From: Sporomusaceae bacterium
GTDB lineage: Bacteria; Bacillota; Negativicutes; Acidaminococcales; JAJUGR01
Direction of reading: 5' to 3'
NCBI GenBank assembly: GCA_029265905.1
Contig: JAJUGR010000018.1
Span: 1 to 47,611 of the forward strand
Length of the DNA: 47,611 bases
The stretch's first letter is position 1. The number at the start of each line of letters is the position of its first letter. This document shows positions 1-47,611 of this stretch, piece by piece. Both the position numbers and the translations under genes were made by a program. Below the pieces are notes generated by a model. It made no database searches. It was not told the origin of the DNA and worked only from the letters and a program-made list of their open reading frames with translations.

Positions 1-140
1 CCTCGCATCGATCGGCTATGATGACATAGCTAAACGATACGAGGTACTGCACTCAAGTTATTGAACCGCCGTATACCGAACGGTACGTACGGTGGTGTGA
101 GAGGTCGGTTGCTCAACTAATGGGCAACCTCCTACTCGAT
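1..140 (+). mobile_element. Group II intron, 3' end (domains V and VI)
   Basis: The stretch 63-96 folds as a domain V-like hairpin: ACCGCCGT pairs with ACGGTGGT, capped by ACCGAACGGT. It is followed by GTGTGAGAGG and a second hairpin (about 103-133, GGTTGCTC against GGGCAACC) ending in CCTACTCGAT, the usual 3' terminus of bacterial group II introns with the branch-point A in domain VI. The 3' splice junction would be at about 140. The reverse transcriptase, if present, lies outside the window to the left. No exon gene is recognisable right after the junction. The call rests on sequence pattern and folding by eye. Confidence 0.65.
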
Positions 141-253
141 TAGGCAGGAGCAGGTGCGGCGGAAAACGTCAGATTTTCGTAGTGGAATCGTTACGCTTTT
201 TTGCTATTCAAATATGGTATAGTACAGGTAGCAATTGTGGGAGGAGTTTTTTT

Positions 254-511
254 ATGAATAGCATAGCAAAAAAGATAATGGTTTTTTCACTGGCAGGCAT
301 TATGCAACTGGGCATCGGCGCAAGCGCAATTGAGGCGTCGCCGTTGCAAATCGAATCCTCGCAGCAGATCGTGCAGTTGCACGGCAAACATCACGGCCAC
401 CACAAACATCATCATCATGACAGCAGTTGCCACCATGATGGCGACGGCAGCTTTGTTGAAGGCGTGATTGTTGGCGCGGTCGTTGGCGCGGTCGTAGCGA
501 GCAACTCGTAA
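254..511 (+). CDS. Small secreted His-rich protein, family A
   Basis: 85 residues, starting at the ATG behind GGGAGGAG. Residues 1-28 form a signal-peptide-like segment (KKIMVFSLAGIMQLG, then A/S-rich with a likely cleavage near IEASP). The middle is dominated by histidines (HGKHHGHHKHHHH) with two further His and one Cys, a plausible divalent-metal-binding stretch. The C-terminus is a Gly/Ala/Val hydrophobic segment (GVIVGAVVGAVVAS), glycine-zipper-like. The N-terminus (KKIMxxSLxGxMQLG...EASP) and the Gly-rich tail match the protein at 27304-27654, so the two are paralogues with diverged central regions. A strong terminator follows, so this is a single-gene unit. No known family is recognised. 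Metal binding is inference from composition. Confidence 0.7.
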   Translation: MNSIAKKIMVFSLAGIMQLGIGASAIEASPLQIESSQQIVQLHGKHHGHHKHHHHDSSCHHDGDGSFVEGVIVGAVVGAVVASNS

Positions 512-517
512 CCGGCA

Positions 518-553
518 GCCAGGCGCGCCCGTGCGGCGCGTCTGGCCTTTTTT
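518..553 (+). terminator. Rho-independent terminator
   Basis: GCCAGGCGCGC pairs with GCGCGTCTGGC over 11 bp and is followed by CTTTTTTG. It ends the small secreted-protein gene. Confidence 0.9.
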
Positions 554-673
554 GTCTTGCGGCAAAACTTGAAAATAGCTCTTGAAAACTTGGAAATAAA
601 AGAGTATTATAAAAAGGTAGCTTGAATCGACACGTTGGTGTTGGTTTACGAGGGTCATCCTCGCGGCTTAACT

Positions 674-749
674 GGGGGCGTAGCTCAGCTGGGAGAGCGC
701 TTGATTCGCATTTAAGAGGTCAGGGGTTCGATTCCCCTCGTCTCCACCA
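674..749 (+). tRNA. tRNA-Ala, anticodon CGC
   Basis: Complete cloverleaf. The acceptor GGGGGCG pairs with CGTCTCC (two G-U). D arm GCTC/GAGC. Anticodon stem CTTGA/TTAAG with loop TTCGCAT gives anticodon CGC (codon GCG, alanine). T arm is AGGGG TTCGATT CCCCT, and CCA is encoded. The 3' end (739-749) is part of a 16-bp direct repeat found again at 8096-8111, so this gene was used as an integration site. Confidence 0.95.
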
Positions 750-754
750 GGAAA
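739..754 (+). repeat. Left attachment-site repeat (tRNA-Ala 3' end)
   Basis: The 16 bases cgtctccaccaggaaa cover the last 11 bases of the tRNA (with CCA) and 5 downstream bases. They are repeated without mismatch at 8096-8111. Direct repeats of a tRNA 3' end bounding foreign-type genes are the standard scar of a tyrosine-recombinase element. Confidence 0.75.
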
Positions 755-757
755 CAC

Positions 758-791
758 GGGGCTTTGCGGGTTTGCCGCGAAGCCTCTTTTT
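758..791 (+). terminator. Terminator of tRNA-Ala
   Basis: GGCTTTGCGG pairs with CCGCGAAGCC around GTTTG, followed by TCTTTTT. A different but equivalent terminator follows the right-hand repeat at 8115-8146, as expected if each att copy carries its own downstream terminator. Confidence 0.85.
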
Positions 792-794
792 ACG

Positions 795-816
795 TTTTGT
801 CCTCCTTTTGTCCTCC
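795..816. repeat. 11-bp tandem repeat, TTTTGTCCTCC x2
   Basis: Two adjacent perfect copies of TTTTGTCCTCC lie 40 bases inside the left attachment repeat. Adjacent 11-bp direct repeats near an att core are typical of integrase arm-type binding sites; that role is inferred. The remaining stretch to 1032 holds no gene I can support. Confidence 0.6.
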
Positions 817-1032
817 TAACTCACCGCACGCCCCCGAACAGCCCTTGCGCTATTTGGGGTGATGGAAAATGCCCTGGACAAGTCGGAAAAGCGAAAGCGT
901 CAGTTAGCGCTTAAAGCAGTTCGTGAGGTTGTCTCGTTATGAGGCAGCCTTTTTATTTTGCTCGTGCGCAGGAATCCAACTGTAAAAGTCGAAGTGAAAG
1001 TGTTGTGTAATTTAATTAACCTGGGAGGTACC

Positions 1033-2487
1033 ATGTTCGAACAAGCCTTTAAAAATATCGACGACGTGCTCTGGAAGGATGCCGGGGCGTCGAGCGAATT
1101 GGACTATACGGAGCAGACGTCGTGGCTGCTGTTTTTAAAATACCTGGACGACCTGGAGAAGGACAAGGCGGCGGAGGCGGAGCTGGAAGGCCGCGAATAC
1201 AGCTACAAGCTCGACGAGGCCTACCGCTGGGAGAACTGGGCCGCGCCGAAGGCAGCGGACGGCTCGCTTGACCACAACCGGGCGATGACCGGCGACGACC
1301 TGAAAGCTTTCGTCGATACCAAGCTGTTCCCGTACTTGCAAGGGTTTAAGGAGCGGGCCAGCGGCTCGGATACGATCGAATACAAGATCGGTGAAATTTT
1401 CGGCGAGATCAAAAACAAGATCCAAAGCGGCTACAACCTGCGCGAAGTGATCGAGATCGTCGACGGCCTGCGCTTCCGCTCGCAGGCGGAAAAGCACGAG
1501 CTGTCTTATCTATATGAAGCGAAGATCAAGAACATGGGCAACGCCGGGCGCAACGGCGGCGAGTACTACACGCCGCGGCCGCTGATCCGCGCGATGGTCA
1601 AGGTCGTGAAGCCCGAGATCGGCCAGCGCATCTACGACGGCGCGGTCGGGTCGGCGGGCTTTTTGTGCGAGGCGTTCGACTACCTGTCCGCCAAGCCGAA
1701 CCTGACGACGAGCGACCTGGAGACATTGCAGAAAAAAACCTTCTTTGGCAAGGAGAAAAAGAGCCTCGCCTACGTCATCGCGATCATGAATATGATTCTG
1801 CACGGCATCGAGGCGCCGAACATCATCCACACCAACACGCTGGCCGAGAACTTGGCCGACATCCAAGAAAAGGACCGCTACGACATCGTGCTCGCCAATC
1901 CGCCGTTCGGCGGCAAGGAGCGCAAGGAGGTCCAGCAGAACTTCCCGATCAAGACGGGCGAGACGGCCTTTTTGTTCTTGCAGCACTTCATTAAATCCTT
2001 GCGCGTCGGCGGGCGGGCCGGCGTCGTGATCAAGAACACGTTTTTGTCGAACTCCGACAACGCTTCCGTCTCCTTGCGCAAGCTGCTCTTGGAAAGCTGC
2101 AACCTGCACACGGTCCTCGACTGCCCGGGCGGCACGTTTCTCGGCGCGGGCGTCAAGACGGTCGTGCTGTTTTTTGAAAAGGGCGCCCCGACGCGCCGAA
2201 TTTGGTACTACCAGCTGAATCCGGGCCGCAGCCTGGGCAAGACGAACCCGCTGAACGACGACGACCTGGCCGAATTCGTCGAGCTGCAGCCGACCTTTGC
2301 CGACTCGCCCAACTCCTGGACGGTCGACGCGGCGGCTATCGACCAAAGCACGTATGACCTGTCGGTGAAAAACCCTAACGGCGGCGAAGCAGTCGCCTTG
2401 CGCGCCCCGGGCGAGATTCTGGACGAGATCGCCGCCCTTGACGCCGAAAGCGCCGCAGTGCTGGCCGCCATCCGGGGGCTGCTATGA
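1033..2487 (+). CDS. hsdM: Type I restriction-modification DNA methyltransferase, HsdM
   Basis: 484 residues. The ATG at 1033 is chosen because it sits 5 bases behind GGGAGG; an in-frame TTG upstream has no ribosome binding site. HsdM supplies the N6-adenine methyltransferase of the type I complex and uses SAM. An N-terminal helical domain (about 1-130, SSELDYTEQTSWLLFLKYL) precedes the N6_Mtase fold: GGEYYTPRPLIRAMV, then motif I in the form YDGAVGSAGFL, and the catalytic motif IV NPPFGG near residue 290. Motif I departs from the usual DPACGTGGFL, but the GxxGxxG-like glycines remain. The stop codon overlaps the hsdS start (ATGA), so the two are translationally coupled. Confidence 0.95.
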   Translation: MFEQAFKNIDDVLWKDAGASSELDYTEQTSWLLFLKYLDDLEKDKAAEAELEGREYSYKLDEAYRWENWAAPKAADGSLDHNRAMTGDDLKAFVDTKLFPYLQGFKERASGSDTIEYKIGEIFGEIKNKIQSGYNLREVIEIVDGLRFRSQAEKHELSYLYEAKIKNMGNAGRNGGEYYTPRPLIRAMVKVVKPEIGQRIYDGAVGSAGFLCEAFDYLSAKPNLTTSDLETLQKKTFFGKEKKSLAYVIAIMNMILHGIEAPNIIHTNTLAENLADIQEKDRYDIVLANPPFGGKERKEVQQNFPIKTGETAFLFLQHFIKSLRVGGRAGVVIKNTFLSNSDNASVSLRKLLLESCNLHTVLDCPGGTFLGAGVKTVVLFFEKGAPTRRIWYYQLNPGRSLGKTNPLNDDDLAEFVELQPTFADSPNSWTVDAAAIDQSTYDLSVKNPNGGEAVALRAPGEILDEIAALDAESAAVLAAIRGLL

Positions 2488-3680
2488 AGCCAGGGTGGGT
2501 AGTAAAGAAGCTGGGGGATGTTTGCGAATTAAAGCCGCAAAAAAGTGAAGCCAGGGGCCGGCTTGATGCTGATGATATGGTTTCCTTTGCGCCGATGGAA
2601 GACTTAGGCATTAATCAAAAATATTTGTGTGCAACTCAGTCAAGGCCCCTTGGGGAAGTCGTAGGGAGTTACACCTACTTTGCTGAAGGGGACGTTTTAC
2701 TGGCAAAAATAACCCCTTGTTTTGAAAATGGGAAGCTAGGCATTGCCAAGGACTTGTGCAATGGGGTTGGCTTTGGTTCAAGCGAGTACATGGTATTTAG
2801 GTCCCCCGAAGCTCTAAACAATGAATTTTTATATTACTATTTATCACGCCAACGGTTCCGTGATGAAGGCGCACAAAACATGAGTGGCGCTGTTGGTCAT
2901 AAGCGTGTTGCTAAAGAGTTTATCGAAAACTATCCCATTCCCCTCCCACCCCTTGCCGAGCAGCAGCGCCTTGTGGCGCTGCTCGACGAAGCCTTCGCCG
3001 GGATCGACGCGGCCAAGGCCAACGCCGAGCGTAACCTGAACAACGCCCGCGCGCTGTTCGATGGCTATTTGGCGCAGGTGTTCAGTCAGCGTGGCGAGGA
3101 TTGGGTGGAGAAACGATTAGGCGATATTGCGGAAGTGCAGAGTGGCGGCACGCCGCTGGTGTCAAATAAGGATTATTGGAATGGTGACATTGCGTGGTAC
3201 TCATCTGGCGAGTTAAATCAAGCTTATACATTTGCTTCTGAAAGAACAATATCGATTGCTGGACTAAATAACTCTAATGCAAAATTATTTCCGAAAGGTT
3301 CACTTCTTATAGGCATGTATGATACTGCAGCATTGAAAATGTCTGTTTTGGATCGAGATGCTACTTTTAATCAGGCAATTGCTGGGGTTAAGGCAAATGA
3401 AAAAGTCAGTATGCTTTTCGTACTCCATGCGATAAATGCCATTAAACCCCAAATATTAAGTCAAAGACGTGGCGTTCGTCAGAAAAACCTTAGCCTCACA
3501 AAGATAAAAGAAATTCCGATTGGGTTACCGAATATGACAGTCCAGCAAGCCATTGTCGGCAAACTGGACGCCTTATCCGCTGAGACGAAAAAACTCGAAG
3601 CCCTCTACCGGCAAAAAATCGCCGCCCTGGACGAACTCAAGCAATCCTTGCTGCATCAAGCCTTTACCGGCGAGCTATAG
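2484..3680 (+). CDS. hsdS: Type I restriction-modification specificity subunit, HsdS
   Basis: 398 residues. HsdS recognises the bipartite DNA target and holds the M2S and R2M2S complexes together. Two target-recognition domains are visible (about 1-155 and 205-350), each ending in a conserved helical spacer: PLPPLAEQQRLVALLDEAF, then an alanine-rich coiled helix at about 155-195, and the C-terminal helix ending KQSLLHQAFTGEL. The DNA of both recognition domains (about 2500-2935 and 3110-3540) is clearly more AT-rich than the spacers and than hsdM or hsdR, as expected for domains exchanged by recombination. The target sequence cannot be read from the protein. It overlaps hsdM by 4 bases, and hsdR follows after 11. 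Confidence 0.95.
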   Translation: MKPGWVVKKLGDVCELKPQKSEARGRLDADDMVSFAPMEDLGINQKYLCATQSRPLGEVVGSYTYFAEGDVLLAKITPCFENGKLGIAKDLCNGVGFGSSEYMVFRSPEALNNEFLYYYLSRQRFRDEGAQNMSGAVGHKRVAKEFIENYPIPLPPLAEQQRLVALLDEAFAGIDAAKANAERNLNNARALFDGYLAQVFSQRGEDWVEKRLGDIAEVQSGGTPLVSNKDYWNGDIAWYSSGELNQAYTFASERTISIAGLNNSNAKLFPKGSLLIGMYDTAALKMSVLDRDATFNQAIAGVKANEKVSMLFVLHAINAIKPQILSQRRGVRQKNLSLTKIKEIPIGLPNMTVQQAIVGKLDALSAETKKLEALYRQKIAALDELKQSLLHQAFTGEL

Positions 3681-3691
3681 GAGGATGAACC

Positions 3692-6025
3692 ATGAACGAG
3701 GCCGAAACCCGCGCTGACCATATCGACCCCGCCCTGAAGGCTGCTGGCTGGGGCGTCGTCGAAGGCAGCCGCATCTTGCGCGAATACAAAATCACCGAAG
3801 GACGGCTGCAGGGCGCCGGCACGCGCGCCAAGCCGGAGATCGCCGATTACGTCCTGGTGTATCGCAACCTCAAGATTGCCGTGGTGGAGGCCAAGCGCTG
3901 GGATCTGCCCTATACCGAGGGCGTCGGGCAGGCGAAGGCCTACGCCAAGAAGCTGGCGATCCGCTACACCTACGCCACGAACGGGCAGGGGATTTACGCA
4001 ATCGACATGGCGACGGGCGCCGAAGGCGACGTGGCCTCGTTCCCGACCCCGGAAGCTTTATGGGGCATGACGTTCGCCGAAGAAAACGCCTGGCGCGACC
4101 GCTTCGCCGCCGTTTCGCTCGAGACGAAGGGCGGCTCGTGGCAGGGGCGCTACTATCAGGACATCGCCATCAACCGGGCGCTCGAGGCGCTCGCCGCCGG
4201 CAAAAATAGAATCTTATTGACGCTCGCCACCGGCACGGGCAAGACGTTCATCGCTTTTCAGATCGCCTGGAAGCTGTTTCACAGCCGTTGGACGCTGGCC
4301 CGCGACGGGCAGCGCCGCCCGCGCATCCTGTTTTTGGCCGACCGGAACATTTTGGCCGACCAGGCCTACACGGCCTTTTCGCCATTCCCCGAGGACGCGC
4401 TGGTGCGCATCGCGCCGGACGACATCCGCAAAAAAGGCCGCGTGCCAAAAAACGGCAGCATCTTTTTCACCATCTTCCAGACCTTTATGAGCGGCCCGCC
4501 CAAGGACGGCCAGCCGAGCCCGTATTTCGGCGAGTACCCGCCCGACTTTTTTGATTTCATCATCATTGACGAATGCCACCGGGGCGGCGCGAACGACGAG
4601 AGCAACTGGCGCGGCATCATGGAATACTTTTCTGCCGCCGTGCAGCTCGGCCTCACCGCTACGCCCAAGCGCGAGATCAATGCCGATACATACGCCTATT
4701 TCGGCGAGCCCGTCTACGTCTATTCCTTGAAGGAAGGGATCAACGACGGCTTTTTGACGCCGTTTAAAGTCAAGCAGATCGCCACGACCTTGGACGAGTA
4801 CGTCTACACACCCGACGACACGGTCGAGCGGGGCGTCGTCAAGGAAGGGCAGCGCTACTACGAGAGCGATTTCAACCGCATCATCGAGATCAAAGAGCGC
4901 GAGGCCCATCGCGTCAAATTGTTTATGGACATGATCGACCAGCGCGAAAAATCGCTCGTTTTTTGCGCCACGCAGGACCACGCCTTAGCGGTGCGCGACC
5001 TGGTCAACCAGGCGAAGACGAGCGCGGAGCCCGACTATTGCGTGCGCGTCACGGCCAACGACGGGGCGCGGGGCGAGCAGTTTTTGCGCGAGTTCCAGGA
5101 CAACGAAAAAAGCATCCCGACGATCCTGACGACGTCGCAGAAATTGTCGACCGGCGTCGACGCCCGCAACGTGCGCAATATTATTTTGATGCGGCCGGTC
5201 AATTCGATGATCGAGTTCAAGCAGATCATCGGACGCGGCACGCGGCTGTACGACGGCAAGGACTTTTTCACCATCTACGACTTCGTGAAGGCCCACCACC
5301 ATTTCAGCGATCCCGAGTGGGACGGCGAACCGCTGCCGCCGGATGATCCGCCGGAACCACCGGTGCGGCCGAAACCGCCTGTGGGGCCGCCGGGCGGCGG
5401 GGACAACGGGGGCGGCGATCCGCCGGAGCCGCGCCCGGAGAAGATCCGCATCAAGCTGGCTGACGGCAAAGAGCGGACGATTCAGCACATGGTGTCGACG
5501 AGCTTTTGGAGCGCGGACGGCAAGCCGATCTCGGCGGCGCAGTTTATGGAAAGCCTGTACGGCGTGCTGCCGGACTTTTTCCACGACGAAGCGGAGCTGC
5601 GGCAGCTTTGGAGCCAGCCCGACACGCGGCAGGCGTTTTTGCGCGGCTTGGCGGACAAGGGCTTCAGCCGTGACGCGCTGCGCGAGATGCAAAAGATCAT
5701 CGACGCGGAAAAAAGCGACCTGTTCGACGTTCTGGCTTACGTGGCCTTTGCCCTGCCGGCGGTGACGCGGGCCGAACGGGCGCAAGCTGCCCGGCGCGGG
5801 ATTCATGCGGAATTCAGCGACAAGCAGGAGGCTTTCTTGGACTTCGTCTTGTCGCAGTACGTCAAAGAGGGCGTGGACGAGCTGGCACCGGAGAAACTGA
5901 CGCCGCTATTGAAGCTGCGCTACAACAATGCCATTGCCGACGCGATGGCGGACCTGGGCGACGCCAAGCAGATCCGCCGTGTGTTCGTCGGCTTCCAGCG
6001 GTTTTTGTACCAGCGGGTGGGGTAA
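3692..6025 (+). CDS. hsdR: Type I restriction endonuclease subunit, HsdR (EcoEI-like)
   Basis: 777 residues, start ATG behind AGGAGG. HsdR is the ATP-dependent translocase and nuclease. The N-terminal PD-(D/E)xK nuclease shows D52 and E66-A-K68 (ADYVLVYRNL...VVEAK). The SF2 motor follows: Walker A ATGTGKT near residue 180, DECH near 292, TATPKRE near 322, and the C-terminal RecA lobe with GRGTRLYDGKDFF near 515. A Pro/Gly-rich linker (PPDDPPEPPVRPKPP...) at about 550-590 separates the motor from the helical C-terminal domain that docks on HsdM. The length and linker fit the EcoEI_R_C class. All key residues are present, so the enzyme should be active. Confidence 0.95.
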   Translation: MNEAETRADHIDPALKAAGWGVVEGSRILREYKITEGRLQGAGTRAKPEIADYVLVYRNLKIAVVEAKRWDLPYTEGVGQAKAYAKKLAIRYTYATNGQGIYAIDMATGAEGDVASFPTPEALWGMTFAEENAWRDRFAAVSLETKGGSWQGRYYQDIAINRALEALAAGKNRILLTLATGTGKTFIAFQIAWKLFHSRWTLARDGQRRPRILFLADRNILADQAYTAFSPFPEDALVRIAPDDIRKKGRVPKNGSIFFTIFQTFMSGPPKDGQPSPYFGEYPPDFFDFIIIDECHRGGANDESNWRGIMEYFSAAVQLGLTATPKREINADTYAYFGEPVYVYSLKEGINDGFLTPFKVKQIATTLDEYVYTPDDTVERGVVKEGQRYYESDFNRIIEIKEREAHRVKLFMDMIDQREKSLVFCATQDHALAVRDLVNQAKTSAEPDYCVRVTANDGARGEQFLREFQDNEKSIPTILTTSQKLSTGVDARNVRNIILMRPVNSMIEFKQIIGRGTRLYDGKDFFTIYDFVKAHHHFSDPEWDGEPLPPDDPPEPPVRPKPPVGPPGGGDNGGGDPPEPRPEKIRIKLADGKERTIQHMVSTSFWSADGKPISAAQFMESLYGVLPDFFHDEAELRQLWSQPDTRQAFLRGLADKGFSRDALREMQKIIDAEKSDLFDVLAYVAFALPAVTRAERAQAARRGIHAEFSDKQEAFLDFVLSQYVKEGVDELAPEKLTPLLKLRYNNAIADAMADLGDAKQIRRVFVGFQRFLYQRVG

Positions 6026-6034
6026 CCGCGATTT

Positions 6035-6056
6035 TTATTTGATGGCTATTTGATGA
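6035..6056. repeat. 11-bp tandem repeat, TTATTTGATGG-type (copy set 1)
   Basis: TTATTTGATGG is followed directly by CTATTTGATGA, just after the hsdR stop. A better-conserved pair lies 111 bases downstream at 6146-6167. The spacer between hsdR and the next gene otherwise shows no gene. Confidence 0.6.
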
Positions 6057-6145
6057 ACTGTCTTGAATCAGTCGGCCGGCGAGTGCAAAAATGCGGCGCA
6101 AGCCTGGATTTAGGCTGGTTTGTTGCTCTGGAAAACGCAGGGATC

Positions 6146-6167
6146 TTATTTGATGGTTATTTGATGG
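6146..6167. repeat. 11-bp tandem repeat, TTATTTGATGG x2 (copy set 2)
   Basis: Two perfect adjacent copies of TTATTTGATGG, 52 bases before the start of the downstream gene. They could be operators for that gene or leftover integrase arm sites. The same 11-bp spacing recurs with unrelated sequences elsewhere in and around the island. Confidence 0.65.
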
Positions 6168-6218
6168 CGTTGTTAAAAAACGTAATGTTAGCGCGATAGC
6201 CTGCTGGGGGTGTTGTGA

Positions 6219-7859
6219 TTGAGCTTAGAAGGACAGTTGCTGGATAAAAAGTCGCTCCGCATTGTGCTGGGGAGAACGGCAGATTGGAAAGAGCTAGCCA
6301 AAGACTGTGTTGCGTTTGCCAACGCCCATGGCGGACGACTGTTGATCGGAATTGAAGACGCAGATGATGCGCCGCCGCCGGAACAACGCATTCCCGAAGA
6401 TTTGCCAGACACAATTCGAAAAAAGGTTGGCGAACAAACCGTTAACGTGTTTGTGTTGCCGCAGGTTGCGGTGGCAGAAAACGGCGGGCAATATATTGAA
6501 CTGACCGTTTCGGCGGGCCGCTCCGTAGCTTCGACTACCGATGGACGATTTTTCATCCGGATGTCTGACGGCAGCAAGCCGGTTGTGGGTGAAGAGATCT
6601 TGCGCTTAGCGGGCGAGCGAGCCGCCTTTCCGTGGGAAACGCTGACGTCCATGGCGGTCCCCCGCGAGCGACTGGACCGTGAAAAGCTACGCGCGTTTTG
6701 CGACAGTATCCGTGCTTCTGACCGGGTGAAACAATCGGTTAAGGAGAAGACTGACGATGAATTGCTGGCGCATTATTTGCTTGCGGATGGACCATGGCTG
6801 ACTAACTTGGGGGTTCTTTGCGTTGGCCGCCGGGAAGATCGCGCTAGATTGGGAAGTGCGCCGGTTGTTCAATTTATCAAGTATGATGAAAAAGGAAAGA
6901 AGATTAATAAGCTCACTTGGGATGACTATAGCTTAAATCCCATGGAGCTGGTGGCGGCGATCTGGGCGGAAATCCCTGACTGGCGCGAAAGCTATGAATT
7001 TCCTGACGGGTTATACCGGCAAATCGTGCCGCATTATGATGCGACTGTGGTGCGTGAGCTGTTGATTAATGCGCTGGTTCATCGGCCTTATACGCAGCGT
7101 GGCGATATCTTCATCAACTTATATCCGGACCGGATGCAAATTGTGAATCCGGGGTTGCTGCCGCTGGGCGTAACGCCGCGCAACATTTTGCACGCCAGCG
7201 TACGGCGTAATGAGCATCTGGCAAAAGTGTTCCATGATCTTGGCTTGATGGAACGCGAAGGCAGCGGCTACGACGCGGTGTATGAAACACTGCTGTCACA
7301 AGGCAAGCAACTTCCTGAAATAGAGGAAGGCGCGGATTGTTTTTCCGTGACGGTAAAGCGGCGTGTCTTCAACTTAAAGATTATTGATTTTATTGCCAAG
7401 GCGGATGCGACCTATCAGCTCAGTCAACGGGAGAAAATCTGCCTGGGGTTATTGGCACAGCATGAAGCGCTGCTGGCGACCGAACTTTGCCGGTTGTTTG
7501 ATTTAAAGGATACGGCATCGCTGAAGCCTTGGTTGGGCCACTTGGTTGAGATCGGGCTTGTCCAAAGCCGTGGGCGCACAAAAGGGACGACTTACCGGAT
7601 TGCGACCGATTTAATCCGGCAGTTGGATTTAAAAACAAAAACGACGCTGCGAGATATTCAGCCACATCGGCTGCGGCAATTGGTGATTGCCGACCTGGAG
7701 AAGTACCAGCAAGCCGCCATTGGTGAACTTCACGTGCGGATTGGGAGCGATATCCCAAGGCGAAGTGTTCAGCGGACGTTGGCGCAACTGGTGGCCGAAG
7801 GGAAAATTAAAAAAACGGGCAGGCTTAAACAGACACGCTATCATTGGTTGGCTGATTGA
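6219..7859 (+). CDS. AlbA_2-domain / HATPase_c_4 ATP-binding protein with C-terminal winged helices
   Basis: 546 residues, starting at a TTG 8 bases after CTGGGGG. An N-terminal AlbA_2 (formerly AAA_4) nucleic-acid-binding domain covers about residues 15-120 (ELAKDCVAFANAHGGRLLIGIED). A GHKL-type HATPase_c_4 region follows at about 270-385: RELLINALVHRPY, then NPGLLP and RNEHLAKVFHDLGLMEREGSG. The rest (about 390-546) looks like two winged-helix units. Relatives are annotated as transcriptional regulators or ATP-binding proteins and often accompany type I restriction loci. The actual role is unknown. The TTG start, 193-base upstream spacer and 11-bp repeats on both sides suggest separate transcription from hsdR. 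Base composition is closer to average than hsdM or hsdR. Confidence 0.8.
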   Translation: MSLEGQLLDKKSLRIVLGRTADWKELAKDCVAFANAHGGRLLIGIEDADDAPPPEQRIPEDLPDTIRKKVGEQTVNVFVLPQVAVAENGGQYIELTVSAGRSVASTTDGRFFIRMSDGSKPVVGEEILRLAGERAAFPWETLTSMAVPRERLDREKLRAFCDSIRASDRVKQSVKEKTDDELLAHYLLADGPWLTNLGVLCVGRREDRARLGSAPVVQFIKYDEKGKKINKLTWDDYSLNPMELVAAIWAEIPDWRESYEFPDGLYRQIVPHYDATVVRELLINALVHRPYTQRGDIFINLYPDRMQIVNPGLLPLGVTPRNILHASVRRNEHLAKVFHDLGLMEREGSGYDAVYETLLSQGKQLPEIEEGADCFSVTVKRRVFNLKIIDFIAKADATYQLSQREKICLGLLAQHEALLATELCRLFDLKDTASLKPWLGHLVEIGLVQSRGRTKGTTYRIATDLIRQLDLKTKTTLRDIQPHRLRQLVIADLEKYQQAAIGELHVRIGSDIPRRSVQRTLAQLVAEGKIKKTGRLKQTRYHWLAD

Positions 7860-7880
7860 AGCCGAGGGAAAAAAGTGACT

Positions 7881-8003
7881 TGGCGCATAAGTGGCGCATA
7901 AGTGGCGCATAAAAACCGGTGGAACGCTTGATTTTGCGCGGGTTGCGCTATGCGCCAAGGGATCTAATAAATCTAGATATGGTTCAAAAAAGTGGCGCAT
8001 AAG
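7881..8003. repeat. 11-bp repeats TGGCGCATAAG (three tandem, one distal, one inverted)
   Basis: TGGCGCATAAG occurs at 7881-7891 and 7892-7902, with a third copy from 7903 lacking the final G. There is a fourth direct copy at 7993-8003 and an inverted, slightly diverged copy (CTATGCGCCAA) near 7948. The set lies between the ATPase gene and the right attachment repeat, the position where arm-type sites of tyrosine recombinases are normally found. Nothing in 7860-8095 looks coding. Confidence 0.7.
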
Positions 8004-8040
8004 ACTTGTTTAAAAATGATGCTTCTGCTTGAAACGACAA

Positions 8041-8084
8041 AACTCCCCGCCGGGCGCGACGCGTGAAACGTCCGGCAGGGAGTT
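8041..8084. other. Large imperfect hairpin, AACTCCC...GGGAGTT
   Basis: AACTCCCCGCCGG is complementary to CCGGCAGGGAGTT across an 18-base loop. No T-tract follows, so it is not a clear terminator. It lies 11 bases before the right attachment repeat and may belong to the recombination site. Confidence 0.45.
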
Positions 8085-8095
8085 GGTTGTCCGCG

Positions 8096-8111
8096 CGTCT
8101 CCACCAGGAAA
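8096..8111 (+). repeat. Right attachment-site repeat (tRNA-Ala 3' end duplicate)
   Basis: Exact 16-base copy of 739-754 including the encoded CCA. No tRNA body precedes it, so it is the cut-off 3' end of tRNA-Ala and marks the right edge of the island. Confidence 0.75.
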
Positions 8112-8114
8112 TTC

Positions 8115-8146
8115 AAGGGTTTGCAAAGATGCAGACCCTTTTTTTC
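8115..8146 (+). terminator. Terminator after right attachment repeat
   Basis: AAGGGTTTGC pairs with GCAGACCCTT around AAAGAT, followed by TTTTT. It may be the original tRNA-Ala terminator displaced by the insertion. Confidence 0.8.
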
Positions 8147-8178
8147 TTGCCCAAAGGGCCAAATGCACACCGTATGCT

Positions 8179-8207
8179 CACAAACTGCACACAAACTGCA
8201 CACAAAA
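8179..8207. repeat. 11-bp tandem repeat, CACAAACTGCA x2.6
   Basis: CACAAACTGCA occurs at 8179-8189 and 8190-8200, followed by CACAAAA. It lies 67 bases outside the right attachment repeat. It may be an arm site of a second, now lost, insertion at the same tRNA. From here to 8288 I see no gene. Confidence 0.6.
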
Positions 8208-8288
8208 CATCAGGGCGCCTCGCTTTGCGGGTTTTTCTTGTCCGTCGAGAAGAGACGGTCGACTGTGTCGGCGGCCTGCATCAACCAG

Positions 8289-9764
8289 CTAGACAAAAAA
8301 CAAATAGGCGTTCAACGCAAACAGCGGCAATAAAATCACGGCCGACCAGCCCATGTAGCCAAAGAAACCCGGCATTTTCACGCCGTTTTCTTCGGCAATA
8401 GACCGCGCCATAAAGTTTGGCGCATTGCCGATATAGGTGTTGGCCCCCATGAACACGGCGCCGCAGGAGATGGCCATAAGGATGCGCGGGTCAACCCTGC
8501 CCAGGTCAGTCATAACACCGGCCGGCGCTCCCAGCTGCGCCGCCATGTTTAGGAACGCCAGGTAGGTCGGCGTATTGTCCAAAAAGCCGGATAAGGCGCC
8601 CGTTGCCCAAAAGAACTGCAGCGGCGTGCTCACGCCAAGCTCTCCGCCACGCGCTTGCAGCAGCTTTAACGCCGGTATAATCGTCGTGAAAATGCCGGCA
8701 AAGAGAATGGCCACCTCATTCATCGGCCCCCATGTGAAGTTGTTGGCGATGCGCACGCTCGGTGGCGTAAATCGCCATGACAGCCACGCCATGACAAGAA
8801 TCAGGCCGTCCCGGGCCAGGCTGATGTGAGGCACAACGAGCGCGTGCCCATGAAGGGACATGACAGCAAGGCCTTTTAGCTCGCCCGCCTCGGCGTCAAA
8901 AAAAACCGGGTGTGCTGCAAGCATTCCGCTGAGCACAATCGCGCTTAAGGTTCCCAGCAGAAATAGCAGGTTCGGCAAGCCGCCAATCCGGATTTTCCCC
9001 CGCGGCACGCCGGTTTCGCATGCGGGCGGCGGCAGGACACCCGCCGCCACCTCCTTTAGATAACGGCCGTAAAAGTACGTGTCCAGCAAATAGTAGGCGG
9101 CCAGCAGCAGAACAATGTTCTGCAGCCAAGGCCAAATAATATGGACCGCCGTCCAGAAAAACGGCACGCCATGCAAAAAGCCAATGAACAAGGGCGGATC
9201 CCCCACCGGTGTCAAGGCGCCGCCGATATTGCCGACCAGGAAAATCAAGAAAATGATCGTATGCATGACGGCTTTCCGCTCCCGGTTGGCTTTGATGAGC
9301 GGTCTGATCAGCAGGATGGTCGCGCCCGTGGTGCCGATCAGGCTGGCCAGCACTGCGCCCGCCAGCAGCACCAGTGTATTCGAAAAGGGCGTATGCGGCA
9401 AAACGCCGTCAATCGTAATGCCGCCGGCGATGATGTACAACGCCTCCAGTACGACCAAAAATGGAATGTAATCGATAATTGCGATATGCAGCAGCTCGTA
9501 TGCGGCCTCGCTTGGGCCCAGCACGACCGCTGCCGGCAAAGCAAACAGCAGCCCCCAAAACAGACTGACCTTGCCCATGTTTCGCTCCCACCAATGCGCA
9601 CCAATCAGCGGCCCAAGCGCAATGGACAGCAACATGCCCACAAAGGGAACGACGCTCCAAACCGGATAAGGACTCTCAACCGCCGCCGGCGCACTGGCCA
9701 AAGCCTCGGCCGGAACACAGGCCAGCACCAAGCAAAATAAAACAGCCGTCCCGCCTTTTTTCAC
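8289..9764 (-). CDS. Na+/H+ antiporter, NhaD-type
   Basis: 491 residues. The GTG at 9764 is chosen because GGAGG lies 7 bases before it; a longer frame upstream lacks a site. The N-terminus (KKGGTAVLFCLVLACVPAEALA) is signal-peptide-like. About a dozen hydrophobic spans follow, with charged signatures typical of the ion transporter superfamily: TTGATILLIRPLIKANRERK, then FLVGNIGGALTPVGDPPLFIGFL, and in the second half SGFLDNTPTYLAFLNMA and GAVFMGANTYIGNAPNFMA. It should export Na+ in exchange for protons across the inner membrane. It stands alone, divergent from the Ca2+ antiporter gene. Homology to arsenite or citrate carriers of the same superfamily makes the substrate less certain than the fold. 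Confidence 0.85.
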   Translation of the reverse strand: MKKGGTAVLFCLVLACVPAEALASAPAAVESPYPVWSVVPFVGMLLSIALGPLIGAHWWERNMGKVSLFWGLLFALPAAVVLGPSEAAYELLHIAIIDYIPFLVVLEALYIIAGGITIDGVLPHTPFSNTLVLLAGAVLASLIGTTGATILLIRPLIKANRERKAVMHTIIFLIFLVGNIGGALTPVGDPPLFIGFLHGVPFFWTAVHIIWPWLQNIVLLLAAYYLLDTYFYGRYLKEVAAGVLPPPACETGVPRGKIRIGGLPNLLFLLGTLSAIVLSGMLAAHPVFFDAEAGELKGLAVMSLHGHALVVPHISLARDGLILVMAWLSWRFTPPSVRIANNFTWGPMNEVAILFAGIFTTIIPALKLLQARGGELGVSTPLQFFWATGALSGFLDNTPTYLAFLNMAAQLGAPAGVMTDLGRVDPRILMAISCGAVFMGANTYIGNAPNFMARSIAEENGVKMPGFFGYMGWSAVILLPLFALNAYLFFV

Positions 9765-9818
9765 ACGGCCACCTCCTTCACACACCATCGATTTGTAAAA
9801 TTTTGCAACAGAATAAGC

Positions 9819-9844
9819 AAAAGGAGCCCGTTGTGACAGGCTCC
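9819..9844 (-). terminator. Terminator-like hairpin in the antiporter leader
   Basis: On the minus strand GGAGCCTGTCACAACGGGCTCC is followed by TTTTGC, 55 bases before the antiporter start codon. A terminator in a 5' leader suggests attenuation, but no known riboswitch consensus is recognised. Confidence 0.5.
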
Positions 9845-10025
9845 TCCATAAAAACAAACCATATATAACTTACTACAAGTATATGCGACCCGCTTCGCGC
9901 CTGTCAATGTCCCGCCGCACGCGCTCAGGCGGCAAAAATAAAGGGATTTGCCGCACGCGGCGCAAATTATACACGTACAATAAGCGCGCAAGGCGAAACT
10001 AATTCGAACAAGCGAGGTGTTCGGC

Positions 10026-11027
10026 ATGCTTCTGTGGGTGGAATTTTTTCTCTGCGCGATTGCCATCGTGCATTCAGGGGCCCGGTTATCGAAGTGCGGT
10101 GACATCATCGCGGAAAAAACCGGCCTGGGGGGATCGCTGATCGGCGTCGTGTTGATGGCGTCAGTAACCTCTTTGCCGGAACTCATCACAGGCATCAGCG
10201 CCGTCGCCATCAACAACGTTCCCGACATCGCCGTCGGCGACGTTCTAGGCAGCTGCGTCTTCAACCTGTTCATTTTAGCGGCCCTGCTGGACGCCATCCA
10301 CCGTCCGCTGCCCATTTCCACCTCGGCGCATCACGGCCACATATTATCAGCGGCTTTTGGAATCTTGCTGTTGGGCATTACGGCTATGAGCATCGCCTTT
10401 CCGCAGTACAACCCACCCCTTGGCTGGGTCGGCGGCATCAGCCTGCTCTTGGCGGCGATATATCTGCTGGCGCTAAAATTGATCAGCACATATGAAAAAA
10501 AACAAACTGCTAAACTGCTGCAGGAGTTAGCCGAAGAATTAAAATACAGCGACATTCCCCTGCGCCGCGCCGCCCTTCATTATGCGCTGAACGCCATCGT
10601 TGTTATTGCTGCAGCCTCATTTTTGCCGAAACTAGGCGCGGAGATCGCCGCCGTAACGGGCTTGGGCGAGGCCTTTGTCGGAAATATCTTTATGGCCTTG
10701 ACCTCGTCGCTGCCGGAAGTGGTCGTTTCCATCGCCGCCGTCAGAATGGGGGCGATCGATCTGGCGATCAGCAACTTGTTCGGCAGCAATCTCTTCAATA
10801 TCTTTATTCTTGTTATTGACGATCTGTTCTATAAGCCAGGCCCGTTGCTGTCCGTCACCAAGCCGACACATATCATTTCCGCCTTCTCGGCCATCGTCAT
10901 GACCGCCATTTCCATTATCGGCTTGACTTATCAGGCCGATAAAAAAGTGTTGCCGTGGGGCTGGGATTCCATTGCGATCATGCTGGTCTTTGTTGCGAAC
11001 GTCGTTCTGCTTTTCCTGCTCATTTAG
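10026..11027 (+). CDS. Calcium/sodium:proton antiporter, CaCA family
   Basis: 333 residues. ATG 10026 lies 7 bases after GCGAGG; an in-frame GTG at 10017 overlaps that site and is rejected. The protein shows two homologous halves, each with an alpha repeat: GGSLIGVVLMASVTSLPELITG at about residues 35-56 and GEAFVGNIFMALTSSLPEVVVS at about 215-236. The SLPE acidic residues are the cation ligands of this family. About ten membrane spans are visible, with a short cytoplasmic, charged loop in the middle (KKQTAKLLQELAEELKYSD). It exchanges Ca2+ for Na+ or H+ at the inner membrane; the counter-ion cannot be told from sequence. It is divergent from the NhaD-type antiporter. Confidence 0.88.
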   Translation: MLLWVEFFLCAIAIVHSGARLSKCGDIIAEKTGLGGSLIGVVLMASVTSLPELITGISAVAINNVPDIAVGDVLGSCVFNLFILAALLDAIHRPLPISTSAHHGHILSAAFGILLLGITAMSIAFPQYNPPLGWVGGISLLLAAIYLLALKLISTYEKKQTAKLLQELAEELKYSDIPLRRAALHYALNAIVVIAAASFLPKLGAEIAAVTGLGEAFVGNIFMALTSSLPEVVVSIAAVRMGAIDLAISNLFGSNLFNIFILVIDDLFYKPGPLLSVTKPTHIISAFSAIVMTAISIIGLTYQADKKVLPWGWDSIAIMLVFVANVVLLFLLI

Positions 11028-11232
11028 CAACAGCCAGGCTTGACAGGCATCGCGCTCAGATGGACAGTTGTGGGACCACCGCTTCTCAAGGCTGTTTAAA
11101 AAATACTTGGCGGTTGTAGGAAAAAGAGGGGCGGTTAGGGAAATACCTATTCGATAGGTTATCGCGATTGCAAGTTCACATTTTGATGGGGACGTTGAAT
11201 ACGATGCGCTTGGTGCGAAAGGAAAAGGAAAG

Positions 11233-11655
11233 ATGAAAAATTGGCCGGAGTTTATTAAAGACCACTTTGCCACCGTGGCGTTTTTTCAATTCATGGGGGC
11301 TTCTGTAGTAAGTGCTTCTCACGGAAAGGCGACAGTGAAGCTGCCGATAAAACCTCAATATTCGAATTCGTACGGCATATCACATGGCGGGATCACGGCA
11401 GCGCTTGTTGATATGGCAGCAGGTGTTGCCTTGCGGACGCTGAAGCTCCGCGTGGTTACCGTTGATACATCAACAAATTACTTTGCACCGGTCAAGCTAA
11501 CGGATGAGTTGATTGCGGAAGCGCAACTCGTGCATGGCGGCCGGACCATTTTGCATGCCGAGGTAAAGGTGTTTAATCAGGAGAAGCAGTTGGTTGCGGA
11601 AGGGAAAGCGACCTACTGCGTCTTAGGGGATGATAGCGAAGAATTCTACAAATAA
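11233..11655 (+). CDS. PaaI-family hotdog thioesterase
   Basis: 140 residues, ATG behind GGAAAAGGAAAG. Single hotdog domain of the PaaI_thioesterase type: the HGG signature (SNSYGISHGGITAALVDMAAG, about residues 48-68) carries the catalytic Asp, and the strand VVTVDTSTNYFAPVK is the usual substrate-binding strand. It probably hydrolyses a small or aromatic acyl-CoA in the cytoplasm. The acyl group cannot be inferred. The neighbours give no pathway hint. It lies 205 bases after the antiporter, in a spacer with no recognisable gene. Confidence 0.88.
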   Translation: MKNWPEFIKDHFATVAFFQFMGASVVSASHGKATVKLPIKPQYSNSYGISHGGITAALVDMAAGVALRTLKLRVVTVDTSTNYFAPVKLTDELIAEAQLVHGGRTILHAEVKVFNQEKQLVAEGKATYCVLGDDSEEFYK

Positions 11656-11732
11656 TATTGGCTGGGGCCGAGAAATTACAAATTGTGCAAAACGAATGAC
11701 TGTTTAAGGTTTCGTGAAGGAGGGGGACGGGC

Positions 11733-11924
11733 ATGACGGCTAGAAGGCTGACGTTAGAGGATGCTATGAGGCTTCATGGAATGACCGAGCCGCCGAAAGA
11801 AGAGTGGGTCAGGGGTTTTCTTATCGAGTCAACGGAAAAATTAGTAGAAAGATATGGCGAAGAATGGGTGATTGAGAACCGAGCGCGACTGCGGGAGGAA
11901 ATAGAATTTATAGCGAATATGTAG
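11733..11924 (+). CDS. Small acidic protein of unknown function
   Basis: 63 residues behind an excellent site (GAAGGAGGGGG, 6 bases before ATG), which is the main reason to accept it. It is predicted mostly helical, with several Glu/Arg pairs and no membrane span or signal peptide (LTLEDAMRLHGMTEPPKEEWVRGF, then a helix rich in E and R). I recognise no family. It follows the thioesterase by 77 bases and is closed by the inverted repeat at 11964-11991, so the two may be cotranscribed. Confidence 0.65.
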   Translation: MTARRLTLEDAMRLHGMTEPPKEEWVRGFLIESTEKLVERYGEEWVIENRARLREEIEFIANM

Positions 11925-11963
11925 GGGGCTTTACATCTGCCCTGAAACAATGCCGGGGAAATG

Positions 11964-11991
11964 AATGGGCCGTCGCACACGACGGCCCATT
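11964..11991. terminator. 12-bp perfect inverted repeat, probable terminator
   Basis: AATGGGCCGTCG pairs without mismatch to CGACGGCCCATT around CACA. There is no T-tract on the plus strand (TAAAAATAAG follows), so its strength is uncertain. The spacer to 12213 shows no further feature I can support. Confidence 0.55.
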
Positions 11992-12213
11992 AAAAATAAG
12001 ATCATTTAACGATTTCTGGCGGCAAGATGAATTCTTTGCTAAAGGCATCAAAGCAAGACATGATAAAGACAATTATTAAATATGGCAATAATTGAATTGT
12101 TTAGGTAAAATAAGAACATAAAAGAAAAGACTTTCGTCCTAACTGATGGTCTTGCTTGTTGGTGCAACTCCCGCTAAATGTTCACTCTATCATGCTGACA
12201 GGAGGGGAGCTCG

Positions 12214-12534
12214 ATGGTTGATTTGCTGATCAACGGGGTATTGGTGTTGAGCGGCTGGGGCTTGTTTGCTTATGGCTGGCTATCTAACGACAGTTCATTC
12301 CTGCTTTTGGGCGGTGTGCTGCTGGTGATACATGCTTTTGTTAACGTGATCTTATTAAGCGAGGGGGACAAGCTTTATTTGCTGGTGCCCATAACTGCGT
12401 ATGCCGCCTATACTTACATGTTGATAAAACCATGGTATGTGGCAATATTTTGGGGGCTGTTCATTTTTAATACGATAAACATACCGCATGCGGTTGGGAC
12501 GATCAGGTCGGCGCTAGGAAGACGCAAACGCTAA
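12214..12534 (+). CDS. Small integral membrane protein, unknown function
   Basis: 106 residues behind ACAGGAGGGGAGC. Four hydrophobic segments fill nearly the whole chain (about residues 4-22, 28-46, 52-68 and 72-90), with a basic tail ending GRRKR that would face the cytoplasm by the positive-inside rule. No catalytic or binding motif is visible and no family is recognised. It is a single gene with no obvious partner. Confidence 0.75.
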   Translation: MVDLLINGVLVLSGWGLFAYGWLSNDSSFLLLGGVLLVIHAFVNVILLSEGDKLYLLVPITAYAAYTYMLIKPWYVAIFWGLFIFNTINIPHAVGTIRSALGRRKR

Positions 12535-12547
12535 TGCCGCGGGGCGG

Positions 12548-12765
12548 TGCCTGCTGGGGTTGTTAGGGGCTTGCAGAGCTGCAGGTTCGTTTCAGTTAGA
12601 ACGTGCGTTGCCCTGTGATATCTGGGTTCGTATAAGCTTCGCCGTTACGTTTCCCGTGGAAGCTCATTAACCTCATAAAGCGTCCGTGCGAGCAATCGGT
12701 CTCCGCGTGGTGAAAGGCTGTTGGCGATAAAGTAGCCGGCAGCCTTTTAAATTTGCCTCGCACGA
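12548..12765 (+). ncRNA. Possible 6S-like structured RNA
   Basis: This 362-base gap (12535-12896) holds no convincing gene but several pairings. GCCTGCTGG near 12548 can pair with CCGGCAGCC near 12750. CGTGCG at 12601 can pair with its copy at 12687. AGCTTC pairs with GAAGCT around 12634-12664. The segment CCCTGTGATATCTGG and the later GTGGAAGCTCATTAACC recall the two sides of the 6S RNA central bubble. The 3' end is a hairpin (AAGGCTGTTGGC with GCCGGCAGCCTT) followed by TTTAAATTT. No consensus promoter is visible upstream. The identification is tentative. Confidence 0.35.
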
Positions 12766-12896
12766 TGCGTGATTTTATAGTAAAATTGAAATGTTGATTC
12801 ATATTATCGCGGAAAGCTTTATTAGAAATTTTGGGGTATATGTTTTCACGGCGATACCTGATACAATCAAAGTATAACAATTAAGGGGGAGCAAAC

Positions 12897-13229
12897 GTGC
12901 AGCACCAATATAGACAGAAACAAGACAGACAAGTGCCGATGAACATCAAGCCGCTCATCAAAGGCGATAATAAATTGTTTCGGGTTCAGAATCCTTATCG
13001 CAGCGATATGACGCTGACGCTTTTTTTCCTGTTTAAGGGCCACCTCAAACGCAGCGTGAAAAAGACGCTGGAGGCGTATCCGCAGGCCAACATTATTTTC
13101 GACAAAGTCGGCGGCTCCTGGTGGAAACCCCAGTTTCATATCATTGTCGGCGGCAAGACGAAAAAATTGGTTGAGGAAGCTTCCGCCCTGCTGCAAGACA
13201 TCTTGAACGGGAAAAAGAAGAAAAAATAA
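12897..13229 (+). CDS. Small basic protein of unknown function
   Basis: 110 residues, GTG start 5 bases after AAGGGGGAGC. The protein is strongly basic, with a Lys-rich C-terminus (NGKKKKK) and a Gln/Arg-rich N-terminus. The centre alternates strands and helices (RSDMTLTLFFLFKGHLKRSVKKTLEAYP, IIFDKVGGSWWKPQFHIIVGGKTKK). It has no signal peptide or Cys pair. The charge suggests nucleic-acid or ribosome binding, but that is only composition. It is followed directly by its own terminator. Confidence 0.75.
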   Translation: MQHQYRQKQDRQVPMNIKPLIKGDNKLFRVQNPYRSDMTLTLFFLFKGHLKRSVKKTLEAYPQANIIFDKVGGSWWKPQFHIIVGGKTKKLVEEASALLQDILNGKKKKK

Positions 13230-13255
13230 GCGGTTGTTTCAGGGTGGCAGTGCGC

Positions 13256-13287
13256 AGACACGATGTTGTTGAACATCGTGTCTTTTT
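13256..13287 (+). terminator. Rho-independent terminator
   Basis: AGACACGATGTT pairs with AACATCGTGTCT around GTTG, followed by TTTTAT. It separates the small basic protein gene from abgA. Confidence 0.9.
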
Positions 13288-13362
13288 ATAATACATACAT
13301 CAGTTGGTTGTAGTAAGGATCTATTGTTAACGCACTAAAGCAGAAAGGACGTGGAGTCAACT

Positions 13363-14670
13363 ATGGATCGGAAAATTGCTGGCTTGGCAAAACAATGGGA
13401 GGAACAGACGATTCTCCGGCGGCGCGACATACATAAGCATGCCGAAGCGGGCTGGACGGAATTTCGGACCGCCGCCCTGGTCGTAAAAGCGCTGAAGGCG
13501 GCCGGCTACGACGTCTCCTTCGGTGCGGACGCGCTCGAGGAAGGCAGCATGATGGGCGTGCCGCACAAGGACGTCTTGGCAGCCCACATGAAACGCGCCG
13601 TCGCCCAAGGGGCGGACCCGGAAGTGGTCGCCCGCATGGAAGGCGGCAAAACAGCGGTCGTCGGCGTCATGCGCTTCGCCAAGCCAGGGCCGGTCGTCGC
13701 CTTGCGGTTTGACATGGACTGCAACGACGTGCCGGAATCGGCTGATCCGCACCACCGGCCCGTCAAAGAAGGCTTCGCTTCGATCAACCCCAACTGCATG
13801 CACGCCTGCGGGCACGATGCCCACACCGCGGTCGGGCTGGGCGTGGCGGAAATACTCGCCGCGTTAAAAGACGAGCTTGCCGGCACCGTCAAGCTGATCT
13901 TCCAGCCGGCCGAGGAGGGGACGCGCGGTGCTAAATCGATCGTCGCCAAAGGGTTTGTCGACGACGTTGACTTTATGCTGGGCGCCCATGTCGGCGCGGA
14001 CCGCGTCGGCCATATCACGTACAACGTAACCAATTTCCTGGCCACCAGCAAATTCGACGCCGAATTTATCGGCGTGCCCGCCCACGCCGGCGCCTCGCCG
14101 GAAGTCGGCAAAAACGCCCTGCTGGCGGCGGCAAGCGCGGCGCTGAACATCCAGGCGATACCGCGGCACAGCCAGGGCGTGTCGCGCGTCAACGTCGGGT
14201 TGCTGAACGCCGGCACCGGCCGCAACGTCATCCCGGGCAATGCGGTGCTGAAAGTGGAAACACGCGGGCAAACGACGCCGATTGCCGATTTTGTCAAAAC
14301 GGCCGCCTTCCGCATCCTGCGCGGAGCGGCGCAAATGTACGATATCGATGTCGTCATCACCGAGGCGGGCGGGGCGGCCAGCGGCATCAATTCGCCGGAA
14401 TTGGCGGCGCGCCTGCAGGCGATTGGCGACCGGCTGGGCATTTTTGACGAAGTGGCCGGCGTCTACCCGATCAACGGCAGCGAGGACTTCACCTACTATA
14501 TGGAGCGCGTGCAGCAAAACGGCAAGCAGGCCGCGTTTCTTATGTACGGCGCCGCCACGACGGCCGCCAACCACAACTCAGCGTTTGAGATTGACGAAGC
14601 CTGCATGGTCAAGGCGCTGCAGATGCTTGCGAGCTGCGCGGCGGAGCTGCTGACGAAACCAGTCAAATAA
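13363..14670 (+). CDS. abgA: Peptidase M20 amidohydrolase, AbgA-like
   Basis: 435 residues. The ATG at 13363 is preferred to the in-frame GTG at 13351 because GTGGAG then sits 6 bases upstream. M20 zinc-peptidase family: the metal and catalytic signatures MHACGHDAHTAVGLG (about 144-158) and QPAEEGTRGAKS (about 181-192) are intact. The dimerisation domain (ATSKFDAEFIGVPAHAGASPE) interrupts the catalytic domain, and SEDFTYY and NHNSAFEID provide the late metal ligand and substrate residues. Length and sequence style fit the A subunit of p-aminobenzoyl-glutamate hydrolase, which releases p-aminobenzoate and glutamate. AbgA normally pairs with AbgB, and no abgB lies nearby, so the substrate may be another N-acyl or N-aminoacyl amide. 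Confidence 0.85.
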   Translation: MDRKIAGLAKQWEEQTILRRRDIHKHAEAGWTEFRTAALVVKALKAAGYDVSFGADALEEGSMMGVPHKDVLAAHMKRAVAQGADPEVVARMEGGKTAVVGVMRFAKPGPVVALRFDMDCNDVPESADPHHRPVKEGFASINPNCMHACGHDAHTAVGLGVAEILAALKDELAGTVKLIFQPAEEGTRGAKSIVAKGFVDDVDFMLGAHVGADRVGHITYNVTNFLATSKFDAEFIGVPAHAGASPEVGKNALLAAASAALNIQAIPRHSQGVSRVNVGLLNAGTGRNVIPGNAVLKVETRGQTTPIADFVKTAAFRILRGAAQMYDIDVVITEAGGAASGINSPELAARLQAIGDRLGIFDEVAGVYPINGSEDFTYYMERVQQNGKQAAFLMYGAATTAANHNSAFEIDEACMVKALQMLASCAAELLTKPVK

Positions 14671-14679
14671 AACTAAACA

Positions 14680-14729
14680 GGAAAATGCCCGGCGCGGGGC
14701 TTTCACCTCCGCACCGGGCGTTTTCCTTG
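14680..14729 (+). terminator. Terminator of abgA
   Basis: GGAAAATGCCCGGCGCGG pairs with CCGCACCGGGCGTTTTCC across an 11-base loop, with TTG beyond. The long stem and A/T-rich base make it a likely bidirectional terminator. Confidence 0.8.
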
Positions 14730-14932
14730 TTGCGGGTCTCATAGACGGCGGCGTCTTAAAGTAAAGTGGCAAGGGGATTTCTTTAGGGGGCGGTGATACA
14801 GAAGTCTCGAATAACAGCAATACAGGCTATAAGCTTGCAAATGGACATTGTTTTTTTGCTGCTTCTGGACTAGGATTTAATTAAGGATGAGCGTTGAAAT
14901 TGCCTGGAGCGTTGCGGAAAGGCGGGGATGAC

Positions 14933-15322
14933 ATGAGCAAGCATTACCGTGTCGGGAAACGGGCATGGGTTTCAAGGAGCGTGCTGGAGGCGGCGCGGTC
15001 GTTTATCGAAAGGCTGCAGGACAAGTATCCCGCTGCCTTCCCGGAAAAACACAAAGTGCCCTTGAAGCTTGGCATCCGGCAAGACGTATTTAACCAGGCG
15101 AAGGAATGGAATGTGTCGGAAAAGGCGGCGGCCACCGCGCTCACCTTGTGGTGTTCTGATCCGGATTATTACAAGGCGGTGGCGGCCGGCGGCTTGCGCT
15201 ATGATTTGGACGGCAATCCGAGCGACGAAGTTACAGAAGAGCAACAGCAAACTGCTGAAACGGCCCTGCGGCAGGCGAGGGCAAAACGCTTTCGCCGGGA
15301 CGAAAAAAAGGCTGGCGGTTGA
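14933..15322 (+). CDS. ProQ/FinO-domain RNA chaperone
   Basis: 129 residues. ATG 14933 follows AAAGGCGGGGATG; an in-frame TTG further up is less likely. Residues 12-98 match the FinO/ProQ fold: FIERLQDKYPAAF, then PLKLGIRQDVF (ProQ has PLKIGIFQDL), then ALTLWCSDPDYYKAV, then GGLRYDLDGNPSDEV (ProQ has GATRVDLDGNP). A charged C-terminal helix follows. The family binds structured RNA 3' hairpins and promotes sRNA-target pairing. It is best known from Proteobacteria and is unusual in this lineage. The next transcription unit, 15484-15710, is a candidate structured RNA, which makes a functional pairing attractive but unproven. Confidence 0.88.
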   Translation: MSKHYRVGKRAWVSRSVLEAARSFIERLQDKYPAAFPEKHKVPLKLGIRQDVFNQAKEWNVSEKAAATALTLWCSDPDYYKAVAAGGLRYDLDGNPSDEVTEEQQQTAETALRQARAKRFRRDEKKAGG

Positions 15323-15448
15323 ACCGTTTGCGCGAACGGCTGCTTGCCTTGCTGCGGGTAAATGGCGGCAAAGCTGGCTGATTATTACATTCGCCACTGC
15401 TTATATGGCGAATTGAAAGAAAAATGTTAAAAAATCAGATAAAACCTA

Positions 15449-15477
15449 TTGCTTTTTTGTTGGGCGCATGATATATT
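15449..15477 (+). promoter_or_regulatory. Sigma-A-type promoter of the RNA gene
   Basis: TTGCTT and TATATT are separated by exactly 17 bases. Transcription would begin near 15484. There is no open frame or ribosome binding site downstream before the terminator at 15669. Confidence 0.7.
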
Positions 15478-15483
15478 TTAACT

Positions 15484-15710
15484 ACAGAGAAGTTGGTCGG
15501 AGATGTCGCCAGACATCAAAGCCCCCTGGGGAGCACCGACGGCTTCCCTGCAAAGAGCTATCACGAGGTCATATCTTTCTTGGGCGCCGGCCTAAGACGC
15601 TAGTGACGATAGCTCCACAGCCATAGCGTATGATTTAGAAAAACTGAATCATAAAGATTTGCGCTGGGTAACCCATAGAGGAGCGTTCCTCTATGGGTTA
15701 TTTATTTGTT
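15484..15710 (+). ncRNA. Structured non-coding RNA, family not recognised
   Basis: About 225 bases from a spaced promoter to a strong terminator, with no credible reading frame. Visible folding: a three-way element closed by GTCGG/CCGAC (15496-15540) with hairpins ATGTC-gcca-GACAT and CCCC-ct-GGGG. A second domain is closed by the 8-bp GAGCTATC/GATAGCTC (15555-15615). A third has CAGC/GCTG outside ATGATTTAG/CTGAATCAT (15618-15666). The 14-bp terminator stem follows. I compared it by eye with tmRNA, RNase P, SRP, 6S and the common riboswitches and found no match. It sits between the ProQ homologue and a convergent gene, so it is not a 5' leader. Confidence 0.65.
15669..15710 (+). terminator. 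Terminator of the RNA gene
   Basis: TAACCCATAGAGGA pairs perfectly over 14 bp with TCCTCTATGGGTTA around GCGT, followed by TTTATTTGTT. Confidence 0.9.
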
Positions 15711-15722
15711 GCGCAGGTGAAG

Positions 15723-15760
15723 CAAAAACAACCCCGGAATCTGCGGCGCAGACTCCGGGG
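15723..15760 (-). terminator. Terminator of the C_GCAxxG_C_C gene
   Basis: On the minus strand CCCCGGAGTCTGC pairs with GCAGATTCCGGGG around a 3-base loop, followed by TTGTTTTTGCT. Confidence 0.9.
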
Positions 15761-15775
15761 CTAAGGAATGCATTG

Positions 15776-16228
15776 TTACAGGCCTTCGACAAGGCCTTTT
15801 TCTTTTATCAGGCGCAAGAGGATGGCGGCTGCTCCGGCGGTGATGGCGAGGCAGTTTTTCTTTTGCTCCGTCGTGCCGGCTTCGTATTTAATCAAGCAGC
15901 CGCAACTGCGCCCGCCGAACTCGTCGGAAAATCGAGTGAGAAATTCATGCGTCAGATCGGACATTGGTTTTTTGAGCTGGTCCGGTGCGGTTCGTCCCGC
16001 CAGGAGGCCCAGCGTCATGACAGCGCCGCTGGCTGCGCCGCAGGGGCCGTCCGGAAAGGTCATCCCGCCGCCAAAGCCGGCTGCCGCCCGCAGCGCATCG
16101 GGGGATACGTTTAAGGACAATAGCTCGCAGAACGCTCTGAACACTGACTCGGCGCAATTGTAGCCGGACTTGTAGTTGTTGCCGGCGGCGTCGTGAAAAA
16201 CTTTTTCCTGCTCTGTTTGAACAATCAT
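15776..16228 (-). CDS. C_GCAxxG_C_C family redox-type protein
   Basis: 150 residues, ATG preceded by GGCAGGGA on the minus strand. The signature cysteines are in order: YNCAES (Cys24), GPCGAASGAVMTLG (GxxxCGAxxG, mid-chain), and SCGCLIKYE with a final NCLAIT. This is the small, mostly helical family annotated C_GCAxxG_C_C. Such proteins are common in anaerobes and are thought to be redox-active or cofactor-binding; the function is unproven. It is a single gene, convergent with the RNA gene and divergent from the GntR regulator. Confidence 0.9.
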   Translation of the reverse strand: MIVQTEQEKVFHDAAGNNYKSGYNCAESVFRAFCELLSLNVSPDALRAAAGFGGGMTFPDGPCGAASGAVMTLGLLAGRTAPDQLKKPMSDLTHEFLTRFSDEFGGRSCGCLIKYEAGTTEQKKNCLAITAGAAAILLRLIKEKGLVEGL

Positions 16229-16428
16229 TGCTATCCCTGCCTTTGCATATTGTTTGATTTTATCTTAGCTGGAAAAACGGCCGGCGGCAAGCGCGGTGCG
16301 TTTTGTTACAAAAAGATTTGCCGGGCGGCGTGAACCTAACAAAACGCATATAATTTTTGATAATTGAGTTTTGTCAATGTTTTGTTATTGCCTTTCCGCG
16401 CTTTTTATGTCAGAATAAATACATATCA

Positions 16429-16460
16429 CCAAATTGGCTTAATGGATTAATCCAATTTGG
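16429..16460. promoter_or_regulatory. Palindromic operator upstream of the GntR gene
   Basis: CCAAATTGG at 16429-16437 and CCAATTTGG at 16452-16460 form a perfect inverted repeat 14 bases apart, with ATTAAT-like symmetry between. Each arm is itself nearly palindromic. It overlaps the expected transcription start and runs up to the ribosome binding site (AAGGAGGG, 16461), so binding here would block expression. The arrangement suits autoregulation by the GntR protein encoded just downstream. That pairing is inference. Confidence 0.7.
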
Positions 16461-16475
16461 AAGGAGGGTGGCCGA

Positions 16476-17432
16476 TTGATCCTATCGCGTGTCGGAGTGC
16501 CGGTATATTTGCAAGTGAAGGCAAAGATTGAGGAGAAAATCAAAAACGGCGAGTACGGACCAGGAATGAAGCTGCCCACCGAACGGGCGTTGGCGGAGGA
16601 GTTGGGGATCAGCCGCAACACGGTCAGCGCCGCCTATAAGGAGTTGCTGCTAGAAGGCGTGCTGGAGGCGCGGCAGGGGCGCGGCACGTTTGTGCGAGGG
16701 GCGGCGGCTGCGGATGAACAGGACTTGCCGGGCAGCCGTCGCCAACGCGCGGTCAAAATCATTGACGCAGCCTTGAAACAAGTGCTGGAACTGGGCTTTT
16801 CCGCGGAGCAGTTTGCGGCGATTGCTAGCCTGCGGGTGCAGGAAAAGCTGGGGGCGGTCAAGGCGCTGCGCGTCGCGGTTGTCGACCACGCGGCGGAGTT
16901 TGCCAGCCAATACGTCCGCCAGATCGGGCAGATCGCCAACGTGCAGTTTGAAACCATCGCCCTCGCTGATTTGCACGCTGGCCGCGTTCGCCGGGAGTTC
17001 CTTGATTCGTGCGATTTGGTGATCACGACGACGAAGCACAAGGCGGAGGTCAGTGCGTTTTGGGGCCAGGACAAAAAGCTTTTGGTCGTCTCGGCCGTGC
17101 CGAACATGGAAGCCATGCTGAAGCTGGCGCGCCTGCCTGTTGGCAGCCGGATCGGCGCGGTGGCCGAGAGTGCCGCGTTTGCTGAGGCGCTGAGGAAATT
17201 GTCGCAGACCGTCACGTTGAACGCCTTGCAGGTCGACGCGGCGCCGGTTGAAGATCTACAGGCCCTGCGCCAGTTTGCCGAGCAGCACGCCGTGTTGGTC
17301 ACCTCGGTCGAGCGGGAGCGCATGACCAGACAGGCGGCCCAGGCGGGTCAGGAAATCATCGTTTTTTACTATGAGCTGGACCAAGGCTCGCTGGCGCAAG
17401 CTGTCGCCGGCATTTTGAATAAAACAAATTGA
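16476..17432 (+). CDS. GntR-family transcriptional regulator of the methylaspartate operon
   Basis: 318 residues, TTG start 5 bases after AAGGAGGGTGG. The winged helix-turn-helix spans about residues 8-75: VPVYLQVKAKIEEKI, PTERALAEELGISRNTVSAAYKEL, ARQGRGTFV. The C-terminal 230 residues are not a recognisable FadR, HutC or aminotransferase-type effector domain. They alternate strands and helices (RVAVVDHAAEFASQYVRQIG, LVITTTKHKAEVSAFWG) as in a Rossmann-like or periplasmic-binding fold. It is the first gene of the operon, 15 bases before glmS, and carries a strong palindrome upstream. It probably senses glutamate or a pathway intermediate; that is inference from position. Confidence 0.88.
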   Translation: MILSRVGVPVYLQVKAKIEEKIKNGEYGPGMKLPTERALAEELGISRNTVSAAYKELLLEGVLEARQGRGTFVRGAAAADEQDLPGSRRQRAVKIIDAALKQVLELGFSAEQFAAIASLRVQEKLGAVKALRVAVVDHAAEFASQYVRQIGQIANVQFETIALADLHAGRVRREFLDSCDLVITTTKHKAEVSAFWGQDKKLLVVSAVPNMEAMLKLARLPVGSRIGAVAESAAFAEALRKLSQTVTLNALQVDAAPVEDLQALRQFAEQHAVLVTSVERERMTRQAAQAGQEIIVFYYELDQGSLAQAVAGILNKTN

Positions 17433-17447
17433 GAGGGGAAAGAACGA

Positions 17448-17882
17448 ATGGGATTGGAGAAGGCAAAAATCATACTTGGGGTAATCGGGGCTGACTGCCA
17501 TGCGGTCGGAAATAAAATCCTCGACCACGCGCTGAGCGCGGCTGGCTTTGAGGTGATCAACCTCGGCGTGCTGGTGCCGCAGGAGGAGTTTATCAGCGCC
17601 GCGATTGAAACAGACGCCAAAGCCATTCTGGTCGGGTCGCTTTACGGCCACGGCGAAATCGACTGCCGCGGTCTGCGCGACCGCTGCCTGGAAAGCGGCC
17701 TGAATGACATTTTGCTGTATGTCGGCGGCAACCTTGTCGTCGGCAAGACCGACTTTGACGCGGTCAAAGAAAAATTCAGCGCCATGGGCTATGACCGGAT
17801 TTATGCGCCGGGCACGCTGCCTGACGAGGTCATTGCTGATTTGAAAGCTGATTTGGCAAAGAAGGGTGTTAGACATGGCTAA
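17448..17882 (+). CDS. glmS: Glutamate mutase sigma (S) subunit, B12-binding
   Basis: 144 residues, close to the usual 137. Small cobalamin-binding component of adenosylcobalamin-dependent glutamate mutase, which converts L-glutamate to (2S,3S)-3-methylaspartate. The base-off/His-on motif DxHxxG is present as DCHAVG (residues 16-21, His18 as the lower cobalt ligand). Further along are the SLYGHGE and VGGNLVVG segments of the nucleotide-tail pocket. It is followed by glmL with an 8-base overlap, then glmE: the classic order S, L, E of clostridial glutamate fermenters. Confidence 0.95.
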
Positions 17883-19278
17883 CTTATTGCTGATCGATTT
17901 TGGCAGTACGTATACGAAAGTGACGGCTGTTGACGTTGAGCAAGAAGTCATTCTCGGCACGGCTTCGGCCATGACGACAGTTGCCACCGATATAACGGAC
18001 GGACTTGACCGGGCCTTAGCGTCACTGGAGAGCAAGATCGGCGCGCGGGCCTACGATAAAACGCTGGCCTGCTCGAGTGCGGCCGGCGGCCTGAAAATGG
18101 TGGCGATCGGCCTGGTGCCGGAACTGACGGCGGAAGCCGCCAAGCGGGCGGCGCTGGGCGCCGGCGCGAAGGTGCTGGGCGTGTTCTGCCACGAGCTAAG
18201 CGAGCTGGAAATGGCCGAGATCGCCACCTTGGCGCCGGAAATCATTTTGCTGGCCGGCGGAACAAATGGCGGCAACAAGGAAGTGCTGCTCCATAACGCT
18301 GCCATGCTGGCGCAAATGCCTAAACCGGTGCCGGTTATCGTAGCCGGCAACAAGGTGGTGGCCGGCAAAGCGGCGTCGATCCTGGCCAGCGGCGGCAAAG
18401 AAGCGATCGTTACTGAAAACGTCATGCCGCGGTTGAATGAACTGCATATCGAACCGGCCCGCCATGCGATCCGCGAGGTTTTCCTGCGCCGGATCGTGGA
18501 AGCCAAGGGGTTGAACAAGGCGCGGCGGCTGGTGGACGAAGTGGTCGAGCCGACGCCAGCGGCAGTGCTGAAAGCGGCGGAATTGCTGGCCATGGGTACG
18601 GACCGGGAGCCCGGCGTTGGCGAACTGATGATGGTTGACATCGGCGGGGCGACGACGGATGTGTACTCGATTGCCTCCGGGGCGCCGACACACGAGTATA
18701 TTCAGCAAAAAGGCCTGCCCGAACCATTTGCCAAGCGGACGGTGGAAGGCGACTTGGGCATGCGCTACAGCGCCGCGTCCCTGGTTCATGCGGCTGGGCT
18801 GAGCCGGCTGGCGCAAGCGGCCGGCGTTGACGAGGCGGCCGTCGAGCGCTATCTGGCCGTTATTGAACAGCAGGTCGACTACCTGCCCCAAAATGCTGTG
18901 GAAGCGGCGATTGAACGGGAGCTTGGCTGCGCCTGCACGCGCCTGGCGGTGGAGCGCCATGTCGGCCGGGTGGAAACAGTCTACACCACCATGGGTTCGA
19001 TGATGCTGCAGACCGGCAAGGATTTGACCGAGATTAAAACGGTCATCGGCACGGGCGGCGTGATTATCGGCAGCGCCGATCCGGAAGCGATGCTCTCCGG
19101 CGCGCTGTTTGACGAGGCGAAGCCGGGGCTCTTGAAGCCCAAGGCGCCCCGCCTGCTGGTGGACAAGGAATATATCTTGGCGGCCATGGGGCTGCTTGGC
19201 GATGTCTATCCGGACGTGGCCGTACGGATGATGAAACGAATTATTGCGGGAGGGAACGCACATGGAACTGAAAAATAA
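17875..19278 (+). CDS. glmL: MutL/GlmL reactivase-like protein of glutamate mutase
   Basis: 467 residues. ATG 17875 is 7 bases after AAGAAGGG. It belongs to the ASKHA (actin/Hsp70-like ATPase) fold: phosphate-1 loop [17 protein letters not shown] at the N-terminus, the adenosine motif [15 protein letters not shown] near residue 255 and [16 protein letters not shown] near 395. Always found between the mutase subunits, it is thought to reactivate or protect the B12 enzyme by exchanging damaged cobalamin; the role is established by association rather than fully proven. It overlaps glmS by 8 and glmE by 17 bases, so translation is coupled. Confidence 0.93.
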
Positions 19279-20713
19279 AAAGTGGAGCCATGATGAATTT
19301 TATGCGATGCGTAAAGACGTGCTGACGCATTGGGCGACCGGCGCCGAGGTCGATTTTGACGAGGCGGTGCGCTACCACGCAACGATTCCGGCGAAAAAAC
19401 ACTTTGCCAAACGCTTGACGAAAGCGAAAAAGGCCGGTGAAACGCTGACCCAGCCGCGGGCGGGCGTCGCGCTCATCGACGAGCATATCAACCTGCTGAA
19501 CTACCTGGCGGAAGAAGGGGAAGCGGACCTCTTGCCGTCGACGATCGACAGCTACACGCGGCAGAACCAATACAAGGAAGCGCAAAACGGCATCGAGGAA
19601 AGCCTGCGCGCCGGTCGTTCGCTGCTAAATGGCTTCCCGGCCGTCAACCACGGCGTCGCCGGCGTGCGCCGCGTGGTAGAAGCGGTCAAAGGGCCGGTCC
19701 AAGTGCGCCATGGCACGCCGGATGCGCGCCTCCTGACGGAAATCACGCTGGCCGGCGGCTTCACCGCCTACGAGGGCGGCGGCATTTCCTACAATATTCC
19801 CTACGCCAAAAGCGTATCGCTGGAAAAAACGATTTTTGACTGGCAGTACTGCGACCGACTGGTTGGCATCTACGCCGAACATGGCGTTGAAATCAACCGC
19901 GAGCCGTTCGGGCCCTTGACCGGCACCCTGGTGCCGCCCAGTGTTTCGCATTCCGTGGCCATCATCGAGGCGATCCTGGCTGCAGAGCAGGGCGTAAAAA
20001 ACATCACGCTCGGCTACGGTCAGTGCGGCAACCTCATTCAGGATGTGGCGGCGATCAAGGCGCTCGAACAACTGGCGGAGGAATACCTGGCGAAACACGG
20101 CTACAATGACTGCCTGCTGACTACGGTTTTCCACCAGTGGATGGGCGGCTTCCCGCAGGACGAGGCGAAAGCCTTCGCAGTTATCTCCTGGGGCGCGGCG
20201 GCGGCCGCTCTGGCCAAAGCGACGAAAGTAATCGTCAAAACGCCGCATGAAGCGTTCGGCATCCCGACGAAAGAAGCCAACGCGCAAGGCCTGAAAACAA
20301 CGAAGCAATTGATCAGCATGCTGCGCGACCAGCCTTTCCCGATCACGCAGGAAGTAGAGGCGGAGATCAACATCATCAAAGCCGAGACGCGCTGCATTTT
20401 GGACAAGGTGTTTGAACTGGGCGGCGGCGACTTTGCGGCCGGTACGGTGCGCGCGTTCGAGGCGGGCATTTTGGACGTGCCGTTCTCGCCGAGCAAATAC
20501 AACCTGAACAAAATCCTGCCCGCGCGCGACAACAATGGCGCCGTGCGGCTGTTCAACACCGGCAACCTGCCCTTTACGCAGGAGATCGTTGATTTCCATC
20601 GCGAAAAAATGGCAGAGCGGGCGAAGTTCGAGGGGCGCAGCGCCAGCTTCCAGATGGTCATTGACGACATCTACGCGATTTCCCATGGCCGCCTGGTCGG
20701 TCGCCCGAAATAA
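19262..20713 (+). CDS. glmE: Glutamate mutase epsilon (E) subunit
   Basis: 483 residues, exactly the length of the Clostridium tetanomorphum subunit. ATG 19262 is behind CGGGAGGGAACG. This is the catalytic TIM-barrel component holding the glutamate substrate and the active radical, acting with the sigma subunit and coenzyme B12. Typical segments are [25 protein letters not shown] (substrate arginines), [15 protein letters not shown] and [16 protein letters not shown]. No truncation or substitution is apparent. The next gene begins 44 bases on. Confidence 0.95.
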
Positions 20714-20757
20714 GCCTTGCCGGCGGCAAGAGCAAACAAACAAGGGGATGTTTAGTG

Positions 20758-21999
20758 ATGAAGATTGTAAACGTGGTTGCGGCGAAAGGCCGGACGGGTT
20801 TTTATTTTGACGATCAGCGGGCGATCAAGGCCAACGCCGCGCATGACGGCTTCGCCTACGTGGGCGAACCGGTTACGCCGGGCTTCACCTCCGTTCGGCA
20901 GGCCGGCGAGGCCGTGTCGGTGCTGCTGGTGCTGGAAGACGGACAGATCGCCTGGGGCGACTGCGCGGCGGTGCAATACAGCGGGGCCGGCGGGCGCGAT
21001 CCGCTCTTTTTGGCGGAGGATTTCATTCCGGTGATTGAGGCGCAGATCAAGCCGCGCCTGGTCGGGCAGGAGCTCGACTCCTTCCGCCGCCTGGCCGAAG
21101 ACATCGACAGCCTCACGGACGCCCAGGGCAAGCTCATCCACACGGCGCTGCGCTACGGCGTGACCCAGGCGATTTTGGACGCGGTGGCCAAAGCGAAAAA
21201 ACAGCTGATGTGCGAAGTGGTCGCCGACGAATACAACACGACCGTATCGGACAAAGAGATTCCGATCTTCACGCAGTCGGGCGATGACCGCTACCTGAAC
21301 GCCGACAAGATGATCATCAAGGGCGCGCAAGTGCTGCCGCATGCGTTGATCAATAACGTGGAAGGAAAACTGGGCCTAAACGGCGAAAAGCTGATTGATT
21401 ACGTCGTTTGGCTGCGCAACCGCATTTTGGCGCTGCGGACCAGCGACGCCTACCAGCCGGTGCTGCATATCGACGTGTATGGCACGATCGGCCTGGCGTT
21501 TAACAATGACACCGAGGCTATGGCCAACTACCTCGGCAAGCTCGAGCAGGCGGCGCTGCCGTTCAAGCTGCGCATCGAGGGGCCGATGGACGTTGAGGAG
21601 CGCGACGGCCAAATTGCGGCGCTGGCGGCCTTGACCGCCCGGCTCCGCGAACTGAAGATCGGCGTGGAAATCGTGGCTGACGAATGGTGCAACACGTACG
21701 AGGACATCAAGCTGTTCGCCGACAAGCGGGCGGGCGACATGCTGCAGATCAAGACGCCGGATTTGGGCGGCATCAACAACATCATCGAATCGGTGCTCTA
21801 CTGCAAGCAAAAGGGCATCGGCGCTTACCAGGGCGGAACCTGCAACGAAACCGACCGTTCCGCGCAAGTCTGCGTCCATATCGCCATGGCGACCCAGCCG
21901 GCGCAAATGCTGGCTAAGCCCGGCATGGGCGTGGACGAAGGGTTTATGATTGTCTATAACGAAATGCAGCGGATTTTGGCGTTGCGCGCCGCCCGCTGA
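20758..21999 (+). CDS. mal: Methylaspartate ammonia-lyase
   Basis: 413 residues. ATG 20758 gives the standard N-terminus MKIVNV, with AAGGGGA 9 bases upstream. It removes ammonia from 3-methylaspartate to give mesaconate. Enolase superfamily: the N-terminal cap has the signature DDQRAIKANAAHDGF and QYSGAGGRDPLFL. The barrel carries the Mg2+ ligands in HIDVYGTIG, RIEGPMDVEE and ADEWCNTYE. The catalytic lysine lies in LQIKTPDLGGI and the catalytic histidine in LPHALINNVEG. All residues known from the C. tetanomorphum enzyme are conserved. Confidence 0.96.
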   Translation: MKIVNVVAAKGRTGFYFDDQRAIKANAAHDGFAYVGEPVTPGFTSVRQAGEAVSVLLVLEDGQIAWGDCAAVQYSGAGGRDPLFLAEDFIPVIEAQIKPRLVGQELDSFRRLAEDIDSLTDAQGKLIHTALRYGVTQAILDAVAKAKKQLMCEVVADEYNTTVSDKEIPIFTQSGDDRYLNADKMIIKGAQVLPHALINNVEGKLGLNGEKLIDYVVWLRNRILALRTSDAYQPVLHIDVYGTIGLAFNNDTEAMANYLGKLEQAALPFKLRIEGPMDVEERDGQIAALAALTARLRELKIGVEIVADEWCNTYEDIKLFADKRAGDMLQIKTPDLGGINNIIESVLYCKQKGIGAYQGGTCNETDRSAQVCVHIAMATQPAQMLAKPGMGVDEGFMIVYNEMQRILALRAAR

Positions 22000-22020
22000 C
22001 AGTAGCGAGGGAGGGGTTTT

Positions 22021-22956
22021 ATGCGGTCCATCATGTTGTCCGACTTGCTTATGTATTCGAGTTATTTTGCCCCGCGGGGCAGAATGCGCATGTATGTGCT
22101 GGGGCAGCAGCTGGGCGAGCGCTATCTGTCGCCGATGGACCGCCTGATCGGCATTGTCGGCGACAGCGGCGCCGGCAAGTCCTCCCTGATCAAAGGCTTG
22201 TTTCCGGGGCTTGAGCTCACCAATGATGACGACGGGGTCAACATCCGGCCTCTGCCGCTGCTCAAAAACATCGATCGGGAGTTTTTTTCCTGCCACACGT
22301 ACCACATGGATGCCCGGTTTGAACTGGCATTTACGCAACTGCACGTGCTGGCGGATGCGGTCAACAAGGCGCTGGCGCACGGCAAGCGGGTGGTCATTGA
22401 GCACTTCGACCTGCTGGCGCCCAGCCTGGGAACGAATGCGGACGTCCTGATCGGCGTCGGCGGCGAAGTGGTCGTCGTGCGGCCCACCGTCTTTGGCCCG
22501 GCGCCGCAGGACTTGGCCGCGATCGTGCGCAAGACGCTGCGCTACCGGAAAATGGCCCATACGGCCGAGGACCTGACCTCGCGCATCCTGGTGCAGGAAT
22601 ATGGGGCGATCCTGCCGTTTTCCCACCGGGACGTCCACCACGGCTTTGTGCTCGAGTACGGCAGCAAGCTGGAGGCCGACCTGAAGACGGTGGAGGAGAA
22701 GGTCAAGAAGCTCATTGACGAAGGGCTTAGCGTCTGCTACGGCGACGAGAGCCATATCCTGATCGACGGCGAATCGTGGAAATGCTCGGGGCCGCGCACG
22801 CATGTCAGCAACACGGAGGATATCGAAAATTTCCACTTGTTGCCGGAGTACAAGTACGACCCCAAGACAAATACGTATTTGATTATCGGTCTTGTCGGCA
22901 GCAGCCGTGACGATTTGGACGGCATCGCCGCGCTCGGTCACGCTGCCAGCTTATAA
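22021..22956 (+). CDS. P-loop protein with alanyl-tRNA-synthetase second additional domain
   Basis: 311 residues behind GAGGGAGGGG. Residues 1-45 are a variable lead. The Walker A motif GDSGAGKSS is at about 47-55, in a kinase- or GTPase-like N-terminal half that continues to about 175. The C-terminal part (about 185-295) resembles the tRNA_SAD editing-type domain of alanyl-tRNA synthetase: FSHRDVHHGFVLEYGSKLE, LSVCYGDESHILIDGESWKCSGPRTH. It contains the His/Cys residues such domains use for zinc. Genes of this kind accompany methylaspartate pathway operons, but their function is unknown. It is placed between mal and citD, so a role in maturation or regulation of one of these enzymes is a reasonable guess only. 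Confidence 0.8.
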   Translation: MRSIMLSDLLMYSSYFAPRGRMRMYVLGQQLGERYLSPMDRLIGIVGDSGAGKSSLIKGLFPGLELTNDDDGVNIRPLPLLKNIDREFFSCHTYHMDARFELAFTQLHVLADAVNKALAHGKRVVIEHFDLLAPSLGTNADVLIGVGGEVVVVRPTVFGPAPQDLAAIVRKTLRYRKMAHTAEDLTSRILVQEYGAILPFSHRDVHHGFVLEYGSKLEADLKTVEEKVKKLIDEGLSVCYGDESHILIDGESWKCSGPRTHVSNTEDIENFHLLPEYKYDPKTNTYLIIGLVGSSRDDLDGIAALGHAASL

Positions 22957-22970
22957 AAAGGGGGAATTCG

Positions 22971-23279
22971 ATGAAAACGGTGGAAAAGCCCGCTCAAGCG
23001 GGAACGCTTGAATCAGGCGACATTCTGGTCGTGGTCGCCCCGGCGACCGGCGCGCAAGACGACATTGCCATTGAGCTGCAAAGCCTGGTCATGGCGCAAT
23101 ACGGCGACGCGATCCGCGAGACGATCGCTTCAACGATGCGGACGCAAGGCGTTACTCGCGCAGTTGTACAGGCGACGGACCGCGGCGCGCTCGACTGCAC
23201 GATCCGGGCCCGCGTATTGACGGCGCTTGCCCGGGGCGGCGTGGGGCTCGAGGAAGGGGCGATTTCATGGAACGCTTAA
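22971..23279 (+). CDS. citD: Citramalate/citrate lyase acyl carrier protein, gamma subunit
   Basis: 102 residues behind AAAGGGGG. Acyl carrier protein of the lyase, carrying the phosphoribosyl-dephospho-CoA arm that holds the acetyl thioester. Family signatures: AGTLESGDILV near residue 11 with the modified serine, then IELQSLVMAQYGDAIRETI, and the strongly conserved DRGALDCTIRARVLTAL. The length fits CitD. In this operon the natural substrate is citramalate rather than citrate. It overlaps citE by 13 bases. Confidence 0.93.
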   Translation: MKTVEKPAQAGTLESGDILVVVAPATGAQDDIAIELQSLVMAQYGDAIRETIASTMRTQGVTRAVVQATDRGALDCTIRARVLTALARGGVGLEEGAISWNA

Positions 23280-24139
23280 GAAGCCTGCTGTTTATGCCCG
23301 GCAACAACCCTGCCATGCTGCAAGCGGGCGGGGTTTTTGAGGCGGATGCGGTTATTTTGGATTTGGAAGATGCGGTGGCGCCGCGCGAAAAGGATGCAGC
23401 CCGCATGCTTGTTCGCGCGGCTTTGCATACGGTTGACTATGGCGCGAGCCGCACGGTTGTGCGGATCAACACGCTCGACACGTTCGGGCACGAAGACATT
23501 CGGGCGATCGTCCCGGCCGGGCCGCAGGTCATCCTATTGCCGAAGGTGGAGAGCGCGGCGGCGATTCATGACGCCGTGGCGGCGATGAAAGCCGTCGAAC
23601 GGCCGGGGCAGGAGCCGGTGAAATTGATCGCCCTGATCGAAACGCCGTGCGGCTTGGCCGAGGCCTTGGCGATCGCCCGGGCTGACAAACGGGTGATTGC
23701 GCTGGCCTTGGGGGCGGAGGACTACACCGCCTCGCTGGGCGCGCAGCGGACCAAAGTCGGCACGGAAATCATCACCGCCCGCAACCTGTTGGTCAACGCG
23801 GCGGCGGCGGCGGGGATCGACGCCTTGGATACGCCGTTTACCGACGTGAATGATGAGGCGGGCCTGACGGCGGACACGCAGCTGGCCAAACAGCTTGGCT
23901 TCAAAGGCAAGCTGTGCATCAACCCGCGCCAGATCGACACGGTGCATGACGTCTTCAACCCCAGCGAAGCGGAAATCAACTGGGCAAGGCGCGTGCTGGC
24001 AGCCATTCGCCAGGCTGAGGCCGAGGGGACCGGCGTCGTCGCCTTGGACGGCAAAATGATTGACGCGCCCATCGTCAGCCGCGCGCAGCGCACGCTGGCC
24101 TTGGCGCGTCTGCAAAATCCGCAGGAGGTGGAGGCGTGA
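23267..24139 (+). CDS. citE: Citramalate/citrate lyase beta subunit
   Basis: 290 residues, ATG inside the end of citD behind GAGGAAGGGG. TIM barrel of the HpcH/HpaI family: RSLLFMPGNNPAML at the N-terminus (CoA-ester and Mg2+ region), LDLEDAVAPREKDAAR with the metal-binding acidic residues, VRINTLDT, LPKVESA, LIETPCGLAEAL, LALGAEDYTASLGAQRT. It cleaves the (3S)-citramalyl thioester on CitD to pyruvate and acetyl-CitD. Its stop codon overlaps the start of citF. Confidence 0.93.
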   Translation: MERLRSLLFMPGNNPAMLQAGGVFEADAVILDLEDAVAPREKDAARMLVRAALHTVDYGASRTVVRINTLDTFGHEDIRAIVPAGPQVILLPKVESAAAIHDAVAAMKAVERPGQEPVKLIALIETPCGLAEALAIARADKRVIALALGAEDYTASLGAQRTKVGTEIITARNLLVNAAAAAGIDALDTPFTDVNDEAGLTADTQLAKQLGFKGKLCINPRQIDTVHDVFNPSEAEINWARRVLAAIRQAEAEGTGVVALDGKMIDAPIVSRAQRTLALARLQNPQEVEA

Positions 24140-25686
24140 TGAAGAACAGTTTGGGAAGAATGCTGCCGGAAACGGTGGCGGGTTTTGGGGCGGTCAAGCC
24201 GTTTGCCGGGGCGTTCGCCACTACTCCGTCCGGCGTGCGCAAGGCGCCGCGGCAAAAAACCGTCCTGCCCAAGGCGAACAAGCTGGTTGACAACCTGGAA
24301 GAGGTTTTCCGCCGCATCCCCGTTCGCGACGGTATGACGCTCTCCTTCCACCACCATTTCCGCAATGGCGACGGCGTCGTCAACCAGGTGCTGGCGGTAG
24401 CGGCCAAGTTGGGGCTGCGTGATTTGACGATTGCGCTCAGCTCCGTGTTCCCGGTGCACGCGCCAATGGTGGAGCTGATGAAAAGCGGCGTGGTGACCGG
24501 GCTCGATACCGACTACATGTCGGGGCCGGTGGCGGAGGCGGTTTCGCAAGGCGTGCTGGCCAAGCCGGTCATCTTTAGGACCCACGGCGGCCGCGCCCGG
24601 GCGATCGAATGCGGCGACTTGGCGGTCGACGTGGCCTTTATCGCCGCGCCGGCGGCTGACGACTACGGCAACATCAACGGCGTGCAGGGAGAGACGGCGT
24701 GCGGCTCGCTGGGCTACGCCTTCCCTGACGCGGAATATGCCGAAGTCGTGGTGGCCGTGACCGACAACCTGCAGCCCTATCCGCTGCACCCGATTTCGAT
24801 CTCGCAGGAGCGGGTCGACTACGTCGTGGTCGTGGACAAAATAGGCGACCCCAAAGGCATTGTCTCCGGCACGACGCAGATCACGAAAGACCCGGTGGGG
24901 CTGAAAATCGCCGCCAACGCGGCCAAGGTCATTCAGGCGGCCGGCTTGATCCGCGACGGCTTCTCCTTCCAGACCGGTGCGGGCGGGGCGTCCTTGGCAA
25001 CGGCGCACTTTGTCCGCAAGATGATGAAGGCGGCCAACGTGACGGGCAGCTTCGCCTTGGGCGGCATCACGGGCTACCTGGTTTCGATGCTGGAGGAGGG
25101 CCTGTTCCGCAATTTGATCGACGTGCAGGGCTTTGACCTGGAGGCGATCCGCTCGATCCGCGACAATCCCCGCCACCTGGAGGTGGGGGCCGGCATGTAC
25201 GCCAGCCCGTTCAACGCCGGCTGCGCGGTCAATAAGCTCGACGTTGTCATTTTGGGGGCCACGGAAATTGATACGGCCTTCAACGTCAATGTCGTAACGG
25301 GTTCGGACGGCAAAATCATGGGCGGTTCCGGCGGTCACAGCGATGCGGCAGCCGGGGCGAGCGTCACGATCGTGGTGGCCAACCTCTTGCGCGGCCGCCT
25401 GCCGATTATCGTGGACAACGTGCTGACCGTTACTACCCCCGGTGAGACAGTGGACGTACTGGTCACCGAGCGCGGCATCGCCGTCAACCCGCTTCGCCCC
25501 GAGCTCAAAGAAAAGCTCGTCACCGCCGGCCTGCCGGTGCGCGACATCGCCGAACTGAAAGCCCTGGCGGAAAAAATGGCCGGCGCGCCGAAAGCGCCGC
25601 CGCAGGGCGAAAAAATCGTCGCACTGGTGGAGTACCGCGATGGCACGATCATTGACGTTGTCCGCCAGTACAAGGCGTGCGAGTAA
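24139..25686 (+). CDS. citF: Citramalate/citrate lyase alpha subunit (acyltransferase)
   Basis: 515 residues. ATG 24139 is 7 bases after AGGAGGTGG and overlaps the citE stop (TGATG); a GTG 3 bases upstream is the alternative. It exchanges the acetyl group on CitD for citramalate, releasing acetate. The CoA-transferase I fold is evident: LSFHHHFRNGDGVVNQVL, THGGRARAIECGDL, APAADDYGNINGVQGETACG, GSGGHSDAAAGASVTIVVANLL. The length is that of CitF. With citD and citE it makes a complete lyase, but no ligase (citC) or prosthetic-group genes (citX, citG) are present in the window. Confidence 0.94.
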   Translation: MKNSLGRMLPETVAGFGAVKPFAGAFATTPSGVRKAPRQKTVLPKANKLVDNLEEVFRRIPVRDGMTLSFHHHFRNGDGVVNQVLAVAAKLGLRDLTIALSSVFPVHAPMVELMKSGVVTGLDTDYMSGPVAEAVSQGVLAKPVIFRTHGGRARAIECGDLAVDVAFIAAPAADDYGNINGVQGETACGSLGYAFPDAEYAEVVVAVTDNLQPYPLHPISISQERVDYVVVVDKIGDPKGIVSGTTQITKDPVGLKIAANAAKVIQAAGLIRDGFSFQTGAGGASLATAHFVRKMMKAANVTGSFALGGITGYLVSMLEEGLFRNLIDVQGFDLEAIRSIRDNPRHLEVGAGMYASPFNAGCAVNKLDVVILGATEIDTAFNVNVVTGSDGKIMGGSGGHSDAAAGASVTIVVANLLRGRLPIIVDNVLTVTTPGETVDVLVTERGIAVNPLRPELKEKLVTAGLPVRDIAELKALAEKMAGAPKAPPQGEKIVALVEYRDGTIIDVVRQYKACE

Positions 25687-25713
25687 ACGAACAAAAGGGA
25701 ATGGAGGGATTCG

Positions 25714-26556
25714 ATGCGTACCGTTGATGTGGCCAAAATCACCGAGGCAGTGGCGAAGCTGTGCGTTGACGCCTGCTGCTACTTGTCTGAGGATATTTAC
25801 GAGGCGCTGGTAAAAGGCAAGGAAACCGAAGAATCCCCGCTGGGACGCGATGTCCTGGGACAAATTATTGAGAACGCCGACATCGCCCGCAACGAGTCGC
25901 GTCCCATGTGCCAGGACACCGGCATGACGGTCGTCTTCATCGAGATCGGCCAGGAAGTGCAGCTGGTCGGCGGCAGTTTGGAAGAGGCGATCAATGCCGG
26001 CGTGGCGAAAGGCTATACTGAAGGCTACCTGCGCAAGTCGGTCGTCGGCGAGCCGCTGTTTGAGCGCAAGAACACGAACGACAATACGCCGGCGGTCATC
26101 CACTACCAGCTCGTGCCGGGCGACAAGGTGAAAATCAAGCTGGCCCCGAAAGGGTTTGGCAGCGAGAACAAAAGCGGCCTGAAGATGCTCGTCCCAGCCG
26201 ACGGCGTGGACGGGGTCAAGAAGGTCGTGCTGGAGACCATGCTGCACGCCGGCGAGAATCCCTGTCCGCCGGTCGTCATCGGGGTTGGCATCGGCGGCAC
26301 GATGGAGAAGGCGGCAATTTTGTCCAAAAAGGCGCTGCTCAGGGACATTCGCCAGCGCAACGCGCACCCGGCGTACGCCAAGCTGGAAGAGGAGCTGCTG
26401 GAACTTGTGAACAAGACTGGCATCGGACCGCAGTTGGGCGGCACGACGACGGCTTTGGCCGTCAACGTCGAATGGTACCCGACCCACATCGCCGGACTGC
26501 CGGTCGCGGTGAATATTTCCTGCCATGCCACCCGGCATGCGGAAGTGGAACTGTAA
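25714..26556 (+). CDS. Mesaconate hydratase / class I fumarase, alpha subunit
   Basis: 280 residues behind GGAATGGAGGG. Large subunit of the two-part class I [4Fe-4S] hydro-lyases (TtdA/FumA N-terminal family). Cluster ligand cysteines appear in SRPMCQDTGMTVVFIEIG and near the C-terminus in NISCHATRHAEVEL, with another in ENPCPPVVIGVGIGGTMEKA. By position, between citramalate lyase and its beta partner, the substrate should be mesaconate, hydrated to (S)-citramalate, the missing step between mal and the lyase. Sequence alone does not separate this from fumarase or tartrate dehydratase, so the substrate is inferred from the operon. Confidence 0.9.
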   Translation: MRTVDVAKITEAVAKLCVDACCYLSEDIYEALVKGKETEESPLGRDVLGQIIENADIARNESRPMCQDTGMTVVFIEIGQEVQLVGGSLEEAINAGVAKGYTEGYLRKSVVGEPLFERKNTNDNTPAVIHYQLVPGDKVKIKLAPKGFGSENKSGLKMLVPADGVDGVKKVVLETMLHAGENPCPPVVIGVGIGGTMEKAAILSKKALLRDIRQRNAHPAYAKLEEELLELVNKTGIGPQLGGTTTALAVNVEWYPTHIAGLPVAVNISCHATRHAEVEL

Positions 26557-26568
26557 GGAGGCGGCCTG

Positions 26569-27129
26569 ATGACGGAGAAAATTCGCATTACCACACCCTT
26601 GACGGAAGAAATGTCCCGCAAGCTCAAAGCCGGCGACAGCGTCTTGATCACCGGCACGATCTACAGCGCCCGCGACGCCGCGCACAAGGTGATGACCGAA
26701 GCGCTGGCGCGCGGCGAAAAGCTGCCGGTTGATTTGGCCAACCAGATCGTCTATTATTTAGGGCCGACGCCGGCCAAGCCCGGCGACCCGATCGGTTCGG
26801 CCGGCCCGACCACCTCGGGCCGCATGGACGCCTACACCCCGGCGCTACTGGAAGCGACGGGTTTAAAGGGCATGATTGGCAAAGGCTCGCGTTCCCCGGC
26901 GGTCGTGGAAGCGATGAAAAAGCATGGCGTGACGTATTTTGCCGCGGTTGGCGGCGCCGCCGCCCTGATCGCGAAAAGCATCAAAAAGTACGAGGTGCTC
27001 GCTTACCCGGAGCTCGGCCCGGAAGCTGTGGCCGCCCTGACGGTGGTTGATTTCCCGGCGATCGTCGTGATCGACGCGGAGGGGAACAACTTCTACGAAG
27101 AAGGCCAAAAACCATATCGACGCCTGTAA
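26569..27129 (+). CDS. Mesaconate hydratase / class I fumarase, beta subunit
   Basis: 186 residues, ATG behind AAGGAGGCGGCC. Small (C-terminal-type) subunit of the class I hydro-lyase: LKAGDSVLITGTIYSARDAAHK, then GPTTSGRMDAYTPALLEA and the diagnostic GKGSRSPAVVEAMKKHG and FAAVGGAAALIAKSI. It ends in DFPAIVVIDAEGNNFYEE as in FumB-type chains. Together with the alpha subunit 12 bases upstream it completes the pathway. A strong terminator follows, marking the end of the 10.6-kb operon. Confidence 0.9.
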   Translation: MTEKIRITTPLTEEMSRKLKAGDSVLITGTIYSARDAAHKVMTEALARGEKLPVDLANQIVYYLGPTPAKPGDPIGSAGPTTSGRMDAYTPALLEATGLKGMIGKGSRSPAVVEAMKKHGVTYFAAVGGAAALIAKSIKKYEVLAYPELGPEAVAALTVVDFPAIVVIDAEGNNFYEEGQKPYRRL

Positions 27130-27148
27130 TCAGGATGAATGCTCGAAG

Positions 27149-27189
27149 CAGCCCGCCGCCGGCGCAGTCGCCGGACGCGGGCTGTTTTT
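27149..27189 (+). terminator. Terminator of the methylaspartate operon
   Basis: CAGCCCGC pairs with GCGGGCTG outside a CCGGCG/CGCCGG inner stem, followed by TTTTTA. No equally strong terminator is visible between 16476 and here, which supports a single transcript. Confidence 0.9.
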
Positions 27190-27208
27190 AATGGCGAAAG
27201 CGCCGAAC

Positions 27209-27274
27209 TGTTACTGTGATGTTACTGTCGTGTCACCGCCGCGTCACACTTATGCCACATTTGCTTGCTACAAT
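27209..27274 (+). promoter_or_regulatory. Five 11-bp direct repeats (Pho-box-like operator) and -10 element
   Basis: TGTTAC, TGTTAC, TGTCAC, CGTCAC and TGCCAC begin at 27209, 27220, 27231, 27242 and 27253, exactly 11 bases apart. The last two overlap the -35 region of a -10 element TACAAT at 27269-27274. Direct repeats of about TGTNAC every 11 bases are what OmpR/PhoB-type response regulators bind, so this promoter is probably activated by such a regulator. Which regulator it is cannot be seen here. Confidence 0.65.
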
Positions 27275-27303
27275 ATAGACACAAGGAACGGGAGGGACGA
27301 ACG

Positions 27304-27654
27304 ATGAACAACGTAACAAAAAAGATCATGATCTATTCTTTGGTTGGCATGATGCAGCTTGGCTTTGCCGTGACGGTTACCGAGGCTTCGCCTTTCCATG
27401 GCGAGGGTTCAAGACGGATACAAGCAGATGACAGGGGGCACCGCCACGACGAGCAAAACGAGCGCAAACGGCAGCACGACGAACGCAAGCGCGAGGAAAA
27501 AGAGCGCCACGAGCGCGAAATGCGCCGCCGGCCGCACGAAAGCGAGCACGAATGGCACGAACGTCAGGCGCGGGAAAGCGAGCGCCATGAAGAGGCGCTG
27601 CATGACATCGCCATGCTTTTAATCGGGGTCGCCATCGGGGCGGCGGGGAACTAA
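27304..27654 (+). CDS. Small secreted highly charged protein, family A paralogue
   Basis: 116 residues, ATG behind ACGGGAGGGACG. The signal-peptide-like N-terminus (KKIMIYSLVGMMQLGFAVTVTEASP) closely follows that of the protein at 254-511. Residues 35-100 are almost entirely charged (Arg, Lys, Glu, His, Asp), with repeated HER/RHE and REEKERHE patterns that predict one long amphipathic or single alpha helix. The tail (IAMLLIGVAIGAAGN) is again a short Gly/Ala hydrophobic segment. Function unknown. It has its own promoter with a five-fold operator and its own terminator. Confidence 0.75.
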   Translation: MNNVTKKIMIYSLVGMMQLGFAVTVTEASPFHGEGSRRIQADDRGHRHDEQNERKRQHDERKREEKERHEREMRRRPHESEHEWHERQARESERHEEALHDIAMLLIGVAIGAAGN

Positions 27655-27666
27655 TGGGGTTCAATC

Positions 27667-27696
27667 AGGCCTGCGGAGGTGCGCAGGCCTTTTTTG
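27667..27696 (+). terminator. Rho-independent terminator
   Basis: AGGCCTGCG pairs with CGCAGGCCT around GAGGTG, followed by TTTTTG. Confidence 0.92.
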
Positions 27697-27805
27697 TTGC
27701 GCAAAAAGAATTTTCAGTTGACAGCAGGGTTTAGGTTGCGGTTCAAGAATTAAGAGGTAACATGATTGCGCCTGGCAATTACTATGGGAAATGGCGGTGT
27801 TTTGC

Positions 27806-29713
27806 ATGAGACGATTGTTGACCGCGTGCTTTCTTTTTGCACTGCTGCTGGGTTTTGCCGCTGTTGCCTTCGCCAACCCTCCGACAACGGCGCGGGAGTG
27901 GTTTGAGCAGGGCACCCGGCAGTATGACAGCCAGGAATATGAGCAGGCTATCGCCTCGTATACGAAAGTGATCGAGTTGGCGCCTGACTTTACGGATGCC
28001 TACTTGAACCGCGGCGTTATCTACAGCATGACGGGGCAGTATGCGCTGGCGATTGCGGATGCGAACAAGGCTGTGTCCCTGTCGCCGCAGGACGCGCAGG
28101 CTTACGGCGTGCGGGGCAGTATTTACGATGCGGCGGGAAAGTATAACCTGGCCTTTGCTGACTACAACGCGGCGCTTGGCCTAGACCCGTCGTTTTACCA
28201 ACTGTTCTACAAGCGCGGCCAGCTTTATCAGATGCGTTCGCAATATGACTTGGCCATTGCCGATTACACCAGCGGCATTGCCGTGCAGCCGGACGCCGCC
28301 TTTTACTATGCCCGTGCGGAAGCGTATTACGACAAAAGCACTTTCTTTGAACTTGAATTGCCGGCCTTTTCCGCGCTGATGGAGCACGAACTGGCGGCTG
28401 CCGATCTGAAAACGGCGCATGCCATCGCGATCGAGCAATGTACGCGGCGCTTGCAGTTAAACCCGGTTGACGCAGAAGCGCTCCTGCTCCGGGGGCAGGC
28501 GCATTTGGAAGAAAAGCAGTATGACAAGGCGAAGGCCGATTTTGACCGCCTTGCGGCCCTTATGCCGAGCGAGGCGGCGTGGCGCGAACTTGCCGAGACG
28601 CAAAAGAAGGAATATGAAACGAGCCGGCAAAACATCGAAGCGGCCACGCAACGCCTTGCGGACAATCCGCAGGCGGCAGAAGCTTACGCCGAACGGGCGG
28701 CCGCCTATGCGATGACGGGCCAGTATAAGCTCGCGAGCGCCGACCGGCTGGCGGCCGCGGATTTATTTGTCGCCCAATATACGGGCAAGCTGGCGGCCAA
28801 TCCGAACGATTATACCCTGCTCAACAAGCGTGGCCAGGCGTATTTGCAGAAAAAGGCTTACGCGCTGGCGCTGGCTGACTTCAATGCGGCGATCCGCCTG
28901 GCGCCCAACCGGTTGGAGGCGTATCGGGACAGGGCGCTCGCCTATGTCGGCCTGCGGCAGTTTGGCGCGGCGGAAAAGGAGCTGCGGTTTGTTTGGCGTG
29001 AGGCGGAAGCGGGGACGAAGCAATTGGAGGGCTATCATGCGCTGGAAGAGGTGGTCATGCTGCTTGGCGTGGTCCAACAGTATTTTCAGGCCCACGCCAT
29101 TGCTGAATACAGCGAGGCGCTGATGAAAAATCCGCGCGATGCCCAGAACTATAACCGGCGCGGGGTGGCCGGCTCGCACGGCGCCTGGAAGCTGCGGATG
29201 GCGATGGATGACTTTGACACTGCGATCGCCTTGAATCCGGCCCACAAACATGCCTACATCAACCGGGGCAAGTTCTTTATGTCGCTGATCCTGGCTGAAC
29301 CCGACACGGAGCAAAAGCAGCTTGCGCTGGCGGTCGACGACTTTAATACGGCGCTTGCGCTGGATCCGAAGTTCGCCGAGGCGTACGCCAACCGCGGGCT
29401 GGCTTACAGCGTGCAGGGCAAGCACGAACTGGCGATTGCCGACTTTCAGCAGGCCGTCCAGCTCAATCGCCGCCATGCGGTCGCCTATTTCGGCCTGGCG
29501 CAGGCCTATGAGCAGCTCGGACGCGCGCCGGAGGCTGTCGAGGCCTACCGAGCGGTGATTCGCCACCTGCCGGCCTACGAGGCGTCGCAAAGCAAGGACC
29601 TGATCCGCGAGGCGGCCGGCATCGTCGGCCTGTCGCCGGCGTATCTGATCGGCAGCGTCGACACGTACGTGCGCATTGCGCAGGAGCGGATCGCGGCGCT
29701 GGGCGGGAAATAA
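27806..29713 (+). CDS. Exported tetratricopeptide-repeat protein
   Basis: 635 residues from ATG 27806 (GGCGGTG 6 bases upstream). An in-frame ATG at 27791 would add five residues before the signal peptide but has poorer spacing. The signal peptide is MRRLLTACFLFALLLGFAAVAFA, with a likely cleavage before NPP. About ten TPR units follow, easily seen from repeats of the form AYxNRGxxYxxxGxYxLAIADxNxAxxLxP, for example near residues 25-160, 290-400 and 430-590. TPR arrays are protein-interaction scaffolds, and export suggests a periplasmic or envelope role. No catalytic domain is seen. It is followed after a spacer by a membrane diguanylate cyclase with its own promoter. Confidence 0.9.
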   Translation: MRRLLTACFLFALLLGFAAVAFANPPTTAREWFEQGTRQYDSQEYEQAIASYTKVIELAPDFTDAYLNRGVIYSMTGQYALAIADANKAVSLSPQDAQAYGVRGSIYDAAGKYNLAFADYNAALGLDPSFYQLFYKRGQLYQMRSQYDLAIADYTSGIAVQPDAAFYYARAEAYYDKSTFFELELPAFSALMEHELAAADLKTAHAIAIEQCTRRLQLNPVDAEALLLRGQAHLEEKQYDKAKADFDRLAALMPSEAAWRELAETQKKEYETSRQNIEAATQRLADNPQAAEAYAERAAAYAMTGQYKLASADRLAAADLFVAQYTGKLAANPNDYTLLNKRGQAYLQKKAYALALADFNAAIRLAPNRLEAYRDRALAYVGLRQFGAAEKELRFVWREAEAGTKQLEGYHALEEVVMLLGVVQQYFQAHAIAEYSEALMKNPRDAQNYNRRGVAGSHGAWKLRMAMDDFDTAIALNPAHKHAYINRGKFFMSLILAEPDTEQKQLALAVDDFNTALALDPKFAEAYANRGLAYSVQGKHELAIADFQQAVQLNRRHAVAYFGLAQAYEQLGRAPEAVEAYRAVIRHLPAYEASQSKDLIREAAGIVGLSPAYLIGSVDTYVRIAQERIAALGGK

Positions 29714-29789
29714 TTGGCATATGGGAAAGTGGAGCGGCGTCGGGGACAGACGCCGCCTCTGTTTTTATAAGCTCGACCAGTACTTTGCC

Positions 29790-29818
29790 TTGCGGGACAA
29801 AGATGAAACGGCTACAAT
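29790..29818 (+). promoter_or_regulatory. Promoter of the diguanylate cyclase gene
   Basis: TTGCGG and TACAAT are separated by 17 bases. The start would be near 29825, giving a roughly 40-base leader to the GTG at 29866, which has the ribosome binding site AGGGGGCGGCAGG. Confidence 0.6.
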
Positions 29819-29899
29819 TGAGAAAGATAGTACTTTTTTCTTACATATAGACAGGGGGCGGCAGGGTGGGCGAAACGTTGCGGAATATGTCACGGCCCG

Positions 29900-31648
29900 G
29901 TGCGTCGACAATTGATATTGCTTTGCTGTGTCGGGTTGCTGCTCATCTGGAGCAGCGTTTTCACCAGCGCGTGGCTTGACCGCCGGGCTGAGGAAGCGGC
30001 GGCCGAGAAAATGGCAAGGCTGTACCTGCAGGAATCAAGTTCGCGCGCGAATGCGATTTTTCGCGGCGTGCACAGCTATTTGCGCCTGGCGCAAGTGGCG
30101 GAAACAATGAATGTGCCGTTTGAACGCTTGTACGAGGGCATGCGTGCCGATTACGGGCGCGACAGCGTGATCGAGCATGTATTGGTTTTTGACCGGCAGG
30201 ATAAAATCCATTATTCCTCGGCCCCCTTGCCGGCGGTTCCACCCGTTTTGCGCGGTTTGACGGTCGCGGAGGGCACGTTTCGCTATGTAGCGCCTTACGC
30301 GTTGCCGCAAAGCAAAGAAGCGCTTTTTTATGTCGTTGGCGCCACCTCTTCCGGCCGGCGCGTGGCGGTCGGAATCAAATGCGCGGCGTTTGCCGACTTC
30401 ATTTGTCCGGATATGGCGGCCGATTTTCTGCAATTGTCTTTGGCCGGCCCGGAGGGCCAGCTTTACGCAAGTCTGAATTTTGACGTATTGCGGTTTTCGG
30501 CGCTTCCGCCGTCCGCTGGTGCAGTTCAGCCGCCGGCGTGGGAGCAGCTTTTCTCCGGAGAAATGGTGCTGTCCGCCCAGAACATGCTGCAAACGGCGCC
30601 GTTTGCGTTGCGGATTGCTTTGCCCCGGCAATTTGTCCTTCGTCCGCACTTCGATCGCTGGCAGCATCTCTTTTTCATTGGCGGGGCGGGCAGCTTGCTG
30701 CTTTTGGTCCTGTCTTTCCTTGGCTACCGCATGATCAAAGTGCGCCACGAGGCGCAGCAGATAATTGTAGCGGAGAGGAATCGATTCCAGAAACTGGTGG
30801 AGAATCTGCGCGAGGTTTTTTTGATTTGCGAAGCCGGCAGCCGCCGCGTGGAGTACATAAGTCCTTCGGCCGGCCAATTGTGGGGCGATGCCTTTAGCGA
30901 ATTGGGCGTCAGCCTGGATGTATTGGCTAGCGCTATTGAAGAAGAGGATCGGCCGCGGTTTGTTCAGGCCATGGAAAAATTGAACAAACCAGGTGAAAAT
31001 TTGGATATTGAGTGTCGGATCAAGCGCAAGGATGGCGAAATCCGCTGGGCTTGGGTGCGGATGAACCGCGTCGGACGGACTCCGGAACCGGACTGGGTTG
31101 TCGGTGTCATCGAGGACGTGACGGAGCGGAAAAAGTTAGAACTGGCGCTGGCGAGGATGGCGACGACCGACTCGCTGACCGGCCTGCCGAATCGGGTGCG
31201 CCTGTACGAGCGGGGCGAGCAGGAGCGCTACCGTTCGTTGCGGTATTCGCGCCCCTTGTCGGTGCTGATGATTGATATCGATTTTTTCAAGGCGGTCAAT
31301 GACCAATACGGGCATGCCGTGGGCGATGCGGTGCTTACGCTGGTGGCGCGTACGTGCAATGGCGTGCTGCGGTCTACGGACCTGATGGCCCGGCTTGGGG
31401 GCGAGGAATTTGCCGTGCTGCTGAGCGAAACGGAGGTGGAGGCTGGTTTTGTGCTGGCGGAGCGGCTCCGGCAGCTTGTCGCCGAGCAGGCGGTGCAAAC
31501 TGAGCGCGGGCCGCTTGCGGTGACGGTCAGCATTGGCGTGGCAGGCCTGCAAGCAGATGACGCTAGCTTTGAAGCTGTGTTGAAGCGGGCCGATGACGCT
31601 TTGTACAAGGCGAAAGCGGTGGGGCGCAATCAAGTCGTGGCGGGTTAA
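29900..31648 (+). CDS. Membrane-bound diguanylate cyclase with PAS sensor
   Basis: 582 residues in this frame, making c-di-GMP from two GTP. Order: membrane span (about 4-22), extracytoplasmic sensor region (about 25-250), second span (HLFFIGGAGSLLLLVLSFLGY, about 253-273), PAS domain (about 290-410, FLICEAGSRRVEYISPSAGQLWG), then GGDEF domain (about 415-582) with DIDFFKAVNDQYGHAVGD, active site GGEEF near 500 and an RSTD inhibitory site five residues before it. The start is odd. The GTG at 29900 lacks a ribosome binding site, while the GTG at 29866 has a strong one but reads MGETLRNMSRP in another frame and stops at once. Losing one G at about 29897-29901 would join them into a natural N-terminus. 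Confidence 0.9.
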   Translation: MRRQLILLCCVGLLLIWSSVFTSAWLDRRAEEAAAEKMARLYLQESSSRANAIFRGVHSYLRLAQVAETMNVPFERLYEGMRADYGRDSVIEHVLVFDRQDKIHYSSAPLPAVPPVLRGLTVAEGTFRYVAPYALPQSKEALFYVVGATSSGRRVAVGIKCAAFADFICPDMAADFLQLSLAGPEGQLYASLNFDVLRFSALPPSAGAVQPPAWEQLFSGEMVLSAQNMLQTAPFALRIALPRQFVLRPHFDRWQHLFFIGGAGSLLLLVLSFLGYRMIKVRHEAQQIIVAERNRFQKLVENLREVFLICEAGSRRVEYISPSAGQLWGDAFSELGVSLDVLASAIEEEDRPRFVQAMEKLNKPGENLDIECRIKRKDGEIRWAWVRMNRVGRTPEPDWVVGVIEDVTERKKLELALARMATTDSLTGLPNRVRLYERGEQERYRSLRYSRPLSVLMIDIDFFKAVNDQYGHAVGDAVLTLVARTCNGVLRSTDLMARLGGEEFAVLLSETEVEAGFVLAERLRQLVAEQAVQTERGPLAVTVSIGVAGLQADDASFEAVLKRADDALYKAKAVGRNQVVAG

Positions 31649-31661
31649 GCTTGCTTGGCGC

Positions 31662-31710
31662 AAAAAAGAGAGCGTTGTCGACGTCGGTGCGGTCGAGCAA
31701 CGCTCTCTTT
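31662..31710. terminator. Bidirectional terminator between convergent genes
   Basis: AGAGAGCGTTG pairs with CAACGCTCTCT across a 20-base partly paired loop. It is flanked by A6 on the left and CTTT on the right, so it can serve both the cyclase gene and the minus-strand gene. Confidence 0.85.
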
Positions 31711-31723
31711 GACATTAACAATA

Positions 31724-32068
31724 TTAACGTTTTCCTGCGCCTGGCGGCCCGCCAAAGTCTTGCGGGGGATAGACCCGCGCCCGGTCGTTTCTTTTGCGTT
31801 TGGCTTCGGCAGCCGAAATATCATCAGGGAAAGCCGTGGTCGGATCGCCCTCTTTATAGCCCGTATCGGATAGTTTAACTGAATAAGACGAATGCTCGTC
31901 GTTGCTGCCGCCGCTGGAAATAAAGGTGGGGCAGGAGAGCCAGGCAATCTTCTCGCCCGGATCCACTTCTTCGAATACGAGGAACAACCCGCAGTTGCCG
32001 CATTTGTGGTCTGTCAGGTCGCCAACCGTTGCTTCATAGAGTGGCTTAGCATGCTTTTTAAGTTTCAT
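31724..32068 (-). CDS. Small CxxC protein of unknown function
   Basis: 114 residues. ATG at 32068 is 6 bases after GGGAGG on the minus strand. DHKCGNCGLFLVFEEVD carries a CxxC pair and a third Cys follows in WLSCPTF, suggesting a zinc knuckle or rubredoxin-like site. The second half is Ser/Asp-rich, then Lys/Arg-rich with a Pro/Gly tail (YPPQDFGGPPGAGKR). No family is recognised. It is a single gene convergent with the cyclase. Confidence 0.75.
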   Translation of the reverse strand: MKLKKHAKPLYEATVGDLTDHKCGNCGLFLVFEEVDPGEKIAWLSCPTFISSGGSNDEHSSYSVKLSDTGYKEGDPTTAFPDDISAAEAKRKRNDRARVYPPQDFGGPPGAGKR

Positions 32069-32251
32069 ACTTATACCTCCCTGGCTTTGTAGTTGCAACA
32101 AGTCTGGAACATGTCGCCTACTATAATTATAAGGTATTTTCAGATAAATTACACGGTAAATTTAACAGAGGAAATATTTTTGCAAGTGCCTAAAGGGTTT
32201 TTGTAATATTTTCGGCCTTGCCCCGGCTAGCTGGCGGAGAAAATTTACCCA

Positions 32252-32280
32252 TTGCTTTTCTAGAAACACTAGTATATAAT
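32252..32280 (+). promoter_or_regulatory. Promoter of tRNA-Ser
   Basis: TTGCTT and TATAAT are 17 bases apart; the -10 ends 17 bases before the tRNA. Confidence 0.8.
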
Positions 32281-32297
32281 GTTAAAGGTAACGGCAC

Positions 32298-32387
32298 GGA
32301 GAGATGTCCGAGTGGTTGAAGGAGCACGCCTGGAAAGCGTGTGTATTCGAAAGGGTACCGAGGGTTCGAATCCCTCTCTCTCCGCCA
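32298..32387 (+). tRNA. tRNA-Ser, anticodon GGA
   Basis: Class II tRNA with a long variable arm (TGTATTCGAAAGGGTACC). The acceptor GGAGAGA pairs with TCTCTCC. The anticodon stem CACGC/GCGTG with loop CTGGAAA gives anticodon GGA (codons UCC/UCU). The T arm is GAGGG TTCGAAT CCCTC. CCA is encoded. A small terminator-like hairpin and T-run follow at about 32397-32427. Confidence 0.95.
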
Positions 32388-32428
32388 GTTAAATATCCGC
32401 CGTCGCTTGAGCGGCTTTTTTGTTTTTT

Positions 32429-32562
32429 GTGTCGGATGACACCGGGGCCGCGGGTCTTGCGCAAGGAGACCTCATGAACCCCGTCAGGTCCGGAAGGAAG
32501 CAGCGGTAAGTGATCAGTCTTTTGTGCCGCGAGGGTGCCTGGGCCCTGGTGTGATCCGACAC
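32429..32562 (+). ncRNA. ffs: Signal recognition particle RNA (small bacterial 4.5S type)
   Basis: The invariant apical domain is present: GAACCCCGTCAGGTCCGGAA, then GGAAGCAGCGGTAAG. The molecule is closed by GTGTCGGATGACACCGGGGCC against GGCCCTGGTGTGATCCGACAC. It acts with Ffh in co-translational targeting. Its place between tRNA-Ser and dnaX is the conserved Firmicute arrangement. Confidence 0.95.
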
Positions 32563-32645
32563 AGGAAAGAGCATAGCCGTTAAACGCAGTCATCAGCTTA
32601 GATGCCTGCGTTTTTTTGTATAGCCCGGTGGCTGGAGGTGGGGAC

Positions 32646-34307
32646 ATGGCTTATGAAGCTTTATATCGCAAATGGCGCCCGCAGGATTTTGACGCGCTGG
32701 TCGGGCAGGAGGTGATCCGCACTTCGCTGGCGGAGGCGATCAAGACCGATCGCATCGCCCACGCTTACCTGTTTTCCGGCCCGCGCGGGACCGGCAAAAC
32801 GAGCACGGCCCGCATTTTGGCCAAGGCGCTCAATTGCCAGCAGGGGCCGACGCCGACGCCCTGCAACCAGTGCGACAACTGCGTGCGGATCAACCAGGGC
32901 ATGTCGATGGACGTGGTGGAGATTGATGCGGCGTCCAACCGCGGCATCGATGAGATGCGCGACCTGCGCGAGCGGGTCAGGCTGTCGCCGGTGGAAGGCC
33001 TGTACAAAATTTACATCATTGACGAAGTGCACATGCTGACGACGGAGGCCTTCAACGCCTTATTGAAGACGCTGGAGGAGCCGCCGAGCTGTGTCGTGTT
33101 TATCCTTGCGACGACGGAGCCGCACAAGATTCCGGCGACGATCCATTCGCGCTGCCAGCGCTACGATTTCCGCCGGTTGTCAATTGCGGAAACGGCGGAT
33201 TACCTGGCGCAGGTGGCGGCGGGCAGCGGGATCGAAGCCGAGCGTTCGGCGCTGCAGCTGATCGCGGCCCGCTCAGACGGCGGGATGCGCGATGCGCTGA
33301 GCCTGCTTGACCAGTGCTCGCTGGCCGCCGACACGATTACAGAAGAAACGGTGCGCGACCTGCTGGGCCTGGTCGGACGCGAAGGCATCCGGCCGCTGGC
33401 GCAGGCGATCGGGGCGGCGGACGCCGCTGGCGTGCTGCGGGCGATGCGCGACTTGATGGCGCAGGGGCGCGACGTAAAGCAAGTCTTAGATGAGCTGGCG
33501 GCGTATTTGCGGGCGGTGCTGTTCCAATTGACGGTGCCGGACTTTGAGGAGATCGAGCTGACCGACAGCCGGGAGCTGTTGGCGAAGATTGGCCAGCTGT
33601 TTACGCCGGAGCGGCTGATGGCCGTTACCAAGCGGTTGCATGATCTGACTGGGCAGCTTAGGTGGTCGCAGCAGCCGCGGGCGCTGGCGGAGCTGGGCCT
33701 GATTGAGTGCTGCCAGCCGTCCGCGGCGCAGGATGCGGCGCTGCAGGAGCGCGTGGCGGTACTGGAGGCGCGGCTTGCCAGCCTGGCGGAGCAATTGTCA
33801 GGGCAAGTGCTTGTCCAGGTGGCCCACGCTCCGGCCGCGCTGCCTGCGCGGGCAACTGTCACGCCGGCAACGGTGGCGCCGCCCCGTCCGGCACAGCCGG
33901 AACGAACCGCGGCCGCGCCGCCTAAGGCGGCGAAGAACGCTGCGCCTGCGCCCGCTGGCGGGCCAAGTGTGCCGGCCGGCGATCTCAAAGGGGTCTGGGA
34001 GACGTTGCTCAAAGAAGTGGAGCGGACGAAGAAGCGTTCCCTGCTGGCCTGCATCGCCCAGGGACAACTGGTTGCCCTGCAAAACGGCCAGGCGCGGATC
34101 GCGTTTGAAAGCGCATTCCCGAAAGAGCGGACGGAAAAAGAGGATTACCGGCAGGTTGTCGAGAACATATTGCAGACGATCACGGGACAATCCGTGCAGC
34201 TTGTCTGCTCGCTCGGCACTGCGGCTCCGGCCGCGCCGGCGGGAGAGGCGGCGCAAAAAGCCAAGGCCTTTTTCGGCGGCAAATTGTCACCGATGGATCA
34301 ATCATAA
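32646..34307 (+). CDS. dnaX: DNA polymerase III subunits gamma and tau
   Basis: 553 residues, ATG behind CTGGAGGTGGGG. ATPase of the clamp loader: Walker A GPRGTGKTS near residue 45, the four-cysteine zinc module within NCQQGPTPTPCNQCDNC, Walker B with IIDEVHMLT, and the sensor ATTEPHKIPATI. Domain III and a Pro/Ala-rich linker (about 405-450) are followed by a C-terminal domain contacting the polymerase. I see no clear slippery run for a gamma frameshift in the middle of the gene. It is first in a recombination/replication operon with ybaB and recR. Confidence 0.97.
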   Translation: MAYEALYRKWRPQDFDALVGQEVIRTSLAEAIKTDRIAHAYLFSGPRGTGKTSTARILAKALNCQQGPTPTPCNQCDNCVRINQGMSMDVVEIDAASNRGIDEMRDLRERVRLSPVEGLYKIYIIDEVHMLTTEAFNALLKTLEEPPSCVVFILATTEPHKIPATIHSRCQRYDFRRLSIAETADYLAQVAAGSGIEAERSALQLIAARSDGGMRDALSLLDQCSLAADTITEETVRDLLGLVGREGIRPLAQAIGAADAAGVLRAMRDLMAQGRDVKQVLDELAAYLRAVLFQLTVPDFEEIELTDSRELLAKIGQLFTPERLMAVTKRLHDLTGQLRWSQQPRALAELGLIECCQPSAAQDAALQERVAVLEARLASLAEQLSGQVLVQVAHAPAALPARATVTPATVAPPRPAQPERTAAAPPKAAKNAAPAPAGGPSVPAGDLKGVWETLLKEVERTKKRSLLACIAQGQLVALQNGQARIAFESAFPKERTEKEDYRQVVENILQTITGQSVQLVCSLGTAAPAAPAGEAAQKAKAFFGGKLSPMDQS

Positions 34308-34320
34308 GGAGGGTTTAGTA

Positions 34321-34647
34321 ATGTTTGGCAACATGGGAAACATGCAAGGTATGATGAAGAAGATGCAAAAGCTGCAGGCCGAAATGGCGAAGCTGCAGGA
34401 AGATTTGAAGAGCAGAACAATTGAAGCCAGCGCCGGCGGCGGTGTGGTTACGGTTGTCGCCAACGGCAAAAAGGAACTGGTTTCGGTGAAGATCGACCCG
34501 TCGGCGGTTGACCCGGAGGACGTGGATATGCTGCAGGACCTGCTGCTGGCGGCGGTCAACGAGGCGATGCGCAAGGTTGACGAGATGTCGGAGCGCGAAA
34601 TGTCAAAACTGACGGCCGGGATGAAGCTGCCGCCCGGCATGCTGTGA
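34321..34647 (+). CDS. YbaB/EbfC nucleoid-associated protein
   Basis: 108 residues behind AAGGAGGGTTTAG. Dimeric DNA-binding protein. Met-rich N-terminal helix (MFGNMGNMQGMMKKMQKLQAEM), the EASAGGGVVTVVANGKKELVSVKID core strands and a C-terminal helix with the usual NEAMRKVDEMSEREMSKLT. Between dnaX and recR as in most bacteria. Confidence 0.96.
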   Translation: MFGNMGNMQGMMKKMQKLQAEMAKLQEDLKSRTIEASAGGGVVTVVANGKKELVSVKIDPSAVDPEDVDMLQDLLLAAVNEAMRKVDEMSEREMSKLTAGMKLPPGML

Positions 34648-34656
34648 TAGCACGCT

Positions 34657-35253
34657 ATGAGACTGGTTCGACCTTTGGCGAAGCTGCACGAGGCGTTGCG
34701 CAACCTGCCTGGCATCGGTTCGAAAACAGCGCTGCGGCTTGCCTACCATGTGCTGGACATGCCGGAAGAGCGCGTGCGTGAGCTGGCGGCTGTTTTGCTG
34801 GAAGCCAAGCGCAGCATTCATACCTGCCCGGTCTGTTTCAACCTGACGGACGGTGAGGTTTGCGAAGTCTGCGCCGAAGCGGGGCGCGACAAGGCGCTGG
34901 TTTGCGTTGTCGAGCAGCCCCAGGACGTGCAGGCGATGGAGAGAAGCCGCGGTTATAAAGGCCTCTACCACGTGCTGCATGGCGCGCTGTCGCCGCTGGA
35001 CGGCATCGGCCCGCAGGACATACGCGTCAAGGAACTGCTCGTGCGCTTGCAAGACGGCGTGATTCAAGAAGTGATCCTAGCGACCAATTCCGATGTGGAA
35101 GGGGAGGCGACGGCGGCTTATTTGGTCAGGCTGCTCAAGCCGGTTGGCGTGACCGTCACGCGGATTGCCCACGGTTTGCCTGTGGGCGGAGATTTGGAAT
35201 ATGCAGATGAAGTGACCCTGGCTCGCGCTCTGGAAAACAGAAGAGCTTTGTAA
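34657..35253 (+). CDS. recR: Recombination protein RecR
   Basis: 198 residues. It loads RecA in the RecFOR pathway. Helix-hairpin-helix [19 protein letters not shown] at the N-terminus, a Cys4 zinc finger ([16 protein letters not shown], near residues 57-72) and a Toprim domain with [14 protein letters not shown] and [15 protein letters not shown]. It ends in the conserved [21 protein letters not shown]. Confidence 0.97.
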
Positions 35254-35277
35254 CAGCAGGGCCGCGGGAGGTTTGAC

Positions 35278-35544
35278 ATGGGTGTTGGAGAAATCGCCGC
35301 GCTAGTGGCGGCGGTGATCGGCGTTTATTTGGTATGCCGCGTTATGCTGCTGCCGCTCAAGTGGACGATGAAGCTGATTTACAACGGCATTTTGGGCGGA
35401 CTCGGCTTGTGGGTCGTCAATACGATCGGCGCGTTGGTCGGGATCACGGCCCCGATTACCGTCGGGACGGCGCTGCTGGCGGGCTTTTTGGGCTTGCCGG
35501 GCGTTGTCGGCATTTTTGTCTGGTACAATTTGCTGGCTCGGTAA
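35278..35544 (+). CDS. bofA: Pro-sigma-K processing inhibitor BofA family
   Basis: 88 residues behind GCGGGAGG. Integral membrane protein with two to three spans and the family pattern LGLWVVNTIGALVGITAPIT near the centre, then GFLGLPGVVGIFVWYNLL. In Bacillus it restrains the SpoIVFB protease until the forespore signal arrives. Its presence directly after recR is the main evidence that the organism sporulates. Confidence 0.93.
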   Translation: MGVGEIAALVAAVIGVYLVCRVMLLPLKWTMKLIYNGILGGLGLWVVNTIGALVGITAPITVGTALLAGFLGLPGVVGIFVWYNLLAR

Positions 35545-35616
35545 GCAAAAACGGCCCTTTTTGCTTGTCCATGCGGTGAAAGTGTAAAATTCTTTCCGCC
35601 GTTTGTGAAAAAATGC

Positions 35617-35645
35617 TTGCATTAAGCGGAGACGCTTGTTATAAT
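35617..35645 (+). promoter_or_regulatory. Consensus sigma-A promoter between bofA and nifH
   Basis: TTGCAT and TATAAT are 17 bases apart; the start would be near 35652. Two terminators lie within the next 110 bases, so most transcripts should be short unless termination is overcome before nifH. Confidence 0.8.
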
Positions 35646-35675
35646 CAGGGCAAGTTCAAAACAAATTGGCGAAGA

Positions 35676-35712
35676 AGCCCGCCGTGCACAGCAGTGCATG
35701 ACGGGCTTTTGT
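35676..35712 (+). terminator. First leader terminator upstream of nifH
   Basis: AGCCCGCCGTGCAC pairs with GTGCATGACGGGCT (one mismatch) around AGCA, followed by TTTGTGTTT. Confidence 0.8.
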
Positions 35713-35729
35713 GTTTCCGGCAATGATGC

Positions 35730-35760
35730 GGATGGACAGGCGACTGTCTATCCGTTTTTT
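35730..35760 (+). terminator. Second leader terminator upstream of nifH
   Basis: GGATGGACAG pairs with CTGTCTATCC around the GNRA-type loop GCGA, followed by GTTTTTTG. Confidence 0.88.
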
Positions 35761-35813
35761 GTTGGAGGCCGCTAAAGGAGGTGATGCGCTTCGTTTCGGA
35801 AGAGTTTGCGGGT

Positions 35814-35903
35814 AAATGAAAAATGGCTGCATGAGTACTGGTAATACTCGCGCAGCCTGGGTCGTGTCGACAAATCCCCTGGCAGGGCTTCTTTGACATA
35901 CCC
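35814..35903 (-). ncRNA. Candidate short antisense RNA to the nifH leader
   Basis: A minus-strand promoter (35910-35937) faces a terminator 50-90 bases downstream. On the minus strand GGCTGC...GAGTA and TACTC...GCAGCC (35857-35825) form the stem, followed by ATTTTTCATTT. The predicted RNA is about 90 bases and is complementary to 35814-35903, which lies in the nifH 5' leader. A CCCTGCCAGGG element lies near its 5' part. No translation start is plausible, because the first ATG is only about 4 bases after the -10. Confidence 0.55.
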
Positions 35904-35909
35904 ATTTTC

Positions 35910-36795
<886 letters not shown>

Positions 36796-36828
36796 GGCAG
36801 AACGAGGAGCGAAGAGGAGGAACGCAAT

Positions 36829-37152
36829 ATGTTGCTGGTAAGAGCGATCATCAGACCCGAAAAACGCGATGAGGTACTCTACGAATTATCGACGGCCGGT
36901 TTCCACGCCGCGACTGTGCTCGACGTCATGGGGCGCGGCAAGCAAAAGGGGATCAAGATCGGCAGCATCGTGTATGACGAAATCCCCAAGGTTATGATCA
37001 TGATGGCCGTGCGGGATGAGGACAAGGACGACGTAGTCAGCGTGATCATGCGCTATGCCCGCACCGGCGAAAAAGGCGCCTTTGGCGACGGCAAGATTTT
37101 TGTCACGGCAATCGACGAGGAACACACGGTCTCGGCGGCGGAGATCGCCTAG
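36829..37152 (+). CDS. nifI1: NifI1, PII-like nitrogenase regulator
   Basis: 107 residues behind AAGAGGAGGAAC. GlnB/PII family. The T-loop region is TVLDVMGRGKQKGIKIGSIVYDEIPKVMIMMAV and the C-terminal signature is GKIFVTAIDEEHTVSA. With NifI2 it forms a complex that binds NifDK and switches off nitrogenase when ammonium appears, as shown in methanogens. Its place between nifH and nifD is diagnostic of the NifI subfamily. Confidence 0.95.
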   Translation: MLLVRAIIRPEKRDEVLYELSTAGFHAATVLDVMGRGKQKGIKIGSIVYDEIPKVMIMMAVRDEDKDDVVSVIMRYARTGEKGAFGDGKIFVTAIDEEHTVSAAEIA

Positions 37153-37199
37153 GCGGCGTGCAGGGCCGATTCAGCAAATACGCCAAAGGAGGGTTAGCA

Positions 37200-37610
37200 G
37201 TGAAGGAAATTATTGCGATTGTCCGCATGAACAAGACCAATGCCACGAAAAAAGCGCTGGTCGAGTGCGGCGCGGCAGGCTTTACGGCAACGAAGGTGAG
37301 CGGGCGAGGGCGGCTGGTGGAGGATGCGACCGTCATCGCCGCCCGCAAGGCCGACCTGATGCGATTAGCCGAAACCGAAGACTTGTTGGAAACGGAAATG
37401 CTGATCGACGGTTTTTTGGACGGAACGCGCTTTTTCCCGCGCCGCATTTTTTCGGTCGTGGCGCACGACGCGGACGTGCCTAAAATCGTGGCGGCCATCA
37501 CCAAAGCGAACAAGACGAGCTACCAGGTTGGCGACGGCAAGATTTTTGTCACGCCGCTGGTTGACGCCTACCGGGTGCGCACCGGGGAATCGGGCGACGC
37601 CGCGATCTAG
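37200..37610 (+). CDS. nifI2: NifI2, PII-like nitrogenase regulator
   Basis: 136 residues, GTG start 5 bases after AAAGGAGGG. PII fold: IIAIVRMNKTNATKKALVECGAAGFTATKVSGRGR at the N-terminus and GDGKIFVTPLVDAYRVRTGE at the C-terminus. The T-loop region is longer than in ordinary PII (about residues 45-85, including DGFLDGTRFFPRRI), as is usual for NifI2, which senses 2-oxoglutarate and contacts NifDK. It follows nifI1 by 47 bases. Confidence 0.95.
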   Translation: MKEIIAIVRMNKTNATKKALVECGAAGFTATKVSGRGRLVEDATVIAARKADLMRLAETEDLLETEMLIDGFLDGTRFFPRRIFSVVAHDADVPKIVAAITKANKTSYQVGDGKIFVTPLVDAYRVRTGESGDAAI

Positions 37611-37633
37611 GCGGCAAGAAAGGAGGGCCAACA

Positions 37634-39247
37634 ATGGCGCTGACGGACAAAGAGATTGAGTCCATTTTAGACCAATATCCCAGCAAGGTGGCGAAAAGCC
37701 GCCGCAAGCACATTATCTTGAAAGACGGCGAACTGCCGAACCAGGAAATTGAAGCCAATACGCGGACCATACCCGGCATCATTACGAACCGCGGTTGCGC
37801 CTACGCCGGCTGCAAAGGCGTGGTGCTCGGGCCGATTAAAGATATGGCGCACATTGTCCATGGCCCGATCGGCTGCAGCTATTACGCCTGGGGGACGCGC
37901 CGCAACAAGGCGCGTACTGAAGACGGCAAAGACAACTTTTTGAACTATTGCTTCTCCACGGATATGCAAGAGAGCGACATCGTGTTTGGCGGCGAGAAAA
38001 AATTGGCGGCGCTGATCGACGAGGTGGTGGAGACGTTCCAGCCCAAAGCGATTACGCTGTCGGCGACCTGCCCGGTCGGCCTGATCGGCGACGACATCAA
38101 CGCGGTGGCCAGGGCGGCGGAGGCGCGGCATGGCATTCAAGTGCTGGCGTTCAGCTGCGAGGGCTACAAGGGCGTCAGCCAGTCGGCCGGCCACCACATT
38201 GCCAACAACAACCTGATGGAAAAGGTGATCGGCGCCAGTGAGCTGGAGGAGGCGCCGGCCCCCTACGCGATCAATCTGCTGGGCGAGTACAACATCGGCG
38301 GCGACGGCTGGGAGATCGAGCGGGTTTTAAAAGACATCGGCTACCACGTCGTATCGGTGATGACGGGCGACGGCAAATGGGAAGACATCCGCAACGCCCA
38401 CGTGGCGGAGCTGAACTTGGTCCAGTGCCACCGCTCGATCAACTACATCGCCGACATGCTGGAGACGAAATACGGCACGCCTTGGCTGAAGGTCAATTTC
38501 ATCGGCGTCGCCGCCACGATCGAGTCGCTGCGCAACATGGCCATCTACTTCGGCGATCCAAAACTGACGGCCCGCACGGAGGAGGTGATTGAGCGGGAGT
38601 TGGCCAGGGTTGAACCGGTGCTGGCCCAGTACCGCAAGCTCTGCGAGGGCAAGACCGCGTTTTGCTTCGTCGGCGGTTCGCGCGGCCACCATTACCAGGG
38701 GCTGTTTGCCGAGCTGGGGATTTCCACGATACTGGCCGGCTATGAGTTCGCCCACCGCGACGACTACGAAGGCCGCCACGTCATCCCGTCGATCAAGTCT
38801 GACGCTGACAGCAAGAATATTCCCAACCTGGAGGTTGAGGCCGATGTGCAGCGCTTCCGGCTAAAGCTGCCGGCGGAGCGCCTGGAGGAGCTGAAAGCGA
38901 AGATTCCGCTCGGCGACTACGCCGGGATGCGCGTCAGCATGGAGGAGGGCAGCGTGCTGGTCGACGACCTGAATCATTATGAAACGGAAGAATTCATTAA
39001 GCTCTTGCAGCCGGACATCCTGGCGTCCGGGATCAAGGACAAGTACGTGGTGCAAAAGATGGGCATTCCGGCCAAGCAGCTCCACTCCTACGATTACAGC
39101 GGGCCGTATGCCGGCTTCAACGGCGCGGTGCAATTTGCCAAGGATGTGAGCATGGCTTTTGCCAGCCCGACCTGGAACTTTATCACGCCGCCCTGGCAGG
39201 ACCAGCCGTTGCTGGATGGAAAAATGAATGAAGGGGGTGCGGCGTAA
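37634..39247 (+). CDS. nifD: Nitrogenase molybdenum-iron protein alpha chain
   Basis: 537 residues behind AAAGGAGGG. P-cluster cysteines in NRGCAYAGCKG, GPIGCSYYAW and SATCPVGLIGDD. FeMo-co ligands correspond to the Cys in VQCHRSINYI and the His in LHSYDYSGPYAGF; the Gln/His that help substrate reduction lie in GVSQSAGHHIANN. Compared with the Azotobacter chain there is an insertion of roughly 50 residues before YETEEFIKLLQPD (about 400-450), as in the Clostridium pasteurianum type. Features favour the molybdenum enzyme over VnfD or AnfD. nifK starts on its last base. Confidence 0.96.
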   Translation: MALTDKEIESILDQYPSKVAKSRRKHIILKDGELPNQEIEANTRTIPGIITNRGCAYAGCKGVVLGPIKDMAHIVHGPIGCSYYAWGTRRNKARTEDGKDNFLNYCFSTDMQESDIVFGGEKKLAALIDEVVETFQPKAITLSATCPVGLIGDDINAVARAAEARHGIQVLAFSCEGYKGVSQSAGHHIANNNLMEKVIGASELEEAPAPYAINLLGEYNIGGDGWEIERVLKDIGYHVVSVMTGDGKWEDIRNAHVAELNLVQCHRSINYIADMLETKYGTPWLKVNFIGVAATIESLRNMAIYFGDPKLTARTEEVIERELARVEPVLAQYRKLCEGKTAFCFVGGSRGHHYQGLFAELGISTILAGYEFAHRDDYEGRHVIPSIKSDADSKNIPNLEVEADVQRFRLKLPAERLEELKAKIPLGDYAGMRVSMEEGSVLVDDLNHYETEEFIKLLQPDILASGIKDKYVVQKMGIPAKQLHSYDYSGPYAGFNGAVQFAKDVSMAFASPTWNFITPPWQDQPLLDGKMNEGGAA

Positions 39248-40635
39248 TGCTTGACTACACACCAAAAGCGCTGGCGGAACGCAAAAGCGGCGGAATGATC
39301 AACCCGGCCAAGACCTGCCAGCCGATCGGCGCCATGTACGCGGCGCTCGGCATTCACGGTTGTCTGCCGCACAGCCACGGTTCGCAGGGCTGCTGCTCTT
39401 ACCACCGCATGCATCTGACCCGCCATTTCCGCGATCCGATCATGGCCTCGACCAGCAGCTTCACGGAAGGGGCATCGGTGTTCGGCGGCGGCGCCAACCT
39501 GAAAACCGCGATCAAAAACATCTTCGAGATTTACAACCCGGACGTGATCGCCGTGCACACGACCTGCCTGTCGGAGACGATCGGCGACGACGTTCCGACG
39601 ATCATCAAGCAATCGGAGGTGCCGGACGGCAAGGTGGTGTTCCACGCCAACACGCCCAGCTACCAAGGGTCGCATGTAACCGGCTTTTCCAATATGGCCA
39701 AGGCGATGGTGACAACCTTTGCCGAGGCGACACTAGCGGAGAAGAAGGCGCAGGTCAATCTCCTGCCGGGTTTTGTCAACCCCGGCGACATGCGGGAGAT
39801 CAAACGCATCACGAAGCTGATGGGTGTGCCATTTGTGATGTTTCCCGACACGTCCGGCGTGGTCGACTCGCCGATGACGGGCAAGTTCGAGATGTACCCG
39901 AAGGGCGGCACGACGACCGAAGAGCTGAAGGACGCGGGTAATTCGCAGCTGACGTTGGCAATGGGGCGCTTCGCCTCGATCGGCGCCGCCGAGCAATTGG
40001 AGAAAAAGTGCGGCGTGCCGTTTGCCGATCTGCAGACCCCGATCGGCATCAAGGCGACCGACGCGTTCGTGATGGCGCTGCGCGGCGCGTTTGCCGCGGA
40101 GGTCCCGTATGAGCTGGAGGAAGAGCGCGGGCAACTGGTCGATATCATGACTGACACGCACTTTCACTTCCACGGCAAGAAAGTCGCCATCTTCGGTGAC
40201 CCGGATGTGGTGGCCGGCTTGACGGAGTTTGTCCTCAGCTTGGGCATGCTGCCTGTGCATGTCCTGACCGGCACGCCGGGCGGCGCGCTTGGCGCCGGCG
40301 TGCTTGGCTTTGAGGAGGGGATCAAGGACATTCTCGGCCCTGTGGCGGACAAGTGCAATGTGAAAGCGGCCGGCGACCTGTTCTTGCTGCACCAGTGGAT
40401 TAAAAACGAGCCGGTCGACCTGTTGATCGGCACGACGTACGGCAAGTATATCGCCCGGGCGGAGGACATCCCGTTCGTGCGCGTCGGTTTCCCCGTGCTG
40501 GACCGCAGCGTCCATTCGTACATGCCGATCGTCGGTTACCGCGGCGCGATGCGTTTGATCGAAATGGTCAGCGGCGCGCTGCTGGAGCGGGCCGACCGCG
40601 ACGCGGCGGATGAAGATTTTGAATTAGTCATGTAA
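39247..40635 (+). CDS. nifK: Nitrogenase molybdenum-iron protein beta chain
   Basis: 462 residues, ATG overlapping the nifD stop (TAATG). P-cluster cysteines in KTCQPIGAMYAALG, SQGCCSYHR and HTTCLSETIGDD; the serine ligand region FTEGASVFGG is present. It is shorter than proteobacterial NifK because the N-terminal extension that wraps the alpha chain is absent, matching the clostridial type. nifE follows after a 60-base spacer with a GC hairpin. Confidence 0.96.
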   Translation: MLDYTPKALAERKSGGMINPAKTCQPIGAMYAALGIHGCLPHSHGSQGCCSYHRMHLTRHFRDPIMASTSSFTEGASVFGGGANLKTAIKNIFEIYNPDVIAVHTTCLSETIGDDVPTIIKQSEVPDGKVVFHANTPSYQGSHVTGFSNMAKAMVTTFAEATLAEKKAQVNLLPGFVNPGDMREIKRITKLMGVPFVMFPDTSGVVDSPMTGKFEMYPKGGTTTEELKDAGNSQLTLAMGRFASIGAAEQLEKKCGVPFADLQTPIGIKATDAFVMALRGAFAAEVPYELEEERGQLVDIMTDTHFHFHGKKVAIFGDPDVVAGLTEFVLSLGMLPVHVLTGTPGGALGAGVLGFEEGIKDILGPVADKCNVKAAGDLFLLHQWIKNEPVDLLIGTTYGKYIARAEDIPFVRVGFPVLDRSVHSYMPIVGYRGAMRLIEMVSGALLERADRDAADEDFELVM

Positions 40636-40642
40636 GCGAGGT

Positions 40643-40665
40643 GGCGGGGGTACCCCCCCCCCGCC
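40643..40665 (+). other. GC hairpin with C10 run between nifK and nifE
   Basis: GGCGGGGG can pair with CCCCCGCC across TAC and part of a run of ten C. No T-tract follows. Such a stem could protect the 3' end of an nifHDK message or lower nifE expression. The homopolymer is also a slippage-prone site. Confidence 0.6.
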
Positions 40666-40695
40666 CGCCGGCTTTGCCGAAGGAGGTGGATGACA

Positions 40696-42066
40696 ATGGG
40701 AGAATCAACGGCCCTTCCCGAACGTGAGGCGTTTATTCTGACAAAAGGGCAAAAAAAGACCTTGCGGTGCGACGCGGACAGCCTGGCGGGCTGCGTCAGC
40801 CAGCGGGCGTGCGTGTATTGCGGGGCGCGCGTAGTGCTCAATCCCATTACAGACGCCGTCCACCTGGTGCACGGGCCGATTGGCTGCGCCAGCTATACCT
40901 GGGATATTCGCGGCAGCTTAACCAGCGGCGAAGACTTGTTTCGCAACAGCTTTTCTACGGATTTGAAAGAACCGGACATCATCTTTGGCGGTGAGAAAAA
41001 ACTGGCCGCCTGCCTTGACGAGCTGGTGGAAAAGTATCATCCGCCGGTGGTGTTCGTTTACTCGACGTGCATCGTCGGGGTCATAGGCGACGACTTGAGC
41101 GCCGTCTGCCGCGCCGCGGCGGCGCGGCACGGAATCGAAGTGCTGCCGGTGGAGTCCAGCGGCTTCATCGGCAACAAATCGGCCGGATACCGGGCGGCGT
41201 GCGACACCCTGCTGAAGCTGATTGAAATGCCGCCTGAGGAAGCCGCTGTTCGGCGTCAGGCGCGGCAAGCGTCGGCCGGTCGGCCGGTCATTAATTATCT
41301 CGGCGATTTCAATTTGGCCGGCGAGACCTGGATTATTCGCGACTACCTGCACCGCATCGGCGTGGCGGTGAACGTCGTGTTTACGGGCGACTCCACCTGC
41401 CGGGAGCTCAAAAAAGCGCCGGAAGCCTGCCTGAATCTGATTCAATGCGCTGGTTCGATGCAGTATATGGCCGGACAAATGCAGGAAAAATACGGCATTC
41501 CTTATCGCCAGGTTTCCTTTTTGGGCTTGCAGGATACGGCCGATTCGCTGCGCATCGTGGCGGAGTCGCTGGGCTCGGCGGAGATGGCGGAGCGTGTGGA
41601 GAAACTGATCGCCGAGGAAGCGGCGGTGTACGCGCCGCAGATCGAATACTACAAGCAGTTCTTGGCAGGCAAACGCGCCGCCGTGTATGTTGGCGGCGGG
41701 TTTAAGGCGATTTCGCTGATCCGCCAGTTCCGCGAGCTGGGAATAGAAGTGGTGATGGTCGGCACGCAGACAGGCCGCAAGGAAGAGTATCAGGTGATGA
41801 ACGATTTGGTGGAAGAAGGCGCCGTCATTATGGACGACGCCAATCCGGCGGAACTGGAGCGCTTTTTATTGGAGCAGGGAGCGGACTTGTTGGTCGGCGG
41901 CGTGAAGGAACGGCCATTAGCTTATAAATTGGGCAGGGCGTTCATTGACCATAACCATGACCGCAAACATCCGCTCAGCGGCTTTGTCGGCGCGCTGAAC
42001 TTCGCCAAGGAAGTGTACTCTACTGTCTGCTCGCCGGTGTGGCGCTACTTGAATGCAACGCGATAA
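40696..42066 (+). CDS. nifE: FeMo-cofactor scaffold protein NifE
   Basis: 456 residues. ATG 40696 is 9 bases after AGGAGG; the ATG at 40690 is too close. NifD paralogue in which the FeMo-co precursor matures in the NifEN complex. Cluster cysteines are in RACVYCGARVVLNPI, GPIGCASYTWDI and YSTCIVGVIGDD. The C-terminal KHPLSGFVGALNFAKEVY replaces the NifD cofactor histidine region. nifN follows after 13 bases. Confidence 0.95.
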   Translation: MGESTALPEREAFILTKGQKKTLRCDADSLAGCVSQRACVYCGARVVLNPITDAVHLVHGPIGCASYTWDIRGSLTSGEDLFRNSFSTDLKEPDIIFGGEKKLAACLDELVEKYHPPVVFVYSTCIVGVIGDDLSAVCRAAAARHGIEVLPVESSGFIGNKSAGYRAACDTLLKLIEMPPEEAAVRRQARQASAGRPVINYLGDFNLAGETWIIRDYLHRIGVAVNVVFTGDSTCRELKKAPEACLNLIQCAGSMQYMAGQMQEKYGIPYRQVSFLGLQDTADSLRIVAESLGSAEMAERVEKLIAEEAAVYAPQIEYYKQFLAGKRAAVYVGGGFKAISLIRQFRELGIEVVMVGTQTGRKEEYQVMNDLVEEGAVIMDDANPAELERFLLEQGADLLVGGVKERPLAYKLGRAFIDHNHDRKHPLSGFVGALNFAKEVYSTVCSPVWRYLNATR

Positions 42067-42079
42067 GGAGGCGAAAAGC

Positions 42080-43459
42080 ATGGCGGAAAAAAGCCGCAGC
42101 ACAAATGAAAATCCCTGCCACATGTGCATGCCGATGGGCGGCATCCTGGCGATGAAGGGCATCGCCAACGCCATGGTCATAGTGCATGGTTCGCAGGGCT
42201 GCAGCACCTATATGCGCCGCCATATCGCCGAACACTTCAACGAACCGGTTGACGTGGGCTCGTCGTCCCTGAACGAAAAGGGGACGGTGTACGGTGGGGA
42301 GGCGCAGCTTAAGCAAGCGATCGACAATGTGCGCCGCGTCTACAAGCCGGAGGTAATCGGCATTGTGACGACCTGCCTGGCCGAAACGATCGGCGAGGAC
42401 GTGCGGCGTACCGCTGACATGTATCTGCGTGAGCGCAAGGACAGCGAGCCGCTGCATATCGCAACGGCTGCCACGCCCGGCTACGGCGACAGCTACACGG
42501 AAGGCTGGCAGGCCATGACAAAGAGCCTCGTCAGCCAGCTGGCCAAGCAGGTGGAGCGCCATGACGGGATCAACATCATCACCGGCCTGTTGAGCCCGGC
42601 TGATATTCGCGAATTGAAGCGCCTGTTCGACGAGATGCGTCTTGAATATACGCTGCTGCCGGATTATTCCGAGACGCTTGATCGGCCGTATTTGCCGTCC
42701 TACTCCAAAATGCCGGCCGGCGGCACGCCGGTCAGTGCCATAGAGAAAATGGGCGGTGCTAGGGCGACGATTATGCTGGGCTGTATGGGGCGAGAGGAAC
42801 TGTCGGCCGGCCGCTGGCTGGAAACGACCTACGGCGTGCCTTGCGTTGAATTGCCGTTGCCCATCGGCTTGGAAAACTGCGACCGCCTGCTGGACTGTCT
42901 GTCGGACATTGCGGGCGTGCCTGTTCCGAAGCGTATGGAGGGGGAGCGGGGCCGGTTGCTGGACGCCATGGTTGATTCGCATAAATATAATTTTGCTGGT
43001 CGGAGCGTGATATTCGGCGATCCGGACTGGGTATATGCCGTGACGACCCTCTGTATGGAAAATGGCATCCTGCCGCTGGCGGCCGCCACCGGCAGCCGGA
43101 TGGCCCGCCTGGCGGAACGGCTGGGCGAGCGTATGGCCAAGGAGCGGGAAACCTGCCGGATTGTGACGGGCGCAGATTTTGCCCTGATCAAAGCGTTGGC
43201 GGAAAACAACGGCGCCAACCTGGCGATCGGGCCGTCGGAAGGCCGCTTTTTGGAAGAGAAAGCCGGCATTCCGTTGGTGCGGCTCGGCTTTCCAATACTT
43301 GACCGCGTCGGCGGCCAGCGCCAACTGTCTATTGGCTACGCCGGCACGACGCAACTGCTGGACAGGGTCACGAATGTCTTACTGGAAAATAAATACAAAC
43401 ACTACCGGCGCAGCATGGCCAAGGCCCACTACCGGCCGGAAGCCTGCGCAGGAGAATAG
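42080..43459 (+). CDS. nifN: FeMo-cofactor scaffold protein NifN
   Basis: 459 residues, ATG behind AAGGAGGCGAAAAGC. NifK paralogue and partner of NifE. Cysteines in NPCHMCMPMGG, SQGCSTYMRRH and VTTCLAETIGED; SSLNEKGTVYGGEAQLK matches the NifN/NifK core. Separate from nifB here, unlike the fused NifN-B of C. pasteurianum. The C-terminus has a basic extension (KYKHYRRSMAKAHYRPEA). Confidence 0.94.
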   Translation: MAEKSRSTNENPCHMCMPMGGILAMKGIANAMVIVHGSQGCSTYMRRHIAEHFNEPVDVGSSSLNEKGTVYGGEAQLKQAIDNVRRVYKPEVIGIVTTCLAETIGEDVRRTADMYLRERKDSEPLHIATAATPGYGDSYTEGWQAMTKSLVSQLAKQVERHDGINIITGLLSPADIRELKRLFDEMRLEYTLLPDYSETLDRPYLPSYSKMPAGGTPVSAIEKMGGARATIMLGCMGREELSAGRWLETTYGVPCVELPLPIGLENCDRLLDCLSDIAGVPVPKRMEGERGRLLDAMVDSHKYNFAGRSVIFGDPDWVYAVTTLCMENGILPLAAATGSRMARLAERLGERMAKERETCRIVTGADFALIKALAENNGANLAIGPSEGRFLEEKAGIPLVRLGFPILDRVGGQRQLSIGYAGTTQLLDRVTNVLLENKYKHYRRSMAKAHYRPEACAGE

Positions 43460-43482
43460 AAAACAAGTGGAGGTGCTTGGCT

Positions 43483-44763
43483 ATGACATGCGGCGGTTGC
43501 GGCAACGCAAATGAACAATTCCCGGCAGACCTGGCGGAACAGACGGCCAAACACCCCTGCTACTCATTTGGCGCGCATGACCAATATGCGCGCATGCACC
43601 TGCCGATCGCGCCGACCTGCAATATCAGCTGCAATTATTGCAACCGGAAATACGACTGCGTCAACGAAAGCCGCCCAGGCGTGACCAGCGAGGTGCTGAC
43701 GCCTGAAGAAGCAGCGAAGAAAGCGGCCTGGGTGAAAAAAGAGCTGCCGCAGCTCAGCGTGATCGGCGTGGCCGGGCCGGGCGATGCCTTGGCCAACTGG
43801 CCGGCGGTGCGGGCGGCTTTGCAGCTGATCCGCGCGCAGGATCCAGACGTCACCTTTTGCCTGTCGACGAACGGCTTGATGCTGCCCGATTACGCGGAGG
43901 AAATACTGGCGCTCGGCGTGCGCCACGTGACCGTGACGGTCAATTGCGTCGACCCGGCCCTGGGAGCGAAGATTTACCGCCACGTGAACTTTGGCGGGCA
44001 GATTTTGACGGGCGAGGCGGGGGCGGAAGTCCTGCTGGCGAGACAGCAGGAAGGAATCGCCAAGCTGGTGGCCGGCGGTGCGCTGGTCAAGATCAATATC
44101 GTCATGATCCCCGGGCTCAACGAGCGGCATATTCCGGAGGTGGTGGCGCGCATGCGGCTGCTGGGCGTGTTCATGACGAACATCATGCCGCTGATTCCGG
44201 CCCCCGGCAGCGCCTTTGCCCACTATCCGCAAACGAGCCGCAAAGATCTGGAAGCGCTGCGCGACCGTTGCGCGGCGCTGCTGCCGCAAATGAGGCATTG
44301 CCAACAATGCCGGGCCGACGCCATCGGCCTGCTGAAAAAAGACGAATCGCAGCGCTTCCGTCTGCATCCGGCGGCGGAAGACTCCGCTCCGGCCAAAGCT
44401 GTGGCGACATACCGCATCGCCGTCGCCTCGCGCGAACGAAAACTAGTTGACCTGCATTACGGCGAGGCGGAGGAATTTCATATCTATCGGGTCTGTGGCC
44501 AAGACGCGGTCTTTTTGGAGACGCGGCAGCTGCCGCGCTACTGCAGCGGTCCCGATGCCTGCGATGCGCAGTCGGTTAGCCGCTCGGAAAACCTGCGGGT
44601 GATCGGCGACTGTGATGCTGTGGTCAGCCTGCGCGCCGGACAGGGGGCGAAAGAAAACCTGCAGAAGGCCGGAATCGTCAGTATTGAAACGTGCAATTCG
44701 GTGGAAGAGGGCGTGCGCTATGCGGCCAGCCGGCTGCAATGGGACACAAAAGCGGCTATGTGA
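43483..44763 (+). CDS. nifB: Radical SAM FeMo-cofactor synthase NifB with NifX-like domain
   Basis: 426 residues, ATG 9 bases after GGAGG. It builds NifB-co, the 8Fe-9S-C core. Radical SAM cluster motif CNISCNYC near residues 46-53, the conserved downstream GVAGPGDALAN, PLIPAPGSAFA, and the NifB signature CQQCRADAIG. The last 120 residues (VASRERKLVDLHYGEAEEFHIY and onward) are a NifX/NafY-type cofactor-binding domain. The Cys-rich N-terminus (CGGCGNANEQ) is typical of anaerobe NifB. Confidence 0.96.
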   Translation: MTCGGCGNANEQFPADLAEQTAKHPCYSFGAHDQYARMHLPIAPTCNISCNYCNRKYDCVNESRPGVTSEVLTPEEAAKKAAWVKKELPQLSVIGVAGPGDALANWPAVRAALQLIRAQDPDVTFCLSTNGLMLPDYAEEILALGVRHVTVTVNCVDPALGAKIYRHVNFGGQILTGEAGAEVLLARQQEGIAKLVAGGALVKINIVMIPGLNERHIPEVVARMRLLGVFMTNIMPLIPAPGSAFAHYPQTSRKDLEALRDRCAALLPQMRHCQQCRADAIGLLKKDESQRFRLHPAAEDSAPAKAVATYRIAVASRERKLVDLHYGEAEEFHIYRVCGQDAVFLETRQLPRYCSGPDACDAQSVSRSENLRVIGDCDAVVSLRAGQGAKENLQKAGIVSIETCNSVEEGVRYAASRLQWDTKAAM

Positions 44764-44783
44764 CGAAAAGGAGGCGAAGCTTG

Positions 44784-45422
44784 ATGGCCAAAGAGATCGC
44801 TGTACTCACCGACGCCAGCGGCAGCCTGGCGGCCTGGTCGGAGGGCGGGCGGCTGTCTGTCTTCCGACGGGAAAACGGCCTGTGGCATGAACTTGCCGCG
44901 CATGACGTCGCCCTGGATATGAGCGGAGGCATAAGCGGCTTGCGCCGTCAAATGGCGGATATAATCGCGTTGTTGGGCGAGTGCACGATCGTGTTGGCGG
45001 CAACGGTGACCGGTGTGCCCTATTTTGAACTGGAGAAAGCCGATATTTCCATTTGGGAAATGAGCGGGCCGTTTGAAAAGCGCATGTTGGAAACGGTGCT
45101 GCAGGAGGAGGCGCTGGCTGAACAAGAACGGCGGAGCAGCGCCCCGGTGGCCGTGCCTGCGCCGGAGCACTTGGGAAATGGGCGCTACCGCATTTCGATC
45201 AAGGAAGTCCAGGAAAAGGGCGGCATTACCTCTAAGCAGGTGCTGCAGGGGTTTTTGCAAAAAGGCTGCTTTGAGGAAGTCGATATCCTATGCGCGCACG
45301 TGCCGCCTTGGCTAGAGGGTGAATTGGCTGTTGGCGCCTTGACGGGGCATGTGGAAAAAAGCGCCGCCGGCGTGCGGCTCACCGTGCGCCGGGCGGCGAA
45401 AACCACAGGCAAGGAGGCGTGA
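44784..45422 (+). CDS. AnfO-family nitrogenase accessory protein
   Basis: 212 residues, ATG behind AAAGGAGGCGAAGC. It resembles the family named after Fe-only nitrogenase accessory protein AnfO: N-terminal strand AVLTDASGSLAAWSEGGRLSVF, a central LLGECTIVLAATVTGVPYFELEKADISIWEMSG, and a C-terminal YRISIKEVQEKGGITSKQVLQGFLQKGCFEEVDILCAHVPPWLE. The function of AnfO is not settled; it is linked to the alternative nitrogenase in other bacteria. Here it lies in a molybdenum nif operon with no anf structural genes in the window. Confidence 0.75.
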   Translation: MAKEIAVLTDASGSLAAWSEGGRLSVFRRENGLWHELAAHDVALDMSGGISGLRRQMADIIALLGECTIVLAATVTGVPYFELEKADISIWEMSGPFEKRMLETVLQEEALAEQERRSSAPVAVPAPEHLGNGRYRISIKEVQEKGGITSKQVLQGFLQKGCFEEVDILCAHVPPWLEGELAVGALTGHVEKSAAGVRLTVRRAAKTTGKEA

Positions 45423-45425
45423 AGC

Positions 45426-46460
45426 ATGGGCGAACGGCTATGGATCGATCAGACTTTTGCCACCTTGCCGGACGGCATCAGCCGGCCGGCGCTGGCGGCG
45501 GCTGTGCTGTCAGCCGCGAAGCTGGGGCTTGGCCGGCAAGACATCAGCGTTAAGGCTTGGTCGGAAGGCGCCTTTGCCGCCGCGCTGCCGTCTTCTGCCA
45601 GAGGGGTTGTGGCACTCGAGCCTTGCGAAATACACCTTGCCTTTGCGCTGGGGTTTACGGCGCTTCGACTGGACTGCTGCTGGGGTGCCGGCGAGGCGGT
45701 CTGGGGTCAGGCGAGGGCGGCGGCTGAAACTGCGCTTGCCCTGGGGCTGGAAACGACGCTGTTGGTCAGCGACGCATCGGCTCTGAGCGGCCGGCAGCGG
45801 GAGGCGCTGTACGCTTTTTGCCGCTGCCATCCGTCGGTCAAGCTGGCGGTCGGCGACCGGGATGGCCTGTTGTTTCCGCTCCGCGTACCGGCGTTTGTGG
45901 CGGAAATGGCGACCTTGTCGCCAGGCGGCGTGAGCTTCTTTTTTGACAATTGCTACGACGTAGCCACGGCCAACGCCTGGGCGGCGTACGGCGCTGGGGT
46001 GCGCTCCCTGGCGGTATCCGTTGGCGGCGGCGCCTTCCCCGCCTGGGAGGAGTTGCTGCTGCTGTTGCATCGCCAAGGCGTGCCGGACGTTTTGCCGGAC
46101 AAGCTGGCAGGACGGTGCCGGACGCTGCTCGCTGGGCTGGGGCGCCCGGTGCGCAAGCAAAAGGCCGTCATCGGCTGCCGGATTTTCGCCCATGAGTCGG
46201 GCCTTCATGTCGACGGCATTGCCAAGGAGCCAGCCATATACGAGGCCTTTTCACCGGAACTGGTCGGGGCGGCGCGCAAGATTGTCGTCGGCAAGCATTC
46301 GGGACGGGCGGCCGTGCGCGTCAAACTATCCGCTCTCGGCTTACACGATGCGCCGGTGTCCGAGCCGCTTATGGCGGCGATCCGCAGTGCGGCGGTGACG
46401 AAATGCCGGGCACTGACGGACGAAGAGCTGCAGGGGTTGATCAAGGAGGTGGGGGCGTGA
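45426..46460 (+). CDS. Homocitrate synthase, omega subunit (split NifV)
   Basis: 344 residues, ATG behind AAGGAGGCGTGAAGC. NifV is divided in two, as in Clostridium pasteurianum, where the omega gene also comes first and is of similar length. The N-terminal 230 residues form a degenerate barrel without the DTTLRDGEQ catalytic loop. The C-terminal part keeps the subdomain motifs CRIFAHESGLHVDG (about 250-264) and VGKHSGRAAVRVKL (about 287-300), which complete the active site of the alpha partner. Homocitrate is the organic part of FeMo-co. Its stop overlaps the start of nifV-alpha. Confidence 0.9.
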   Translation: MGERLWIDQTFATLPDGISRPALAAAVLSAAKLGLGRQDISVKAWSEGAFAAALPSSARGVVALEPCEIHLAFALGFTALRLDCCWGAGEAVWGQARAAAETALALGLETTLLVSDASALSGRQREALYAFCRCHPSVKLAVGDRDGLLFPLRVPAFVAEMATLSPGGVSFFFDNCYDVATANAWAAYGAGVRSLAVSVGGGAFPAWEELLLLLHRQGVPDVLPDKLAGRCRTLLAGLGRPVRKQKAVIGCRIFAHESGLHVDGIAKEPAIYEAFSPELVGAARKIVVGKHSGRAAVRVKLSALGLHDAPVSEPLMAAIRSAAVTKCRALTDEELQGLIKEVGA

Positions 46461-47254
46461 GCGTGATCTTTGTTTCCGATACGACGCTGCGTGACGGCGA
46501 GCAGCAGGCGGGACTCGCCTTTGGCGCGCTGGAAAAGGCCTGCCTGGCAAAACTGCTGGCTGCTGCCGGCGTGGATGCGATTGAAGCCGGGACGCCGGCG
46601 ATGGGGCCAGAGGAGCAGAAAATCCTGCGACAGGTTATCGGCCAAGCGCTGCCCTGTCCTGTGATCGCCTGGAACCGGGCGGTGAAAAGCGATATTGACG
46701 CGTCGCTGGCCTGCGGCTTTTCCTGGGTGCACGTTTCTGTGCCGGTTTCCGACTTGCATATTGAAAAGAAATTGGGCAAAAGCCGCGCCCTGATCCTGGA
46801 GCAATTAGCTTGGTCGCTTGACTATGCTAAGCGACAGGGGGCGACGGTAACGGTAGGGGCGGAGGACGCCTCGCGCGCCGAGCCGGACTTTTTTCTTGCG
46901 GTAGCGCGGATCGCCGCGGCCCATGGGGCCAAACGCATCCGCTACGCCGACACGGTTGGCTGCCTGGATCCGCAAACAACGGCTGAATTGATGCGCTTCA
47001 TCGTGCCGGCCTGCCCCATCCCGATTGAGTTCCATGCCCACAACGATCTCGGCTTGGCGACGTCGAACACCCTGGCGGCGGTCGCGGCGGGCGTCACATG
47101 GGTCAGCGTTACAGCGGACGGCATTGGCGAGCGGGCCGGCAATGCCCCCTTGGAGCAGGTTGAAAAAGGTATCCGCCAGTTTGGTCTGGGGAAAACAAAA
47201 CTAGACCCCGTTGGCGTGCAAACGGTCGGCAGGCTGGTCAGGCGCTGGTGCTGA
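46457..47254 (+). CDS. Homocitrate synthase, alpha subunit (split NifV)
   Basis: 265 residues, GTG start behind AAGGAGGTGGG, overlapping the omega gene (GTGA). It carries the catalytic TIM barrel: SDTTLRDGEQQAGL (residues 7-20), GAEDASRAEPDF, RYADTVGCLDP, the metal-binding HAHNDLGLATSN (about 193-204) and DGIGERAGNAPLEQV. It condenses acetyl-CoA with 2-oxoglutarate together with the omega subunit. It is the last gene of the nif operon. No clear terminator follows before the rRNA promoter. Confidence 0.92.
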   Translation: MSVIFVSDTTLRDGEQQAGLAFGALEKACLAKLLAAAGVDAIEAGTPAMGPEEQKILRQVIGQALPCPVIAWNRAVKSDIDASLACGFSWVHVSVPVSDLHIEKKLGKSRALILEQLAWSLDYAKRQGATVTVGAEDASRAEPDFFLAVARIAAAHGAKRIRYADTVGCLDPQTTAELMRFIVPACPIPIEFHAHNDLGLATSNTLAAVAAGVTWVSVTADGIGERAGNAPLEQVEKGIRQFGLGKTKLDPVGVQTVGRLVRRWC

Positions 47255-47412
47255 TTTGGCGCGCGCTTTTTCCCGGACGGATGCTGGTCAAGGAGCGTTA
47301 GACGGCAGTTAATGAAAAATTAAATTTGGATGAATTTCGAAGCAATCGCGTCTTAAATTAAAAATACGGATAAATACAAATGAATATGGCAAAATACGAG
47401 ATAATAAAGCTG

Positions 47413-47442
47413 TTGAGAGAAGTAAAAGGGCTATGCTATTAT
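47413..47442 (+). promoter_or_regulatory. rRNA operon promoter
   Basis: TTGAGA and TATTAT are 18 bases apart, preceded by a long A/T-rich stretch (47312-47410) that could act as an UP element. I see no gene between 47255 and the promoter. Confidence 0.65.
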
Positions 47443-47448
47443 AAATGA

Positions 47449-47611
47449 GTCGCCGCTGAGAGGCGCGATGAACCGGGTCCTTGAGAACTGAATAAGAGAG
47501 AATGTCGGATGTGTGTGACACGGTTTTCACCGCAAGGTGGAAAACGCGTCAAAAACAATAAACTTAGTTAATACAAAGAGCCAAGCGTTCTTCGTAGATA
47601 ATTTTACGGAG
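47449..47611 (+). other. Leader of a 16S rRNA gene, reaching its 5' edge
   Basis: CTTGAGAACTGAATAAGAGAG is the type of pre-16S leader found in Firmicute rrn operons. A hairpin GTTTTCACC-GCAA-GGTGGAAAAC lies at about 47523-47545. The final bases TTTTACGGAG would be completed by AGTTTGATC beyond the window if this is the start of 16S rRNA; mature 16S would then begin about 8 bases before the window end. The rRNA itself is not in view, so this is inference. Confidence 0.6.

Follow-up and report, generated by a model that had tools for sequence, protein, structure and literature searches.

The window, that is, the whole stretch of DNA that was analysed, comprises 47,611 nucleotides of contig JAJUGR010000018.1 from a Sporomusaceae bacterium of the class Negativicutes. 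It contains a putative RNA gene that lies 160 bases downstream of a proQ/finO-family gene and is followed by a convergent gene for a C_GCAxxG_C_C protein. The features of this region, all on the plus strand, are as follows.

14933-15322, plus strand: proQ/finO-family gene (PF04352, E = 2.9e-27), the upstream neighbour, judged to lie outside the RNA system
15449-15477, plus strand: putative promoter, -35 TTGCTT, 17-nt spacer, extended -10 TG-A-TATATT
15484-15710, plus strand: RNA gene, based on the fold (z = -9.0) and on covariance-model homologues
15485-15549, plus strand: domain 1, in which P1 (15489-15500/15536-15546) encloses P2 (15502-15507/15512-15517) and P3 (about 15522-15531)
15555-15615, plus strand: domain 2, with P4 (15555-15562/15608-15615), P5 (15568-15571/15604-15607) and P6 (15579-15585/15590-15596)
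15573-15578, plus strand: proposed PK1 5' strand, AUCUUU
15597-15602, plus strand: proposed PK2 5' strand, ACGCUA
15618-15666, plus strand: domain 3 in its short form, with P7 (15618-15621/15663-15666) and P8 (15630-15638/15644-15652)
15624-15629, plus strand: proposed PK2 3' strand, UAGCGU, pairing with 15597-15602 (same basis as the 5' strand)
15653-15658, plus strand: proposed PK1 3' strand, AAAGAU, pairing with 15573-15578 (same basis as the 5' strand)
15669-15708, plus strand: intrinsic terminator, 14-bp stem, GCGU loop and U-rich tail

A cmscan search of 15484-15710 against Rfam 15 gave no hit that reached the gathering score, and relaxing the cutoff to E <= 10 yielded nothing beyond chance level, so that no Rfam family is significantly matched; the RNAs of loci L003 and L010-L013 likewise gave nothing. 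The best ribozyme match, to the hairpin ribozyme, reached 15.5 bits against a gathering score of 65 and was judged to be a chance match. Like the present RNA, 6S RNA (RF00013) is stand-alone, of similar length and present in the window genome. However, 6S RNA is a single long hairpin with a central bubble, a fold different from the three-domain RNA considered here, its model gave no match, and the only 6S RNA found in the window genome is a separate gene (G000:C10:28406). The impression, gained by eye in the first-pass annotation, that no standard housekeeping RNA is involved thus holds. A literature search, for which preprints and many journals were out of reach, found no description of this RNA; an earlier description elsewhere is possible.

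Two other RNA matches were noted on the same contig. The catalytic domain of a group II intron (RF00029, 46.2 bits) is matched at window positions 64-140, at the very start of the contig, which was likely broken at an intron copy. At 32298-32593, a match to the large SRP RNA (RF01854, 32312-32593) starts inside a tRNA gene (32298-32384); tRNA and SRP RNA genes stand here in tandem, and the 5' part of the SRP RNA match was probably forced.

Relatives of the RNA were collected in several rounds. A DNA search of 41 genomes revealed a paralogue in the window genome itself (G000:C3:123790-124015, minus strand; 73% identity, E = 3e-27), whose promoter region, three domains and terminator correspond to those of the window copy. 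The covariance model R1, built from these two sequences, retrieved four convincing relatives from 300 Negativicutes genomes (E = 6e-10 to 2e-18). When model R2, built from five copies, was applied to 380 genomes, it brought in another G176 copy and one copy each in G307 and G308 (E = 4e-21 to 5e-22). Model R3, for which eight copies were used, again led to these nine places and seven genomes, with E-values (1e-18 to 1e-42) that are not independent because all nine sequences either belong to the training set or are near-identical to one of its members. The independent matches are those of R1, plus the three that R2 added. Altogether, nine copies were found in 7 of the 380 Negativicutes genomes (G000, G067, G069, G100, G176, G307 and G308), with G000, the window genome, and G176 having two copies each. 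G307 and G308 are Propionispira arboris and P. raffinosivorans, while G069 and G176 are the soil MAGs CTSoil_073 and CTSoil_079. No convincing copy was found in 62 other genomes of the same order as the window genome, and a phylum sample of 398 genomes contained no further genome with one; so far, the family is known from Negativicutes only. Class-wide scoring was confined to the 6-8 top candidates of each genome and may have passed over weak copies; deeper scoring of 150 candidates, in sets of 8 and 3 genomes, produced no convincing additions. Weak model matches at L014, L008 (in G030) and L052 (E = 0.035) were treated as chance, L014 being located within what, read by eye, we take to be a recQ-type helicase gene. 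A match in Saprospiraceae (L043) was set aside as well; it is a single spaced-pattern match, the number expected by chance.

The gene signals can be considered in the light of these copies. In the window, the putative promoter consists of TTGCTT at 15449-15454 and TATATT at 15472-15477, the latter preceded by the TG of an extended -10 element at 15469-15470. It is absent from the list returned by a strict sigma-70 consensus scan and taken alone is weak, an equal score being obtained in 123 of 1000 shuffles. The same layout (TTG-N3, a 17-nt spacer and TGRTATADT, 4-7 nt 5' of the RNA start) is kept in all eight full-length copies. We placed the 5' end of the RNA about 7 nt past the -10 element and its 3' end at the U-rich tail of the terminator. 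The terminator stem is perfect over 14 bp (UAACCCAUAGAGGA/UCCUCUAUGGGUUA, 15669-15700), and all copies have an equivalent long hairpin at this place. The predicted folding energy of 15484-15710 is -98.9 kcal/mol, compared with -63.0 +/- 4.0 for shuffled sequences; after removal of the terminator, the z-score is -5.5 for the window copy and ranges from -2.7 to -6.4 in seven copies. Thus, the promoter with 17-bp spacing, the three folded domains and the 14-bp terminator reported in the first-pass annotation are all borne out. Its description of about 225 bases without any reading frame has to be modified, as a 52-aa frame (15468-15626) does overlap the RNA gene. Yet this frame is not conserved: indels in the paralogue shift it, and the open reading frames differ copy by copy. 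Taken together with the covarying stems described below and the blank Rfam search, these signals argue for a stand-alone structured RNA gene, as originally proposed, which would be transcribed separately from its own promoter site to its own terminator. On the minus strand, a 16-bp terminator hairpin (15729-15763) directly faces the terminator of the RNA gene; this arrangement appears to insulate the RNA gene from the convergent C_GCAxxG_C_C gene and vice versa.

To analyze the structure, we used an alignment of eight copies (A8), from which the variable apical insert of domain 3 was cut out; the helices of domain 3 were segmented by hand in these eight copies. In the proposed structure, 92.7% of cells hold standard pairs, and 28 of the 51 pairs are changed on both sides, although eight distinct sequences provide only a small number of independent events as a basis for the covariation. 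The covariation score amounts to 0.395, compared with 0.238 +/- 0.015 after shuffling (0 of 500 shuffles as good), and sliding the partners by 1-3 columns leaves pairing at only 31-43%. Every stem is supported. In domain 1, P1 is paired in 94.8% and P2 in 100% of cells, with changes on both sides present, and in domain 2 the values are 93.8-97.5%, P4, P5 and P6 each having such changes. The three-domain fold therefore has the covarying stems among relatives that had been suggested as a check, and would have been maintained by compensatory changes. Domain 3 occurs in two forms. In six copies (G100, G069, both of G176, G307 and G308), P8 is capped by a branched insert, whereas the short form is found in both window-genome copies and in the G067 copy, which is without domain 1 and without a recognisable promoter. 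Long-form copies (L010, L011, L030, L031, L034) have an extra hairpin at the apex of domain 3 that the short form is missing, and in several of them an apical helix of the type GUUAAG...AAAAAGCUUAAC is seen, again missing from the short form. G000 and G067 belong to different orders, and their common short form may reflect ancient paralogy or transfer.

The same alignment points to pairing between domains 2 and 3. In PK1, the 5' strand of the domain 2 internal loop is matched with the 3' strand of the domain 3 internal loop, and in PK2 the 3' strand of the former is matched with the 5' strand of the latter. Other copies have variant pairs, namely CCUUU/AAAGG, ACUUU/AAAGU and UCCU/AGGA for PK1, and ACACUA/UAGUGU (L013, L030) and GCGCUG/CAGCGC (L034) for PK2. 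On A8, PK1 is paired in 80% of cells with both-side changes in 4 of 5 pairs, while PK2 is paired in 100% of cells across the eight copies with three pairs changed on both sides. PK1 has weak spots, being reduced to 2 bp in L034 and interrupted in L013. When partners were swapped among copies, the observed mean was matched in 6 of 20,000 trials for PK1 and 105 of 20,000 for PK2. Because the segments in this test were hand-chosen, we additionally scanned every possible 5-pair stretch of A8. Of these, 25 pass, PK1 ranking third by covariation and PK2 being fully paired everywhere; both pseudoknots are thus found without prior choice. These results support the presence of PK1 and PK2, which had gone unnoticed in the first-pass annotation and through which the two internal loops would pair strand for strand. 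In the window, P6, PK2, P8 and PK1 abut with zero unpaired bases (15578/15579, 15596/15597, 15629/15630, 15652/15653), and P5, PK1, P7 and PK2 meet via short linkers. The predicted core therefore consists of two four-way junctions (P5/P7/PK1/PK2 and P6/P8/PK1/PK2) joined by two helices of 5-6 bp.

As the RNA is compact, pseudoknotted and not cis-regulatory, it might be argued that it is catalytic. The two pseudoknots and the junction that, in the window copy, is without unpaired bases between helices would suit a ribozyme, and a catalytic role has been suggested for raiA on similar grounds (PMC11751092). However, we saw no strictly conserved unpaired core, and the ribozymes in Rfam remain unmatched except for the chance match to the hairpin ribozyme, so that we regard this explanation as improbable.

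The genomic surroundings speak about other possibilities. The preceding gene does encode a ProQ/FinO protein, as had been stated, and a protein of this family is rare within the class: among the 300 Negativicutes genomes searched, ProQ is present in five, the other carriers being scattered over families. FinO-domain proteins bind terminator hairpins and double-stranded RNA, and ProQ could still bind the RNA in the window genome, where the two genes are close. The further proposal, that the RNA and the chaperone form a dedicated module, fails on distribution. Six of the seven RNA-carrying genomes are without ProQ, the window genome alone having both, and the paralogue is located not beside proQ, but between a lysR gene and a transporter gene. 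With a co-occurrence of 1 in 7 and a rarity of 5 in 300, the link amounts to neighbourhood in one genome. As a conserved module, ProQ is already refuted; any dedicated partnership is highly improbable, and the neighbouring gene as an explanation of the RNA is hereby corrected.

Nor do the remaining loci have a common context. Within 5 kb, no genes are common to the loci, except between the two Propionispira species and for one weak GntR match; the neighbours include an SNF2 helicase and an FMN reductase, an SBF transporter and a GNAT acetyltransferase, a GerAC protein and a permease, an ECF transporter, and a histidine kinase. This bears on the view of the RNA as a cis-acting leader, attenuator or 3' UTR element. 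A terminator at the end, as in attenuators, would fit such an element, and in one genus the terminator directly follows an ECF-transporter gene. A riboswitch or leader, on the other hand, should precede a co-directional gene of consistent kind. The next gene is instead convergent in the window, at the paralogue and at L015, elsewhere the downstream genes are unrelated and vary by locus, and each full-length copy has its own promoter site. The original statement that the RNA is not a riboswitch is therefore upheld, and a cis-acting role of any kind is most unlikely.

The patchy distribution and the two genomes with two copies each might alternatively suggest a mobile or selfish element or its remnant. 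We consider this very improbable, as no match was found in phage records or plasmids, viral contigs (searched with two exact patterns only) were blank, and the loci have no flanking DNA or genes in common. The history of individual sites also speaks for inheritance and loss. Between the RNAs of the two Propionispira species, 293 of 294 positions agree, compared with 67% identity over the upstream 200 bases and 97.8% for the next gene, the identity jumping at the ACAG start. Of eight genomes in the genus of G067, only one keeps a recognisable RNA. In G067 itself, domains 2 and 3 and the terminator remain, following an ECF-transporter gene (Pfam). At the same site in its relatives, 3' fragments comprising P8, PK1 or P7 remnants and the terminator are found in L056-L058, and scarcely anything beyond the terminator in L055 and L059. 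Across loci L054-L059, the RNA gene is thus seen in different stages of decay at a single orthologous site, where the terminator may be retained for the upstream ECF-transporter gene. Decayed copies at the same site imply that, at least in this genus, the family was inherited and lost rather than recently inserted, and they point to loss as the source of the patchy distribution.

The main rival to a structural role is a base-pairing, trans-acting sRNA that works with Hfq or without a chaperone and is structured mainly for stability. Its own promoter, strong terminator, varied neighbours, patchiness and loss would all fit. However, the conserved positions lie in helices and in mutually pairing loops, no long conserved unpaired seed was seen in the alignment, and the structure of sRNAs is usually less tightly conserved than is the case here. 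We therefore consider an sRNA of this kind unlikely, albeit worth keeping in view.

The closest functional analogue appears to be raiA/ModT (RF03072), a stand-alone, compact RNA of about 210 nt with two pseudoknots, found in Bacillota, whose role is not settled (PMC11706538, PMC11751092). The present RNA is likewise stand-alone and compact and has two predicted pseudoknots. Yet sequence and topology differ. The raiA covariance model, run by cmscan over the window and related loci, gave no match. In raiA, there is a closing P1 stem, and a single pk-loop serves both pk-1 and pk-2 (PMC11751092), whereas here three successive domains follow one another and two whole internal loops would pair together. 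Furthermore, raiA occurs in over 2,500 species and the present family in 7 of 380 genomes. OLE, ROOL and GOLLD are ornate bacterial RNAs with compact folds that form oligomers (PMC12286853); they are much larger than the present RNA, and none is matched here in Rfam. In topology only, the core also resembles the paranemic crossover design R1128 of CASP15, a designed RNA described as being without natural homologs (PMC10168427), in that helices joined by four-way junctions are connected through inter-helix pairing in stretches of about half a turn. In the present case, the pairing would occur within one natural RNA.

Overall, sequence comparison indicates that the locus is a real bacterial RNA gene, absent from Rfam and with few scattered relatives, in which two hairpins are predicted to interlock via their internal loops. 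The reading that we favour, with a probability of roughly 0.6, is that of a stand-alone, non-coding structural RNA, new to Rfam, which acts in trans and whose locked core serves as a scaffold. Since pairing accounts for the conserved positions, the RNA most likely serves as a rigid scaffold, either for a protein or for an oligomer, a view that draws on analogy and on the apparent lack of a conserved unpaired seed. The RNA would probably work with a protein partner, which the scaffold would hold, or else it would oligomerise, in the manner of raiA/ModT and OLE rather than by antisense pairing. More tentatively, and with somewhat less than even confidence, the model suggests a natural intramolecular lock of paranemic type in a new RNA family, which might swap between molecules to give oligomers and so act as a self-assembling scaffold or switch.

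Few stand-alone structured RNAs combine covariation support with absence from Rfam, and the predicted core, with internal loops pairing strand for strand, would be an unusual natural RNA fold. Its Propionispira hosts can be cultured, and the family includes paralogues, a naturally truncated form and, within one genus, a series of decaying copies. Studied stand-alone RNAs (6S, OLE, raiA) proved to touch global physiology. In the present family, the repeated loss of the gene suggests that its function would be dispensable and lineage-specific.
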